DNA from: Clostridiales bacterium
GTDB lineage: Bacteria; Bacillota; Clostridia; Oscillospirales; Acutalibacteraceae
NCBI GenBank assembly: GCA_021199275.1
Contig: JAJQIJ010000013.1
Location: 16,913-80,912 of the forward strand
Length of the DNA: 64,000 nucleotides
Direction: 5' to 3'
Shown: one piece after another, positions 1-64,000 of the stretch
How the letters are laid out: each line of letters begins with the position of its first letter
Numbering within the stretch: position 1 is the stretch's first letter
The notes under the pieces: generated by a model
Database searches by the model: none
Seen by the model: the letters and a program-made list of their open reading frames with translations, nothing else
What the model was told of the DNA's origin: nothing
Made by a program: the position numbers and the translations under genes

Positions 1-254
1 CGTGTCAAGCCCCGACAGGGGGCGGGGCGGTTTTTGCCGTTTTAAATATCATCTTTTTGCCGCCAAGTAAAAGGGGGGGGTTAAACCCCCCCGAATGCTT
101 AACAAATGACCCCCCCCCCGGCCAAAATAGTATTAAATAAAAGGTTAAATAAATATAATTAATAAAACCTGCCCAAACCAAGCTGTTTTATTTTAATAAA
201 CCGGCTCGCCGTTAATGAGCCGCGGGAGGGGGCCCGGAATGCTGCTGGGCGTTT

Positions 255-641
255 TTATGCCGGCGGCGTTTCACCGCGGCGCGCATAATAGTCGTTTACA
301 GCGGCGCGCACGGCTTCCTCTGCCAAAACAGAACAGTGCACCTTGTGCGCGGGCAGCCCGCCAAGCGCTTCCACAACGGCTTTATTTGTAAGTTCAAGGG
401 CTTCGCTTATTTTTTTGCCCTTTATCATTTCAGTTGCCATTGAAGACGCCGCTATTGCAGAGCCGCAGCCGAAAGTGTTGAACTTTACGTCTGTTATAAT
501 GCCGCAGTCAACTTTAATATAAACTTTCATAATATCGCCGCACACCGCGTTGCCAACTTCGCCCACGCCGTCTGCGTCGTCAATTTTACCAACGTTTCTT
601 GGGTTTTGAAAATGGTCCATAACCTTTTCGCTATATAACAT
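255..641 (-). CDS. nifU: NifU/IscU-like Fe-S cluster assembly scaffold
   Basis: MLYSEKVMDHFQNPRNVGKIDD..., conserved Cys residues (NAVCGD, FGCGSAIA, HKVHCS). Start set at internal ATG (641) after AAAGGGGG; overlaps the nifS end. Confidence 0.93.
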   Translation of the reverse strand: MLYSEKVMDHFQNPRNVGKIDDADGVGEVGNAVCGDIMKVYIKVDCGIITDVKFNTFGCGSAIAASSMATEMIKGKKISEALELTNKAVVEALGGLPAHKVHCSVLAEEAVRAAVNDYYARRGETPPA

Positions 642-1818
642 GCTGCATTTCCCCCTTTTCAAGCTTTTCCCACATGGGCGACATGTTTCTTAAATAATTT
701 ACCACCCCGGGCACTGTTTTTATGATATATTCAATTTCAGCCGGCGTGTTTTCGGCTGAAAGCGTAAGGCGCAAAGAGCCGTGCGCAACTTCGTGCGGGC
801 GTCCGATTGCAAGCAAAACATGGCTTGGGTCAAGAGAGCCGGAAGTGCATGCAGAGCCGCTGGAAGCTTCTATGCCCTTAGAGTCAAGCAGCAGCAAAAG
901 ACTTTCGCCCTCTATGCCCTCAAAACAAATATTTACATTGCCGCTAAGGCGGCTTTGCCTGTCTCCGTTTAAGGCGCTGTGCGGAATTTCACAAAGCCCG
1001 TCAATAAGCCGGTTTCGCATTGCGGCAACTTTTTCGTTGTTTTGGCGCATATTGGCGCATTCTTCATCAAACGCAGCCGCCATGCCGACTATTGCGGGCA
1101 AATTTTCAGTGCCCGCGCGCTTTGCACGTTCCTGCGCGCCGCCTTCAATAAGGCTTTGCAGCGCAATTCCCTGCCTGCAATAAAGCACGCCGGCGCCTTT
1201 GGGGCCGTGAAATTTATGCGCCGAAAGGCTTAGCATGTCTATATGCATTTTTTTAACGTCAATGTCAACATGAGCCGCCGCCTGCACGGCGTCTGTGTGA
1301 AATAAAACACCGCGAGACGAGCAAATTTCACCTATTTCAGTAATCGGCTGAATTGTGCCGATTTCATTGTTGGCAAACATAATTGTAACAAGGCAGGTGT
1401 CGCCCGTAATGGCATTAGCCACCTGTTCGGGCGTTACAAGCCCGTTTTCATGCACATCTAAAAGAGTTATTTCAAAGCCGTCTTTTTCAAGCTTTTGCAG
1501 CGTGTGCAGCACTGCATGGTGTTCAAATGCGGTGCTTACAATGTGCTTTTTGCCCCTTTTAGCGCCAAGCAGCGCTGCGCTTATTATGGCCTGGTTGTCT
1601 GATTCAGAGCCGCCTGACGTAAAATAAATTTCCTTTGCCTCTGCGCCCAGGCGGGCGGCTATTTTTTGCCTGGCGGTAAGCAGCTGCTCTGCCGCAAGCT
1701 GGCCGGAAGTGTGCAGGCTTGAGGGGTTGCCGCTGTAATTTTCATATGTTGAAATAACAGCCCGAAGCGCCGCCGGGCTTATTTTAGTGGTGGCGGCGTT
1801 ATCTGCGTAAACTTTCAT
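631..1818 (-). CDS. nifS: Cysteine desulfurase (NifS/IscS family)
   Basis: YADNAATTKIS N-terminus, LSAHKFHGPKG PLP lysine motif, SSGSACTSG catalytic Cys loop. Confidence 0.95.
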   Translation of the reverse strand: MKVYADNAATTKISPAALRAVISTYENYSGNPSSLHTSGQLAAEQLLTARQKIAARLGAEAKEIYFTSGGSESDNQAIISAALLGAKRGKKHIVSTAFEHHAVLHTLQKLEKDGFEITLLDVHENGLVTPEQVANAITGDTCLVTIMFANNEIGTIQPITEIGEICSSRGVLFHTDAVQAAAHVDIDVKKMHIDMLSLSAHKFHGPKGAGVLYCRQGIALQSLIEGGAQERAKRAGTENLPAIVGMAAAFDEECANMRQNNEKVAAMRNRLIDGLCEIPHSALNGDRQSRLSGNVNICFEGIEGESLLLLLDSKGIEASSGSACTSGSLDPSHVLLAIGRPHEVAHGSLRLTLSAENTPAEIEYIIKTVPGVVNYLRNMSPMWEKLEKGEMQHVI

Positions 1819-1921
1819 TTTTTACCTTTCTTTGTAAATTGGAATATACGCACACCCAGGGGCCGGGCGCCCCTGCCGTGTGTTTTTGTGTTTTAAAAGC
1901 TGCCCAAGCGAAAGTCTTTCT

Positions 1922-2848
1922 TTAAGAAAACAGCGCGGTGGACAAATAGCGTTCGCCGGTGTCAGGCAGCAGCACAACAATGTTTTTGCCCGCGAATTCG
2001 GCGCGCGCCGCCACCTGCTGCGCAGCCCAAAGCGCCGCGCCGCTGGAAATCCCCACCAAAATGCCTTCGCTTTTGGCTATGTTATTGCCTGTTTCAAACG
2101 CGTCTTCGTTTGAAACGGTTATTATTTCGTCATAAACACCTGTGTCAAGCGTGTCCGGCACAAAGCCCGCGCCTATGCCCTGAATTTTGTGGCTGCCCGC
2201 AGTGCCCTTTGACAGCACTGGCGACGACTGGGGCTCAACCGCAAACACACGAATGTCTTTGTTTTGCTCTTTAAGATATTTCCCCACGCCCGATATGGTG
2301 CCGCCGGTGCCTATGCCGGCAACAAAAGCGTCCACCCTGCCGGCAGTCGCCTGCCATATTTCGGGCCCTGTGGTTTCATAATGTGCCTGCGGGTTTGCCG
2401 GGTTTACAAACTGGCCCAAAATAACGGAGCCGTCTATTTCAGACTGAAGTTCCTCTGCGCGGGCAATGGCGCCTTTCATGCCCTTTACGCCGTCTGTTAA
2501 AGCAACGTCTGCGCCGTATGCCTTAACAAGATTTCTGCGTTCAACGCTCATGGTTTCAGGCATTGTAAGAATTACCCTGTAACCCTTGGCGGTGCCAATG
2601 GCGGCAATGCCTATGCCAGTGTTGCCGCTGGTGGGCTCTATAATGGTGGCGCCGGGCTTTAAGGTGCCGTTTTTTTCAGCCGCGCTTATCATTGCGGCTG
2701 CCACCCTGTCTTTAACGGAGCCTGCGGGGTTAAAATATTCAAGCTTTGCAAGCAGGTGCGCTTTCACGCCGTACTTTTTTTCATAATTACCCAGCTCAAG
2801 AATTGGGGTCTGCCCTATCAGTTCTGTAACGTTTTGATAAATTGCCAT
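1922..2848 (-). CDS. cysK: Cysteine synthase (O-acetylserine sulfhydrylase)
   Basis: PAGSVKDRVA PLP lysine motif, EPTSGNTGIGIA, GTGGTISGVG. Confidence 0.95.
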   Translation of the reverse strand: MAIYQNVTELIGQTPILELGNYEKKYGVKAHLLAKLEYFNPAGSVKDRVAAAMISAAEKNGTLKPGATIIEPTSGNTGIGIAAIGTAKGYRVILTMPETMSVERRNLVKAYGADVALTDGVKGMKGAIARAEELQSEIDGSVILGQFVNPANPQAHYETTGPEIWQATAGRVDAFVAGIGTGGTISGVGKYLKEQNKDIRVFAVEPQSSPVLSKGTAGSHKIQGIGAGFVPDTLDTGVYDEIITVSNEDAFETGNNIAKSEGILVGISSGAALWAAQQVAARAEFAGKNIVVLLPDTGERYLSTALFS

Positions 2849-2869
2849 AATGAAAATCCTTTCTTAATT

Positions 2870-4156
2870 TTAACCAAGCGCATTGAAAGCGTTGTCAAGG
2901 TCATGAATAATGTCGTCAATATGCTCTGTGCCTATTGAAAGGCGCACGGTGTTGTCAAATATGCGCTGTTCGTTAAATTCCGCTTCGCTAAGCTGTGAAT
3001 GCGTTGTGGTTTTCGGGTGAATTACAAGCGATTTCACGTCTGCCACATTGGCAAGAATTGAAAAAATTTGCAAACTGTCAATAAATTTTTTAGCTTCCCT
3101 TTCGCCGCCGTCTATTTCAAAAGTAAATATTGAGCCGGCGCCGTGCGGGAAATATTTGTTATAAAGCTCTTTATATCTGCTGTCAAGCGAAGGGTGGTTA
3201 ACCCTTAAAACCCTTGGGTGGTTTTGCAGGTAATCGAGCACCTTTTTTGTGTTTTCAACATGCCTTTCAACGCGCAGGCTCAGCGTTTCAAGCCCCTGCA
3301 ACAGCAAAAATGCGTTAAACGGCGAAATTGCGGCGCCCGTGTCGCGCAGCAAAATTGCGCGTATATAAGTTGCAAACGCCGCGCTTCCTGCCGCCGCCGT
3401 AAAGCTGATTCCGTGGTAGCTTTCGTTTGGCTGTGTAAACTGCGGGAATTTGCCGCTGGCAGCCCAGTCAAAGTTGCCGCTGTCAACCACCACACCGCCA
3501 AGCGTGGTGCCGTGCCCGCCTATAAATTTGGTTGCCGAATGCACAACTATGTCCGCGCCGTGTTCAATGGGCCTGATAAGATATGGCGTGGCAAAGGTTG
3601 AATCAACAACAAGCGGAATTTTATGGCTGTGGGCTATTTGGGCAAGGCCGTCAAGGTCAACCACGTTTGAATTGGGGTTGCCCAGCGTTTCAACAAAAAT
3701 CAGCTTGGTGTTGGGCCGCAGTGCGTTTTTGAAATTTTGCAAATCGTCTGAATCAACAAATGTTGTGTTAACCCCGTGTTCGGGAAAAGTGTGGCGCAAA
3801 TAATTATATGTGCCGCCGTAAATTGACTTGGCGCTTACAACATGGTCACCCGCCTTGGCAAGCGCCTGAAATGTATATGCAATGGCCGCCGCGCCCGAAG
3901 CCGTGGCAAGAGCGGCAACGCCGCCCTCAAGCGCGGCAATGCGTTTTTCAAAAACATCTTGCGTGCTGTTTGTAAGTCTGCCGTAAATATTGCCCGCGTC
4001 ACTCAAATTAAAGCGCGCCTCGGCATGGTCTGAATTGTGAAATACATAAGAGGTTGTTTGGTAAATCGGCACCGCCCTTGCGTCTGTTGCAATGTCCGGG
4101 CTTTCCTGCCCCACATGAAGCTGGAGCGTTTCAAAATGATATTTATATTCTGACAT
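2870..4156 (-). CDS. metY: O-acetylhomoserine sulfhydrylase (Cys/Met metabolism PLP enzyme)
   Basis: FETLQLHVGQ..., VVVHSATKFIGGHG PLP lysine motif, full length 428 aa. Confidence 0.92.
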   Translation of the reverse strand: MSEYKYHFETLQLHVGQESPDIATDARAVPIYQTTSYVFHNSDHAEARFNLSDAGNIYGRLTNSTQDVFEKRIAALEGGVAALATASGAAAIAYTFQALAKAGDHVVSAKSIYGGTYNYLRHTFPEHGVNTTFVDSDDLQNFKNALRPNTKLIFVETLGNPNSNVVDLDGLAQIAHSHKIPLVVDSTFATPYLIRPIEHGADIVVHSATKFIGGHGTTLGGVVVDSGNFDWAASGKFPQFTQPNESYHGISFTAAAGSAAFATYIRAILLRDTGAAISPFNAFLLLQGLETLSLRVERHVENTKKVLDYLQNHPRVLRVNHPSLDSRYKELYNKYFPHGAGSIFTFEIDGGEREAKKFIDSLQIFSILANVADVKSLVIHPKTTTHSQLSEAEFNEQRIFDNTVRLSIGTEHIDDIIHDLDNAFNALG

Positions 4157-4355
4157 CGTAATGTTCTCCTTAAAATTAATGTTTGTTTTTGTTTTAAGCC
4201 AAAATAAGCCTTGCTCTGCCGGGCTTCAATGGCTTGCCTTGTCAACAACATCGTAACATTCGATTTGAGAATATGTAAATCCTTTCCTTAAAAACTGCTT
4301 TTGTTGCCATTAAATCGCCTCCTGAAGTTTAATATGCAATTATAATAGCACTTAA

Positions 4356-4376
4356 TTCCTATAAAGTCAATAGGAA
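4356..4376 (-). promoter_or_regulatory. Putative Rrf2-family operator overlapping the metY promoter -35
   Basis: TTCCTAT-N7-ATAGGAA perfect 7-bp inverted repeat; -35 TTGACT (4370-4365) lies inside; -10 TATTAT at 4347-4342, 17-nt spacer. Confidence 0.65.
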
Positions 4377-4501
4377 ATAGGATTTTTTTTTCATATTTTT
4401 CCCCAGCAGACTTTTAATATTAATGACTCGGCGTTTTTGCCCTGATTAAAAACAAATCTGCCGATTTAAACCGCGCTCTGCCTGCTCTTTAATTATTTAT
4501 T

Positions 4502-4918
4502 TCAGATATTATATTCCTGGCACACCAAATCTGCCACGGTGTAATTTGCAAGGTAGTCATATATAACCCTGTCAAGCCCCTGCCACAACGGCAAGGTAAG
4601 GCATTTGCCGGCGCGCGGGCATTGGTTTACGCCGCCCTCAAGGCAGGCTATGGGCGCTATTGAGCCCTCTGTAACAATAAGTATGTCCGCAATCACGCAT
4701 TCATCAGGTTTTTTGGCAAGCCTGTAACCGCCCGCATTGCCCCTTGCGCTTTCAACAAAGCCCGCCTTGTGCAAAAGCGAAACTATTGCTTCAAGATATT
4801 TCATTGAAATTTCCTGCCGGTCGGAAACTTCCTTGAGCGACACATATTTGTCGTTATAATTAATTGCAAGGTCAATCATAAATCTAAGTGCATAACGGCC
4901 CTTGGTTGATATTTTCAT
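4502..4918 (-). CDS. Rrf2-family transcriptional regulator (IscR/CymR type)
   Basis: MKISTKGRYALRFMIDLA..., GFVESARGNAGGYRLAKKP, Cys residues (ACLEGGVNQCPRAGKC). Confidence 0.92.
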   Translation of the reverse strand: MKISTKGRYALRFMIDLAINYNDKYVSLKEVSDRQEISMKYLEAIVSLLHKAGFVESARGNAGGYRLAKKPDECVIADILIVTEGSIAPIACLEGGVNQCPRAGKCLTLPLWQGLDRVIYDYLANYTVADLVCQEYNI

Positions 4919-4993
4919 ATACACACCCCTTTAAAGAGCTGATTTTCAATAAGGGCTTACCCATGCAACAAGGGCTTGCCCGTTATTATTAAT

Positions 4994-5022
4994 ATAATAC
5001 CAGCTTTCTGATAGGAATGCAA
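4994..5022 (-). promoter_or_regulatory. Promoter of the rrf2 gene with an Rrf2-like half-site
   Basis: -35 TTGCAT (5022-5017), -10 TATTAT (4999-4994), 17-nt spacer; TTCCTAT half-site (5017-5011) directly after the -35. Confidence 0.55.
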
Positions 5023-5181
5023 GCGGCTGTTTTAATTTTGCCGAAATACCGCGCAAGTTCAGCATTTCAGCAAGCTGCCCCCCGTCGTTTAATTGCGTGC
5101 TTTGCCCGAACATTAACATTTGCCCGCTTATTTTTAAATGTTAAACCTGCTTTTAAAACAGCGCTGCCGTCCGGGCGGCTC

Positions 5182-5209
5182 TTGACAAAATTGCGCACAG
5201 GCATATAAT
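5182..5209 (+). promoter_or_regulatory. Sigma-A-type promoter upstream of metallophosphoesterase
   Basis: TTGACA-16-TATAAT. Confidence 0.65.
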
Positions 5210-5291
5210 TTAATCGGGCGTTGTTTCGGCAAAAAATCAGCCCGGCGCCCAATAGCGGGCAGAAATTTATTGAATTTAACCGGTAAGAAAT

Positions 5292-6344
5292 ATGAAGCTG
5301 CAATTTAATGAAAACAAAGAATTTAAAATATTGGCTGTTGCCGATTTGCAGGACACAGACAAGCCCCAGCGTGAAAGCACAGACATGCTTAATAACGCCG
5401 TTGAAAAAACAGCGCCTGACCTTATTGTGTTTTTGGGAGACAATATAGCGGGCGACTTCCCCGGTGTTGACAAAGAAAAAACCCGCACGGCGCTTAAAGC
5501 GGCGTTTGGCTCAATTAATGAAAGGGGCATTCCGTTTGCGCTGGTTTTCGGCAATCATGACCATGAAGGGCTGGCAAACGCTGAAAACAATATGCCTGAA
5601 ATTCAGGCAAAGGAATATATGCTTGACGTGTGCCGGAGCTTTGAATACTGCCTTGCCGAAAGGGGCTGTTGCAAAGCTTCGGTGGGCAATTACAACCTGC
5701 CGCTTTATGATTCGGACGGCGAAAAAATTGTGTGTAATTTATGGTTTATGGACTCCGGCACTTATGCCCCCGGCGGCGGCTATGGTTATGTAAGCGAAGA
5801 GCAAACAGAATGGTATCAGCAAACCGCGCTCAGCCTGAAAAAGCAAAACGGCGGCTGCCCGGTGCCCGCATTGCTGTTTCAGCACATTGCCGTGCCTGAA
5901 GTTTACCGGCTTTTAAAAGAAAGTAAAATATACCTGCCGAAAAGCGTAAAGGGGCAAACTGCAATGTTCAGGCATTTTTACAGAAAGTCTGCGGCAGTTG
6001 TTCAGGGCGGGGTTTATGAAGCGCCCTGCTGTGCCGACGTGCCCCACCGCCAGTTTGAAAGCTGGAAAAACACGGGCGATATTACGGGCGCTTTTTTCGG
6101 GCATGACCATGTAAACGATTACATGGGAAATGTTGACGGCATTTTCCTTACGGCAGTGCCCGCCGCAGGTTATTACAGTTATGGCATGCACCACGGCGTG
6201 CGCACAATTACCATTTGCGAAGACAGACCGGCTGCGTTTGAAAGCGAAATTATTACTTCCGCCGAATTGCTGAAATACAAGGTAAAGCCAAGATATAAGG
6301 CGCGCCACGGGTTTTATGAATACAGCCAAAAATTTAAAAAATAA
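5292..6344 (+). CDS. Metallophosphoesterase (calcineurin-like)
   Basis: ILAVADLQDT, VFLGDNIAG, VFGNHDHEG, FFGHDHVNDY motifs. Confidence 0.88.
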   Translation: MKLQFNENKEFKILAVADLQDTDKPQRESTDMLNNAVEKTAPDLIVFLGDNIAGDFPGVDKEKTRTALKAAFGSINERGIPFALVFGNHDHEGLANAENNMPEIQAKEYMLDVCRSFEYCLAERGCCKASVGNYNLPLYDSDGEKIVCNLWFMDSGTYAPGGGYGYVSEEQTEWYQQTALSLKKQNGGCPVPALLFQHIAVPEVYRLLKESKIYLPKSVKGQTAMFRHFYRKSAAVVQGGVYEAPCCADVPHRQFESWKNTGDITGAFFGHDHVNDYMGNVDGIFLTAVPAAGYYSYGMHHGVRTITICEDRPAAFESEIITSAELLKYKVKPRYKARHGFYEYSQKFKK

Positions 6345-6475
6345 CTTAGGGGGAAATGTCCCCGCCTCTACAGGCGGCTCTGTCCGATTTTGAAGGAGCG
6401 GTGAGTACAATCTCCCGCTGGGGGCGGCAGCGGCTGTCGCCCCCCACGTTGAATAACGGGCAAGCTCTTATTGAA
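6342..6475 (+). repeat. Copy R1 of a ~134-bp interspersed structured repeat
   Basis: taacttagggggaaatgtcccc...caagctcttattgaa; matches the reverse complement of 22563-22696 along its length; begins at the stop codon of the metallophosphoesterase. Confidence 0.85.
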
Positions 6476-6537
6476 CGCCTGAAGTCACACCGCAAAGCCG
6501 TAAAAGCAGTGGGAAAGCTTATTTAAAATGAAAAAAT

Positions 6538-6573
6538 AAAAGCTCTGAACCGAAAAATGTTCAGAGCTTTTTT
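6538..6573. terminator. Bidirectional intrinsic terminator
   Basis: AAAGCTCTGAAC-cgaaaaat-GTTCAGAGCTTTTTT between convergent genes. Confidence 0.85.
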
Positions 6574-6617
6574 GTTTTAAATAAGTCTTGCCTGTAAGCA
6601 GCAGCCGCCCACGGCTT

Positions 6618-7319
6618 TTATTTCGGCGCCGCCGCCTGCGCTTGTGCGGCGGGTTTTGCGCTTTCGGCGCAGGCATGCTTTTTTATGGCTTTGTCAAGCG
6701 GGAAGATAACTACAAGTGAAACTACCATAAGCGCAATTTCGGCATAAAAGCCACCGGCTAAAATGGCGCCGTTTGCAGCGGCGGCTATTGACAATGCCAA
6801 AAACACCGCCGTTTGCACGGCAGAAACGCAGAAATTACGCCGTTTCCCATTTTTGGTGTATGAAAACAGCTGCCCCAGCGCGCAAATAACGGCAAAAAGA
6901 ATTACTAATATAAATGCAGCCACAGCAAGCAGCAAAGCCCTGCTGTTTAAAACATATTCGGTTATAAAGCTGCCGGCGCTCATGCCACCCGGCGGGTTGA
7001 TAACGGCTTTTATAAGCGACAGGGCGCTCAGACTGCCCACGGCTTCACTGCTGTTCATATAATAAACGGGAATAAATAAAAGGCAAATTTGCAAAATTTC
7101 AGCTATTATTCTGAACACACCCCAGACGCAGCCGATTGTTGAAATTTTAATGCCGTTTAGCAGGCGGCTGACTGCCGAAAATTCATGTTCTGCCCGGGCT
7201 TTGTCTTTTTCGAGCTGCGCTGACATGTCAAAATATAACAGATTTGCCTTGCAGCCGGGGCAGCACTGTTTGAAATAAAACGGGCTTAGCTTTCTGCCGC
7301 AGTTAGGGCATTTATTCAT
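6618..7319 (-). CDS. Zinc-ribbon membrane protein of unknown function
   Basis: N-terminal MNKCPNCG..CCPGC and several hydrophobic segments; start overlaps the stop of the upstream transporter gene. Confidence 0.7.
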   Translation of the reverse strand: MNKCPNCGRKLSPFYFKQCCPGCKANLLYFDMSAQLEKDKARAEHEFSAVSRLLNGIKISTIGCVWGVFRIIAEILQICLLFIPVYYMNSSEAVGSLSALSLIKAVINPPGGMSAGSFITEYVLNSRALLLAVAAFILVILFAVICALGQLFSYTKNGKRRNFCVSAVQTAVFLALSIAAAANGAILAGGFYAEIALMVVSLVVIFPLDKAIKKHACAESAKPAAQAQAAAPK

Positions 7320-8782
7320 ATTTGTTCACCCCCTGCAGATACTTGAGACGACAGCTGTTCACGGCGCTCTTTCATTTCAGCCCTGATTGTTGCAAGCTTT
7401 TCGCCCCTAAGGTCATAAAACAGATATGGTATTCCCGAAAGCAGCCCAAGCAGCTGCGGAATTATTATAAACAGCGCCCAAATCCAAAAATCGGTGTGCG
7501 CACCCTTTACCGCAACGCTTTCGCCCGAAGCCGCTGTTTGGTAAACAAGCCCTATTACGGGCAGCAGCGCAGTGCCTATTGACGTTGCAACAGAGCCCGT
7601 AAGCTTGCCTACAAATGTCAGCACTGAAAAGCTTACCCCCTCGTTGCGCTCGCCGGTTTTCCATTCCATATAATCAACCGTGTCGCCTATCATTTCAGTG
7701 GGAATAACAAGATTTACCGTGTTGAAAAAGCTGAAAATAAAGTTTTGCACCATAAGCAAAATTGAAACGCCGAGCACGCTGGTGTCATAAAAGCCAAGCC
7801 CAATAACGAACACCGCGGCGCCCACAACAACCCTGCATATAAGATTTAAAAGAATAATTTGCCTGTTGTCAAATTTTTCTTTGAACTTCGGTATCAAAAG
7901 ATATGTAAGAAAGCCGAAAAGAGTGCCCGGCAGTGTTACCCACAGCTTGGCTGAATTTAAATTGAGCACTTCAGAATAATAATAGGTTTCAAAAACGCTT
8001 GCAAGCCCTGACAGGGTGCCTATTACATTGCCCGCTATTATCAGGCAAAGCGGTTTGTTTTTAAGCAAAACCTTAAAGCTGTTAAGAACAGACGGCTCTT
8101 TTTCGGTTTGCACAACCCTTTCCTTTGTTTTAAACCCTGCCAGCGAAAACAGCCCCATGCCCACAGTGCCGGCAATTATGGCTAAAATCAAAAAGTCCTG
8201 TGACAGGGTAAGCCCCCAAACTCCGTTGTTGCTCAAGTCCATCATTACAACAAGAAAGGTGGTTGACAGATTTCCTATAAGGCTTGACAAAAATCTTGCG
8301 GCAGATATTACGTGCGTCCTGTCTGCCGGGCTGGGCGAAATGGCTGTGCTCATGCTCCAAAAAGGCACATCGCCCAAGGTGTAAAAAAATTCCCATATAA
8401 AATATGAAATGTACATATATACAATTTTTACCGCCGTGGTTTTTGCGTCTGCCAAAATTTCAGGCCCCGCAAACACCATAATGGTGGCTATTGACAGCGG
8501 CAGGGGAACTAAAAGCAAATATGGGCGCAGCTTGCCGTATCTTGTTCGAGTTTTGTCTATAATACCGCCCAGAAGCGGGTCATTAACGGTGTCCCAAATG
8601 CCAAGCACCAAAATCATAGACGAAACAGCGGCTGCGGGTATGCCGAACACCTTTGTAAAAAACAGTGAAAGATAACCGCCGGCAAACAGGTTATAGCCAA
8701 ACACCTGCCCGGCGTTTGCAAAGCCGTATGCAAGAGTTTCCTTTACGCCGACATATCTGATTTCTTTTTGCTTTTCCTGCAT
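7316..8782 (-). CDS. MFS transporter, glycoside-pentoside-hexuronide:cation symporter type
   Basis: 12-TM-like protein; ILGIWDTVNDPLLGGIIDKTRTRYGKLRPYLL motif. Confidence 0.85.
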   Translation of the reverse strand: MQEKQKEIRYVGVKETLAYGFANAGQVFGYNLFAGGYLSLFFTKVFGIPAAAVSSMILVLGIWDTVNDPLLGGIIDKTRTRYGKLRPYLLLVPLPLSIATIMVFAGPEILADAKTTAVKIVYMYISYFIWEFFYTLGDVPFWSMSTAISPSPADRTHVISAARFLSSLIGNLSTTFLVVMMDLSNNGVWGLTLSQDFLILAIIAGTVGMGLFSLAGFKTKERVVQTEKEPSVLNSFKVLLKNKPLCLIIAGNVIGTLSGLASVFETYYYSEVLNLNSAKLWVTLPGTLFGFLTYLLIPKFKEKFDNRQIILLNLICRVVVGAAVFVIGLGFYDTSVLGVSILLMVQNFIFSFFNTVNLVIPTEMIGDTVDYMEWKTGERNEGVSFSVLTFVGKLTGSVATSIGTALLPVIGLVYQTAASGESVAVKGAHTDFWIWALFIIIPQLLGLLSGIPYLFYDLRGEKLATIRAEMKERREQLSSQVSAGGEQI

Positions 8783-8849
8783 ATTAGCCCACCTTTTTAA
8801 AATAAATTACGCCGAATGCAAAACAGCGCAAAAAAGCAAAACGGCGGCG

Positions 8850-9380
8850 CTACAGCGGCAGCGCAACCGTTTTTTCAGCATTATGATTTTGCGCCAATTG
8901 GAAATATTCCGCCGCGTTTGCCTTTATTGCCGCAATATCTTGTTCATTCAACTGCCGCACAACCTTTGCCGGCGAGCCCAAAATAAGCGAATTTTCAGGA
9001 AAATGCTTATTTTCGGTTATAAGCGCGCCGGCGCCAACAATGCAGTTTTTTTCTATGATAGCGCCGTTTAAAATTACCGCGCCCATGCCTATAAGGCAAT
9101 TGTCGCATATAGTGCAGCCGTGAACAACAGCATTATGCCCCACGGTTACATTGTTGCCGACAGTAACATCATAGCCGCCCGCCGTGCAGTGCAGCGTGCA
9201 ATTGTCTTGTATATTTGAATTTTTGCCTATTTTTATAACACCGCTGTCTGCGCGCAGAACCGCCGAATACCACACAGACGAGCCTTGGCCCAGAAAAACG
9301 CCGCCTATTACGCTTGCATTGTCTGCAACAAAAGCTGCGTTTTTTATGTTGGGCACAATATTTTTATAAGAACTTACCAA
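8850..9380 (-). CDS. Gamma-carbonic anhydrase family protein (left-handed beta-helix)
   Basis: Hexapeptide repeats; RADSGVIKIGKNSNIQDNCTLH, VTVGHNAVVHG metal histidines. Confidence 0.9.
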   Translation of the reverse strand: MVSSYKNIVPNIKNAAFVADNASVIGGVFLGQGSSVWYSAVLRADSGVIKIGKNSNIQDNCTLHCTAGGYDVTVGNNVTVGHNAVVHGCTICDNCLIGMGAVILNGAIIEKNCIVGAGALITENKHFPENSLILGSPAKVVRQLNEQDIAAIKANAAEYFQLAQNHNAEKTVALPL

Positions 9381-9392
9381 AATTATATACCC

Positions 9393-9857
9393 CTATTCGG
9401 CCGAAGCGTCAGCTGTGCTGTCATCTTGCGCGTCTTCTTCGTCTGCATCTTCATATGTGTCAGTCGGTGCTTCGGTTGTGGGCACTTCATGCACATCTTC
9501 AAATTCGGTGTATTCGCCCGTTTCTTCGTCATATGCCAAAATCGTTTCGCCGTCATAACTTACATAAAATATGGCGTGAATGTCCAAGTCAACACTGCCG
9601 TCCTCTTCAGGCTCCGAAACAATGGCTATGGCAATTTTATAATAGCTTTCGCCGTCTACTTCCTGGTCGCTGCTGGAAAGCACGCTGTAATCGTCAAGCT
9701 CGCCGTCAACGCCAAGCTCTTCGGCAGTATAGGTTTTTATAAGATTAACCGCGTCAGACGCAGTTATTTCAGTGTCTTGTGCAGATGAACATGCCGCAAA
9801 CACAGCCACCAGCATAAAAGCGCCGGCTAAAATTGCAAAAGCACGCTTTAATTTCAT
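9393..9857 (-). CDS. Hypothetical secreted lipoprotein
   Basis: Signal peptide plus lipobox-like AVFAACSS; acidic C-terminus. Confidence 0.6.
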   Translation of the reverse strand: MKLKRAFAILAGAFMLVAVFAACSSAQDTEITASDAVNLIKTYTAEELGVDGELDDYSVLSSSDQEVDGESYYKIAIAIVSEPEEDGSVDLDIHAIFYVSYDGETILAYDEETGEYTEFEDVHEVPTTEAPTDTYEDADEEDAQDDSTADASAE

Positions 9858-9923
9858 AATTATTCCCCCTGATATCGGTTTTGCTTGAAGCAAGGCTTCA
9901 AAGTAATTACATTATATAATCTT

Positions 9924-10364
9924 TTACAGCATTTCGTCAAGCAATTTATCAATTTTGCTTTCGCCGAATATTTTTATGCCGTTTTCCCACAGCAGCGCCG
10001 CCGCAACCCCGTTGCCGTCTGCCAGAGTGCGGCTGAATGTGCCGTCATATATTTTGCCAAACCCGCATGAAGGGCTTTTTTCTTTTAAAACGGCGCAGCA
10101 GGCATTGCATTCCTGCGCTATGTAAAGCGTTTTTTCGGCGCCCGACTTATATTCGGCGGTAAAATCTGCGCCGTTTTCCGCCACCACTCTGCCGTTTTTA
10201 ATTTCACACGGCATACGCGGCACCGGCAGCGCGCCGAACAGTTCCGGGCACACCGGCACAAGTTCAAAAGCTTCGCCAAGCTTCACTGCCGAGGCGTTAT
10301 AATTATCTGTTGAGTCATATTTGCATTTTTCACCCAGCAGGCAGGCTGAAATAATTATTTTCAT
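9924..10364 (-). CDS. DUF523 family protein
   Basis: ISACLLGEKCKYD, VPVCPELFGALPVPR, EKSPSCGFGKIYDGTFS. Confidence 0.88.
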   Translation of the reverse strand: MKIIISACLLGEKCKYDSTDNYNASAVKLGEAFELVPVCPELFGALPVPRMPCEIKNGRVVAENGADFTAEYKSGAEKTLYIAQECNACCAVLKEKSPSCGFGKIYDGTFSRTLADGNGVAAALLWENGIKIFGESKIDKLLDEML

Positions 10365-10369
10365 GCCTG

Positions 10370-11200
10370 TCACCCCTGCTTTTCATTTAATATGTATTTG
10401 TTCACCGCCGCTGCAATTCCGTTTTCAACATTTGAAAGCGTTTCATATTTTGCGGCGCTCTTGCAGCTTTGGCACGCATTTTGCATTGCAAACGACCAGC
10501 CGGCAAAAGTCAGCATTGAAATGTCGTTTTCCGAATCGCCGAAAGCCATGGCTTCACTTTGGCAAATGCCCGCTGCGGCGCACAGCCTGCCCAGCGCTTT
10601 GCCCTTATTTGCGTTTGCATGGGTTATTTCAATGCTGTCCGCAGCCGGGCTGCTGACGTCAATGTCGTCAAACCCGTTTAAATAATCGGCAAATATGCCG
10701 GCATATTTTTTTGCATATGAAAATATATTTATTTTTTCAACACCGCCGTCTGCACAGCCGCGCACGCTGTCGTGCAGCTGCATGGCGTGCATATAAGCTT
10801 CAAGAAATTCCTGCGGCAGGTCCATATTGTTGTAATATTTTATAACATCATTTTTGGCGTGCGGGCACCCGCCTTTATAGATGTCGTAAAACACCGGGTA
10901 TTGTTCAATAAAATCTATGATTTCACCGGCCGTTTCATTTGCAATGTTTTTTGAATATAACACACTGCCGCCGCGCCTGTCATAAACACAAGCGCCGTTT
11001 GAATAAATTACATAGTCAATAAAAGGCGCCTGGTCTGTAACATTTTTGGTAATTGCCAGAGTTCTGCCGGTGGCTATGGCAATTTTTATGCCCATATTAT
11101 GCGCCGCAAGCAGCGCCGCTTTTGTTTTTTCACTTATTGTCATGTGGTCCCCTGACATAAGAGTTCCGTCAAGGTCTGCAACTATAATTTTTATTGCCAT
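10370..11200 (-). CDS. Cof-type HAD-IIB family hydrolase
   Basis: IIVADLDGTLMSGD, IAIATGRT, GKALGRLC, AFGDSENDISML. Confidence 0.9.
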   Translation of the reverse strand: MAIKIIVADLDGTLMSGDHMTISEKTKAALLAAHNMGIKIAIATGRTLAITKNVTDQAPFIDYVIYSNGACVYDRRGGSVLYSKNIANETAGEIIDFIEQYPVFYDIYKGGCPHAKNDVIKYYNNMDLPQEFLEAYMHAMQLHDSVRGCADGGVEKINIFSYAKKYAGIFADYLNGFDDIDVSSPAADSIEITHANANKGKALGRLCAAAGICQSEAMAFGDSENDISMLTFAGWSFAMQNACQSCKSAAKYETLSNVENGIAAAVNKYILNEKQG

Positions 11201-11298
11201 AAACACCAAATCCATAAAAACGCATTTTAAAATATGATAACACAAGCTTATTAAAAATGCAACTGAGACGGCGCCGTTCCCCCCCTAAGTACTTTTTG

Positions 11299-11327
11299 TT
11301 GACTTTTAGTTTTCATAATAATATTAT
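11299..11327 (+). promoter_or_regulatory. Sigma-A-type promoter
   Basis: TTGACT-17-TATTAT upstream of the ORF at 11352. Confidence 0.6.
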
Positions 11328-11351
11328 TAAAGGCAGAAAGGGGCGTCTGCT

Positions 11352-11870
11352 ATGAAAAAAATATATAAAATAAAGAAAAAGCTAACTATTTCAAAGCCTG
11401 TTTTAAGCTCTGCGCCTGAAACATCAAAAAAAGAGACGCAGGCAAATACGCAGGAAATATTTAAAGCAATGGAAATTTACATTCAGGAATATATTCACAG
11501 AGACAAATGCTTGTGGAAACAAAGTTTTACTTTTTATTACGCAACATTGATTGTGATTTTTGCACCTTATTTTACTAACCTATTTAACATGCCTGAACAG
11601 TTTCTAAACAAAATGTGGCTGTTCCCGGCCGCAGGCGTTGTTATGGCGTTAATATTTTTATTTCGGGCATTTTCGCTTGGAAAAAGATTTCAGGCAATAA
11701 GCTTTACATATGATAAACTTATAAAAAGCCTGCCGAAGCAATTGCAGCGTGAATCAATAGAAAACAAATTTTCCGGCAAAACAAGAAAAATTAAAATATA
11801 TTTGTTGCCGTTTTTAATGTTTTTGTCTCTTTTCATTTTAAGCATTGTTATGCTTTGTTTTGTTCAATAA
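11352..11870 (+). CDS. Hypothetical two-TM membrane protein
   Basis: HRDKCLWKQSFTFYYATLIVIFAPYF + second TM hairpin; good promoter; visibly AT-rich. Confidence 0.7.
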   Translation: MKKIYKIKKKLTISKPVLSSAPETSKKETQANTQEIFKAMEIYIQEYIHRDKCLWKQSFTFYYATLIVIFAPYFTNLFNMPEQFLNKMWLFPAAGVVMALIFLFRAFSLGKRFQAISFTYDKLIKSLPKQLQRESIENKFSGKTRKIKIYLLPFLMFLSLFILSIVMLCFVQ

Positions 11871-11887
11871 AGGCAAGCCCTTATTGA
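11863..11887. repeat. Short inverted repeat TTCAATAA...TTATTGA
   Basis: ttcaataaaggcaagcccttattga; shares end motif with the 134-bp repeats; contains the stop codon of the upstream ORF. Confidence 0.6.
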
Positions 11888-11913
11888 GCTTAAAATTGCT
11901 GAAAGCTAAAAGA

Positions 11914-11947
11914 AAAAAACGGCAAAAGATAATCTTCTGCCGTTTTA
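11914..11947. terminator. Bidirectional terminator between the two-TM gene and atpC
   Basis: AAAAACGGCA-loop-TGCCGTTTT hairpin. Confidence 0.7.
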
Positions 11948-12012
11948 ATATTTAAAATTCTAATGCAGCTTTTGGGCGGGGCATGATTTTGCGCAAAACG
12001 CCGCAGGGCAAG

Positions 12013-12426
12013 TCAAATTTTATGGCGGTTTTTAACTTTCAGCCTTTCCATGGCTCTGGCCAAATTGGCTTTTGAAATATTATATTCAATTGAACTGGTG
12101 TGCTGCCTTAGCTCTTCCTCGGCTCTTTCTTTGGCTTCGTTTGCACGGCGTTCGTCAATTTCATCAGGCAGCTCTGCCGACACGCACACAATAACGGCTT
12201 CATTGTCAAGAAATTCCAAAATGCCGTTGCCCACAAATGCGTTTATCTGCCGGCCGCTTTCATCTGTAATTTTCATTTCGCCCACGTCAATAGGCAAAAC
12301 CGTGTTTTCGTGCTTTGCAAGAAATGCAATGCTGCCCGAATCAACATAAGGCACAATAAGATTTTGGCATTTTCCGTCAAAAAACACCTTATTGGCAGCC
12401 ACTATTTTCAGATTGAAAAGTTCCAT
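12013..12426 (-). CDS. atpC: ATP synthase F1 epsilon subunit
   Basis: Position in atp operon; beta-sandwich + helical C-terminus (ERRANEAKERAEEEL). Confidence 0.93.
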   Translation of the reverse strand: MELFNLKIVAANKVFFDGKCQNLIVPYVDSGSIAFLAKHENTVLPIDVGEMKITDESGRQINAFVGNGILEFLDNEAVIVCVSAELPDEIDERRANEAKERAEEELRQHTSSIEYNISKANLARAMERLKVKNRHKI

Positions 12427-13833
<1,407 letters not shown>

Positions 13834-13891
13834 TTATTTTTATTGCCTGTGCAATATGAAAGAAAATAATATCTTGAATTCTGCCAAAAGG

Positions 13892-14779
13892 TCAGCTTTC
13901 AGTTTCGTTTTTCTGCGCGCGCACGCCGGCGATTACCTCTGTTATTTCCTGTGTAATTGCCGCCTGCCTTGCACGGTTATACTGCACGCTTAGCTGCTTT
14001 AACATGCCGCTTGCTGAATTTGTGGCGGTCTGCATTGCAAGCATTCTTGAATTGTGTTCGCTGCAATATGATTCTATCAGCGCGCCGTAAATGAAACCCG
14101 CCACATAGCTTGGCACTATCATGTCAAAAACAGTTTGCGCGTCAGGCAAAAATTCAGGCCTTTCATAATAGCCGTTTGCGTCGCGTATCTTTATTTTTTC
14201 ACGCCTGAGCGGCAAAATTTTATTAATTACCGGTTCAACGGTAAGCGAGTTTACCGTTTTTGTGTAAACTATATAAATTTTGTCAAGCTTTTCTTCAACA
14301 AACAAATCAACAAGCTTCTGCGCAATATGCCTGGCCCTGTTCATAGTCGGGTTTTGGGCGGTATATTTAAAATTAATGTCAACAGGAATTTTTTTTCTTT
14401 CAAAATAATGCCTGCCCACCTGGCCCACAACAAAAAGCATATTGTCGTCATTTTCAAGCACGTTCTGTTCGGCCAGCTTTATAATGTTGTGGTTATAGGC
14501 GCCGGCAAGCCCCTTGTCTGCCGTGATTACAAGATAGCCTGCCCTTTCCTTGCCGGCCGGCGAATTACGCACGTTAAAATATTTGTTGCCCACTTCGGGG
14601 GCGACATTTAAAATTTTCGCCATGGAATCTTGAATCATGTAAAAATAAGGCTCTGTGTCGTGCACTTCCCTTTTAGCCTTTTGCAGCTTTGAAGAGGACA
14701 CCATGTACATTGCGTTTGTAATTTTCATGGTGTCTTTTACAGATTTAATTCTGCTTTGAATTTCACGCGTATTTTCCAT
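13892..14779 (-). CDS. atpG: ATP synthase F1 gamma subunit
   Basis: [32 protein letters not shown]-terminal [16 protein letters not shown]. Confidence 0.97.
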
Positions 14780-16784
14780 TGTTCGCCTTTTTAAATTCGT
14801 TTATTGTGTTGACTATATTTTCCCTGAGCTCGTCTGTAAGCACCTTTTTGCTTTGAATTTCAGATGTGATTTCAAAATGCACATTGTCAAAATAAGCAAG
14901 TAAATCACCCTGAAATTCTTTCAGCCGGTGCAGCGGTATGTCTGAAAAGCACCTTGTTGTTGCGCCAACCAGTGTGATTATCTGCCCGGCAAGCGACATG
15001 GGGCGTGCCATAGGCTGCTTTAAAAGTTCCATAAGTGTGCGCCCATAGCTGAGATTTGCCTTGGTGTCATCGTCAAGGTCTGACGAAAACTGGGTAAATA
15101 CTTCCATTTCACGAAACTGCGCCAAATCAACCCTTAGCGAGCCTGCGGCTTTTTTCATTGCCTTTGTCTGCGCCGCGCCGCCGACACGCGACACGGAAAG
15201 CCCAACATTTACCGCCGGGCGCTGGCCGCTGAAAAACAAATCGCTTTCAAGGAAAATCTGCCCGTCCGTTATGGAAATTACATTTGTGGGAATATATGCC
15301 GAAACATCGCCGGCCTGGGTTTCTATTATTGGCAGCGCGGTAAGCGAGCCGCCGCCGAGCTCGTCTGAAAGGCAGCTTGAACGTTCAAGCAGCCTTGAGT
15401 GTAAATAAAACACGTCTCCGGGGTATGCTTCGCGCCCGGGTGAACGCTCCAGCAGCAAAGACAGCGCGCGGTAAGCCACGGCATGCTTGCTCAAATCGTC
15501 ATAAACAATAAGGCAGTCCATGCCCTTGTGCATAAAATATTCCGCAATGGAAGTCGCGGCATACGGTGAAATATATTGAAGAGACGCCAGGTCTGACGCG
15601 GTTGAACACACAACAACAGTATAGTCCATAGCGCCGTGCTTTTTAAGCTTTGCAACAAGATTTGAAACAGTTGACGCCTTTTGACCTATGGCATTGTAAA
15701 TGCAAACGCAGTTTTTGCCCTTTTGGTTAATTATTGCGTCAACGGCAATGGCTGTTTTGCCCGTTTGGCGGTCGCCAATAATGAGCTCCCTTTGGCCGCG
15801 GCCTATAGGAAACATTGAATCAATGGTAAGTATGCCTGTTTCAAGCGGCTCGCTCACCGGCTTTCTGTCAATAATAGCGGGGGCGCTTTCTTCAATAAAA
15901 CGGTAGCCCTTGGCATGAATTTCACCCTTGCCGTCTATGGGCTCGCCCAGGGCGTTTACCACCCTGCCTATAAATTCCTCGCCCACGGGCACGCCTGCCC
16001 TTTTATGCGTTCTTTTTACATGCGTGCCTTCGTGGATTCCCCTGTCTTCGCCAAAAAGAATACAGCCCACAAAATGCTCTTTTATGTCTTGCACCATGCC
16101 CTTTACGCCGTTTTCAAAAATGACTATTTCGCCGTACATTGCGTTGTCAAGCCCATGTATTTTTGCAATAGAATCGCCAACGCTTATAACGCTGCCGACC
16201 TCTTCGCTTGCCGTTTCAAATTCATAGTCTTTAATTTCCGCTTTTAAAACAGAAATTATGTCTGCGCTTTCTGTTACGTGCTTTGCATGTTCGGTGACAG
16301 TGGTTTTAATTTCGCTGATTTTGCTTTTTAGGCTTCTGTCATAAACGGTGTTGCCTATTTTAATTATAAAGCCGCCTATCAGGCTTTCGTCTTTTATTAC
16401 GCTGACATCAGCTTCGTCCGCCCCCGTTTTGGTGCAAACGAATTGTTTGATTTTTTTAAGCTGTTCTAAGCTCGGCGGTGTTACGCAAATAACCTGCGCC
16501 CTTGCAACATGGCTTATTTTGTCAAGCTCTGTTTTATAGAGCTCTGCCACGTCATCAAATTTTTCAATGTCCTCTTCAGTTGCCAGATTAAAAACAAATT
16601 CCCTTACCGGCAGCGGAAAAAGGTCTTCTATAACATCTTTTTTCTCTTTTTCAGGCACTGTGGGGCTGTCAAGTATTTTTACCAGCTCGGCTGACTCAAG
16701 AAGCTCATGAGTTTTTTCTAAATCTGAAATGCCCGCCCTTGACGAAAGCAGCAACCCCGCATAATATTTAATACTACGACTCAT
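14763..16784 (-). CDS. atpHA: Fused ATP synthase F1 delta-alpha subunit (673 aa)
   Basis: Residues ~1-165 OSCP/delta-like ([11 protein letters not shown]..., [26 protein letters not shown]), then full alpha ([50 protein letters not shown]). One uninterrupted frame. Confidence 0.95.
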
Positions 16785-17265
16785 TTATATCACTGCCCTC
16801 GTTCAAAAATTCGTCAAACAAATCGCTGTCTGACTTAACGCTGACGCTTTGCCCGACAACCTTTTCGGCAGCTTCAATAGCAAGGCTTGCAATGCTTTCC
16901 CTTGCCGCGCGAATCTGCTTTTCGCTTTCAAGCTGCGCCTGCTTTTCGGCGGCTGCTTTCATTTCGGCTGCGTCTTCATTAGCCCTGTCTATTATTCGGC
17001 CGTATTCCTCTTTGGCTGTCTGGCGCGCTTTGTCTATAATTTCGCGCGCGTCGCCCTCAGCATTTTCAAGCTTGCTTTCATACTGCTCTTTAAGGCCTTC
17101 GGCCTGTTGCATGGCGTCTCCGGCGTCTTTTATGTTTTTGTCAATCATTTCCTTGCGCTTGTCCATTGCTCTGGTTATGGGGCCAAATAAAAACTTTTTC
17201 ATAAGCAGATAGAAAATTACAAGGTTTATAAGCGTAAAAAGAATATTCCAGTCAAATTTTAACAC
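16774..17265 (-). CDS. atpF: ATP synthase Fo b subunit
   Basis: Single N-terminal TM then long charged helix; operon context. Confidence 0.95.
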
Positions 17266-17301
17266 TCAATTAATCCTTCTTTCTCCATAACAATGGGGAT
17301 T

Positions 17302-17529
<228 letters not shown>

Positions 17530-17553
17530 TTATTTATGGGCAATGCCCTTTAT

Positions 17554-18264
17554 TTATTCAACAGCCTCTTGTATATAAAGAGATGTCAAAAATACAAAAA
17601 TATATGCCTGCAAAAACCCGTCAAACAAGTCAAAGTAAAAGCTAAAAGCAAGCGACACCCCGACTTTAAACACGGAAATGCATTTAATGAGCTCCATTAT
17701 TATGAAAGCGCCGATTACATTACCGAAAAGACGCATGCAAAGAGACAGCGGCTTTATAATAATTTCAAGTACATTTATCGGCAGCATAACCGCAGAGGGC
17801 TTTGCAAATGATTTAAGATAGCCCCCAACGCGTTTTTTCCTTATGCCCGCCACCTGCACAAGCACTATGCTGGTGAGCGCCATTGCCGCAGTTACCTGCA
17901 GGCTTTTTGTGGGCGGCTTAAAGCCGAACAGGCCCACCATGTTTGACGCGCCGATAAAAATGGCGGTGCTCATAAGCCACGGAATATATGCGTCGCCGTC
18001 TTTGCCCATAATTCCGTGGAAAAATTTCTGCATTTTTTCAACACAGGTTTCCAGCAGCAGCTGCCGGCGGCTGATTTTGCCCTCTACTTTCAAATTTCTT
18101 GTCAAAATAATTGCAAAAAGAGTAATTACCGCCATGATAATCCAGGAAACAACCGTAGATTCGTCAATGCTGATATTGGTGTTTGGAATTGTAAAAACAG
18201 TTTCTATTTCTATTTGTTCAATAAGCTCTTCCTTTATGCTTAAAGTTATAGGCTCAACAATCAT
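17554..18264 (-). CDS. atpB: ATP synthase Fo a subunit
   Basis: PLSLCMRLFGNVIGAFIIM with the conserved stator Arg; multiple TMs. Confidence 0.95.
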   Translation of the reverse strand: MIVEPITLSIKEELIEQIEIETVFTIPNTNISIDESTVVSWIIMAVITLFAIILTRNLKVEGKISRRQLLLETCVEKMQKFFHGIMGKDGDAYIPWLMSTAIFIGASNMVGLFGFKPPTKSLQVTAAMALTSIVLVQVAGIRKKRVGGYLKSFAKPSAVMLPINVLEIIIKPLSLCMRLFGNVIGAFIIMELIKCISVFKVGVSLAFSFYFDLFDGFLQAYIFVFLTSLYIQEAVE

Positions 18265-18395
18265 ATAATCACCACCAAAAACACAAAATCACCGCGCGCT
18301 TTAATAAAGTGTAAGCCACCGCGCTTAGCCGGCGGCACCGCGCAGGTAAAAAAGCGCTGCCAGGCGCCTTACAGGGCGTGGAACATCTTTATTTA

Positions 18396-18424
18396 GTTAT
18401 ACCATAAAACGCTTCATTTTGCAA
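18396..18424 (-). promoter_or_regulatory. Putative atp operon promoter
   Basis: TTGCAA-17-TATAAC upstream of atpB. Confidence 0.5.
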
Positions 18425-18621
18425 TGTATATATTACCAATAATTACATTAATTTAAAAGTAACAAAATAGACAGAGCGTTTGCAAGCCCGGCATGCCGGC
18501 ATATAAAAAAAGCGCATGTCCCGATTTGGACTTACGCTTTTTCTGCCGCACAACTATTGTATTTTAGCACCCGCTTTTAATTTTGTCAAGAATTTTTCAA
18601 CGCTTAAAAATAAAAAAAGTA

Positions 18622-18650
18622 TTGCCATGCGGGCATTTTTGCTCTATAAT
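18622..18650 (+). promoter_or_regulatory. Putative proS promoter
   Basis: TTGCCA-17-TATAAT. Confidence 0.55.
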
Positions 18651-18765
18651 GTTTGACAAGATAATAAAAAAGCGCGCCGAACACACGGGGCTTGATTTTA
18701 AGCAAAATCGCCCGCCGTGCCGGCGCTTAACGAAACGCAAAATTTACGGAAGGGTTTTCAGGGCT

Positions 18766-20208
18766 ATGGCAGACAAGCAAAAGAAAATGGTTGAAAGCAT
18801 TACGTCTATGGACGAAGACTTTGCAAAATGGTATACCGACATATGCAAAAAAGCCGAACTTATTGAATATACAAGCGTAAAAGGCTGCATGGTTATAAGG
18901 CCTTACGGCTATGCTATATGGGAAAATATTCAGCGCATTCTTGACTCTATGTTTAAAGAACTGGGGCATGAAAACGTGTGCATGCCCATGTTTATTCCCG
19001 AAAGCCTGTTGCAAAAGGAAAAAGACCATGTTGAGGGCTTTGCCCCGGAATGCGCATGGGTAACAATGGGCGGCGACGAAAAGCTGGAAGAAAGGCTGTG
19101 CGTGCGCCCGACTTCCGAAACGCTTTTTTGCGAACATTTTAAAAATGTGGTGCATTCTTACCGCGATTTGCCAAAGCTCTATAACCAATGGGTGTCTGTG
19201 GTGCGCTGGGAAAAGACAACGCGCCCGTTTCTGCGTTCACGCGAATTTCTGTGGCAAGAGGGGCACACGCTTCACGCAACTGCACAAGAGGCTGTTGAAG
19301 AAACTGAAAGAATGCTGAACGTTTACGCAGATTTCTGCCGTGATTACCTTGCAATGCCTGTAATAAAGGGGCAAAAAACAGACAGCGATAAATTTGCCGG
19401 CGCAGAGCGCACATATTGCATTGAAGCCCTGATGCATGACGGTAAAGCGCTTCAGGCTGCCACCAGCCATTATTTCGGAGACGGCTTTGCAAGGGCTTTT
19501 GAAATTCAGTTTTCAGACAGGGAAAACAAGCTTTGCTACCCCCACCAGACTTCATGGGGCGCAACAACCAGGTTAATAGGCGCCGTAATAATGACTCATG
19601 GCGACGACAACGGGCTGGTGCTGCCGCCGGCAGTGGCGCCGGTGCAGGTAATGGTGGTGCCTGTTGCGCAGCACAAGGCCGGTGTGCTTGACAGGGCGCA
19701 TGAGCTCACCGCAGAACTTAAAAAAATTTGCCGCGCCAAAATTGACGACTCTGACAATTCGCCGGGCTGGAAATTTGCCGAATACGAAATGAAGGGCGTG
19801 CCCGTAAGGGTTGAAATCGGCCCCAAGGACATAGAAATGAACCAATGCGTTGTGGTAACGCGCCACAACAGGGAAAAATGTGTGGTGCCTCTTGACAAAA
19901 TCAGCGAAATAATTCCCCAAAAGCTTAGCGAAGTGCACGCCGGAATTTACCAAAAAGCCCTTGAAAACATGCAAAGGCGCACCTATTGCTGCAAGAGCAC
20001 AGACGAAATCATAAAAGTGCTTAACGAAAACGGGGACGGTTTTGTAAAGGCCATGTGGTGCGGCAGCGAAGAATGTGAAGACAAGGTAAAGGAAATCACC
20101 GGGGTCGGCTCACGCTGTATTCCGTTTGACGAAGAGGAAATTTCAGAAAAATGCGTTTGCTGCGGCAAGCCGGCAAGGCATATGCTTTACTGGGGCAAGG
20201 CATACTAA
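18766..20208 (+). CDS. proS: Prolyl-tRNA synthetase, archaeal/eukaryotic-like type
   Basis: [54 protein letters not shown]-terminal [18 protein letters not shown]. Start set at 18766. Confidence 0.95.
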
Positions 20209-20227
20209 AATAAAGGGGTGTAAAATT

Positions 20228-21244
20228 ATGGCAATTTTAGTAACCGGCGGGCTGGGGTATATAGGCTCGCACACGGCGGTGGAACTTATGAGAGCAGGCA
20301 AGGAAATTGTTGTGCTTGACAACCTTTACAACTGCAAAAAAAGCTCTTACAGCAGAATAAAGGCGCTCACCGGCAGGGATTTTCCTTTTTATGAATGCGA
20401 CATAAGAGACCGCAAGGGGCTTGAAGAAATTTTCGCCAAAGAAAAAATTGACTGCGTAATTCATTTCGCAGGGCTAAAAGCTGTGGGTGAAAGCGTGCAA
20501 AAGCCGCTTGAATATTTTGACAATAACGTAAACGGCACTCTTGTTTTGCTTGACGTTATGAAAAGGTGCGGCTGCAAAAAAATTGTGTTTTCATCTTCCG
20601 CCACGGTATACGGCGTTGAAAATAAATCGCCGCTTACGGAAGACATGAAAGTCGGCGGCGTTACAAACCCATATGGCAGAACGAAATATATGATTGAATG
20701 CATTTTGCAGGACTTATATAAGTCTGATAATGAGTGGAGCATATGCCTTTTGCGCTATTTCAACCCAATCGGCGCGCACAAAAGCGGCACCATGGGCGAA
20801 GACCCGAACGGGCTGCCAAACAACCTGATGCCATATATTACGCAGGTTGCAATAGGCAAGCTTGACCACCTTAATGTATACGGCAATGATTACGACACGC
20901 CTGACGGCACCGGAGTGCGCGACTATATTCATGTTGTTGACCTGGCACTGGGCCATGTAAAGGCAGTTGAAAAGGCGGCAGACGAAAGCGGGCTGTTTAT
21001 ATATAATCTCGGCACCGGAAAGGGCTACAGTGTGCTGGACGTTGTAAACGCATTTGAAAAAGCGTCAGGCGTAAAGATTAAATATGAAATATGCCCACGC
21101 CGCGCGGGCGACCTGGACACATGCTATTCTGACCCCTCTAAGGCCCGGCGCGAGCTTGGCTGGCAGGCAGAGCGCGGCATAGTTGAAATGTGCGAAGATT
21201 CCTGGCGCTGGCAGAGCAATAACCCCAACGGGTACCCTGACTAA
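20228..21244 (+). CDS. galE: UDP-glucose 4-epimerase
   Basis: MAILVTGGLGYIGSHTAVEL, SSSATVYG, NPYGRTKYMIE, YFNPIGAH. Confidence 0.96.
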   Translation: MAILVTGGLGYIGSHTAVELMRAGKEIVVLDNLYNCKKSSYSRIKALTGRDFPFYECDIRDRKGLEEIFAKEKIDCVIHFAGLKAVGESVQKPLEYFDNNVNGTLVLLDVMKRCGCKKIVFSSSATVYGVENKSPLTEDMKVGGVTNPYGRTKYMIECILQDLYKSDNEWSICLLRYFNPIGAHKSGTMGEDPNGLPNNLMPYITQVAIGKLDHLNVYGNDYDTPDGTGVRDYIHVVDLALGHVKAVEKAADESGLFIYNLGTGKGYSVLDVVNAFEKASGVKIKYEICPRRAGDLDTCYSDPSKARRELGWQAERGIVEMCEDSWRWQSNNPNGYPD

Positions 21245-21278
21245 AAAATTAAACACCCGAAAAGGGCGAAAAGCCAAA

Positions 21279-21308
21279 ACCGCCGTGCAAATGCACGGCG
21301 GTTTTTTT
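21279..21308 (+). terminator. Intrinsic terminator after galE
   Basis: AACCGCCGTGCAaatGCACGGCGGTTTTTTT. Confidence 0.92.
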
Positions 21309-21310
21309 AT

Positions 21311-21437
21311 TTAATAAGGGCTTGAGAGTTATTCAACTTGGGCGACAGCCGCTGCCGCCGCCCCCCGGCGGGAAATTGTGCTGCTGCTGCCGACAAAACC
21401 AAGCGGCTAAAGCATACTATAGAAACCGGGGGCAGCT
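21311..21437 (-). repeat. Copy R2 (diverged) of the interspersed repeat
   Basis: ttaataagggcttgagagttattcaacttgggcgacagccgctgccgcc matches the distal half of R1/R3; the gene-proximal half is diverged. Outer boundary uncertain. Confidence 0.65.
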
Positions 21438-21695
21438 TCATTTAATTACAATAACGGCTATTATTATATCTATTACAAACATAAAAAGGGCAATGACGCC
21501 CGCAACAGCAGACTTTTTGCCAAGCTCTTTTATTTCAGCGGGGCAGTCTTTCATTTTTGCATTAATAACTGCGGGCACAACAATGCCTATAACGCCAAAG
21601 GCAGGGCAAATGCCTATTGTGCACACCCCTATTATTGAACTTATAAACGCAAATCGCGAAAGTCTGTATAAAATGTCATTACTGTTGTCTTGCAT
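21438..21695 (-). CDS. Small membrane protein of unknown function
   Basis: 85 aa, two hydrophobic segments. Confidence 0.55.
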   Translation of the reverse strand: MQDNSNDILYRLSRFAFISSIIGVCTIGICPAFGVIGIVVPAVINAKMKDCPAEIKELGKKSAVAGVIALFMFVIDIIIAVIVIK

Positions 21696-21784
21696 TTTGT
21701 TTTTTCCTTTCTGTGTAACAAAGGCTTACCTGTAATTGAGCGTGGCAAGAGCCGGCAAAGCTGCCGCCACGGGCCGGCGCTGGG

Positions 21785-22474
21785 CTAAGTTATTTCATAT
21801 TTAATAATGATTCTGTCAAGCTTTTTAATAAACGGCTTGCCCAGCAGAAAAAGAAACAGCGCGGTTGCGCCTGCAAACACCGCGTTAAACGGCATGCCTG
21901 CGGCATATACTGCCAAAACGGACTCAAGGCTTGGCTTTTGTACTATAATAAGCACGGTGCACAAATCAACAATAAGCCCGTAAAATATAAACACCAGCAA
22001 AAAGCCGCATATTGCCAGGCCGATTTTTGTAATTTTTACATGTTTGAAAATAACGCCCGCCAGAAAGCCTATTGTTCCGAGCGCCACCATTTGAAACGGA
22101 GTCCATATTCCCTGGCCGAAAAGAAAATTTGAAATAAAAGCCGAAAATGCGCCTATAACATAGCCCCTGCGCGCGCCCATGCCGGCCCCAGAGCAAATCA
22201 CAACCGCCGCTATGGGCTTAAACTGCGGCACATAATAAAACACGGCGCGTGAAACAACCCCAAGCGCAATAAGCACGGCCATAAGCGCAAGCTCGCGCGA
22301 CTTTATTTTTTTGCTTTCGACACTGAAAAGAAACGGCAGCGCAGATATAGCCAGCACCATTGCCGAAACAAGATAATAAGAAGTGGCGGCTGAAAAAAAT
22401 ATTTGCCACAAAATTATTATTGCAAGAGACAAAATAATTGCCCCGAAAGACAATATTTGCGCATTTCTTTTCAT
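21785..22474 (-). CDS. ECF transporter S component, probably cobalamin (CbrT-like)
   Basis: RELALMAVLIALGVVSRAVFYYVPQFKPIAAVVI, ISNFLFGQGIWTPFQM; adjacent to EcfA/EcfT/CobO. Confidence 0.8.
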   Translation of the reverse strand: MKRNAQILSFGAIILSLAIIILWQIFFSAATSYYLVSAMVLAISALPFLFSVESKKIKSRELALMAVLIALGVVSRAVFYYVPQFKPIAAVVICSGAGMGARRGYVIGAFSAFISNFLFGQGIWTPFQMVALGTIGFLAGVIFKHVKITKIGLAICGFLLVFIFYGLIVDLCTVLIIVQKPSLESVLAVYAAGMPFNAVFAGATALFLFLLGKPFIKKLDRIIIKYEIT

Positions 22475-22562
22475 CACACACCGCCTTTCCGTAAAACAAT
22501 GGTAATTAAACACACCCGCACACAGCCTGCCGCCGGTTGCGGCTTAAAGCCAATTGGCACAA

Positions 22563-22696
22563 TTCAATAAGGGCTTGAGAGTTATTTAACATTGGGGAGG
22601 CAGCCGCTGCCGCCCCCAGCGGCAGATTGTAATAACCGCTTCTTCAAAATCAGACCCCGCCGCCTGTAGAAGCGGGGGACATTTCCCCCTAAGTTA
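22563..22696 (-). repeat. Copy R3 of the ~134-bp interspersed structured repeat
   Basis: Reverse complement taacttagggggaaatgtccccc...caagcccttattgaa; begins at the ecfA stop codon. Confidence 0.85.
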
Positions 22697-24181
22697 TTTT
22701 TCGTTTAAAACACCGGCTATGTCATTAGTGCTGACCGCCCTGCCTGAGCTCAGCCGTGCAAGGGCTGTGGTGTACATGTCAAATGACGAAAAATAGCGTT
22801 TCGGCGTTTGTGTGCACATAATTTCGCCGCCGAAAATAAGAGAAACAAAGTCTGCATATTTTGCGGCAAATTCCAAATCATGCAAGGCAATAACAATTGT
22901 TTTGCCGCTGTCTGCCAGACTATGCAGCATTTCGGCAAGTTCGCGTTTAAACACGGCGTCAATACTTTTTGTGGGCTCGTCCAGCAGCAAAATATCCGCC
23001 CCGCTATTTACCACCTTTGCAAGCGCAAGGCGCTGCTGTTCGCCAACGCTCAAATCAAACGGCGAACGCTCTGCAAGCCCGTCAAGCAAAAATTCTTTCA
23101 AAACAGCATTACTTCCCGCCTCCTGCAAAACGGTGTCATGCAAAAAAAGGGTTTTTATGTTTTGCGGCAAATAGGCGGTTTTTCCGCTTACCTTTATTTT
23201 GCCACAGCTGCATTTCAGCACAGACGAAAGACATTTTAACAGCGTTGTTTTTCCGGTGCCGTTTGCGCCGACTATTGCATTTATTTTACCGGCATATGCT
23301 TTAAAATTAAGTTCTGAAAGCACGCTGCTGCCCTTTTCATATGCAAAAGAAATATGCTTTGCCGAAACGGCGGCGGCGCATTTTTCAGCTGCCTGTTCGC
23401 TTTCTTTATAAACCAACATGCCCGCGCTTTTTTTTGCCGCTGAAAAATCAACCGGGTGACCCGGCAAGACAAGGCTATATGGCGGCAAAATGTCTTTCAT
23501 GTCTTCATCATTTTCAACAAGAAAATCTGCCGCCGCCTGCCCAGGCAGGCAAAATTTAAGCCGCCCGGAATCAAGCAGGGCCACTTTATCTGCCGCCGCC
23601 ATAAGAGCGCCTGCGCGGTGTTCCGCAATAACAACGGTAATGCCGGCTTCGCGCCGCAGCTTTAAAACAGTGTTTATAAAAAGCTCTGCCGAAACCGGGT
23701 CCAGCTGCGACGTGGGCTCGTCCAGCAGCAAAATATCCGGCGAGGAGCTCATTACACAGGCAAGGCTCAGCATTTGCTTTGTGCCGCCCGAAAGCACGGA
23801 CGTTTTACTGTCAATAACGTCTGTAAGGTTAAAATAATTAGCCGCTTCGGCAATTTTGCAAAGCACTTTCTTTCTGTCATAGCCCATATTAGACGGCAAA
23901 AACGCCAGCTCGCCGAAAACTGTGTCTGTTATAATATTACTTTCCACATGCTGGTTTAAAATTGCCGTGTTTTCTGTGTTTGTGCTGACTTCACCGCTGA
24001 TTATGCCATGGGGCGCGGCTTCTTTTTTCAGCAGCTGTAAAAGGGTTGATTTGCCGCTGCCCGATTTTCCAATCAGCAGGCACAGCTCGCCCTCTTCAAT
24101 TTCAAGGCTAACCCTGTCAAGTGCTTTTGCTTTACAGCCGGGGTATGTAAAGCTCAGCTCTTTAATTTCAATCTGAGCCAT
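22694..24181 (-). CDS. ECF transporter double ATPase (two ABC domains)
   Basis: Two Walker A motifs (GKSGSGKST, GANGTGKTT) and two Walker B motifs (ILLLDEPTSQLD, ILLLDEPTKSID). Confidence 0.92.
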   Translation of the reverse strand: MAQIEIKELSFTYPGCKAKALDRVSLEIEEGELCLLIGKSGSGKSTLLQLLKKEAAPHGIISGEVSTNTENTAILNQHVESNIITDTVFGELAFLPSNMGYDRKKVLCKIAEAANYFNLTDVIDSKTSVLSGGTKQMLSLACVMSSSPDILLLDEPTSQLDPVSAELFINTVLKLRREAGITVVIAEHRAGALMAAADKVALLDSGRLKFCLPGQAAADFLVENDEDMKDILPPYSLVLPGHPVDFSAAKKSAGMLVYKESEQAAEKCAAAVSAKHISFAYEKGSSVLSELNFKAYAGKINAIVGANGTGKTTLLKCLSSVLKCSCGKIKVSGKTAYLPQNIKTLFLHDTVLQEAGSNAVLKEFLLDGLAERSPFDLSVGEQQRLALAKVVNSGADILLLDEPTKSIDAVFKRELAEMLHSLADSGKTIVIALHDLEFAAKYADFVSLIFGGEIMCTQTPKRYFSSFDMYTTALARLSSGRAVSTNDIAGVLNEK

Positions 24182-25014
24182 TTTTGCACCCCCTCTAAAA
24201 GTTCAATAAACACAGCGCAAAACGCCAAAACAAAAAAGCATGCTTCCTGGACATGGCTTTCATTTGCAAAAACGATTTTTTCGCTGTATTCAAAAGCCGA
24301 ATAGCCACGGCCTTTCATAATGGCCAATATAATGAAAAGAAACAGAATTATTGCAAGCACCGCCGCGTCTTTAGCCTTAAAAGAATATCTTGAAAAAAAA
24401 GTTTTGTTTTTGTTTTCATAGCCCCTTTGGCGCATGGTGTCTGCGGTTTCAATGCTTTTTTCAAGGCTTATTGACACAAGCGCCGAAAATCTTTCGGCGG
24501 TGTTTTTAAGCCCCTTTACTTCATTGCCAATTCCGATTTGCGCCTCATTAATTTCGTCTGAACATTTTTTCATTAGCGGAATGAAACGCAATGTCATTGA
24601 AAAAAGCAGGGTTAAATTAGGAAATATTCTGCCAAACAGCGCAGTCAGCTTTTCGCCGGTAAAAACAATGTTGTAACAGGCAAACCATATTATTACCGCC
24701 GACATCATAACGCCAGTGCACAGCCCGTATATTAAGCATTCTGCCGTAAAGCTAATTTCCTTTACAGAAAACAGCACCGTTTCACCGTAACGGCAAAACA
24801 GCATGTTGAAAACACCCGCAATAAAAATAACGGGCAAAGCGAATTTCATAATAAACGAAACCGCCGCTTTACCCTTTAAAATAAAATAATATGAAGCCCC
24901 CGCTAAAAAAGACATTATAAGATAAACAGGGTTTATGTAAACAACGCTAAGCACGATAACAGCCATGAAAAAGGCAAAAATAACCACGGGGTGAAATTTT
25001 GAAAACGAGCCCAC
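24154..25014 (-). CDS. ECF transporter T component
   Basis: Multi-TM; ETADTMRQRGYENK coupling-helix motif. GTG start after GGGGGG proposed. Confidence 0.85.
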   Translation of the reverse strand: MGSFSKFHPVVIFAFFMAVIVLSVVYINPVYLIMSFLAGASYYFILKGKAAVSFIMKFALPVIFIAGVFNMLFCRYGETVLFSVKEISFTAECLIYGLCTGVMMSAVIIWFACYNIVFTGEKLTALFGRIFPNLTLLFSMTLRFIPLMKKCSDEINEAQIGIGNEVKGLKNTAERFSALVSISLEKSIETADTMRQRGYENKNKTFFSRYSFKAKDAAVLAIILFLFIILAIMKGRGYSAFEYSEKIVFANESHVQEACFFVLAFCAVFIELLEGVQKWLRLKLKS

Positions 25015-25030
25015 GCCGCGCCCCCCTTTG

Positions 25031-25513
25031 TTAAAATTCAATGCCAAGCCTTGCCGGCTGCCCCTTGTCAAACGGGTGGCGTTCTTTTTCCATAAGGGTG
25101 ATATAATCTGCCCTGTCAAAAAGACTGCCGCAGCGGCTGTGCCCTGTAATTATATATTCACGCCCGTTATCAAACGGCAGCTCTGCCATTTCGCGGCTGT
25201 CAAGCAACGCCGCGGCGTCAAGCAGTTTGTCAAGCACAATAATGTCAAAATCAGAACTGAAAGCATAATTGAGCGCACGGCGCACCCACGCGGCGTATTC
25301 GCCCCTTTCGCTTTCGTTCATGTCATATAAAAATTTGACTTTGTCAGGGTTTTGATAAAACACTATGCCGCTGCCGGCATTTCTTTCATGTGAAGAGTTA
25401 TCTTTCAGAAAAGCAATAAACAAAGCCGTTTTTCCGGCGCCGAGCGCGCGCATGCATGCACCGAGCGCCGCGGTGGTTTTTCCCTTGCCGTTTCCGTAAT
25501 AAATTTGAATTAT
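25031..25513 (-). CDS. cobO: Cob(I)yrinic acid a,c-diamide adenosyltransferase (CobO/BtuR-like), non-canonical start
   Basis: Reading upstream of the listed ORF gives IQIYYGNGKGKTTAALGACMRALGAGK... (Walker A). No ATG/GTG/TTG in this frame before the in-frame TAA at 25534; AUA at 25513-25511 overlaps the mreB stop. Confidence 0.75.
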   Translation of the reverse strand: MIQIYYGNGKGKTTAALGACMRALGAGKTALFIAFLKDNSSHERNAGSGIVFYQNPDKVKFLYDMNESERGEYAAWVRRALNYAFSSDFDIIVLDKLLDAAALLDSREMAELPFDNGREYIITGHSRCGSLFDRADYITLMEKERHPFDKGQPARLGIEF

Positions 25514-26547
25514 CTTGTGCGCACATCCTCCTTAGTTAAAAATCTATAGCCGTATTGGTCAAGAATATGCATTTTATTAAGCGCAATAAGCGTGCCCTTT
25601 GCTACACAAAGCTCTGCGCGCGGGGCTATGGTTACATCAAGCTGCAGGGCGTCTGCAAATAACCTGTCAATTCCGTAAATGTATGAACACCCGCCGGTCA
25701 ATATAACCGCGCCTGCCGTAATGTCAGACACCAGCTGCGGGGTGGTGCGTTCAAACAGCGCCACGGCTTCAAGCGCCAGTTCATTGTAAAGCTCTTTCAT
25801 GGCTTCATAAAGTTCATTTGCGGTTATTTCAACTGTTTTGGGCATGCCTGAAGCTCTGTCTCTGCCCTTTGCTTTCAAAATAATATCATCTTCCCGCGGC
25901 ACGGCGCTGCCTATATTTCGTTTGATTTCCTCTGCCGTGCGTTTTCCTATTAAAAGGTCATGCTCTTTTTGCATATATTTCATAATTTCGTCGTCAAACC
26001 TGGCGCCTGCTATGCTGGAAGCTTCAATTTGGCTCATGCTGCCCTGGCTTACAACCGCCATGTCTGTTGTGCCGGCGCCTATGTCAATTATAAACACGCC
26101 TGTTGGCAGCAAAGGGTCAACCCCCGCGCCGAAAGCGGCTGCAAGCGGCTCTTCAATAAGGCAAACGGAACGGGCGCCCGCAGAAATTATTACCGATATA
26201 AGAGTTCGGCGTTCAACATCTGTGTTAATTGACGAAACAGACGTTACCACACGCGGCTTAAAAATGCTTTTCTTAATTACCTTGTTTATGAAAAAGCGAA
26301 TCATCTGCTGCGCCATTGTGTAATCAGTGACTGCACCGTTTACAACCGGCTGAATTACCGAAACACCGCTTGGTTCGCGCCCTTCCAAATAATAGGCACG
26401 CCGCCCGGCATACAGTATTTTCTGCGTTTTATTGTCAAACGCAACATATGCCGGCTCGTTTACAACAACGCCCTTACCCGGCACTGCTATTACTATTGAG
26501 CTTGAACCTAAATCTATGCCTAAATCATATCCGAACATAATGCTCAT
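25510..26547 (-). CDS. MreB-like cell shape/actin-fold protein
   Basis: FGYDLGIDLGSSSIVIAVPGKGVVVNEPAYVA, IDIGAGTTDMAV, GAVILTGGCSYIYGID. Confidence 0.9.
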   Translation of the reverse strand: MSIMFGYDLGIDLGSSSIVIAVPGKGVVVNEPAYVAFDNKTQKILYAGRRAYYLEGREPSGVSVIQPVVNGAVTDYTMAQQMIRFFINKVIKKSIFKPRVVTSVSSINTDVERRTLISVIISAGARSVCLIEEPLAAAFGAGVDPLLPTGVFIIDIGAGTTDMAVVSQGSMSQIEASSIAGARFDDEIMKYMQKEHDLLIGKRTAEEIKRNIGSAVPREDDIILKAKGRDRASGMPKTVEITANELYEAMKELYNELALEAVALFERTTPQLVSDITAGAVILTGGCSYIYGIDRLFADALQLDVTIAPRAELCVAKGTLIALNKMHILDQYGYRFLTKEDVRTR

Positions 26548-26662
26548 TCCCGAAATTTAATTTATTTAATGCTGTAATTGCCGCCGGGCCCAAGGCAAGG
26601 GCGAAAATGCCATAAATTCGCTTTAACGGCGCATTTTGGGCAGGCGCGGCTTGTTAAGTTAA

Positions 26663-26691
26663 ATGGTACTTCATTTGGCTGCCGTTGTCAA
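26663..26691 (-). promoter_or_regulatory. Promoter upstream of mreB-like gene
   Basis: TTGACA-17-TACCAT. Confidence 0.5.
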
Positions 26692-26701
26692 GTAAAGGAA
26701 C

Positions 26702-28909
26702 TTACTTTTCACCTGCTAAAAAATTACCCAGCGCACTGTAGCGCCTGCTTTTTTTGTCATTTGACACCATTGACTTTATAGTACTGTCTGCCCCAACAAG
26801 CACCAGCAGATTTTTAGCCCTTGTTATGGCAGTGTAAAATAAATTTCTGTATTGCAGCTTTGGCGGCGCAGCAAGCACCGGCATTACAACAGCGGCAAAT
26901 TCACTGCCCTGGCTTTTATGCACGGTCATTGCATATGCCAGCTCCAGCTCTGCAGCGCTTTCTATTGGGTATACGGCGTCACCCGAATCAAAAGCAACGC
27001 TTATGGTGCCCGCCGCCCTTTCAATTTTTTTAATAATTCCTATGTCACCGTTGAAAACTCCCGCTGAATATTCGCCGAATTTCACCAGTTCAATGTCATA
27101 ATTGTTTTTAACCTGCATAACCTTGTCGCCTTCCCTGAAAACAAAGCCCTTACGCGGCAGTTCGGCCTTTCGCGGCGACTTTGGGTTAAGCGCATTTTGC
27201 AGCAAAATGTTTAAATTTTCACTGCCAAGCGTGCCCTTTCTGCCGGGGCACAGCACCTGAATGTCTGCAATGCTGTCAAAACCATAGCCTGACGGCAGCC
27301 GGGTTTTAACAAGCTCTGTAATTTTCTTTGCCGCAGAGTCAGGCGAAAATTCTTTCATGAAAAAGAAATCTGCCTTTGCATTTTTGTTTGAAATGTCAGG
27401 CATAACGCCCTTTACAACCTTATGCGCATTAGTAACTATAAGACTTTTCTGCGCCTGGCGGAATATTTTTTCAAGTTCCACCACGGTGATTTTTTCACTT
27501 TCAATCAAATCACCCAGCACATTTCCTGCCCCCACAGGCGGCAGCTGGTTTTTATCGCCAACCATTATAAGTCTTGCAGAAAGCGGCAAAGCGTCAAGCA
27601 AGGCGGCAAACAGCGTTATGTCAACCATTGAAAGCTCGTCAACAATAACGGCGTCAGCCTCAAGCGGGTTTTTGCGGTTGTGGGTGAATTTGCAAGCCTG
27701 ACTGTCATCTCCCTTAACCGCTTCAAGCAGGCGGTGAATTGTTTTTGCTTCAAACCCGGTAAGTTCGCTCATGCGCTTGGCGGCGCGCCCGGTTGGGGCG
27801 CATAGCATTACGCCCAGCCCCTTATTTTTCATTAAGGTAATCATAGCCTTAACTGTGGTTGTTTTGCCTGTGCCGGGGCCGCCCGTAAGGATAAGCAGGC
27901 CCTTATTGACCGCCGTTTCTATGGCAAGGCGCTGCTTTTCATCAAATTCTATGCCGTTTACAGTTTCAAAAGCACTTATTTCTTCTTTATAAACGCTGAT
28001 TTGCACGGGCGGGTAATTTGCCATAACCGAAATTCGTTCGGCAACGGCATGTTCGGCGTCATAAATTTCGGGCACAAACAGAAATTCACGCCCGCCAAGC
28101 TCTGCGCTTATCAACGCGCCTGAATCTACTGCGCTGTCTATTGCTATTTCGGCTGCGTCTTCGCCGCATTCAAAATATTCACCAGCGCGTTTGGCAACTG
28201 CGCTGCGCGGCACGCATGTGTGCCCGTTGGAAAGGTTACGCCTGACTATATAAACCACACCGGCGGTGTTTCTGTTTTCAGCCAAATTGTGTGAATGAAC
28301 ATGCGGCGCAATTTCTTCAGCCCTTTCAAAGCTTAGCCCCGAATCGCTTACAAACTGATATGGGTTTTCATTAATAATTTCAAAAGCCCTGCGGTTATAT
28401 GTTTTATATGCCCTTAGCGCCTCGCTTTGAGTCAACCCCAAATCTGTAAGAGACATGATAATTTCGCGCGACTCGGTCTGGGCTTTGAATTCCTTTTGAA
28501 TGGCACCGGCACGCCTGCGCCCGATTTTGTTGACTGCCGCAAGTCTGTCAACGTCGTTTTCAATTACGTCAAACGTATTTGCGCCGAACGCCTCTATTAT
28601 TTTCATAGCCGTGGCTTCGCCCACGCCTTTTATTATGCCGCTTGAAAGATAATGAAAAATTCCGTCTGTGTCCTGCGGTAATGAGTGCTGCAAAAGCTCG
28701 GCGCGAAACTGCCTGCCAAATGCCGGGGAAAAAGACCATTTGCCTTTCAATGCCACACTTTCGCCGTTTGCAAGGCGTGGAAAATTACCAACAACAGTAA
28801 CGGCTTCACCTTCAGACAAAATTTCCATAACCGTAAAGCCGTCTTTATCTTCAAAATAATGAGTTATATTTTCAATAACGCCGTTTATTATTTCAAATTC
28901 TGAGTCCAT
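26702..28909 (-). CDS. recD2: RecD2-type ATP-dependent DNA helicase
   Basis: LTGGPGTGKTTTVKAMI, CAPTGRAAKRM, VDELSMVD, AMTVHKSQGSEF. Confidence 0.95.
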   Translation of the reverse strand: MDSEFEIINGVIENITHYFEDKDGFTVMEILSEGEAVTVVGNFPRLANGESVALKGKWSFSPAFGRQFRAELLQHSLPQDTDGIFHYLSSGIIKGVGEATAMKIIEAFGANTFDVIENDVDRLAAVNKIGRRRAGAIQKEFKAQTESREIIMSLTDLGLTQSEALRAYKTYNRRAFEIINENPYQFVSDSGLSFERAEEIAPHVHSHNLAENRNTAGVVYIVRRNLSNGHTCVPRSAVAKRAGEYFECGEDAAEIAIDSAVDSGALISAELGGREFLFVPEIYDAEHAVAERISVMANYPPVQISVYKEEISAFETVNGIEFDEKQRLAIETAVNKGLLILTGGPGTGKTTTVKAMITLMKNKGLGVMLCAPTGRAAKRMSELTGFEAKTIHRLLEAVKGDDSQACKFTHNRKNPLEADAVIVDELSMVDITLFAALLDALPLSARLIMVGDKNQLPPVGAGNVLGDLIESEKITVVELEKIFRQAQKSLIVTNAHKVVKGVMPDISNKNAKADFFFMKEFSPDSAAKKITELVKTRLPSGYGFDSIADIQVLCPGRKGTLGSENLNILLQNALNPKSPRKAELPRKGFVFREGDKVMQVKNNYDIELVKFGEYSAGVFNGDIGIIKKIERAAGTISVAFDSGDAVYPIESAAELELAYAMTVHKSQGSEFAAVVMPVLAAPPKLQYRNLFYTAITRAKNLLVLVGADSTIKSMVSNDKKSRRYSALGNFLAGEK

Positions 28910-28935
28910 TTTAACACACCCGGAAAAACCAGTAA

Positions 28936-28969
28936 AAAAGCAGACAAGGATTTAATCCCTGCCTGCTTT
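28936..28969 (-). terminator. Terminator after tuf
   Basis: Imperfect AAAGCAG...CTGCTTT hairpin followed (minus strand) by a T run. Confidence 0.6.
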
Positions 28970-28982
28970 AATGATTAACAAA

Positions 28983-30179
28983 TTACTCGTTAATAGCCGT
29001 TACAACGCCTGAACCAACTGTTCTGCCGCCTTCACGAATAGCAAAACGAAGTCCTTCTTCAATAGCGATAGGAGTAATGAGTTCAACATTCATAAGAACG
29101 TTGTCGCCGGGCATGCACATTTCAACGCCGTCCGGCAGGCTGATTACGCCTGTAACGTCAGTTGTTCTGAAATAGAACTGCGGGCGATAGTTGTTGAAAA
29201 ACGGTGTGTGACGGCCGCCTTCATCTTTGCTCAGTACATAAACCTGGCCTGAAAACTTGGTGTGCGGGTGAATTGAACCCGGCTTTGCAAGTACCTGGCC
29301 TCTTTCAATGTCAGACCTTTGAACACCGCGAAGCAGACAGCCGATATTGTCGCCGGCTTCAGCATAGTCAAGAATCTTGCGGAACATTTCAATGCCTGTG
29401 CACACTGTTTTGTCAATTTCGTCTTTAAGACCAACGATTTCAACCTCTTCGCCCATCTTGAGCTGGCCACGCTCTACCCTACCGGTGGCAACTGTGCCGC
29501 GGCCTGTGATTGTGAACACGTCTTCAACAGGCATAAGGAAAGGCAGGTCGGCCTTACGGTCAGGTGTGGGGATATATTCGTCAACAGCATCAAGCAGTTC
29601 CTGAATGCAGGCGCATGCAGGGTCGTCATTAGAAGTGGCTTCAAGAGCTTTAAGAGCAGAGCCCTTGATAATCGGGATTTCGTCGCCCGGGAATTCATAT
29701 TCGTCAAGCGTTTCACGAATTTCCATTTCAACAAGTTCAAGCAGCTCTTCGTCGTCAACCTGGTCAACCTTATTCATAAATACAATGATGTAAGACACGC
29801 CAACCTGGCGGGCAAGAAGCAGGTGCTCTTTAGTCTGAGCCATGGGGCCGTCTGTTGAAGCAATAACAAGAATTGCACCGTCCATCTGAGCAGCGCCGGT
29901 AATCATGTTTTTGATGTAGTCGGCGTGGCCGGGGCAGTCAACGTGCGCATAGTGGCGCTTGTCTGTTTCATATTCAACGTGAGCTGTGTTGATTGTAATT
30001 CCGCGTTCCCTTTCTTCGGGAGCCTTGTCAATGTCAGCATAGTCTTCAAACTTAGCATAGCCCTTGTTTGCAAGATATTTTGTAATAGCTGCCGTAAGGG
30101 TTGTCTTGCCATGGTCAACGTGACCGATTGTGCCGATATTAACATGTGGTTTTGAACGGTTAAATTTTTCTTTTGCCAT
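28983..30179 (-). CDS. tuf: Elongation factor Tu
   Basis: [33 protein letters not shown]. Confidence 0.99.
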
Positions 30180-30289
30180 TGGTTTTTCCTCCTTAAATTT
30201 ACGATGCTAAAACCATTAGTTTTATTTTAGCAAAGCCTTGATGAAATATCAAGTATTTTTATTAATTTATTTTTAAATCAGCTCTTTTT

Positions 30290-32383
30290 TCAGGCTTTTT
30301 TGGTTCTTTGCGTAATAATTCCTTCTGAAATTGATTTCGGCACCTGCTCATACCCGTCAGGTTCCATGGTGTATTGTCCCCTGCCCTGCGTCTTTGAACG
30401 CAGGTCGTTAACATAGCCGAACATTTCTGAAAGCGGCACGCGGGCGTTAATCTGCTTTGCACCGGAACGGTCTTCCATGCCCTGAATTTGCCCACGGCGT
30501 GAATTCAAGTCGCCTATTACGTCGCCCATGTATTCTTCCGGAACTATAACAACAACTTTCATCATGGGCTCAAGAATAACAGCGTCTGCTTTCTTTGCGG
30601 CGTCTTTAAACGCCATGGAGCCCGCTATTTTAAACGCCATGTCTGACGAGTCGACTTCATGGTATGACCCGTCGTAAAGCTCGACTTTAATGTCAACCAT
30701 TTGGTAACCCGCAAGCACGCCGCTCTTCATAGCGCCCTGAATGCCTGCATCAACAGCAGGAATATATTCCTTTGGAATTGCGCCGCCGACTATGGAATTA
30801 ACAAATTCATAACCCTTGCCGATTCCGTTTTCATCAACATTCGGGAATATCCTGATTTTAACATGGCCGTATTGCCCGGCACCGCCTGACTGGCGCTTAT
30901 ATTTGGTGTCAGACATTGCTTCCTGCCTGATGGTTTCTTTATAAGCAACCTGCGGCGCGCCGACATTGGCTTCAACCTTGAATTCACGCAGCATTCTGTC
31001 TACAATAATTTCAAGGTGCAGCTCGCCCATGCCTGCTATAATTGTTTGGCCTGTTTCTTCATCTGTGTAAGCCCTGAAAGTCGGGTCTTCTTCGGCAAGC
31101 TTGGAAAGAGCTATGCCCATTTTTTCCTGCCCGGCCTTCGTTTTGGGCTCAATTGCAACGTGAATAACAGGGTCCGGGAAATTCATTGATTCCAAAATAA
31201 TCGGGGCGTTTTCAGCACACAGCGTGTCGCCGGTGGTGGTGTTTTTAAGCCCAACCGCAGCGGCTATGTCGCCCGCATAAACGGTTTCAATATCTTCCCT
31301 GTGGTTTGAATGCATCTGTAAAATGCGGCCCATTCTTTCACGCTGGCGTTTAACGGAATTGTAAACCTGTGTGCCGGCGTTAAGCGTGCCTGAATATACG
31401 CGGAAAAAGCAGATTTTACCGACAAACGGGTCAGTCGCAATCTTGAAAGCAAGAGCTGAAAACGGCTCTGAATCAGATGAATGGCGCGCTTCCTCTTCGT
31501 CTGTGTCGGGGTTGACGCCTTTTATAGACTCAACATCAGTCGGTGCCGGCATATAGTCAACTATGGCGTCAAGCAGCGGCTGAACGCCCTTGTTTCTGTA
31601 AGATGTGCCGCAGGTAATCGGCACCATTTTGCCGTCACAGGTGGCTTTTCTTATGGTTTTTTTAATTTCGTCGGCAGTGATTTCTTCGCCTTCAAAATAT
31701 TTTTCCATAAGCGCTTCGTCCTGCTCCGCTACTGCTTCAATAAGCTTTTCGCGGTATTCCTCTGCCATTTCTTCCATTTCAGCCGGAATTGGCTCGTGGC
31801 GAACGTCGTTGCCCAGGTCGTCATAATAGATTTCAGCGTCCATAGCAACTAAATCTATTATGCCTTTAAACGTGTTTTCAGCACCTATGGGCAGCTGAAT
31901 CGGCACGGCGTTGCATTTAAATCTTTCTTTTACCATTTTAAGAACATTATAAAAGTCTGCGCCTATAATGTCCATTTTGTTGACATAAATCATTCTCGGA
32001 ACATTGTATTCGTCTGCCTGGCGCCAAACGGTTTCAGACTGGGGCTCAACGCCGCCCTTGGCACAGAGGACTGTTACAGAACCGTCAAGCACGCGCAGAG
32101 AACGCTGAACTTCAACAGTGAAATCAACGTGCCCAGGGGTGTCGATTATGTTAATTCTGTGGTTTTTCCAAAAGCAGGTTGTTGCCGCAGAGGTTATTGT
32201 AATGCCCCTTTCCTGCTCCTGCTCCATCCAGTCCATTGTCGCAGTTCCTTCATGAGTTTCACCGATTTTATAGTTAATGCCGGTATAATAAAGAATTCTT
32301 TCAGTGGTGGTTGTCTTACCTGCGTCAATGTGTGCCATGATTCCGATATTTCTTGTCTTTTCAAGAGATACTTTTCTTGGCAT
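30290..32383 (-). CDS. fusA: Elongation factor G
   Basis: [36 protein letters not shown]; full length. Confidence 0.99.
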
Positions 32384-32408
32384 AATATCCTCCTAAAAAC
32401 CAAAAGGT

Positions 32409-32879
32409 TTAATACCTGAAGTGTGCAAACGCCTTGTTTGCCTCTGCCATCTTGTGCGTGTCTTCGCACTTTTTAACAGCGCCGCCGGTTTTCTTGGCAG
32501 CGTCCATAATTTCAGCAGCAAGACGTTCCTTCATAGTCCTCTCTGAGCGCTGGCGCGCATATGCGGTTATCCAGCGCAGGCCTAAAGTCTGGCGCCTTGC
32601 CGGGCGCACTTCAAGCGGAACCTGATACGTTGCACCGCCGACGCGGCGGGCTTTAACTTCAAGAACAGGCATAACGTTTTCCATGGCTTGTTCAAATGTT
32701 TCAAGCGGGTCGTTACCTGTTTTTTCATTGATGATTTCAAAAGCGCCGTACACTATTTTCTGTGCAACGCCTTTTTTTCCGTCATACATAACGTTGTTTA
32801 TGAGCCGAGTTACAAGCTTTGAATTGTAAAGCGGGTCAGCTAAAACGTCACGCTTAGCGATTTGGCCTCTTCTTGGCAT
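32409..32879 (-). CDS. rpsG: 30S ribosomal protein S7
   Basis: [29 protein letters not shown]. Confidence 0.99.
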
Positions 32880-33011
32880 CTTCGCTTCCCTCCTTCATAA
32901 TAATGAGTTCATCGGTACTCGAGTTTTCCCGTGGAGTCAACAAGTAGGTCACACGCTTTTATATTAATAAAAGGGCATAAACTATTGTTTTTCCATAAGA
33001 ATCGGCCGCAA

Positions 33012-33434
33012 TTATTTTTTAGCAGCCTTGGGCCTTTTAGCGCCGTATTTTGAACGCGCCTGCATTCTGCCCGTAACGCCCTGGGCGTCAAGCGTTCCGC
33101 GGATTATGTGGTAACGCACGCCGGGCAAATCCCTAACACGACCGCCGCGTACCATGACAACGGAGTGTTCCTGCAGATTGTGGCCTATTCCCGGAATATA
33201 CGCAGTTACTTCCATGCCGTTGGTAAGGCGAACACGCGCAACTTTGCGCAGCGCAGAATTAGGCTTTTTGGGCGTGGTTGTTTTAACGGCAGTGCACACG
33301 CCGCGCTTTTGGGGTGAATTGTTGTTGTTTACAACATTCTTTTTTGTGTTAAGGCTTTTTAAAAGAGCGGGTGCCTTTGCTTTCTTTTCAACCGTCTTGC
33401 GCCCTGTTCTGACTAATTGGTTAAAGGTTGGCAA
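33012..33434 (-). CDS. rpsL: 30S ribosomal protein S12
   Basis: [13 protein letters not shown]..., [22 protein letters not shown]. Confidence 0.99.
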
Positions 33435-33568
33435 TAGTTTATCTCCTTTCTGAATTATTTTTACGAATTGCTTCGTTATGAGACGCCGCGCCGGGGCTCT
33501 GCCCGAAACGGCTGCCTGCCATGTTTAAAAGTGCAGCCTGAGTTCATTTCAAGTTCACACAAAATAGC

Positions 33569-33598
33569 ATTATATCACTCTGAGGCGCTGTTTGTCAA
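33569..33598 (-). promoter_or_regulatory. Promoter for rpsL-rpsG-fusA overlapping the rpoC 3' end
   Basis: TTGACA-18-TATAAT; the -35 lies inside the last rpoC codons. Confidence 0.65.
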
Positions 33599-36500
33599 TA
33601 GTTGTTGTAATTGTTCTAAACTTAAAATTTCCTCTGTGCCCTCTGCTGAAAAATAGCTGGGTATCGCGTCAACTTCGCGGAACACGTCCATTCCGGTGCC
33701 GGCAGGAACAAGCTTGCCTATAATGACATTTTCTTTAAGCCCTATAAGCGGGTCAACCTTGCCCCTTATTGCGGCGTCTGTAAGAACCCTGGTGGTTTCC
33801 TGGAACGACGCGGCAGACAGGAATGAATCTGTTGCAAGAGACGCCTTTGTTATGCCCATAAGCAGCGGTGTGTATTCGGCTTTTTTAAGCCCTGATTCAC
33901 CCGCGGCAATTCTTTTGTCTATTTCGTCGTTTGCTTCGTCAACCGCGCTCACGTCAACCATGGTGCCTTCAACAAGGTTTGTGTCGCCGCTGTCTTTTAC
34001 ATTGCATTTCTTAAGCATCTGGCGAACTATAACTTCAATATGCTTGTCGTTAATGTCAACACCCTGTGTGCGGTATGCAAACTGAACTTCCCTTATAAGA
34101 TAGTTGTAAACGGCCTCTTCGCCGAGTATTGCAAGCACATCGTGCGGGTTTTTTGCACCATAGGTCAGCTCGTCGCCCTTTTTAACCTGGGCGCCTTCAA
34201 CAATGTTTTCGTGCAGCCTGAAACCGTAAGGAATAAGATATTTCTTTTCTTCAAGCGTTTCAAGGTTGGTTATAACAACATGGTTTGACTTTTTGATTTC
34301 CTCAAACCTTACCACGCCGTCAATTTCCGCAAGAATTGCATATTGCTTCGGCTTTCTGGCTTCAAACAGCTCTTCAACACGCGGCAGACCCTGGGTGATA
34401 TCTTCGCCGCCGGCAATACCGCCGGTGTGGAATGTTCTCATTGTAAGCTGCGTGCCGGGCTCGCCTATTGACTGCGCCGCAATTATGCCGACTGCCTCGC
34501 CGACCTGCACGGGCTCGTTAAACGCAAGGTTTGAGCCATAGCATTTGCGGCAAACGCCGTGTCTTGCCTTACATGTGATAAGCGAACGAATTTTAACCTC
34601 TTTAATTCCGGCTGCAATAATTTTTTCAGCTTTTTCAGCGGTAATCATTTCGTCTGTTTCGGCAATAACTTCACCGGTTTCAGGGTGCAGCACGTCATAA
34701 AGCGGGTATCTGCCAACAAGCCTTTCATACAGCGATTCAAGCTCGCGGTTGCCGTCCATTATAGCTTTTACAACAATGCCGTCTTTGCAGCCGCAGTCAT
34801 TGTCGCGAATGATAACGTCCTGTGAAACATCAACCAGGCGGCGGGTCAGATAACCGGAGTCTGCTGTGCGCAGCGCCGTGTCGGCAAGGCCCTTGCGCGC
34901 GCCCCTTGATGAAATGAAATATTCCAAAATGTTGAGCCCCTCGCGGTAATTGGCGCGAATCGGAATTTCAATGGTCTTACCTGCGGTGTTGGCTATAAGG
35001 CCCCTCATGCCGGCAAGCTGGCGAAGCTGCGCAGTGCTGCCGCGCGCGCCGGAATCAACCATCATGTGAATCGGGTTGTGCGTTCCGTCAAAATTGGAAG
35101 TCAGCTCTTTCGTTACCTTGTCCGTGCAGTCTTCCCATGCTTTTATGACAGCTGACGAACGCTCTTCATTTGTAATAAGGCCGTAATTGTAATTAAGTGT
35201 AATTTCATCAACCTTTTTTTCGGCTTCGTCAAGATATGCTTTCTTGGCGTCCGGAATAAGCGCGTCGCAAACTGCAACCGTGGTGCCGGACACCGTTGAA
35301 TATTTATAGCCCTGCGCTTTAATTTCGTCAAGCGCAATGGAAGCCACCGAAACGCCGTGCACGGAAATCAGCTTGTCAACAATTTTACCAAGCTGGCTCT
35401 TTTTGACAACAAAGTCAATTTCAAGCTTGAAAAGATTTTCTTCCTTTGTGCGGTCAACAAAGCCAAGGTCTTGCGGAATTGGGTTGTTGAATATAACGCG
35501 GCCTATTGTTGTGGTAATTATTTTGCTTTTTTCTTCACCGTTTATTTCTTTGGTTACACGCAGCCTTATGGGCGAATGCATGCCCAAAGTGCCCTCTTGG
35601 TAAGCCATTACGGCTTCATCTTTATCTCTGTATATATTATACGATTTATATATGCCGTATTGCTGAGACAGCATGCTGTCGCATTCGTCGCAAAGCAAAT
35701 CTGCAATCGAAAGCTTTGCGGCGCTTGTTTTCTTTAAAACTTCTGCAAGCGAAAGCTCGTTTGTGCGCGCTTCATCTGTAAAGAATTTCGGCTGACCCAC
35801 TTCGCCCTCTTTAACCATGGTAAGGTAATAAGAGCCTATTACCATGTCTTGAGTCGGAACTGTTACCGGCTTGCCGTCAGACGGCTTTAAAAGGTTGTTT
35901 GCGGCAAGCATAAGCATGCGTGCCTCTGCCTGAGCTTCAGCCGAAAGCGGCACATGCACTGCCATTTGGTCTCCGTCAAAGTCGGCGTTAAACGCCGTGC
36001 ATGCCAGCGGGTGCAGTTTTATTGCCCTGCCCTCTACCAGCACCGGCTCAAATGCCTGAATACCCAGGCGGTGAAGCGTGGGTGCGCGGTTAAGCATAAC
36101 CGGGTGGTCTTTAATAACAACCTCAAGCGCGTCCCAAACAGCCGGGTTGGTGGCTCTTTCAACCATTTTTCTGGCAGATTTAATGTTTGAAGCATAGCCT
36201 GTTTCAACAAGTCTTTTCATGACAAACGGCTTGAAAAGCTCTATTGCCATTTCTTTAGGCAGGCCGCACTGGTGCATTTTGAGTTCAGGCCCTACTACTA
36301 TAACCGAACGCCCGGAATAGTCAACACGCTTGCCAAGCAGGTTCTGGCGGAAACGCCCCTGCTTACCCTTAAGCATATCAGACAGTGATTTGAGCGGGCG
36401 GTTATTAGGCCCTGTAACCGGCCTGCCGCGCCGGCCGTTGTCAATCAGTGCGTCAACGGCTTCCTGCAGCATTCTCTTTTCATTTCTTATAATGATTTCC

Positions 36501-37330
36501 GGCGCGCCGAGCTCAAGCAGCCTCTTGAGTCTGTTGTTTCTGTTTATTACACGCCTGTAAAGGTCGTTTAAATCTGACGTGGCGAAACGCCCGCCGTCAA
36601 GCTGCACCATGGGGCGAATGTCCGGCGGAATTACCGGAATTACGTCAAGTATCATCCATTCAAGCTTGTTCTTGCTGCGGTAAAATGCGTCAACAACGTC
36701 AAGCCTTTTAAGCAGGCGCACGCGCTTTTGCCCCGTTGCGGTTTCAAGCTCTTCCACAAGCTCGTCTTTGAGCTTTTCAATGTCTATATCCTGCAACAGC
36801 TTTTTTATTGCTTCTGCACCCATGCCTGCGTCAAAGTCGTCTTCATACCTTTCACGCATTTCGGCATATTCTTTTTCATTTAAAATCTGCATTTTTTCAA
36901 GCGGTGTTTCGCCGGGGTCAGTTACAATGTAAAGCGCAAAATACAGCACTTTTTCAAGGTAACGCGGGCTTATGTCAAGCACAAGGCCAAGCCTGCTGGG
37001 TATTCCTTTAAAATACCATATATGCGACACGGGCGCGGCAAGCTCAATGTGCCCCATTCTTTCACGGCGCACCTTTGAGCGCGTTATTTCAACGCCGCAG
37101 CGTTCGCACACCTTGCCCCTGTAGCGTATTCTTTTATATTTACCGCAGTGGCATTCCCAGTCCTTTACAGGGCCGAAAATCTTTTCGCAAAACAGCCCGT
37201 CGCGTTCCGGCTTGAGCGTTCTGTAATTTATAGTTTCCGGCTTTGTTACTTCCCCATAAGACCATTTGCGAATCTGTTCCGGGGACGCAAGCCCTATTCT
37301 TATTGATTTGAATTCATTATTTTCTGCCAT
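33575..37330 (-). CDS. rpoC: RNA polymerase beta' subunit
   Basis: [16 protein letters not shown] active site; zinc motif [20 protein letters not shown]. Confidence 0.99.
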
Positions 37331-37415
37331 TGGAAGCGCTCCTTTTTGTTTTGATTTTTAACCTCTTGTGAAAGCCTTTGCCTTAAGCTGCCGGGCCCCA
37401 TGCCCGGGCATTTTC

Positions 37416-40400
37416 TTAGTCGTAATAAGAGTCCTGCGAGTCAGATGAAGAAGCAAACATAGAATTAAATTCTGTGTCTTCGTCTTTTTCTCCTTCACCG
37501 TCAAAGCTCTTAATTGAAAAGCCTTCAGAATCAGAATCAAAATCGTTTACGTTTGTAAACGCGCCGTCGTCAGTGTGGTGAACTTCCTGAATATCGTCTT
37601 CAAAATCTTGCTTGAGCTCAACTTCATCGCCGTTTTTGTCATAAAGCCTTGTGTCAAGCCCAAGAGACTGAAGTTCCTTAAACAGCACCTTAAACGATTC
37701 CGGCGTGCCGGCTGTGGGTACATTGTCTCCCTTTACTATTGCTTCATATGTTTCCGTTCTGCCGACAACATCGTCTGACTTAACGGTTATTATTTCCTGC
37801 AGGGTGTACGCCGCGCCGTAAGCTTCAAGCGCCCACACTTCCATTTCGCCGAAGCGCTGCCCGCCGAACTGTGCTTTACCGCCGAGCGGCTGCTGTGTTA
37901 CAAGGCTGTACGGCCCTGTGGAACGGGCGTGAATTTTGTCGTCAACCAGGTGGTGCAGCTTAAGGTAATACATGTAGCCGACTGTAATCGGGTTGTCAAA
38001 TTTTTCACCTGTTCTGCCGTCTGTAAGCACTGTTTTGCCGTCTTCAGACAAACCTGCAAGGCGCAGGCATTCCCTGATGTCGTCTTCGTGCGCGCCGTCA
38101 AACACGGGGGTCATCATTTTCCAGCCAAGCGCCATGGCGGCGTAGCCGAGATGAACTTCCAGCACCTGCCCTATGTTCATACGAGACGGAACGCCGAGCG
38201 GGTTGAGCACAATGTCAAGCGGCCTCCCGTCAGGCAGGAAAGGCATGTCTTCCTGCGGCAAAATTCTGGAAACAACGCCCTTGTTTCCGTGGCGGCCCGC
38301 CATTTTGTCGCCCACCTGAATTTTCCTTTTTTGAGCTATATAAACCCTTACAACTTCGTTTACGCCGGGGTTCATTTCGTCGCAATTGGCACGGGTAAAC
38401 ACTTTGACGTCAACCACAATGCCGTATTCGCCGTGCGGCAGTCTGAGCGAAGTGTCCCTTACTTCGCGCGCTTTTTCGCCGAAAATTGCCCTGAGCAGCT
38501 TTTCTTCCGCCGTGACTTCGGTTTCGCCTTTCGGCGTTACCTTGCCGACTATTATGTCGCCGCTGTGAACTTCCGCGCCTATTCTTATGATGCCGTCTTG
38601 GTCAAGGTCTTTCAGGGCGTCTTCGCCGACATTGGGGACTTCCCTTGTGATGTATTCGGGGCCCAGTTTTGTGTCGCGCGCCTCTGTTTCATGCTCTTCA
38701 ATGTGGATTGACGTGTAAACGTCGTCTCTTACCATTTTTTCATTTATAAGAACGGCGTCTTCATAGTTATAACCTTCCCATGTCATAAAGCCTATAAGCG
38801 CGTTTTTGCCAAGGGAAATTTCGCCGTTGCTGGTGGCGGGGCCGTCTGCTATTACCTGGCCCGCTTCCACTTTCTGCCCAAGCAGCACAACCGGGCGCTG
38901 GTTAATGCATGTGCCCTGGTTTGAGCCCTTGAACTTTATGAGCTCATATTTGTCTATCTGCCCTTTTTTAACTGTTATTTCAATTGAACGTGCGTCAACC
39001 GCCGTAACGGTGCCGCTGTTTTTAGCTATTACAACAACGCCCGAATCATATGCTGCTTTATATTCCATGCCGGTGCCCACAACAGGCGCTTCGGTTTTAA
39101 GAAGCGGCACGGCCTGGCGCTGCATGTTGGCGCCCATAAGCGCACGGTTTGCGTCGTCATTTTCCAGGAAGGGAATCATGGCAGTTGCAACAGAAACAAC
39201 CATTTTCGGCGACACGTCCATATAGTCAACCGCTTCCGGCGGGCAAGATATGAATTCGTCACGGTTGCGGCAGGTGACGCGCTTGTTTGCAAATCTGCCG
39301 TTTTCATCAAGCGGCTCATTGGCCTGCGCAACAACATATCTGTCTTCCACATCGGCTGTCATATAAACTACTTCATTTGTTACAACACCCGTTTGTTTGT
39401 CTACCTTGCGGTAAGGCGCTTCAATAAAGCCGTATTCGTTAAGCCGGCTATAGCACGCAAGATATGAAATAAGCCCAATGTTCGGCCCTTCCGGTGTTTC
39501 AATGGGGCACATGCGCCCGTAATGCGTGTAATGAACGTCTCTGACTTCAAACCCGGCTCTGTCACGGGAAAGACCGCCCGGGCCGAGCGCAGACAGACGC
39601 CTCTTGTGCGTAAGCTCCGCCAGCAGGTTATTTTGGTCCATAAACTGTGACAGCGGAGACGAGCCGAAAAATTCCCTTATAGCCGCAACAACCGGCCTTA
39701 TGTTAATAAGAGCCTGCGGGGTTATTTTATCTTCGTCGTCCTGCGCTTGCAGGGTCATTCTTTCCCTGACAACGCGTTCCATTCTGGTAAAGCCGATTCT
39801 GAACTGGTTTTGCAGCAGCTCGCCCACAGCGCGGATACGCCTGTTGCCAAGGTGGTCTATGTCGTCTAAACTGCCGACTCCGCACGCAAGGTTTATAAGG
39901 TAAGAAACAGTTGCAAATATGTCGTCAGTCGTAACATTTTTGGGCTGCAAATCATTCTGACGCAGCTTTATTTCCTCTTTAAGCAGCTTTTCGTCGCCGG
40001 CGCATTTTTCAAGTATTTCGGCAAGAACTTTATAAGAAACCTTTTCGCGTATGCCGAACTCAGTGCAGTCAAAATCAACAAAGCAATTAATGTCAACCAT
40101 GCCGTTTGAAACGATTTTAACTTCACGCCCGTCACTGTCAACATAAGCGCACATAACGCCCATGTTTTCAAATTCAACGGCTTTTTCTTCGCTTATGGTT
40201 TCGCCGGGCTCTGCAAGCAACTCACCGTCTGGCGAAACAATCGGCTGCGTTATTGTTCTGTTTTTAAGCCTTTCGCTGAGAGAAAGCTTTTTGTTATATT
40301 TATAGCGCCCCACCCTTGACAAATCATAACGGTGCGGGTCAAAAAACAAATTGTTCAGGTGAGACTGGGCCGTTTCAAGCGTGGGCGGCTCGCCGGGGCG

Positions 40401-41123
40401 CAGCTTTTTATAAACTTCCAGCAGCGCCTCTTCGCAGTTTTTCGTGGCGTCTTTTTCAAGCGTTGCTTCAATTCTTTCATCGTCGCCGAAAAATTCCCTT
40501 ATTTCGCTGTCAGTTGAAAGACCCAGCGCACGCAGGAAGGTGGTGGTAAATATTTTGCGGTTTTTGTCTATTCTTACATAAAACAAATCGTTGGCGTCTG
40601 TTTCATATTCAATCCACGCGCCCCTGCCCGGAATAATTGTGCTGGTGTACAGCTCCTTGCCGGTTTTGTCATGTTCCATGTGGTAATAGGCGCCCGGCGA
40701 ACGCACAAGCTGGGACACAATGCACCTTTCAGCGCCGTTTATGATAAACGTGCCCGCTTCGGTCATAAGCGGGAAATCGCCCATGAATATAACGCTTTCT
40801 TTAACTTCGCCGGTTTCCTTATTTTGCAGTCTGGCAGTTACTTTGAGGGGTTTGGCATAAGTCACGTCCCTTTCCTTGCACTGCGCAATGGTGTACTTCG
40901 GCGGCTCGTCAAGATTGTAGTCAATGAAATCAAGCACCAAATTCCCCGAATAGTCAACTATAGACCCGATGTCGCGAAATACTTCGCCCAAGCCCTCGTC
41001 GAGAAACCATTTGTATGAGCTTTTCTGCACTTCAATAAGGTTTGGAATCTGCATAACCTCGTTTATTTTAGCAAAGCTCTTTCTTGTAGTAATGCCAAGC
41101 TGTACGTCCTTAACGTTTATCAT
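37416..41123 (-). CDS. rpoB: RNA polymerase beta subunit
   Basis: [45 protein letters not shown]. Confidence 0.99.
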
Positions 41124-41237
41124 AGCTTTAACCACTCCGTTTCTGCTTGTTTATGATTGGAATAAGGGCAGAAAAAAGCCCCGAATATATGCCCGAATAC
41201 GCTTTGAGCATATATAGCCATTTTAATGGTGATGTAT

Positions 41238-41266
41238 ATAATAATATCTGATTTTTTATATGTCAA
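41238..41266 (-). promoter_or_regulatory. rpoB promoter
   Basis: TTGACA-17-TATTAT. Confidence 0.6.
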
Positions 41267-41575
41267 TGTTTTTTTAACATTTTTTTCAAAATATCTGAAA
41301 ACTTTTTGTTACACGGCGCCTTGCGTGCCAAAAAAGTTTCTTCTTCCCGCTCTTTTTTACAATTTTCATCTTTTAAAAAGATATGTAATCTGCTATAATA
41401 TTTGAAAAGCAATTCCGCCGCCGGGCATTTATTTTAGGCTTTAATTTTAAGCTTATAGCCTGCCCGCCGCCGGGCGGCTGAATGCACTGGGCGTTTTTCC
41501 ATGGCTCATTAGGCCCGCCATGGTTTTTCGCAACGGCCTGTCTTTTAATATATTAAAATCAAACGGTGAATCTGA

Positions 41576-43222
41576 ATGAAAGCGCTGAAAAATACAACCG
41601 CTATATTTTTAGCTTTAACAATAATTGCCGCGGCCTTTGCCGGCTGTAGCTCAGACAGCGGCGACATTGACCTTATATACCCTTTCAGCGGCAATATAAA
41701 CAGCTATGACCCGCAGGTTTCGGCAGAGGCAGACGAATATTTGCTTATTGAAAACTGTTTTGAGGGCCTTGTGCGCTGTAATGACGACGGCGAGGTTGTG
41801 CCGGGCTGCGCGTCAAGCTGGGAAATAAGCGACGACGGGCTGACATATACATTTCACCTTTACCAAGGGCTGAAATGGTATATATATAATTCTGTAAAAG
41901 AGCGAATGGGCGAAGACTGGAACCCTGAAATTACCGCGGCGGACTTTGTGTTTGCGCTGCAAAGGGCGGCAGACAGCAACACGGCATGCCCGCTGTATTC
42001 GTCAATATCCTGCATAAAAAATGCGCCCGAAATACATGCCGGCAGCAAAAGCACGTCAAAGTTAGGCGTTCGGGCGGTTGACGATTACACACTGGAAATA
42101 ACCCTTTCATATGCAGACGACGGGTTTTTGGAAACTCTTTCAACAGCGGTGGCAATGCCATGCAACGAAGAGTTTTTCAACGCCACAAACGGCAGGTACG
42201 GGCTTGATTTGCAATATATAATGTTTAACGGGCAGTTCATAATCACCAACGAACTTGAAAGTTCTTACATATTAAAGCAAAACAGCGCATATGCAGGCCC
42301 GTCTGCGGCAAAGGCCGCTGTTCTTACCCTTAATATTGTTGACAGCGACGCTGACGTTACCGAGTCGCTTCTGAGCGGTTATTACGACGCGGCATATATA
42401 AGGGGCTATGAAAGCATTTCAATAAAAGAGTCAGACGGCATTACCCTTTCGCCATACAGCAACATAACCTGGGTACTTATAATAAACGCCGCGTCAAGCA
42501 ATGAAATATTGGCAGACAAAAGCGCGCGGCAGGCGCTTGTGCTTGCAATTTCAGATATTTCGCTTGACGACTATGACTATCTTTCAAACGCAACCGGCAT
42601 AATTCCGCCGTCTTGCACTGTAAACGGCAAATCATACACAGAAAATGCAAGCGACATTACGGCGCAGTCTGATTCCGAAAAAGCCGTTTCACTTTGGAAA
42701 GAGGCTGTGGAAAGCACCGGCATATATGAAGCTGATTTAAGCGTGCTTGTGCCTGAGGGGCTGCTTGACGCGTCTAAAAGACTTATTCAGGGAATACAAG
42801 GCAGCATAGGCGCAATTTCAAGCGTTGATTCGCAGGCAGTGGATTTCAGCATTAAAATAGAGTCGCTAAGCGAAAGCGAACTGAAAAGCGAAGTCGCCTC
42901 AGGCGAGTGGGACATTGCGCTTTACCCGTTTGAAGCTTCGTCTGAAGACGCGGTTTCGTTTTTACAGTCTGTGTCAGACAGCAACATAACGTCTTTTGAT
43001 TCAGATGAATTTGACGCCATGCTTGACAGCCTTGACTCGCTTAGCGCGTCTGAACTTAAAGAAAAATGCCGCAGCTGTGAAAAAGAGCTTATAGAAACTT
43101 ATTGCTATGCCCCGCTGTTTTTTGAAACGAATTACTATGCCCAGGCAAAGGGCGTGTCAGGCGTGCAGTTTCACGCCGGCACGGGCAGGGTTTCATTTGT
43201 GTTTGCAACACGGGCTGACTGA
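41576..43222 (+). CDS. Oligopeptide-type ABC transporter substrate-binding lipoprotein (SBP family 5)
   Basis: Lipobox AAFAGCSS; YDPQVSAEADEYLLIENCFEGLVR..., SWEISDDGLTYTFHL. No permease or ATPase adjacent. Confidence 0.88.
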   Translation: MKALKNTTAIFLALTIIAAAFAGCSSDSGDIDLIYPFSGNINSYDPQVSAEADEYLLIENCFEGLVRCNDDGEVVPGCASSWEISDDGLTYTFHLYQGLKWYIYNSVKERMGEDWNPEITAADFVFALQRAADSNTACPLYSSISCIKNAPEIHAGSKSTSKLGVRAVDDYTLEITLSYADDGFLETLSTAVAMPCNEEFFNATNGRYGLDLQYIMFNGQFIITNELESSYILKQNSAYAGPSAAKAAVLTLNIVDSDADVTESLLSGYYDAAYIRGYESISIKESDGITLSPYSNITWVLIINAASSNEILADKSARQALVLAISDISLDDYDYLSNATGIIPPSCTVNGKSYTENASDITAQSDSEKAVSLWKEAVESTGIYEADLSVLVPEGLLDASKRLIQGIQGSIGAISSVDSQAVDFSIKIESLSESELKSEVASGEWDIALYPFEASSEDAVSFLQSVSDSNITSFDSDEFDAMLDSLDSLSASELKEKCRSCEKELIETYCYAPLFFETNYYAQAKGVSGVQFHAGTGRVSFVFATRAD

Positions 43223-43309
43223 CAGCGTTAAAAAACGGTTGACTTTTTTAAAATTTGGTTTATATTAGTTTGTATTAATCAAACAATGTTGGCAGTTGGG
43301 AGGACAGAC

Positions 43310-44035
43310 ATGAACATTCTTATTTTTACCTCAAAAAATGAAATAGGCACGGCGGCCGGGAATTACATAGCGGCGTCAGTAACCGAAAACCCAAAATGCA
43401 CGCTGGGGCTTGCAACAGGTTCCACACCGCTTGAAGCATATGCGCAGATGATAAAGCTTTACGAAAGCGGCGCAGTTGACTTTTCGGGCGTGACCACGTT
43501 TAATCTTGACGAATATGCGGGGCTTGACGAAACAGACGAAAATTCATACCACGCTTTTATGCATAAAAATCTTTTTGACAGCATTAATGTGCTGCCGGAA
43601 AACATAAATTTTCTTGACGGGTGTGCGCCTGACCTTGAAAGCGAATGCAGCCGATATGAAGAAAAAATAGAAAATTGCGGCGGCATTGACATGCAGCTTT
43701 TGGGGCTTGGCTCTAACGGGCACATAGCGTTTAACGAGCCGGCGCCGGCGTTTGAAAACGCAACGCACCCGGTTAAATTAAAGGAAAGCACAATAAACGA
43801 CAACGCAAGGTTTTTTGATTCAAAAGACAGCGTGCCTAAAATGGCGCTGACTATGGGAATAGGCACAATAATGCGCGCTAAAAAGATTTTAATTATTGCA
43901 ACCGGCAAAAATAAAGCCGCGGCGGTGCGCAGTCTTATTTATGATAACCCCACACCCGCATGCCCGGCAACCGTTTTACAATTTCACCCCAACGTTACCG
44001 TTATGCTTGACAGCAGCGCGGCAGAGCTGCTGTAA
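43310..44035 (+). CDS. nagB: Glucosamine-6-phosphate deaminase
   Basis: LGLATGSTPLEAY, FNLDEYAGL, LGLGSNGHIAFNEP. Start at ATG 43310 after GGGAGGA. Confidence 0.95.
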   Translation: MNILIFTSKNEIGTAAGNYIAASVTENPKCTLGLATGSTPLEAYAQMIKLYESGAVDFSGVTTFNLDEYAGLDETDENSYHAFMHKNLFDSINVLPENINFLDGCAPDLESECSRYEEKIENCGGIDMQLLGLGSNGHIAFNEPAPAFENATHPVKLKESTINDNARFFDSKDSVPKMALTMGIGTIMRAKKILIIATGKNKAAAVRSLIYDNPTPACPATVLQFHPNVTVMLDSSAAELL

Positions 44036-44053
44036 AAGCCTGCTTTTAAGGAA

Positions 44054-44689
44054 GTGATGCAAATGCCGAAAAAAACAGATAAAGACAATAAAATTACCAA
44101 TAATAATAGCGCCGCGCCCGAAGGCGCTGAAAATTCCGGCAGGGAAAGAAAAATATTTGCCGTGGCGGTTGCGCTTTTGATTGCGGCGGCAATTATTGTG
44201 GCCCTGATTTTTCACACCGGCGCCCAGTCAGACAGCGACAACGCGGCTGTTTCGCAAAACACAAGCGAAACTGTGGGTGCAGATGTTTCGGAAGATTCCG
44301 CCGCCGATTCAACGGAAAGCGGCACGCTTTCAACTGACTCAGACAGCACAGACGACACAGACGACATAAATGAAACGAGCGAAACGGCAGACAGCACGGC
44401 AGACGCCGAAACGGAAAGTGACGCCGAAGCTTCAACAGCGGCAAAAACCACAAAGCAGGCGCAGGGCTATTCGCTGCCGCTTAGCGTAAACCAGGCTCTG
44501 AACGCGCTTGAAGAGCATTACGGCAGCGGCTACAAAATAAACAGCACTGTTGAAGAGGGCGGCTATAACTATTTCGTTATATATGAAAACGGCGAAAAGT
44601 ATGCAAGCGTAAAGGTTGACCTTGAAACGGGGCAGGCAACAGAAACACTGGCTGCAACACAGCAAGCAACAGATTTTTATTTGGTATAG
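44054..44689 (+). CDS. Membrane-anchored acidic Ser/Thr/Asp-rich protein with C-terminal PepSY-like domain
   Basis: Single TM, low-complexity linker, then VNQALNALEEHYGSGYKINSTVEEGGYNYFVIYENGEKYASVKVDLETGQ. Confidence 0.55.
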   Translation: MMQMPKKTDKDNKITNNNSAAPEGAENSGRERKIFAVAVALLIAAAIIVALIFHTGAQSDSDNAAVSQNTSETVGADVSEDSAADSTESGTLSTDSDSTDDTDDINETSETADSTADAETESDAEASTAAKTTKQAQGYSLPLSVNQALNALEEHYGSGYKINSTVEEGGYNYFVIYENGEKYASVKVDLETGQATETLAATQQATDFYLV

Positions 44690-44725
44690 CCGCACCCCGG
44701 CCATATTAATTTAGGAGCAAAAATT

Positions 44726-46657
44726 ATGAAAGAAAAATTTTATATCACCACACCTATTTATTACCCGTCCGGCAACCCGCATATAGGCCACTGCTATACA
44801 ACTGTTGCCTGCGATTCCATTGCAAGATTTAAAAGGCTTCAGGGCAAAGACGTCATATTTCTTACCGGAACGGACGAACACGGGCTTAAAATTGAGCAAA
44901 AGGCGGCTGAAACAGGCGTTACGCCAAAGCAATATGTTGATTCAGTAGTTGCCGAATTTAAAAAGCTGTGGGAATTTATGAATATCAGCTATGACAGATA
45001 TATCAGAACCACAGACGACTATCACATTGAAACCGTGCAGAAAATTTTCAAAGAGCTTTACGACAAGGGCTATATATATAAGGGCAAATACACCGGCAAA
45101 TACTGCACCCCGTGTGAAAGCTTTTGGACTGAAAGCCAGCTTGTGGGCGGCAAATGCCCCGAATGCGGCAGAGATGTAATTGAATCTTCGGAAGAGGCTT
45201 ATTTTTTCAAAATGTCTCCATTTGCAGACAGACTTAAAAGCCTGCTTACCGAAACAGACTATCTGCGCCCGAAATCAAGGGCAAACGAACTGGTAAACAA
45301 CTTTATAAACCCCGGCCTTGAAGATGTGTGCGTTTCAAGGACTTCCGTAAAATGGGGCATTCCGGTTACTTTTGATGAAAAGCATGTAATTTATGTGTGG
45401 ATTGACGCACTGTCAAACTATATCAGCGCGCTGGGCTATAAAAACGAAGCCTATAATGATTTTGAAAGTTTTTGGCCGGCAGATGTGCACATGGTTGCAA
45501 AAGATATTATGCGTTTCCACGCGCTTATTTGGCCCGCAATGCTTATGGCGCTTGAACTGCCGCTGCCAAAGCACCTTGCCGTGCACGGCTGGATTATGTT
45601 TAACGGGCAAAAAATGTCAAAATCAATAGGCAACGTGGTTGACCCGTTTATATTGGGCCGCCGTTACGGGGCAGACGCCGTGCGTTACCATATTTTAAGG
45701 GAAATGGCCATAGGCTCTGACAGTTCGTTTTCAAACGAAACGCTGATTGCCAGAATTAATTCAGACCTTGCAAACGACCTGGGCAACCTGATTTCAAGAA
45801 CAGTTGCAATGGTAAACAAATATTTCGGCGGCAAGCTGCCGGCTGACAGGCAGGGGGGCGAATTTGACAGCGAGCTTATTGACTGCGCGCTGGCGCTGCG
45901 AAGCAATGTTGAACATTATGTTGACGAAACGCAGCTTAACAACGCGCTATCAGAAATATTTAAAGTAATTTCAAGGGCGAACAAATATATAGACGAAACC
46001 ACGCCGTGGCTGCTGGGGAAAGACGAAAGCCAAAAGGCGCGCCTTGCAAGCGTGCTTTACAACCTGCTTGAAGTAATCAGAATAGCCACCACGCTGCTTT
46101 CATGCTTTATGCCGGAAACAATGCCCAAAGCATGGCAGCAAATCGGTGCGGACAAGAGCGCGATAACATATGAAAACGCCGCCCGATTTGGCGTGCTGCC
46201 GGCTGATGTAAGCGTAACAAAAGCAGCCGCGCTGTTTCCGCGGATTGACGTTGAAAAGGAAATTGACGAGCTCAACGCAATAATAAAAAGCAACACCGAA
46301 AATGACGAAAGCGAAGCAAAAAAAGAAAGCGTTGCCGAAATCGGCATTGAAGATTTTGAAAATGTGTGCCTTAAAACCGCAAAAGTAATTTCATGCGAAA
46401 AAATCAAAAAAGCTAAAAAGCTGCTCAAGCTCATGCTGGACGACGGCAGCGCCAGCCCACGCCAGATTGTGTCAGGCATTGCGCCGTGGTACAGCGCTGA
46501 CGATTTAATAGGCAGAACAGTGGTAATTGTTGCAAACCTGAAAAGCGCAAAGCTGTGCGGCGAAACAAGCAGCGGCATGCTGCTGGCGGCAGATTCGCCA
46601 AACGGCGTAAAGGTGCTGTTTGCAGACGATTTGGGCCCCGGCTTAAAGCTCAGGTAA
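44726..46657 (+). CDS. metG: Methionyl-tRNA synthetase with C-terminal tRNA-binding domain
   Basis: TTPIYYPSGNPHIGHCYTT, KMSKSIGNVVDP, CTPC..CPEC zinc site, C-terminal EMAP-like domain. Confidence 0.98.
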   Translation: MKEKFYITTPIYYPSGNPHIGHCYTTVACDSIARFKRLQGKDVIFLTGTDEHGLKIEQKAAETGVTPKQYVDSVVAEFKKLWEFMNISYDRYIRTTDDYHIETVQKIFKELYDKGYIYKGKYTGKYCTPCESFWTESQLVGGKCPECGRDVIESSEEAYFFKMSPFADRLKSLLTETDYLRPKSRANELVNNFINPGLEDVCVSRTSVKWGIPVTFDEKHVIYVWIDALSNYISALGYKNEAYNDFESFWPADVHMVAKDIMRFHALIWPAMLMALELPLPKHLAVHGWIMFNGQKMSKSIGNVVDPFILGRRYGADAVRYHILREMAIGSDSSFSNETLIARINSDLANDLGNLISRTVAMVNKYFGGKLPADRQGGEFDSELIDCALALRSNVEHYVDETQLNNALSEIFKVISRANKYIDETTPWLLGKDESQKARLASVLYNLLEVIRIATTLLSCFMPETMPKAWQQIGADKSAITYENAARFGVLPADVSVTKAAALFPRIDVEKEIDELNAIIKSNTENDESEAKKESVAEIGIEDFENVCLKTAKVISCEKIKKAKKLLKLMLDDGSASPRQIVSGIAPWYSADDLIGRTVVIVANLKSAKLCGETSSGMLLAADSPNGVKVLFADDLGPGLKLR

Positions 46658-46664
46658 TATTACA

Positions 46665-47438
46665 ATGTATAAAAATATATTTGATTCGCATGCGCATTAT
46701 GACGACCCCGCTTTTGACCCTGACAGAGACGAACTGCTTACTTCCCTGCCTGAAAACGGGGTCTGCGCAGTTATAAGCTGCGGCTGTGATTTAAAGTCTT
46801 GCGAAGCCAATATGCGCCTTGCCCAAAAATATGAATTTGTATTTTTTGCCGCAGGCTTTCACCCTGAAAGCTTAGCTGGCGCTGCGCTTTCGGACATAAG
46901 CAAAATAGAAAAATATTTAAATCACGAAAAATGCGTTGCCATAGGCGAAATAGGGCTTGATTACCACTATATGGCCGCCGCGAAAGACGTGCAAAAGGAA
47001 TTTTTCATGCGCCAGCTGTTTCTTGCAAAAGAGCTTGACATGCCGGTGATAATTCACGACAGGGAAGCTCACGGCGACACGCTTGAAATAATAAAGCAAA
47101 TTAAGCCGGGGGGCGTGCTGCATTGCTTTTCCGGCTCACGCGAAACGGCAAATGAAATAATAAAAGCCGGCATGTATATAGGCGTGGGCGGCTCTTCCAC
47201 TTTCAAAAATGCAAAAAAGACCCTTGAAGTTGCGGCAGCGCTGCCGCTTGAGCGCCTGCTGCTTGAAACAGACTGCCCTTATCTTGCACCGGTGCCTTTC
47301 AGGGGCAGGCGAAACGACAGCTCTTTAATAGCATATGTAGCTGAAAATCTGGGCAGGGCGCGAAATATGCCGGCCCAGGAAATAATTGACATTGCCGCTG
47401 AAAACGCACGGCGTTTGTTTAAAATAAAGACGCGCTGA
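46665..47438 (+). CDS. tatD: TatD-family hydrolase
   Basis: IFDSHAHYDDPAF, AIGEIGLDYHY, LLETDCPYLAPVPFRGRRN. Confidence 0.95.
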   Translation: MYKNIFDSHAHYDDPAFDPDRDELLTSLPENGVCAVISCGCDLKSCEANMRLAQKYEFVFFAAGFHPESLAGAALSDISKIEKYLNHEKCVAIGEIGLDYHYMAAAKDVQKEFFMRQLFLAKELDMPVIIHDREAHGDTLEIIKQIKPGGVLHCFSGSRETANEIIKAGMYIGVGGSSTFKNAKKTLEVAAALPLERLLLETDCPYLAPVPFRGRRNDSSLIAYVAENLGRARNMPAQEIIDIAAENARRLFKIKTR

Positions 47439-47476
47439 AAAACGCCGCTGTGCACAGCCTGAATGTGAAACCAAAG

Positions 47477-47507
47477 GCCGCCACGTTAAAACGTGGCGGC
47501 TTTTTTT
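47477..47507 (+). terminator. Intrinsic terminator after tatD
   Basis: GCCGCCACGTtaaaACGTGGCGGC followed by T7. Confidence 0.93.
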
Positions 47508-47679
47508 ATGCAACTAAATAATTTAGGCAAGAAATATCCCCCGCCCTGTAATGCTGCGGGGAGCGCCTTTTTTCTTGGGTGAAAATCACAACTCACCTTG
47601 CCGGGGCGGTATCGGCTGAAAAGGCGGGGCAATCTTCGCATCTTTTGCCGGCAAGGCGCCGCTTTGGCCACATTTGCTA

Positions 47680-47708
47680 TTGACAAAATTACGCTGATAT
47701 TTTACAAT
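47680..47708 (+). promoter_or_regulatory. Promoter of signal peptidase/sortase cluster
   Basis: TTGACA-17-TACAAT, ~180 nt upstream of the first CDS. Confidence 0.6.
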
Positions 47709-47892
47709 TTAAATAGCCAAAGCCGGGTTTTTCCGCCGGGGGCGGCATTTCTGCACCTTTCCGGCGCCCAAGCGCCCAATGCCTTTTATAAGTGGTTTTA
47801 TTTTTGCAAAACCGCTTTGCCAGTGATACCCTGGCATAATTGCACGGCGGAACAAACGGGGCTTTTTTAAATATTTTACCGGGGGAGTAATT

Positions 47893-48618
47893 ATGAAACA
47901 GAACAAAGAAAACAAAGGTAAAAAGACTTCCGCAAAACATGTTATTTTATCTGTAATAGGCATAATATTGTGCATTATTTTAATTCCGATTCTTGCAATA
48001 AACATTACTTTGATAATCAAAAGCTACACCAGTTCAGACGAAGTGCCGGCGGTTGCCGGATATATGCCCATGATTGTATTGACAGATTCAATGTACCCGG
48101 AAATTGAAAGCGGAGACCTTATAATATGCCACACTGCCGAAGCGCAGGACGTTGAAGTGGGCGACATAATTGCGTTTTTTGACCCGCAAAGCAGTTCCAG
48201 CATAGTTTCGCACCGCGTTATTGACATTGTGACTGAAGACGGCGAAATTTATTTTGAAACAAAGGGCGACAATAATAATGTGGCAGATTCAGAGCTTGTG
48301 CCGCAGGACAACCTTGTGGGCGTGTGCATATCTGTTATAGCCGGCGCGGGTAATGTGGCAATGTTTATGCAAACCACACAGGGAATGATTTTATGCATAG
48401 TCTGCCCCATTGTTTTGCTTGTGATTTATGACATAATCCGCCGCAAAATTTATGAAAAAGATAAAAAAGACAACACCCAAATGCTGCTTAAGGAACTTGA
48501 AGAGCTCAAACAGCAAAAGGCACAAGGCGCCGTTTCAGAGCCCGCCATTTCAGGCGAAAGCGCCGTGCAAGCCGCTGAAAGCGCACAACAAACCGAAAAC
48601 CACGAAGAAAACCAATAA
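47893..48618 (+). CDS. Signal peptidase I, SipW/ER-like type
   Basis: N-terminal TM, LTDSMYPEIESGDLII catalytic Ser, SHRVIDI His, C-terminal TM. Confidence 0.87.
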   Translation: MKQNKENKGKKTSAKHVILSVIGIILCIILIPILAINITLIIKSYTSSDEVPAVAGYMPMIVLTDSMYPEIESGDLIICHTAEAQDVEVGDIIAFFDPQSSSSIVSHRVIDIVTEDGEIYFETKGDNNNVADSELVPQDNLVGVCISVIAGAGNVAMFMQTTQGMILCIVCPIVLLVIYDIIRRKIYEKDKKDNTQMLLKELEELKQQKAQGAVSEPAISGESAVQAAESAQQTENHEENQ

Positions 48619-48677
48619 ATAAAATACGCCCGCCTGCCATAAAGGCGGGCGTTGCCTGAATTTTAGTAAGACTGAAT

Positions 48678-49274
48678 GTGACAATGCTAATGGAAAATAA
48701 ATCAAGAAAAGCAAAAAGTGCAAAAAAACTTATAAAAGCAGCTTTCAGGGCATTGCTTATATTGGTCATATGCTTTCTTTTAGGCGTAAGCATATATTCC
48801 AATATAGAAAAAAACGCCGGCGAACAAATGCCCATGCCGCTTGGCTGGGGCGTGTCAATAGTGGCGTCCGGCAGCATGGAACCAGAGCTTTCGGTAAACG
48901 ACCTGGTTATAATTAAAGAAACGCAGGAAATAGCGCTTGGAGACACCATTGTTTATGAAACAGACAGCGGCAGTCTTGTCATTCATAAGGTTATTTCGAT
49001 TGACGGCAGCACAATTACAACGCAGGGCATTGCCAACAACACGCCGGACCAGCCCATTGACATATCTGCCGTTAAAGGAAAGCTTGTTTACAGCATTCCG
49101 AAAGTGGGCGCTGTAATAACCGCGCTGAAAACGCCGGCGGGCATAATAATATTGCTTGTGGCAGCGGTGCTTTTGTTTGCAGCCCCGAACTTCATAAAAA
49201 CAAAAAAAGACAACAGCGGCGAAGACCCAGAAAAGCTGAAAGAGGAAATTAAAAAATTAAAAGATGAGCAATAA
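48678..49274 (+). CDS. Signal peptidase I, SipW/ER-like type (second copy)
   Basis: VASGSMEPELSVNDLVII, VIHKVISIDG, flanking TMs. Confidence 0.87.
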   Translation: MTMLMENKSRKAKSAKKLIKAAFRALLILVICFLLGVSIYSNIEKNAGEQMPMPLGWGVSIVASGSMEPELSVNDLVIIKETQEIALGDTIVYETDSGSLVIHKVISIDGSTITTQGIANNTPDQPIDISAVKGKLVYSIPKVGAVITALKTPAGIIILLVAAVLLFAAPNFIKTKKDNSGEDPEKLKEEIKKLKDEQ

Positions 49275-50001
49275 AAAATCTTTGCGCTGGCGTTTACCCC
49301 TTATCATAATTCTTATTATTGTAATAGCAATTTCGGGCTATAAAATTTATGACTATCTGTCTGAAATAAGCACCGCAGTCAAAGAAACAGACAGCCTGGC
49401 CGAAATTGCAGTAAGCGAAGCCGAGTCAGGCGAAGCTGCGCCTATTTCAGTTGACTTTGACAAGCTTTTAAGTCAAAATGCAGACATAATTGCGTGGATA
49501 TACTGCGAAGACACGCCGATTAACTACCCCATAGTTCAGGCTTCTGACAACAGCTATTACCTGCGCCGCCTGACAGACGGCAGCTATAACCGCGCGGGCA
49601 CACTGTTTATGGACTGTAATAATAAAAGCGACTTTTCCGACTTAAACTCTGTAATTTACGGGCATAATATGAAAACAGACATAATGTTCGGCACGCTGCC
49701 CGAATATGAAGAGCAAAGCTATTATGACGAACACCCGGTAATGTGGCTCTTTACCCCGCAGCAAAATTATAAAATTGAATTGTTTGCCGCTTTTCTTACG
49801 AGCGCCGGCTCTGAAATTTATGAAGCTCTTGACACCGAAGAGCAGCTGGGCGAATATATTGCAGACGCCCTGGCAGAATCTGACTTCAAGGCAGAAATTG
49901 ACCCCACCGGCGCAGAACATATAATAACACTGTCAACCTGCTCATATGAATATAACAATGCGCGCTATGTTTTAATAGGCGTACTTAGCGAATGCAATTA
50001 A
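49264..50001 (+). CDS. Class B sortase
   Basis: N-terminal TM; NYPIVQASDNSYYLRR; VIYGHNM (His), TLSTCSYEYNNARYVLIG (Cys/Arg). Confidence 0.92.
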   Translation: MSNKKSLRWRLPLIIILIIVIAISGYKIYDYLSEISTAVKETDSLAEIAVSEAESGEAAPISVDFDKLLSQNADIIAWIYCEDTPINYPIVQASDNSYYLRRLTDGSYNRAGTLFMDCNNKSDFSDLNSVIYGHNMKTDIMFGTLPEYEEQSYYDEHPVMWLFTPQQNYKIELFAAFLTSAGSEIYEALDTEEQLGEYIADALAESDFKAEIDPTGAEHIITLSTCSYEYNNARYVLIGVLSECN

Positions 50002-50079
50002 CATAAAAAGTTGGTGTTCTATTAAACGGCTTGCACCGCGGTTAAATTTTGCCGCCGGGCACGATAAGCTAAATTCAAA

Positions 50080-50115
50080 AGAGCCGCCGATACAAACGTA
50101 TCGGCGGCTCTTTGA
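50080..50115. terminator. Bidirectional terminator between sortase and trpA
   Basis: GAGCCGCCGATACaaacGTATCGGCGGCTCTTT. Confidence 0.88.
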
Positions 50116-50190
50116 ATAGTTGCCCGGCTTTTTAAATGCCCACCGTTGGGTGCCGGGGCGGCAGCCGGCGCTCTTTGGCTGGCTTTTGTT

Positions 50191-50961
50191 TTATTCCATT
50201 GCCAGCTTCATTTCCTTTACATATTTATAAACCTGTTCGGGGGCGTTTTTGCCATATTTTTCAACAAGGCGCACTATGGCGGAACCGACTATTACACCGT
50301 CTGCCACACGGGAATATTTTTTTGCCTGTTCAGGCGTGCTGATTCCGAAGCCTATTGCCACCGGCGTGTCTGTAACGGCTTTTATGGCGGCGGTGATTGA
50401 CTCAAGGTCTGTTTTAATTTCGTTTCTTACCCCCGTAACGCCGAGAGATGAAACTTCATAAATAAACCCCTGTGCGTCTTCGGCAATCATTTTTATGCGT
50501 TCGTCGCTTGTGGGCGCAATAAGTGAAATTACGTCTATGCCGTATTTTTCGGCAACGTCTGAAAGTTCGTGTTTTTCTTCAAACGGCATGTCAGGTATTA
50601 TTACCCCGCTTATTCCGCTTTCCACGGCACGGCTTAAAAACCTGTCATAGCCATATTTAAAAAGCACGTTTAAATATGTCATATAAACCAGCGGCACGTC
50701 GGTTTCTTTTGAAATTTCTTTTGTAAGTTCAAAAACCTTGTCTGTTGTAGTGCCGTTTGCAAGTGAACGAATATTTGCCCCCTGAATTACAACACCCTCT
50801 GCAATCGGGTCTGAAAAAGGAATGCCTATTTCAATTAAATCACAGCCGCCTTCGGCCATTTTAAGTATTATCTGCCTGCTTGTTTCCATGTCCGGGTCAC
50901 CGGCAGTCACAAAACCTATAAACGCCTTTTTGCCGGAAAATGCTTTTGCTATTTTATTCAT
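50191..50961 (-). CDS. trpA: Tryptophan synthase alpha chain
   Basis: [36 protein letters not shown]. Confidence 0.97.
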
Positions 50962-52138
50962 AAATTTCTTTCCCCCTGTACCTTGCTATGGCGGCCACGT
51001 CTTTGTCTCCCCTGCCGGAAAGGCAGCAAATTATAATTTCGTTTTTATTCATTTGCGGCGCAATTTTCATTACATGGGCTATTGCATGCGCGCTTTCAAT
51101 GGCGCAAATTATGCCTTCCGTTTTTGCAAGATATTCAAACGCGTTTACGGCTTCGTCGTCAGTCACAGGCACATATTCCGCCCTGCCCGTGTCTTTAAGA
51201 TGGGCGTGTTCAGGGCCAACACCCGGGTAATCAAGCCCCGCCGATATGCTGTAAACAGGCGCAATCTGGCCGTATTCGTCTTGGCAAAAATATGATTTCA
51301 TGCCATGGAAAACGCCCGGTGTGCCGGTGGCCATTGTGGCTGCGGTTTCTTTTGTGTCAACACCCTTGCCTGCCGCTTCACAGCCAATAAGGCGAACATC
51401 TTTATCATTAATGAAATTATAAAACATGCCCATGGCGTTTGACCCGCCGCCCACACACGCCAGCACAGCGTTCGGCAGCCTGCCCTCTTTTTGCAAAATC
51501 TGTTCGCGCGCTTCCTGGCTTATAACAGCCTGAAAGTCGCGCACTATAGTGGGAAATGGGTGCGGCCCCATGACAGAGCCAAGCACATAAAGCGTGTCGT
51601 CTACGCGCGACACCCATTCGCGCATGGCTTCGTTTACCGCGTCCTTTAAAGTCATGGTGCCGGTGCAAACCGGGTGCACCTTGGCGCCTAAAAGTTCCAT
51701 TCTGTAACAGTTAAGAGCCTGGCGTTCAGTGTCAAGCTTGCCCATATAGATTTCACATTCAAGCCCCATAAGCGCTGCCGCGGTGGCAGCCGCAACACCG
51801 TGCTGCCCCGCGCCGGTTTCCGCTATTATGCGCGTTTTGCCCATTTTTTTTGCAAGCAGGCACTGCCCCAAGACATTGTTGATTTTATGCGCGCCGGTGT
51901 GGTTTAAATCTTCACGCTTCAGGTAAATTTTGGCGCCGCCCAAGTCCTGCGTCATGTTTTCAGCATAATAAAGCAGCGACGGCCTGCCCGCATATTCCCT
52001 GTTTACAGTGTCAAGCTCTTTTATAAAGTCAGGGTCGTTTTTATAATGTTCATAAGCTTTTTCAAGATTTATAATTTCATTCATCAGCGTTTCTGGTATA
52101 TACTGCCCGCCGTGTATTCCGAATCTGCCTTTATTCAT
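50954..52138 (-). CDS. trpB: Tryptophan synthase beta chain
   Basis: [34 protein letters not shown]. Start moved to 52138. Confidence 0.97.
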
Positions 52139-52715
52139 ACCTTGCAATCTCCAATATTCTTTTGATTTTATTGTAATCCTTAACGCCGCCGGTTTCAACG
52201 CCTGACGAAATATCAAGCGCAAACGGCTTTACCGTTTCAATGGCTGATTTTAAATTGCTTTCACAAAGCCCGCCTGCCAAAAAAAACTTTTTTTGCGTTT
52301 TGGGAATGTTTTTCCATTCAAATGCCTGCCCGCTGCCCGCGCCGGAATCGAACATGAAATATTCGCAGTCATAGTCTTTAAGCTTTGCGCCCGCTGCGCC
52401 ACCGGCGACCTTAAAGCATTTTATTACAGGCGCTTTTATTTTTTTACAATAGCCGCCGCTTTCATTGCCGTGCAGCTGAACTATGTCTATTATGCCGCTG
52501 CTGACAAAGAAATTTATGCGTTCTGTGTCGTCGTCAACAAACACGCCTACCGCCTTTATTTCACCGCAAAGCCGAGACTTAAGGCGCTTTGCCGTTTCCA
52601 TGTCAATGCTTCTGCGAAAGCCGGGGGTTAATATAAAGCCCGCAAAGTCCGGCTTTAATTCGTTTACATAATCAATGTCCTGCTCGCGCCTGAGCCCGCA
52701 AATTTTAATTAGCAT
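52131..52715 (-). CDS. trpF: Phosphoribosylanthranilate isomerase
   Basis: [35 protein letters not shown]. Confidence 0.95.
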
Positions 52716-53496
52716 TGCCCCTGAGCTCCTTTAAAGCCGCAGCCCTGTCAGGCGCGCGCATAAGCGCCTCGCCTATAAGCACGGCATTTGTGTTATTAGC
52801 TTGCAGCGTTTCAATGTCTGCCCTGCTTTTTACGCCGCTTTCGCTGACATATATAATGTTTTCGGGAATCAGCCGTCTCATGCGCGCCGAATTGGAAACG
52901 TCAACCGAAAAGTCGTTTAAATTTCTGTTGTTTACCCCCACTATGCGCGCCCCGGCGCGAAGAGCCGTTTCTGTTTCAGGCTCACTATGCGCTTCCACCA
53001 GCGCGCTGATTCCCAAATCATTGCAAATTGCAATATATTCCCTGATTTGGCTTTCCGAAAGCAACGCGCATATAAGCAGCACACAGTCTGCCCCCAATAG
53101 CTTTGCTTCATAAATCTGGTAACTGCTAAGCGTGAAATCCTTGCGCAGCACCGGAATTGAAACAGCAGCTTTGATTTTCCTTAAATATTCGTCTGCGCCC
53201 AAAAACCACCTGGGCTCTGTAAGGCATGAAATGCAATCTGCGCCGCCCTTTTCATATTCAAGCGCAATTTTCAAATAAGGAAAATCAGGCGATATAAGCC
53301 CCTTTGACGGGCTGGCTTTTTTAATTTCGCATATAAACGAAAGGCCGGGTGCGCCCAAAGCTTTTTCAAATTCAAACGCGCCCTTTTTCATTGCCAGCGC
53401 TTTTGCTGTTACTGACTTTTCGCTTTCTTTTTTCTTAATAGCCGCATATCTTTCTTTGGTATAAGCGGCAATTTCATTTAAAATAGTGTTACTCAT
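52705..53496 (-). CDS. trpC: Indole-3-glycerol phosphate synthase
   Basis: FICEIKKASPSKGLI, LRKDFTLSSYQIYEA, GVNNRNLNDFSVD. Confidence 0.97.
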   Translation of the reverse strand: MSNTILNEIAAYTKERYAAIKKKESEKSVTAKALAMKKGAFEFEKALGAPGLSFICEIKKASPSKGLISPDFPYLKIALEYEKGGADCISCLTEPRWFLGADEYLRKIKAAVSIPVLRKDFTLSSYQIYEAKLLGADCVLLICALLSESQIREYIAICNDLGISALVEAHSEPETETALRAGARIVGVNNRNLNDFSVDVSNSARMRRLIPENIIYVSESGVKSRADIETLQANNTNAVLIGEALMRAPDRAAALKELRGNAN

Positions 53497-54511
53497 TTGT
53501 TATCTCTGTAAATTTATTCAGCGTTTCAAGCGCCCTGCCTGAATCAATGCTTTCGGCAGCTATGTCCATGGCTTCCTTCAGGCTGACTTTGCCGCGCCTA
53601 TCAACATATATTCCGCCGCCCGCGTTTAAAATAACGGCTGTTCTTTGCGCGTCTGTTCCGCCGCCTGCCAGCACGGCCCTTGTTATTGCGGCGTTTTCCT
53701 GCGCCGTGCCGCCCAATAAGTCTGACTTTTTATAACGTTTAAAGCCGAAATCTTCAGGCTTTATGGTGTAATATTTGATGTCTGTGTTTCTGACTTCTGC
53801 AATGGCAGTTTCGCCGCAGGCGCTGATTTCGTCAAATGTGTCAAGCCCAAACACCACCAAAGCGTCTTTAACGCCGAGCTTTATTATAACCTTTGCAATT
53901 TTTTCAACATATTCCCTGCTGAAAACGCCCAAAACCATCATGTCTGCCCCGGCGGGGTTAGTCAAGGGGCCCAAGATATTAAACACAGTTCTTATGCCTA
54001 TTTCCTTGCGCACCGGCCCCACAAAGCGCATTGCGCTGTGGTATTTCTGCGCAAACAGAAAACACATATTAGCTTCATCAAACGCTTTTTTCATAACGGC
54101 CGAGTCGGCGTTTACATTGACCCCCAAAGCTTCAAGGCAATCTGCCGCGCCGCTTTGAGACGACGCCGCGCGGTTGCCGTGCTTGGCAATTTTTACGCCG
54201 GCAGCAGCAAGCACAAAAGACGCTGTGGTAGATATGTTGAAGCTGTTTGACTTATCGCCGCCGGTGCCCACTATGTCAAGCGAATGCACCGCCCCGTCAA
54301 AATGCAGGGCGCGGCTGCGCATGCCGTTTGCCGAGCCGGCTATTTCATCGTCTGTTTCGCCTTTAATCGCAAGCGCGGTTAAAAAAGACGCAATAAGCGC
54401 AGCAGAGCATTCGCCGCCCATGATTTCCTCAACGGCGCTCTTTGCTTCGTCATAAGTAAGATTTTCGCCTGCCGTTACCTTAAAAAGTAAATCCTTTAAC
54501 ATTGTTACCAT
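53489..54511 (-). CDS. trpD: Anthranilate phosphoribosyltransferase
   Basis: DIVGTGGDKSNSFNIST, KHGNRAASSQSGAADCLEALGV. Confidence 0.97.
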   Translation of the reverse strand: MVTMLKDLLFKVTAGENLTYDEAKSAVEEIMGGECSAALIASFLTALAIKGETDDEIAGSANGMRSRALHFDGAVHSLDIVGTGGDKSNSFNISTTASFVLAAAGVKIAKHGNRAASSQSGAADCLEALGVNVNADSAVMKKAFDEANMCFLFAQKYHSAMRFVGPVRKEIGIRTVFNILGPLTNPAGADMMVLGVFSREYVEKIAKVIIKLGVKDALVVFGLDTFDEISACGETAIAEVRNTDIKYYTIKPEDFGFKRYKKSDLLGGTAQENAAITRAVLAGGGTDAQRTAVILNAGGGIYVDRRGKVSLKEAMDIAAESIDSGRALETLNKFTEITNE

Positions 54512-54647
54512 AAACCTTTCCGGCTGCAAAATTTTAAACCACGTTATTCCCGCGCGGCCGAACGGGGCGTGATATGAATTCATCAAGGCAAAAGCTTTGA
54601 GTGAATTGGTTGTAATTTTATAATCGTAAGCGCATGAAAGCGGAAAT

Positions 54648-55220
54648 TTATGCCTTTGCGCTTAAAAAATTATGCAATATTGTTTTGCCGTCAGGCGTCA
54701 TTATTGACTCCGGGTGGAATTGCAGCCCCCAAATAGGGTATTGCGTGTGCCTGACTGCCATTATTTCACCGTCTTGCGTTTTGGCAATTACCTTAAGGCA
54801 CGCGGGTATGGTGGCGGGGTCTGCCGCAAGCGAATGGTATCTTGCAACCGTGATTTCACCGGGAAGAGAGCTGAAAATCGGGTCTGCCGTGTCAATTTGC
54901 ACCACGCTTTGCTTGCCGTGCATAAGTTCACGCGCATATGTAACCGTGGCGCCGAAGGCTTCGCATATTGACTGGTGGCCAAGGCAAACACCCAGAATTT
55001 TTGAAAATTTGCCCAGTTCTCTTGCGACTTCAATGCACACGCCCGCGTCTTTGGGGCGCCGCGGCCCCGGCGATAAAATAATATATTCGGCCTGAAGCGC
55101 CTTTATTTCAGGCAAAGTCATTTCGTCGTTTCTTATTACTTTTATGTCGGGGTTTTCAGCGCCGATTAACTGGTAAAGGTTATATGAAAAGCTGTCATAA
55201 TTGTCAATCAACAATATCAA
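54648..55220 (-). CDS. trpG: Anthranilate synthase component II (glutamine amidotransferase)
   Basis: LLIDNYDSFSYNLYQ, SPGPRRPKDAG, GVCLGHQSICEAFG. Probable TTG start in a TTGA overlap with the trpE stop. Confidence 0.93.
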   Translation of the reverse strand: MILLIDNYDSFSYNLYQLIGAENPDIKVIRNDEMTLPEIKALQAEYIILSPGPRRPKDAGVCIEVARELGKFSKILGVCLGHQSICEAFGATVTYARELMHGKQSVVQIDTADPIFSSLPGEITVARYHSLAADPATIPACLKVIAKTQDGEIMAVRHTQYPIWGLQFHPESIMTPDGKTILHNFLSAKA

Positions 55221-56683
55221 TTTTCTTCCCCCTTTTCGCATTGCAGGGCATTTACAACCGCCCTTGCCTTATTTAAACATTCAAGGTGTTCCTTTTCAGG
55301 GTTTGAATCTGCCACAATGCCCGCCCCGGAACGGACATAGACCTTGCCGTTTTTCTTATAGGCAATTCTTATTGCAATGCATGTGTCCAGGTTGCCCGTA
55401 AAGTCAATATAGCCTATTGCGCCGCCGTATATGCCGCGCCTGTTATTTTCAAGTTCGTTTATAATCTGCATTGCCCTGATTTTCGGCGCGCCGGAAAGCG
55501 TGCCTGCCGGCAGCACTGCGTCAATGGCGTCAAGCGCGCCGCAGCCGCCCCTTATTGTGCCGGAAACTGTGGAACCTATGTGCATAACATGGCTGAACTT
55601 TAAAATGTTGTGGTATTGCTGAACTTTCACGCTGCCGAAACAACTTATTTTGCCCAAATCATTTCTGCCCAAATCAACCAGCATATTGTGTTCAGACAGC
55701 TCTTTTGGGTCGCAAAGCAGCGCCTGTTCAAGCTGCGCGTCTTCCTCTGCCGTCTTGCCGCGCGGCCTGGTGCCCGCAAGCGGGTATGTGTAAAGCGTGT
55801 CGCCTGTAAGCTTGACAAGGGTTTCTGGCGACGCACCGGCAATTTCAATGTCATTTGACGAAAAATAAAACATATAAGGGCTTGGGTTTATTTTTTTGAG
55901 CCTTTCAAATGTGTTGAAAAGCGAGCCTTCCATGCCGGCTTCAAGCCTGTTGGAAAGCACCACCTGAAAAATATCGCCCTCGCGAATATAATGCTTTGCC
56001 CTTTCAACCATTGCGCCGTATTCCCCGGCGCTGAAAAGCGGTTTGAAATCTGTTTTAAGCACCGCTTCCGGCTGCGGAGCTTCTGCACCGTTTTCTATTA
56101 TGTCCTGCATTATTTCAAGCTCGCACACGGCGCTTTTATAATTTTCAGCCACCCTGTCTGTTTGCATGTTTGAAATTAAAATAATCTTTTTTTCCCTGTT
56201 GTCAAAGGCTATTACCTTGTCAAACAGCATAAGGTCAACGTCTTTAAAATTGCCGTCGTCAGCCGCGTCAAGGTCAATGCCGTTTTCGCTGTATTTTATA
56301 TAGTCATATGAAAAATAGCCAACCAGCCCGCCTGCGAAAGTGGGCAGATATTCAAGCTTCGGGCTCTTGTGTTCGTCAAGAATTTTTTGAATATGCCGGC
56401 GGGGCGAAGAGTCGTATTTCATAACCCCATATTCGTCTGCCACCGTAACAGCATAGTCCTTGCAGGTTATTTCGGCTTTCGGGTCATAGCCTATAAATGT
56501 ATACCTGCCCCAGCGGTGGGCGTCTTCACAAGATTCAAGCACAAAGCAGTGCGAACTGACGTTTTTAAGCTTTTTAATTACCTGCCCCGGCGTATAGCTA
56601 AACTCTATTTCCTTTGACAGCGGAATTGTTTTATAATCTTTCGCCAAATTTATAACTTCTTCAAACGAAGGTCTGATTTGCAT
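55217..56683 (-). CDS. trpE: Anthranilate synthase component I
   Basis: YPLAGTRPRGKTAEED, DLGRNDLGK, PAGTLSGAPKIRAM. Confidence 0.97.
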   Translation of the reverse strand: MQIRPSFEEVINLAKDYKTIPLSKEIEFSYTPGQVIKKLKNVSSHCFVLESCEDAHRWGRYTFIGYDPKAEITCKDYAVTVADEYGVMKYDSSPRRHIQKILDEHKSPKLEYLPTFAGGLVGYFSYDYIKYSENGIDLDAADDGNFKDVDLMLFDKVIAFDNREKKIILISNMQTDRVAENYKSAVCELEIMQDIIENGAEAPQPEAVLKTDFKPLFSAGEYGAMVERAKHYIREGDIFQVVLSNRLEAGMEGSLFNTFERLKKINPSPYMFYFSSNDIEIAGASPETLVKLTGDTLYTYPLAGTRPRGKTAEEDAQLEQALLCDPKELSEHNMLVDLGRNDLGKISCFGSVKVQQYHNILKFSHVMHIGSTVSGTIRGGCGALDAIDAVLPAGTLSGAPKIRAMQIINELENNRRGIYGGAIGYIDFTGNLDTCIAIRIAYKKNGKVYVRSGAGIVADSNPEKEHLECLNKARAVVNALQCEKGEEN

Positions 56684-56844
56684 TTTTATCACCCCAAATA
56701 ACTTAAGCAATCGTGAGCCGAGCCGGGCAAGGTTTATCTTGGCAATGCCCCAAATACTGCGTTAAAAATACTCTGAATATTAGGTGGGGAATGCCCACGC
56801 CTGTGCAGTCTGCCGGGACTTTTGGCTGCCCGGCCTTTTAAAAT

Positions 56845-57204
56845 AAAAAAACCTGACAGCAGTATTACACTGCCGTCAGGGACGATTTTTAATCGCGGTA
56901 CCACCCTGTTTTGCGGAAAACCCGCACACTCTTGCAAGATACTATCATATCTTTGACCGATTAACGCAGGTCTGCACGTTGCGTTATACTAAGCTTAAAG
57001 CTTTTCTGCGCACCCTCAGCGGGCCATTTGGCAGGCCGTTTATTACCCCTTTCCAGCAACGGGGCTCTCTGTAAATTCGTGCTTTGCCTTTATTTCCGCT
57101 TCAACGGTTTGATTTTATTAAATTTGTAAAGCGCCGTGGCGCTTGCCGCAGGCTTTTGCGCCGGCTTAAAACACAAGCGCTTTTAAAATGATGTTTTCAT
57201 TTCA
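56845..57204 (-). ncRNA. T-box leader (tryptophan) upstream of trpEGDCFBA
   Basis: AGGGTGGTACCGCG (~56907-56894), terminator 56880-56852 plus T run, ACAGAGAGCCCC...AAAUGGCCCGCUGAG stem I with UGG specifier at 57026-57024. Confidence 0.93.
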
Positions 57205-57210
57205 ATATTA

Positions 57211-57239
57211 ATGATAACACCCTGAAATTTTTTTGTCAA
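57211..57239 (-). promoter_or_regulatory. trp operon promoter
   Basis: TTGACA-17-TATCAT just upstream of the T-box leader. Confidence 0.75.
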
Positions 57240-57289
57240 GTGGTTTTGGCTGTTTTTTAACGGTGTGTGGAAGCTGCCGCGCGCCGATT

Positions 57290-58369
57290 TCACCCGGCAA
57301 AAATTCTGAACAGCGGCAGGCACTCTGAAAAGAAACGTTTATATGCGCCGCAATAGTCTGCGCTTTGCCTTGTCCTTTTGCAGCCGCCGGCACGGCAAAG
57401 CTGAAAATAAGGGCAGCCTTTGCACTTTTCGGGCGTGTCAAAGCCCTCTGTCAAAAACCGCCGCGCCCTGTCGCACGAGGCAAGCTCTGCAAAGTTGCAG
57501 TCGTTTATGTTGCCCAGCAAATATTCGTCTGTGCAGAAAAAATCGCACGGGTATATATTTCCGTTGCCCTCTGCAACAAATTGCTGTGTGCAGCGCCCTT
57601 CCATGCCGCATTGTTCGCAGCGAAAGCCAAGATACAGGTTTACCCAGTTGTCAAACTGGCGCACGCTTACATAGTTTCCATGCGCCCAGTCTGCGGCATA
57701 GAGCCTGAAAACCTTTATAAGAAAATCTGCATAAGATTCGTCAGTCATGTAAAGCTCGCTTTCATCATGGCTGCCAAATGGGCGCAGGCAGGGTATAAAT
57801 TGCAAATATTTAAAACCCTTTGATTTGAAAAACTTATAAATTTTTTCTCCTCTTTTAGCGGAAAAGTCTGTAAGCACCGAAACAATATTATATTGAACTT
57901 TAAAGCGCTCTAACAGCCGCGCGGCTTTTATGACCTTATTAAATGTGCTGCCCCCGCCAGGCGCGCGCCTGAATTTGTTTGAATCAAAGTCGCCGTCTAA
58001 GCTGACCCCCACAAGAAAATTATTTTCTGCAAAAAAGCGCGCAAAGTCTTCGTCAATAAGCGTGGCGTTAGTTTGCAGGGCATAAGACACCGCGCTGCCC
58101 TTTACATTATAAATCTTTACCTTTTCAACAAAGCTTTTAAAATATGAAAGCCCGGCCAGCAGCGGCTCGCCGCCCTGAAAGGTGTAAGAAACGCCGGCAG
58201 AGTCTGCATATAAAAGAGATTTTTTGACAAGCTCCTCTGCCGTGGAGTCGCTCATAATGCCAAACTGAAATTGCTCTCTGTTTTGGGCGACATCGCGGTA
58301 AAAGCAATATTCGCACTGAATATTGCACATTGACGACGCTGGCTTTACCATTAAAGAAACCGGCGGCAT
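57290..58369 (-). CDS. Radical SAM/SPASM protein, anaerobic sulfatase-maturase-like
   Basis: CNIQCEYCFYRD radical SAM motif, TFQGGEPLLAGL, C-terminal Cys-rich CEQCGMEGRC...CKGCPYFQLCRAGGC. Confidence 0.87.
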   Translation of the reverse strand: MPPVSLMVKPASSMCNIQCEYCFYRDVAQNREQFQFGIMSDSTAEELVKKSLLYADSAGVSYTFQGGEPLLAGLSYFKSFVEKVKIYNVKGSAVSYALQTNATLIDEDFARFFAENNFLVGVSLDGDFDSNKFRRAPGGGSTFNKVIKAARLLERFKVQYNIVSVLTDFSAKRGEKIYKFFKSKGFKYLQFIPCLRPFGSHDESELYMTDESYADFLIKVFRLYAADWAHGNYVSVRQFDNWVNLYLGFRCEQCGMEGRCTQQFVAEGNGNIYPCDFFCTDEYLLGNINDCNFAELASCDRARRFLTEGFDTPEKCKGCPYFQLCRAGGCKRTRQSADYCGAYKRFFSECLPLFRIFAG

Positions 58370-58493
58370 GCGCTGCCCCCCCTTTTACTTTTTATTTGCG
58401 GCGGCGCCGTTTCTTTGACGCAGATATACCGGCGTATATTAAAACAAAAAATGGCGCAGGGTGCTAAAATTATCGCTTTGGGCTGTTCTGTTC

Positions 58494-59651
58494 TTAAGCA
58501 AGAATTTCGTCTGCCAGCTCTTCAAGCTGTGTTTCATTGGCCTTGCTCAGGGTTGTTTTAATTGTTACGCTTTTGTCGCACAGCGTTATGTTTTTCATTG
58601 GCTCAATAAGCGCTTTCATAGCCCTTGCGGCAGTCGGCCCCCAAGAGCCGTTTTCAACAAGCGCAACCCTTCTGTTTTGAAAGGCCTTGCTTTTTAAATG
58701 GCATAAAAAGGCTTCCATTGGCGGAAAAACGCCGCCGTCATAGCTTGCCGCCATAAACACCTCTTTGCCGTATCTAAATGCGTCTGCCACGGCTTCTGCA
58801 ATATCGTCTTTAGCAAGGTTGCTTATTGCAACCCTTGGGCAGCCCTTTTTTTCAAGTATTTCTTTAAGCTTAAATACCGCCTTTTCGGTGTTGCCGTAAA
58901 TTGAAGCATATGCTATAAACACACCTTCGCTTTCAACGGAATATGAAGACCATGTGTTGTAAAGATTTATGTAATATTCAAGATTTTCGCTTAACACCGG
59001 GCCGTGCAGAGCGCATATTACCCTGACGTCAAGCGCAAGAACCTTTTTAAGCAGAGTCTGCACCGGCTGGCCGTATTTGCCCACAATGTTGAAATAATAG
59101 CGCCTTGCTTCGCAAGCCCAGTCTTCGTCACAGTCAAACGCGCCGAATTTGCCGAATGCGTCAGCCGAAAACAAAACCCTCTCTGACTGTTCATAAGTCA
59201 TAATTACCTCAGGCCAGTGAATCATTGGCGCCATTATGAAACTTAGCGTGTGCTTGCCAAGGCACAATGTGTCGCCCTCTTTTACGGCAAGCTTTTTAAC
59301 GCCTGCCGGAATATCAAAAAACTGGCCCAGCATGGCAAATGCCTTTGCGCTGGCAACAAGGGTTATTTCAGGAAATTTTTGCACCAAAAGGGAAACATTT
59401 GCCGAATGGTCTGGCTCAAGATGTGAAATTATAAGGTAATCAGGCTGCCGCCCGGCAAGCGCGCTTTCAAGATTTTCAAGCCATTCGTCTGTCTTTGCAG
59501 CGTCAACCGTGTCAAAAACGGCAAGCTTTTCATCGTCAATAAAATATGAATTATATGCCATGCCGTTTTTCAGCGGATATTGATTTTCAAATATTTTCAG
59601 TTCTTTGTCACTGACGCCTATGTATTTAATGCTTTCTGTTATATTATGCAT
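58494..59651 (-). CDS. FprA-family A-type flavoprotein (flavodiiron protein)
   Basis: SHLEPDHSANV di-iron motif, YASIYGNTEKAVFKL flavodoxin motif. Confidence 0.92.
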   Translation of the reverse strand: MHNITESIKYIGVSDKELKIFENQYPLKNGMAYNSYFIDDEKLAVFDTVDAAKTDEWLENLESALAGRQPDYLIISHLEPDHSANVSLLVQKFPEITLVASAKAFAMLGQFFDIPAGVKKLAVKEGDTLCLGKHTLSFIMAPMIHWPEVIMTYEQSERVLFSADAFGKFGAFDCDEDWACEARRYYFNIVGKYGQPVQTLLKKVLALDVRVICALHGPVLSENLEYYINLYNTWSSYSVESEGVFIAYASIYGNTEKAVFKLKEILEKKGCPRVAISNLAKDDIAEAVADAFRYGKEVFMAASYDGGVFPPMEAFLCHLKSKAFQNRRVALVENGSWGPTAARAMKALIEPMKNITLCDKSVTIKTTLSKANETQLEELADEILA

Positions 59652-59732
59652 AAATTTTACCTCTTTAAAATTTTTCACCGGGGCAGCCGCATGGTTGCAC
59701 TGCGGCAAAAGCGCCCGGCGTTTAATTTAAAT

Positions 59733-61292
59733 TCAGCCCTGTGCTTGCTCGCCGCCGGCATTGTCAGCCCCGGCGCTGTCTTGCATTGCATCTGCTTCGG
59801 CAAGGCTGTGCCTTTCAACAAGCTCTGCAAGCATTTTTTCATGGCTCTTTTGGTCTATTTCATATTTAAGAGTCGGCAAAACAGCCAGCAGCATGCCAAC
59901 GGCAGGCGGAATTGAAATTAAAAACCACATAATCTTTGCATATTCGGAATAATCTGTCGCAAAGCTTGCGCCGCTTTGAAGCGCTGAATTCATGGCTTCT
60001 ATATTTACGTCTGTATAGCCCACTGCGGCATATGCATATGCCGAAATAATTGAAGCAATGCCTGTTGAAAACTTTGTAATAAAGCTTTGCCCGCTGAAGA
60101 AAACCCCGTCAGGCCTGAAGCCATGGTGGTATTCTTCATAATCAATGCAGTCTGAAATCATTATAGACTGGCAAACGTTTACCGCGCCAAAGCCGGCGCC
60201 GGACAGCAGCATGCACAGCCCAACCAGCAGCGCCCAGCCGATTTTGTCAAGCTCTGTGGGCGCGGCAAGATATACAACAAAAATGAGCGCAAACGGCACC
60301 GCCGACGCGCCGCTTGAAAAGTTGTAAATATGTTTAACGTCAAATTTTTTCATAAGCGCCGGGCAGATAGCCATGGCAACGAACTGCCCAATAAACAGCC
60401 CGCCCGCAACTATTGCGACTATAACAAGAGTTTTAATGTCTGTAAATGCATTTGTAAGGTCGCCCTCGCAATAATAATAAGAAAGCAAAGTCATTGCAAC
60501 AGTCATCATAAGCTGAAACGGCGCGCGCAGAATTCCGCTTATAAAAAGCCGCCTGAACGGCACGCATTTCCACATAAGGCTGAAGCTTTCCTTCATGCTT
60601 CTTCTTTCGCTTGAAGCGGGCACTTTTTCTTTTGTGCCAAGCCCCGCGCATTCAAACAGCAGCGCCGCTATAATTGTGATTCCTATGCCGACCGCAACAA
60701 AGCCTGACTGTGCGGTTACCGACTTGCCAAGCATTTGGTTTACTGCCTGAGACAGCGGAATTATTGAAACCAGCACAACCGCGCCGCCGATTGACGCTAT
60801 AATTCTTGCAAGCGAAATAAGGGTTGAACGGTCTTTTTCATCTTCGCTCATGCGGCTAATCATGCCCCACAGCGGCACGTCGCCCGTGGTGAAGCTCATG
60901 CCCCAAAGTATATATGAAACAGCGGCCCACGCCACAATTAAAAACATTGACGTGCTGTTGCCGGCAAGCTTTGCCGTGCTGTAATTGCCGTTTATAAAGC
61001 ACAAACATGTTATTATGCATATAAACAGCGGTGAAAACAGCAGCCATGAGCGGCATTTGCCGTATTTTGACTTTGTCCTGTCAACAATAGTGCCCATCAT
61101 GGGGTCGTTTATAGCGTCCCATATTCTGGCAATGGCAAATATCCACCCCAGTGCAACGGCAGGCAGGCAAATAATATTTTGAAAATAATAGTAAAGCCCG
61201 GTGCCCACTATGTTGTAAAGCATGTTTTGCCCGAACATGCCCACAAGGTACATGTTTCTTTCTTTGGCTGTATAAGTTCGTACATTTGACAC
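59733..61292 (-). CDS. MFS transporter, glycoside-pentoside-hexuronide:cation symporter type
   Basis: AIARIWDAINDPMMGTIVDRTKSKYGKCRSWLL; GTG start after GGGGG proposed. Confidence 0.83.
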   Translation of the reverse strand: MSNVRTYTAKERNMYLVGMFGQNMLYNIVGTGLYYYFQNIICLPAVALGWIFAIARIWDAINDPMMGTIVDRTKSKYGKCRSWLLFSPLFICIITCLCFINGNYSTAKLAGNSTSMFLIVAWAAVSYILWGMSFTTGDVPLWGMISRMSEDEKDRSTLISLARIIASIGGAVVLVSIIPLSQAVNQMLGKSVTAQSGFVAVGIGITIIAALLFECAGLGTKEKVPASSERRSMKESFSLMWKCVPFRRLFISGILRAPFQLMMTVAMTLLSYYYCEGDLTNAFTDIKTLVIVAIVAGGLFIGQFVAMAICPALMKKFDVKHIYNFSSGASAVPFALIFVVYLAAPTELDKIGWALLVGLCMLLSGAGFGAVNVCQSIMISDCIDYEEYHHGFRPDGVFFSGQSFITKFSTGIASIISAYAYAAVGYTDVNIEAMNSALQSGASFATDYSEYAKIMWFLISIPPAVGMLLAVLPTLKYEIDQKSHEKMLAELVERHSLAEADAMQDSAGADNAGGEQAQG

Positions 61293-61315
61293 TGCAATAC
61301 CCCCGAAACAAAAAT

Positions 61316-61377
61316 TCAATAAGGGGCAAAGCCCCGTTTAGGCGCCCAATTAAGGGCAAGCTCTTATTGAATATATA
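61316..61377. repeat. Short repeat bounded by TTCAATAA / TTATTGAA
   Basis: ttcaataaggggcaaagccccgtttaggcgcccaattaagggcaagctcttattgaa; shares the distal end with R1/R3. Confidence 0.65.
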
Positions 61378-61544
61378 ATAATACAAAAACAGCAAAAAGA
61401 CAATAAATATTTAATAAATTTTCTTTTGCAGGCCTGCTCATTGCAAAATATGCAAACAAACTGCCGCGCTGCGGCTCTTTTTGCCATTTCAGCCCCTGTT
61501 TTCAAGCAATTTGGCTTGGATTTTTTAAAATAAAATATTGCCGT

Positions 61545-62216
61545 TTACTGAACATTGTAATTTTCAACTTCACGCCTGAGCCACTCTGCCCATTCGGCAA
61601 CGCCCTGCCCCGTTTTGGCAGAAATTAAAAAGATTTCACATTTCGGGTTAAGCGCTTTTATTCTTTGCTTTGCCTTTTCAAAATCAAAGTCAAACACTGC
61701 GGCAGTGTCAATTTTGTTTATTATAACCGCGTCTGAAATGCTGAACATAAGCGGGTATTTGAGCGGCTTATCGTCTCCTTCCGGCACAGACAAAATCATA
61801 GCGTTTTTAACGGCGCCGGTGTCAAATTCCGCCGGGCACACAAGATTGCCGACATTTTCAAGAAACACCACGTCAAGCGCCTGTGTGCCAAGCTCTGTTA
61901 TGCCCTGCCTTGTCATAGACGCGTCTAAATGGCACATGCCCCCGGTGTGCAGTTGAATTGTTTTAACACCGGTTTCGGCAATTTTATTGGCGTCAACAGA
62001 CGAATCAATGTCCGCTTCCATTACGCCTATTTTAAAATCATTTTTCATAAGCTCAATGGTTTTTATAAGCGTGCTTGTTTTGCCGCTGCCCGGAGACGAC
62101 ATAAGATTAAGCAGGAAAGTGCCGTTTTCCTTTAATTCCTGCCTAAGGTTGTCTGCGTCTTTGTCATTGTCTTCAAAAATACTTTTTTTGATTTCTATTA
62201 CCTTAAATTCTTCCAT
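61545..62216 (-). CDS. hypB: Hydrogenase/urease nickel incorporation GTPase HypB
   Basis: LMSSPGSGKTSTLIKTIE, EADIDSSVDANKI, GGMCHLDASM, ENVGNLVCPAEFD. Start set at 62216. Confidence 0.93.
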   Translation of the reverse strand: MEEFKVIEIKKSIFEDNDKDADNLRQELKENGTFLLNLMSSPGSGKTSTLIKTIELMKNDFKIGVMEADIDSSVDANKIAETGVKTIQLHTGGMCHLDASMTRQGITELGTQALDVVFLENVGNLVCPAEFDTGAVKNAMILSVPEGDDKPLKYPLMFSISDAVIINKIDTAAVFDFDFEKAKQRIKALNPKCEIFLISAKTGQGVAEWAEWLRREVENYNVQ

Positions 62217-62257
62217 GTTAAAGCTCCTTTTTTGATAATGATTTGATAATGATATAA

Positions 62258-62363
62258 AGGCCCAAGCGACAGCCGCTGCCGCCCCCCCGCGTGAGATTGT
62301 ATTCACGCTGATTAAAAGCCGGACCCCGCCGCCTTACGAAGCGGGGCATTTCCCGCTAAGTTA
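62258..62363 (-). repeat. Copy R4 (partial) of the interspersed structured repeat
   Basis: Reverse complement taacttagcgggaaatgccccgc...ggcggcagcggctgtcgc; overlaps the hypA stop codon; lacks the TTATTGAA end. Confidence 0.75.
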
Positions 62364-62700
62364 TTTTTATTTCTTTTATTATAAACTCGCGCCCGCTGAT
62401 TATTTTGCCCGCGCCTGACGAACAATGCGGGCATATGAAATCACTTTCACGCGGGTTATATTTTGTTTTACACTGCGTGCATTCGCAAAGCGCCGGCAGC
62501 GTTTCTGTTTTAAGGCGGCTGTCTTTTAGCAGCTCATAATCTTCCTTTAGCATTGAATGATATGTTTGCAGGCATTCACCCACAACATCACTGAGCTCGC
62601 CTATCTGCACAACTATTTCAGGCACTGACTTGGCGCCGTTTTCGCGCGCATATTTGTCTGCCGTTTTCATTAAACGGTCTGCAATTGAAAGTTCATGCAC
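62356..62700 (-). CDS. hypA: Nickel metallochaperone HypA
   Basis: MHELSIADRLMK; CECTQCKTKYNP...FICPHC zinc site. Confidence 0.93.
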   Translation of the reverse strand: MHELSIADRLMKTADKYARENGAKSVPEIVVQIGELSDVVGECLQTYHSMLKEDYELLKDSRLKTETLPALCECTQCKTKYNPRESDFICPHCSSGAGKIISGREFIIKEIKIT

Positions 62701-62947
62701 TTTTCTCCCCCCTTGTCGCCTGAAAAGCAGCTGGCAAGTGCTTTGTTTGTAAATAAAATACTGCTTTCCTCTTGCTTTTCTGATTTAACGGTGGTAAAAT
62801 TTCAATAAAAGGACGCCTGCCGTTCACTTTTATAAAAGCTTTATTTCAGCTTTGGCTTCGCCGCGGCACACGCCCCGATATGCGCCGGCCGTTTAAACAG
62901 GCGCGAAACATATTTTGCTATTTTTAAGAAAGGCAGTGTGAATACAT

Positions 62948-63976
62948 ATGCAAAAAAAAGATATTGACTGGTCAGCCCTTGGCTTTTCATATATGCCGAC
63001 TGACTACCGTTTTGTAAGTAATTTCAAAAACGGCGAGTGGGACTGCGGCGCCCTGACAGACAATGCCGAAATTACTATGAGCGAATGCGCCTGTGTGCTG
63101 CAATATGCCCAAACCGTGTTTGAGGGTTTAAAGGCATATACCACGGCAGACGGCAGAATAGTTTGCTTTCGCCCTGACTTAAATGCAAAGCGCATGGTGG
63201 CGTCAGCCAAAAGGCTGCAAATGCCCGTGTTCCCGGAAGACAGGTTTGTAAAAGCCGTTGAAGATGTTGTAAGGGCAAACGCTTCGTGGGTGCCGCCATA
63301 TGGCAGCGGCGCAACTCTTTACCTGCGCCCATATATGTTTGGCTCAAATGCGGTTATCGGCGTTAAACCGGCAGACGAATATCAGTTCAGGGTTTTCTGC
63401 ACGCCTGTGGGCCCATATTTCAAGGGCGGCGCCAAGCCGATTACCATTCGCGTGTGCGACCTTGACAGGGCAGCCCCGCACGGCACCGGCAATATAAAAG
63501 CCGGGCTGAATTACGCCATGAGCCTTTATGCAATAGTTGACGCTCATAACAACGGCTTTGATGAAAACATGTATCTAGATTCCGCAAGCAGAACTTATGT
63601 TGAAGAAACCGGCGGCGCAAACTTCCTGTTCGTAACCAAAGACGGGGTTATAGTAACGCCGAAATCAGATTCAATTCTGCCTTCAATCACAAGGCGGTCT
63701 CTTTGCTATGTAGCCGAAAACATGCTTGGCATGAAGGTTGAGCAGCGCAAAGTAACGCTTGAAGAGGTGGCTGACTTTGCGGAATGCGGGCTGTGCGGCA
63801 CGGCCGCCGTTATAAGCCCCGTTGGCAAAATTGTTGACCACGGCAGGGAAATATGCCTGCCCAGCGGCATGGAAAAAATGGGCGAAGTTACCCAAAAGCT
63901 TTACGACACCCTTACCGGCATGCAAATGGGCACATTGGAAGCGCCCGAAGGCTGGGTGCATGAAATCAAGCTTTAA
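62948..63976 (+). CDS. ilvE: Branched-chain amino acid aminotransferase
   Basis: YAQTVFEGLKAYTTADGRIVCFRPDLNAKRM, GTGNIKAGLNYAMS, EETGGANFLFV, ECGLCGTAAVISPVG. Confidence 0.95.
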   Translation: MQKKDIDWSALGFSYMPTDYRFVSNFKNGEWDCGALTDNAEITMSECACVLQYAQTVFEGLKAYTTADGRIVCFRPDLNAKRMVASAKRLQMPVFPEDRFVKAVEDVVRANASWVPPYGSGATLYLRPYMFGSNAVIGVKPADEYQFRVFCTPVGPYFKGGAKPITIRVCDLDRAAPHGTGNIKAGLNYAMSLYAIVDAHNNGFDENMYLDSASRTYVEETGGANFLFVTKDGVIVTPKSDSILPSITRRSLCYVAENMLGMKVEQRKVTLEEVADFAECGLCGTAAVISPVGKIVDHGREICLPSGMEKMGEVTQKLYDTLTGMQMGTLEAPEGWVHEIKL

Positions 63977-64000
63977 ATGTGTGGCATTTTCTGCTTAAAG

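Follow-up and report, generated by a model that had tools for sequence, protein, structure and literature searches.

Small repeats of bacterial genomes and the copies in the window

Integron attC sites take the form of a folded strand and often begin at the stop codon of the upstream gene, and enterobacterial ERIC sequences are structured, dormant, intergenic repeats of ~100-150 bp that occur in high copy. Pneumococcal BOX and RUP elements end in terminal inverted repeats and duplicate their targets (PMC3049150). REPs are palindromes of 20-40 bp tagged GTAG or CGTC (PMC3733652), and REP/REPIN sequences occur as more than 100 extragenic, palindromic copies, some of them directly behind stop codons; in E. 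coli, translation is affected by REPs that lie no more than 15 nt from a stop codon (PMC12306157). IS200/IS605-derived ends-only elements (PATEs) are non-coding, cause no target duplication, have a fixed short 5' target, lack terminal inverted repeats and carry hairpins near both ends (PMC7290912).

The repeat characterized here appears to work most like PATEs. It inserts on the 3' side of a short, fixed target that is not duplicated (TATAA^T, one precise empty site), is non-coding, has no terminal repeats and carries subterminal hairpins, with hairpin 1 and the 3' hairpin conserved in its type II form. Unlike PATEs, it has a conserved multi-hairpin cloverleaf with a closing stem, its three copy-richest genomes yielded no Y1 transposase, and neither a sequence link to an IS nor an autonomous IS sharing its ends was found. 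To our knowledge, a conserved cloverleaf is not familiar from IS200/IS605 ends. We do not claim membership because transposase and parent IS were sought and not found. With REP/REPIN sequences and their RAYT the repeat shares a high extragenic copy number, palindromic character and some copies directly behind stops, but it is ~131 bp long, has other ends and is not accompanied by a detectable Y1/RAYT gene in its own genome. As for BOX and RUP, it is ~100-150 bp long, intergenic, structured, dormant and present in high copy in one species (PMC3049150), but it lacks terminal inverted repeats and target duplication, sequence comparison having covered Rfam, phage and plasmid collections. Viewed as a phenomenon, it groups with ERIC, BOX and RUP, being small, intergenic and high in copy number.

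The window, a stretch of 64,000 nucleotides analysed as a whole, holds four copies (R1 to R4), each located downstream of a gene on the same strand, together with isolated pieces:

6342..6344, plus strand: TAA at the left junction of R1, derived from the target and serving as stop codon to the metallophosphoesterase gene 5292-6344 (empty-site junction position, gene coordinates)
6345..6475, plus strand: R1, full-length copy of the element proper (CTTAGG...CTCTTATTGAA), E 1.0e-31
21308..21452, minus strand: R2, strongly diverged copy after the gene 21438-21695, right end well kept (C38:38220-38364), E 4.1e-12
22563..22693, minus strand: R3, full-length copy of the element proper, E 5.9e-29
22694..22696, minus strand: TAA derived from the target, at which the double ABC ATPase (ecfA-like) gene stops
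22694-24181 / R3 / 21785-22513, all minus strand: setting of R3, ABC-transporter ATPase gene, element, ECF S-component gene
47518..47562, plus strand: isolated left end, a fragment (C38:64430-64474), E 2.5e-6
61354..61372, plus strand: isolated piece of the right-end hairpin, weak (C38:78266-78284), E 0.0045
62229..62367, minus strand: R4, copy with decayed right end downstream of hypA (C38:79141-79279), E 3.5e-17

A sequence-only reading of this DNA had described R1 and R3 as 134-bp repeats alike from end to end, with R4 and R2 as further copies. Sequences and coordinates hold, with 85% identity across all 134 positions (6342-6475, plus strand, vs 22563-22696, minus strand), and the two further copies are recovered by the covariance model; the full match for R4 is 62229-62367 compared with the 62258-62363 given earlier. 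The product of the gene preceding R1 matches Pfam Metallophos (PF00149). The stop codon of hypA is a TAG inside R4 (d = -8), and the HypA profile (PF01155) is covered over 2-112 of 112, i.e. to its end. No transcription terminator was predicted inside R1, the next one lying 63 bp further on. Stand-alone copies of the 3' hairpin of 18-28 bp occur at window positions 11863-11887 and 61354-61372, at G000 C12:25702 and C9:95597 and elsewhere, and are perhaps solo ends or simple terminators. The window also contains a T-box leader (RF00230, 97.8 bits) at 56875-57113 on the minus strand.

A covariance model built from 38 copies identified an interspersed family in the genome (a 98.7% complete MAG of 1.86 Mb in 40 contigs), with 129 matches in total and 109 at E<1e-7, which excludes chance as the source of the likeness among R1 to R4. 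At ~138 bp each, the matches make up ~1% of the genome. The ends are sharp. In a 43-copy alignment the flanks are unrelated and the shared stretch runs from ATAACTTAGG to CTTATTGAA, with the consensus CTTAGG, then CAAG or GGGG, followed by ..CCCGCC-TCTA-AGGCGGCGGG..hairpin..hairpin..ACGTTGAATAACGGGCAAGCCCTTATTGAA, ~131 bp in all. Nearest-neighbour identity among 38 copies ranges from 78 to 95% (median 85%; closest aligned pair 95%), indicating a family without recent movement whose enzyme may be gone; by this divergence the copies are old. Only chance-level matches were obtained from Rfam at gathering and relaxed thresholds, and searches of phage, plasmid and viral-contig collections with both element types gave no match, nor did an exact pattern looked for in genome contigs.

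Target site, stop codons and orientation

Copy C2:1786 sits within another repeat family that is found elsewhere without the insert. The intact repeat reads CTAAAGCTATAATTTTAGCACC, and the interrupted one reads CTAAAGCTATAA, then CTTAGG...CTTATTGAA, then TTTTAGCACC. This comparison, a single and paralogous one, gives a base-precise empty site, GCTATAA^TTTTAGC, at which no base is duplicated or lost and a two-base ambiguity (AA) is left; the insertion unit is CTTAGG...TTATTGAA, directly after TATAA. Because the junction follows ATAA, the TAA is target sequence and not part of the element. As read from these junctions, the element proper is ~131 bp long and the preceding ATAA is its target. Directly left of the ends, T or A and then A is preferred (W-A-TAA conserved). 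Some copies carry a second left end directly behind the right end (...TTATTGAA^CTTAGG, i.e. ...TTGAA^CTTAGG, or TTTAA^CTCAGG), which fits insertion after AA and shows the right ends of other copies acting as insertion points too. Flanking duplications did not exceed chance in 85 copies under 240 boundary choices. An empty site was also sought via a mobilisable element of G090 and G091, where relatives match one side only. The dispersed 129 copies and the precise empty site support the earlier suggestion of a mobile or selfish repeat.

Since the target is ATAA, insertions often land exactly on TAA stop codons, where they are harmless, with others falling on ATAA sites in intergenic gaps. Genes were called in 502 kb of genome stretches with a simple hexamer model, and single calls may be wrong. 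Distances of the 109 copies from the co-directional upstream stop show one sharp peak, with 18 copies at -3 (the TAA before CTTAGG); three copies, hypA included, lie at -8, where the internal TAG is the stop, and every other distance is represented by at most two copies. Insertion in random frame would give about equal use of the first TAA and the internal TAG, whereas the 21 copies with a stop on one of them divide into 18 and 3. This argues against the proposal that insertions are tolerated because the element carries stops, as do the empty site, which assigns the TAA to the target, and the native stops of hisB and glnS, the two orthologues compared. In relatives without the element, readable HisB C-termini end in LSTKGVL, mostly followed by TAA, and hisA starts at an overlapping ATG in several of them; in this genome hisB has the same LSTKGVL end and TAA, then the element, then hisA. 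The glnS of relative L185 likewise has an equivalent end with TAA and no element. The TAA at R1 and R3 and the TAG at hypA are indeed stop codons, and the repeat does supply the stop at hypA and two other genes, where the TAG lies inside the element, but not at the TAA copies, where it is target-derived.

Stop-codon cases number 16 vs 5.1 expected from ATAA availability (Poisson p ~9e-5), the null consisting of element-free WATAA sites in the same gaps and two of the 18 cases having no gap class. The simplest guess for this roughly threefold excess is selection against insertions elsewhere in short gaps. The association with stop codons is strong, and most of this pattern is explained by the target motif. 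The family illustrates how a compact genome of 1.9 Mb can host a mobile repeat at over 100 sites: a target coinciding with the commonest stop codon allows insertion directly behind genes, even inside operons (hisB-hisA), with the protein unchanged, and annotators should be aware that a repeat seeming to supply a stop codon may merely have used one.

Relative to neighbouring genes, 48 of the 109 copies run with both, 13 against both, 19 lie in convergent and 19 in divergent gaps, one lies within a gene and nine are incomplete. Location downstream of a gene of the same orientation, as noted in the sequence-only reading, thus describes all four window copies but is only a bias genome-wide, and exclusive placement in 3' untranslated regions fails given the 19 divergent copies and the 13 against both neighbours. 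Orientation is nevertheless biased and no Rfam family matches, so that neither of the findings named by that reading as contrary to it, copies placed and oriented at random or identity to an Rfam repeat, was seen. In tandem gaps, with stop-codon cases removed, 38 copies run with and 13 against transcription (p ~6e-4), although target sites are equally common on the two strands (265 v 266), so that transcription direction influences either insertion or survival. A replication-strand bias can arise when single strands insert into the lagging strand. Because GC skew tracks gene strand, strand counts were limited to convergent and divergent gaps, where copies divided 16 v 13 when scored by gene strand and 16 v 11 when scored by GC skew, with no clear link to the leading strand. 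Two copies (L091, C38:108504; L013, C33:16716) lie directly behind a promoter-like TTGAC...TATAAT, as read by eye, and here the following gene may have the element as its 5' leader.

Conserved fold and the search for a mobiliser

The type II fold, written on a 13-sequence alignment, consists of a closing stem, three hairpins and a 3' hairpin. Of its 45 pairs, 10 are changed on both sides, hairpin 2 showing such changes in 7 of 12 pairs, and none of 500 shuffles reached the covariation score. Cells are paired in 90% of cases vs 46-52% for slid versions, a control that is flattering since the structure was drawn from one aligned sequence, which leaves the two-sided changes unaffected. In type I, aligned from four species, pairing reaches 89.5% over two hairpins and the closing stem, with 6 two-sided pairs, the 3' hairpin having been left out of this count owing to alignment register. 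The cloverleaf and 3' hairpin are therefore conserved across species by compensatory changes. For lone strands of three representatives, folding energies lie far under those of shuffles whether computed as DNA or as RNA (z -4 to -10), and folding of the window copies is weaker (z -3.7 for R1, -1.3 for R3). Copies of this genome taken by themselves retain the fold poorly (9 pairs by RNAalifold), which is to be expected at their age, and pairing between their 5' and 3' closing-stem modules is no more than suggestive (Fisher p = 0.05).

Conservation of the fold by compensatory changes suggests that a single-stranded form, which would be DNA rather than RNA, probably matters for movement. We consider it fairly likely that this is a mobile, non-autonomous DNA element of ~131 bp which inserts 3' of (A/T)ATAA without duplication and was moved in trans by a Y1/HUH-type enzyme. 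Such a transposase would cut and insert a single strand, as for IS200/IS605-derived ends-only elements, and may since have been lost or be missing from the assembly. A Y1 transposase (PF01797) was not found in this genome, whose 98.7% completeness leaves room for loss or non-assembly, nor in G021 or G055, the other two with most copies found. The domain scores above the family cut-off in 37 of 80 genomes of the genus, so that Y1 presence does not track the repeat. A whole-genome search with separate end models (121 left and 123 right ends) revealed no left-gene-right pair that could represent an autonomous copy. Candidate left and right pairs came down to one copy interrupted by a MITE and to ends lying near each other by chance. 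With its clear family, conserved folded strand, exact junctions and target motif, and with no mobiliser found, the repeat poses a tractable search problem.

Another interspersed repeat, ~276 bp long and with TTAAGCAATCGGGAGGCGAACAG as its inverted ends, was also seen (G000 C9:27133-27408, C15:113-386, C38:153347-153620). A fragment of it lies at window 58447-58493, one copy interrupts a copy of the element and another fragment hosts one.

Alternative readings and distribution in the genus

The same observations can be arranged differently. If the cloverleaf without terminal inverted repeats were the recognition feature of an enzyme other than Y1/HUH, the repeat would represent a genus-restricted class that inserts after ATAA with no target duplication and finds safe landing sites in stops; we hold this possibility to be unlikely, if deserving of some weight. 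An ordinary MITE, having terminal inverted repeats, a DDE transposase as its mover and target duplications decayed by age, would agree with the old copies (median nearest-neighbour identity 85%) and with the inverted arms AACATTTG...CAAATGTT of type II. These arms, however, are not terminal: in AACATTTG/CAAATGTT the right arm is internal and a further 3' hairpin belongs to the element. As there is also no target-site duplication, neither at the empty site nor as an excess of flanking repeats over 85 copies, we regard a MITE as improbable.

Equally, a structured RNA module that serves the host from untranslated regions (mRNA stability, attenuation), multiplied by duplication and with orientation under selection, would account for the 38 v 13 bias towards transcription in tandem gaps (p ~6e-4) and the RNA fold (z down to -9.7), and the effect of E. 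coli REPs near stops on translation (PMC12306157) provides a precedent. Set against this are low or zero copy number in most of the 80 species of the genus, the lack of an Rfam family, poor conservation of the fold within the genome (RNAalifold 9 pairs), functionally unrelated upstream genes and the 19 copies in divergent gaps, which leave the module little probability. Still harder to accept is a site-specific recombinase acting on the folded strand, as integron integrase does on attC, for which the AAC start, closing stem, hairpins and GTTGAAT near the 3' end would be the sites. The repeat resembles attC in its conserved folded strand, its AAC start with AAC...GTT pairing at the base of the closing stem, a type I GTTGAAT that fits GTTRRRY, the absence of target duplication and its frequent location at an upstream stop. 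It differs from attC in that the left core is not RYYYAAC, the right box of type II (GTTGATG) does not fit GTTRRRY, i.e. the box is lost there, the right boundary lies away from GTT, ~30 bp beyond it, and the copies are single and dispersed with no cassette array. We retain, as the likelier reading, a non-autonomous element mobilised in trans.

Among 80 genomes of the same genus, diverged type I families are present in G092, G091, G059, G055 and G021. Type II (AACATTTG...CAAATGTTGATGTTCGGGC..GCCCTCGATTAAA) has many copies in G021 and G055 and one to three in other species, this genome holding at least three type II copies besides its main family. Most species of the genus are without any copy. 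The family is genus-restricted and undescribed in the libraries searched. The host is probably an uncultured gut-type member of the group of a Ruminococcaceae MAG (RUG13646), which carries the closest glutaminyl-tRNA synthetase among named records; loci neighbouring this synthetase gene contained no copies when scanned with the model. In two species, G091 and G090, a mobilisable element with a MobA-type relaxase and a serine recombinase carries a type II copy in a matching position (L095/L097), a plausible route for the repeat between species. Finally, a 29-bp mini-derivative (CTCAGGCAAGAAACGCACCGTTTATTGAA) composed of two end pieces only follows a full copy in L030 2600-2720 (C16:5635-5705).
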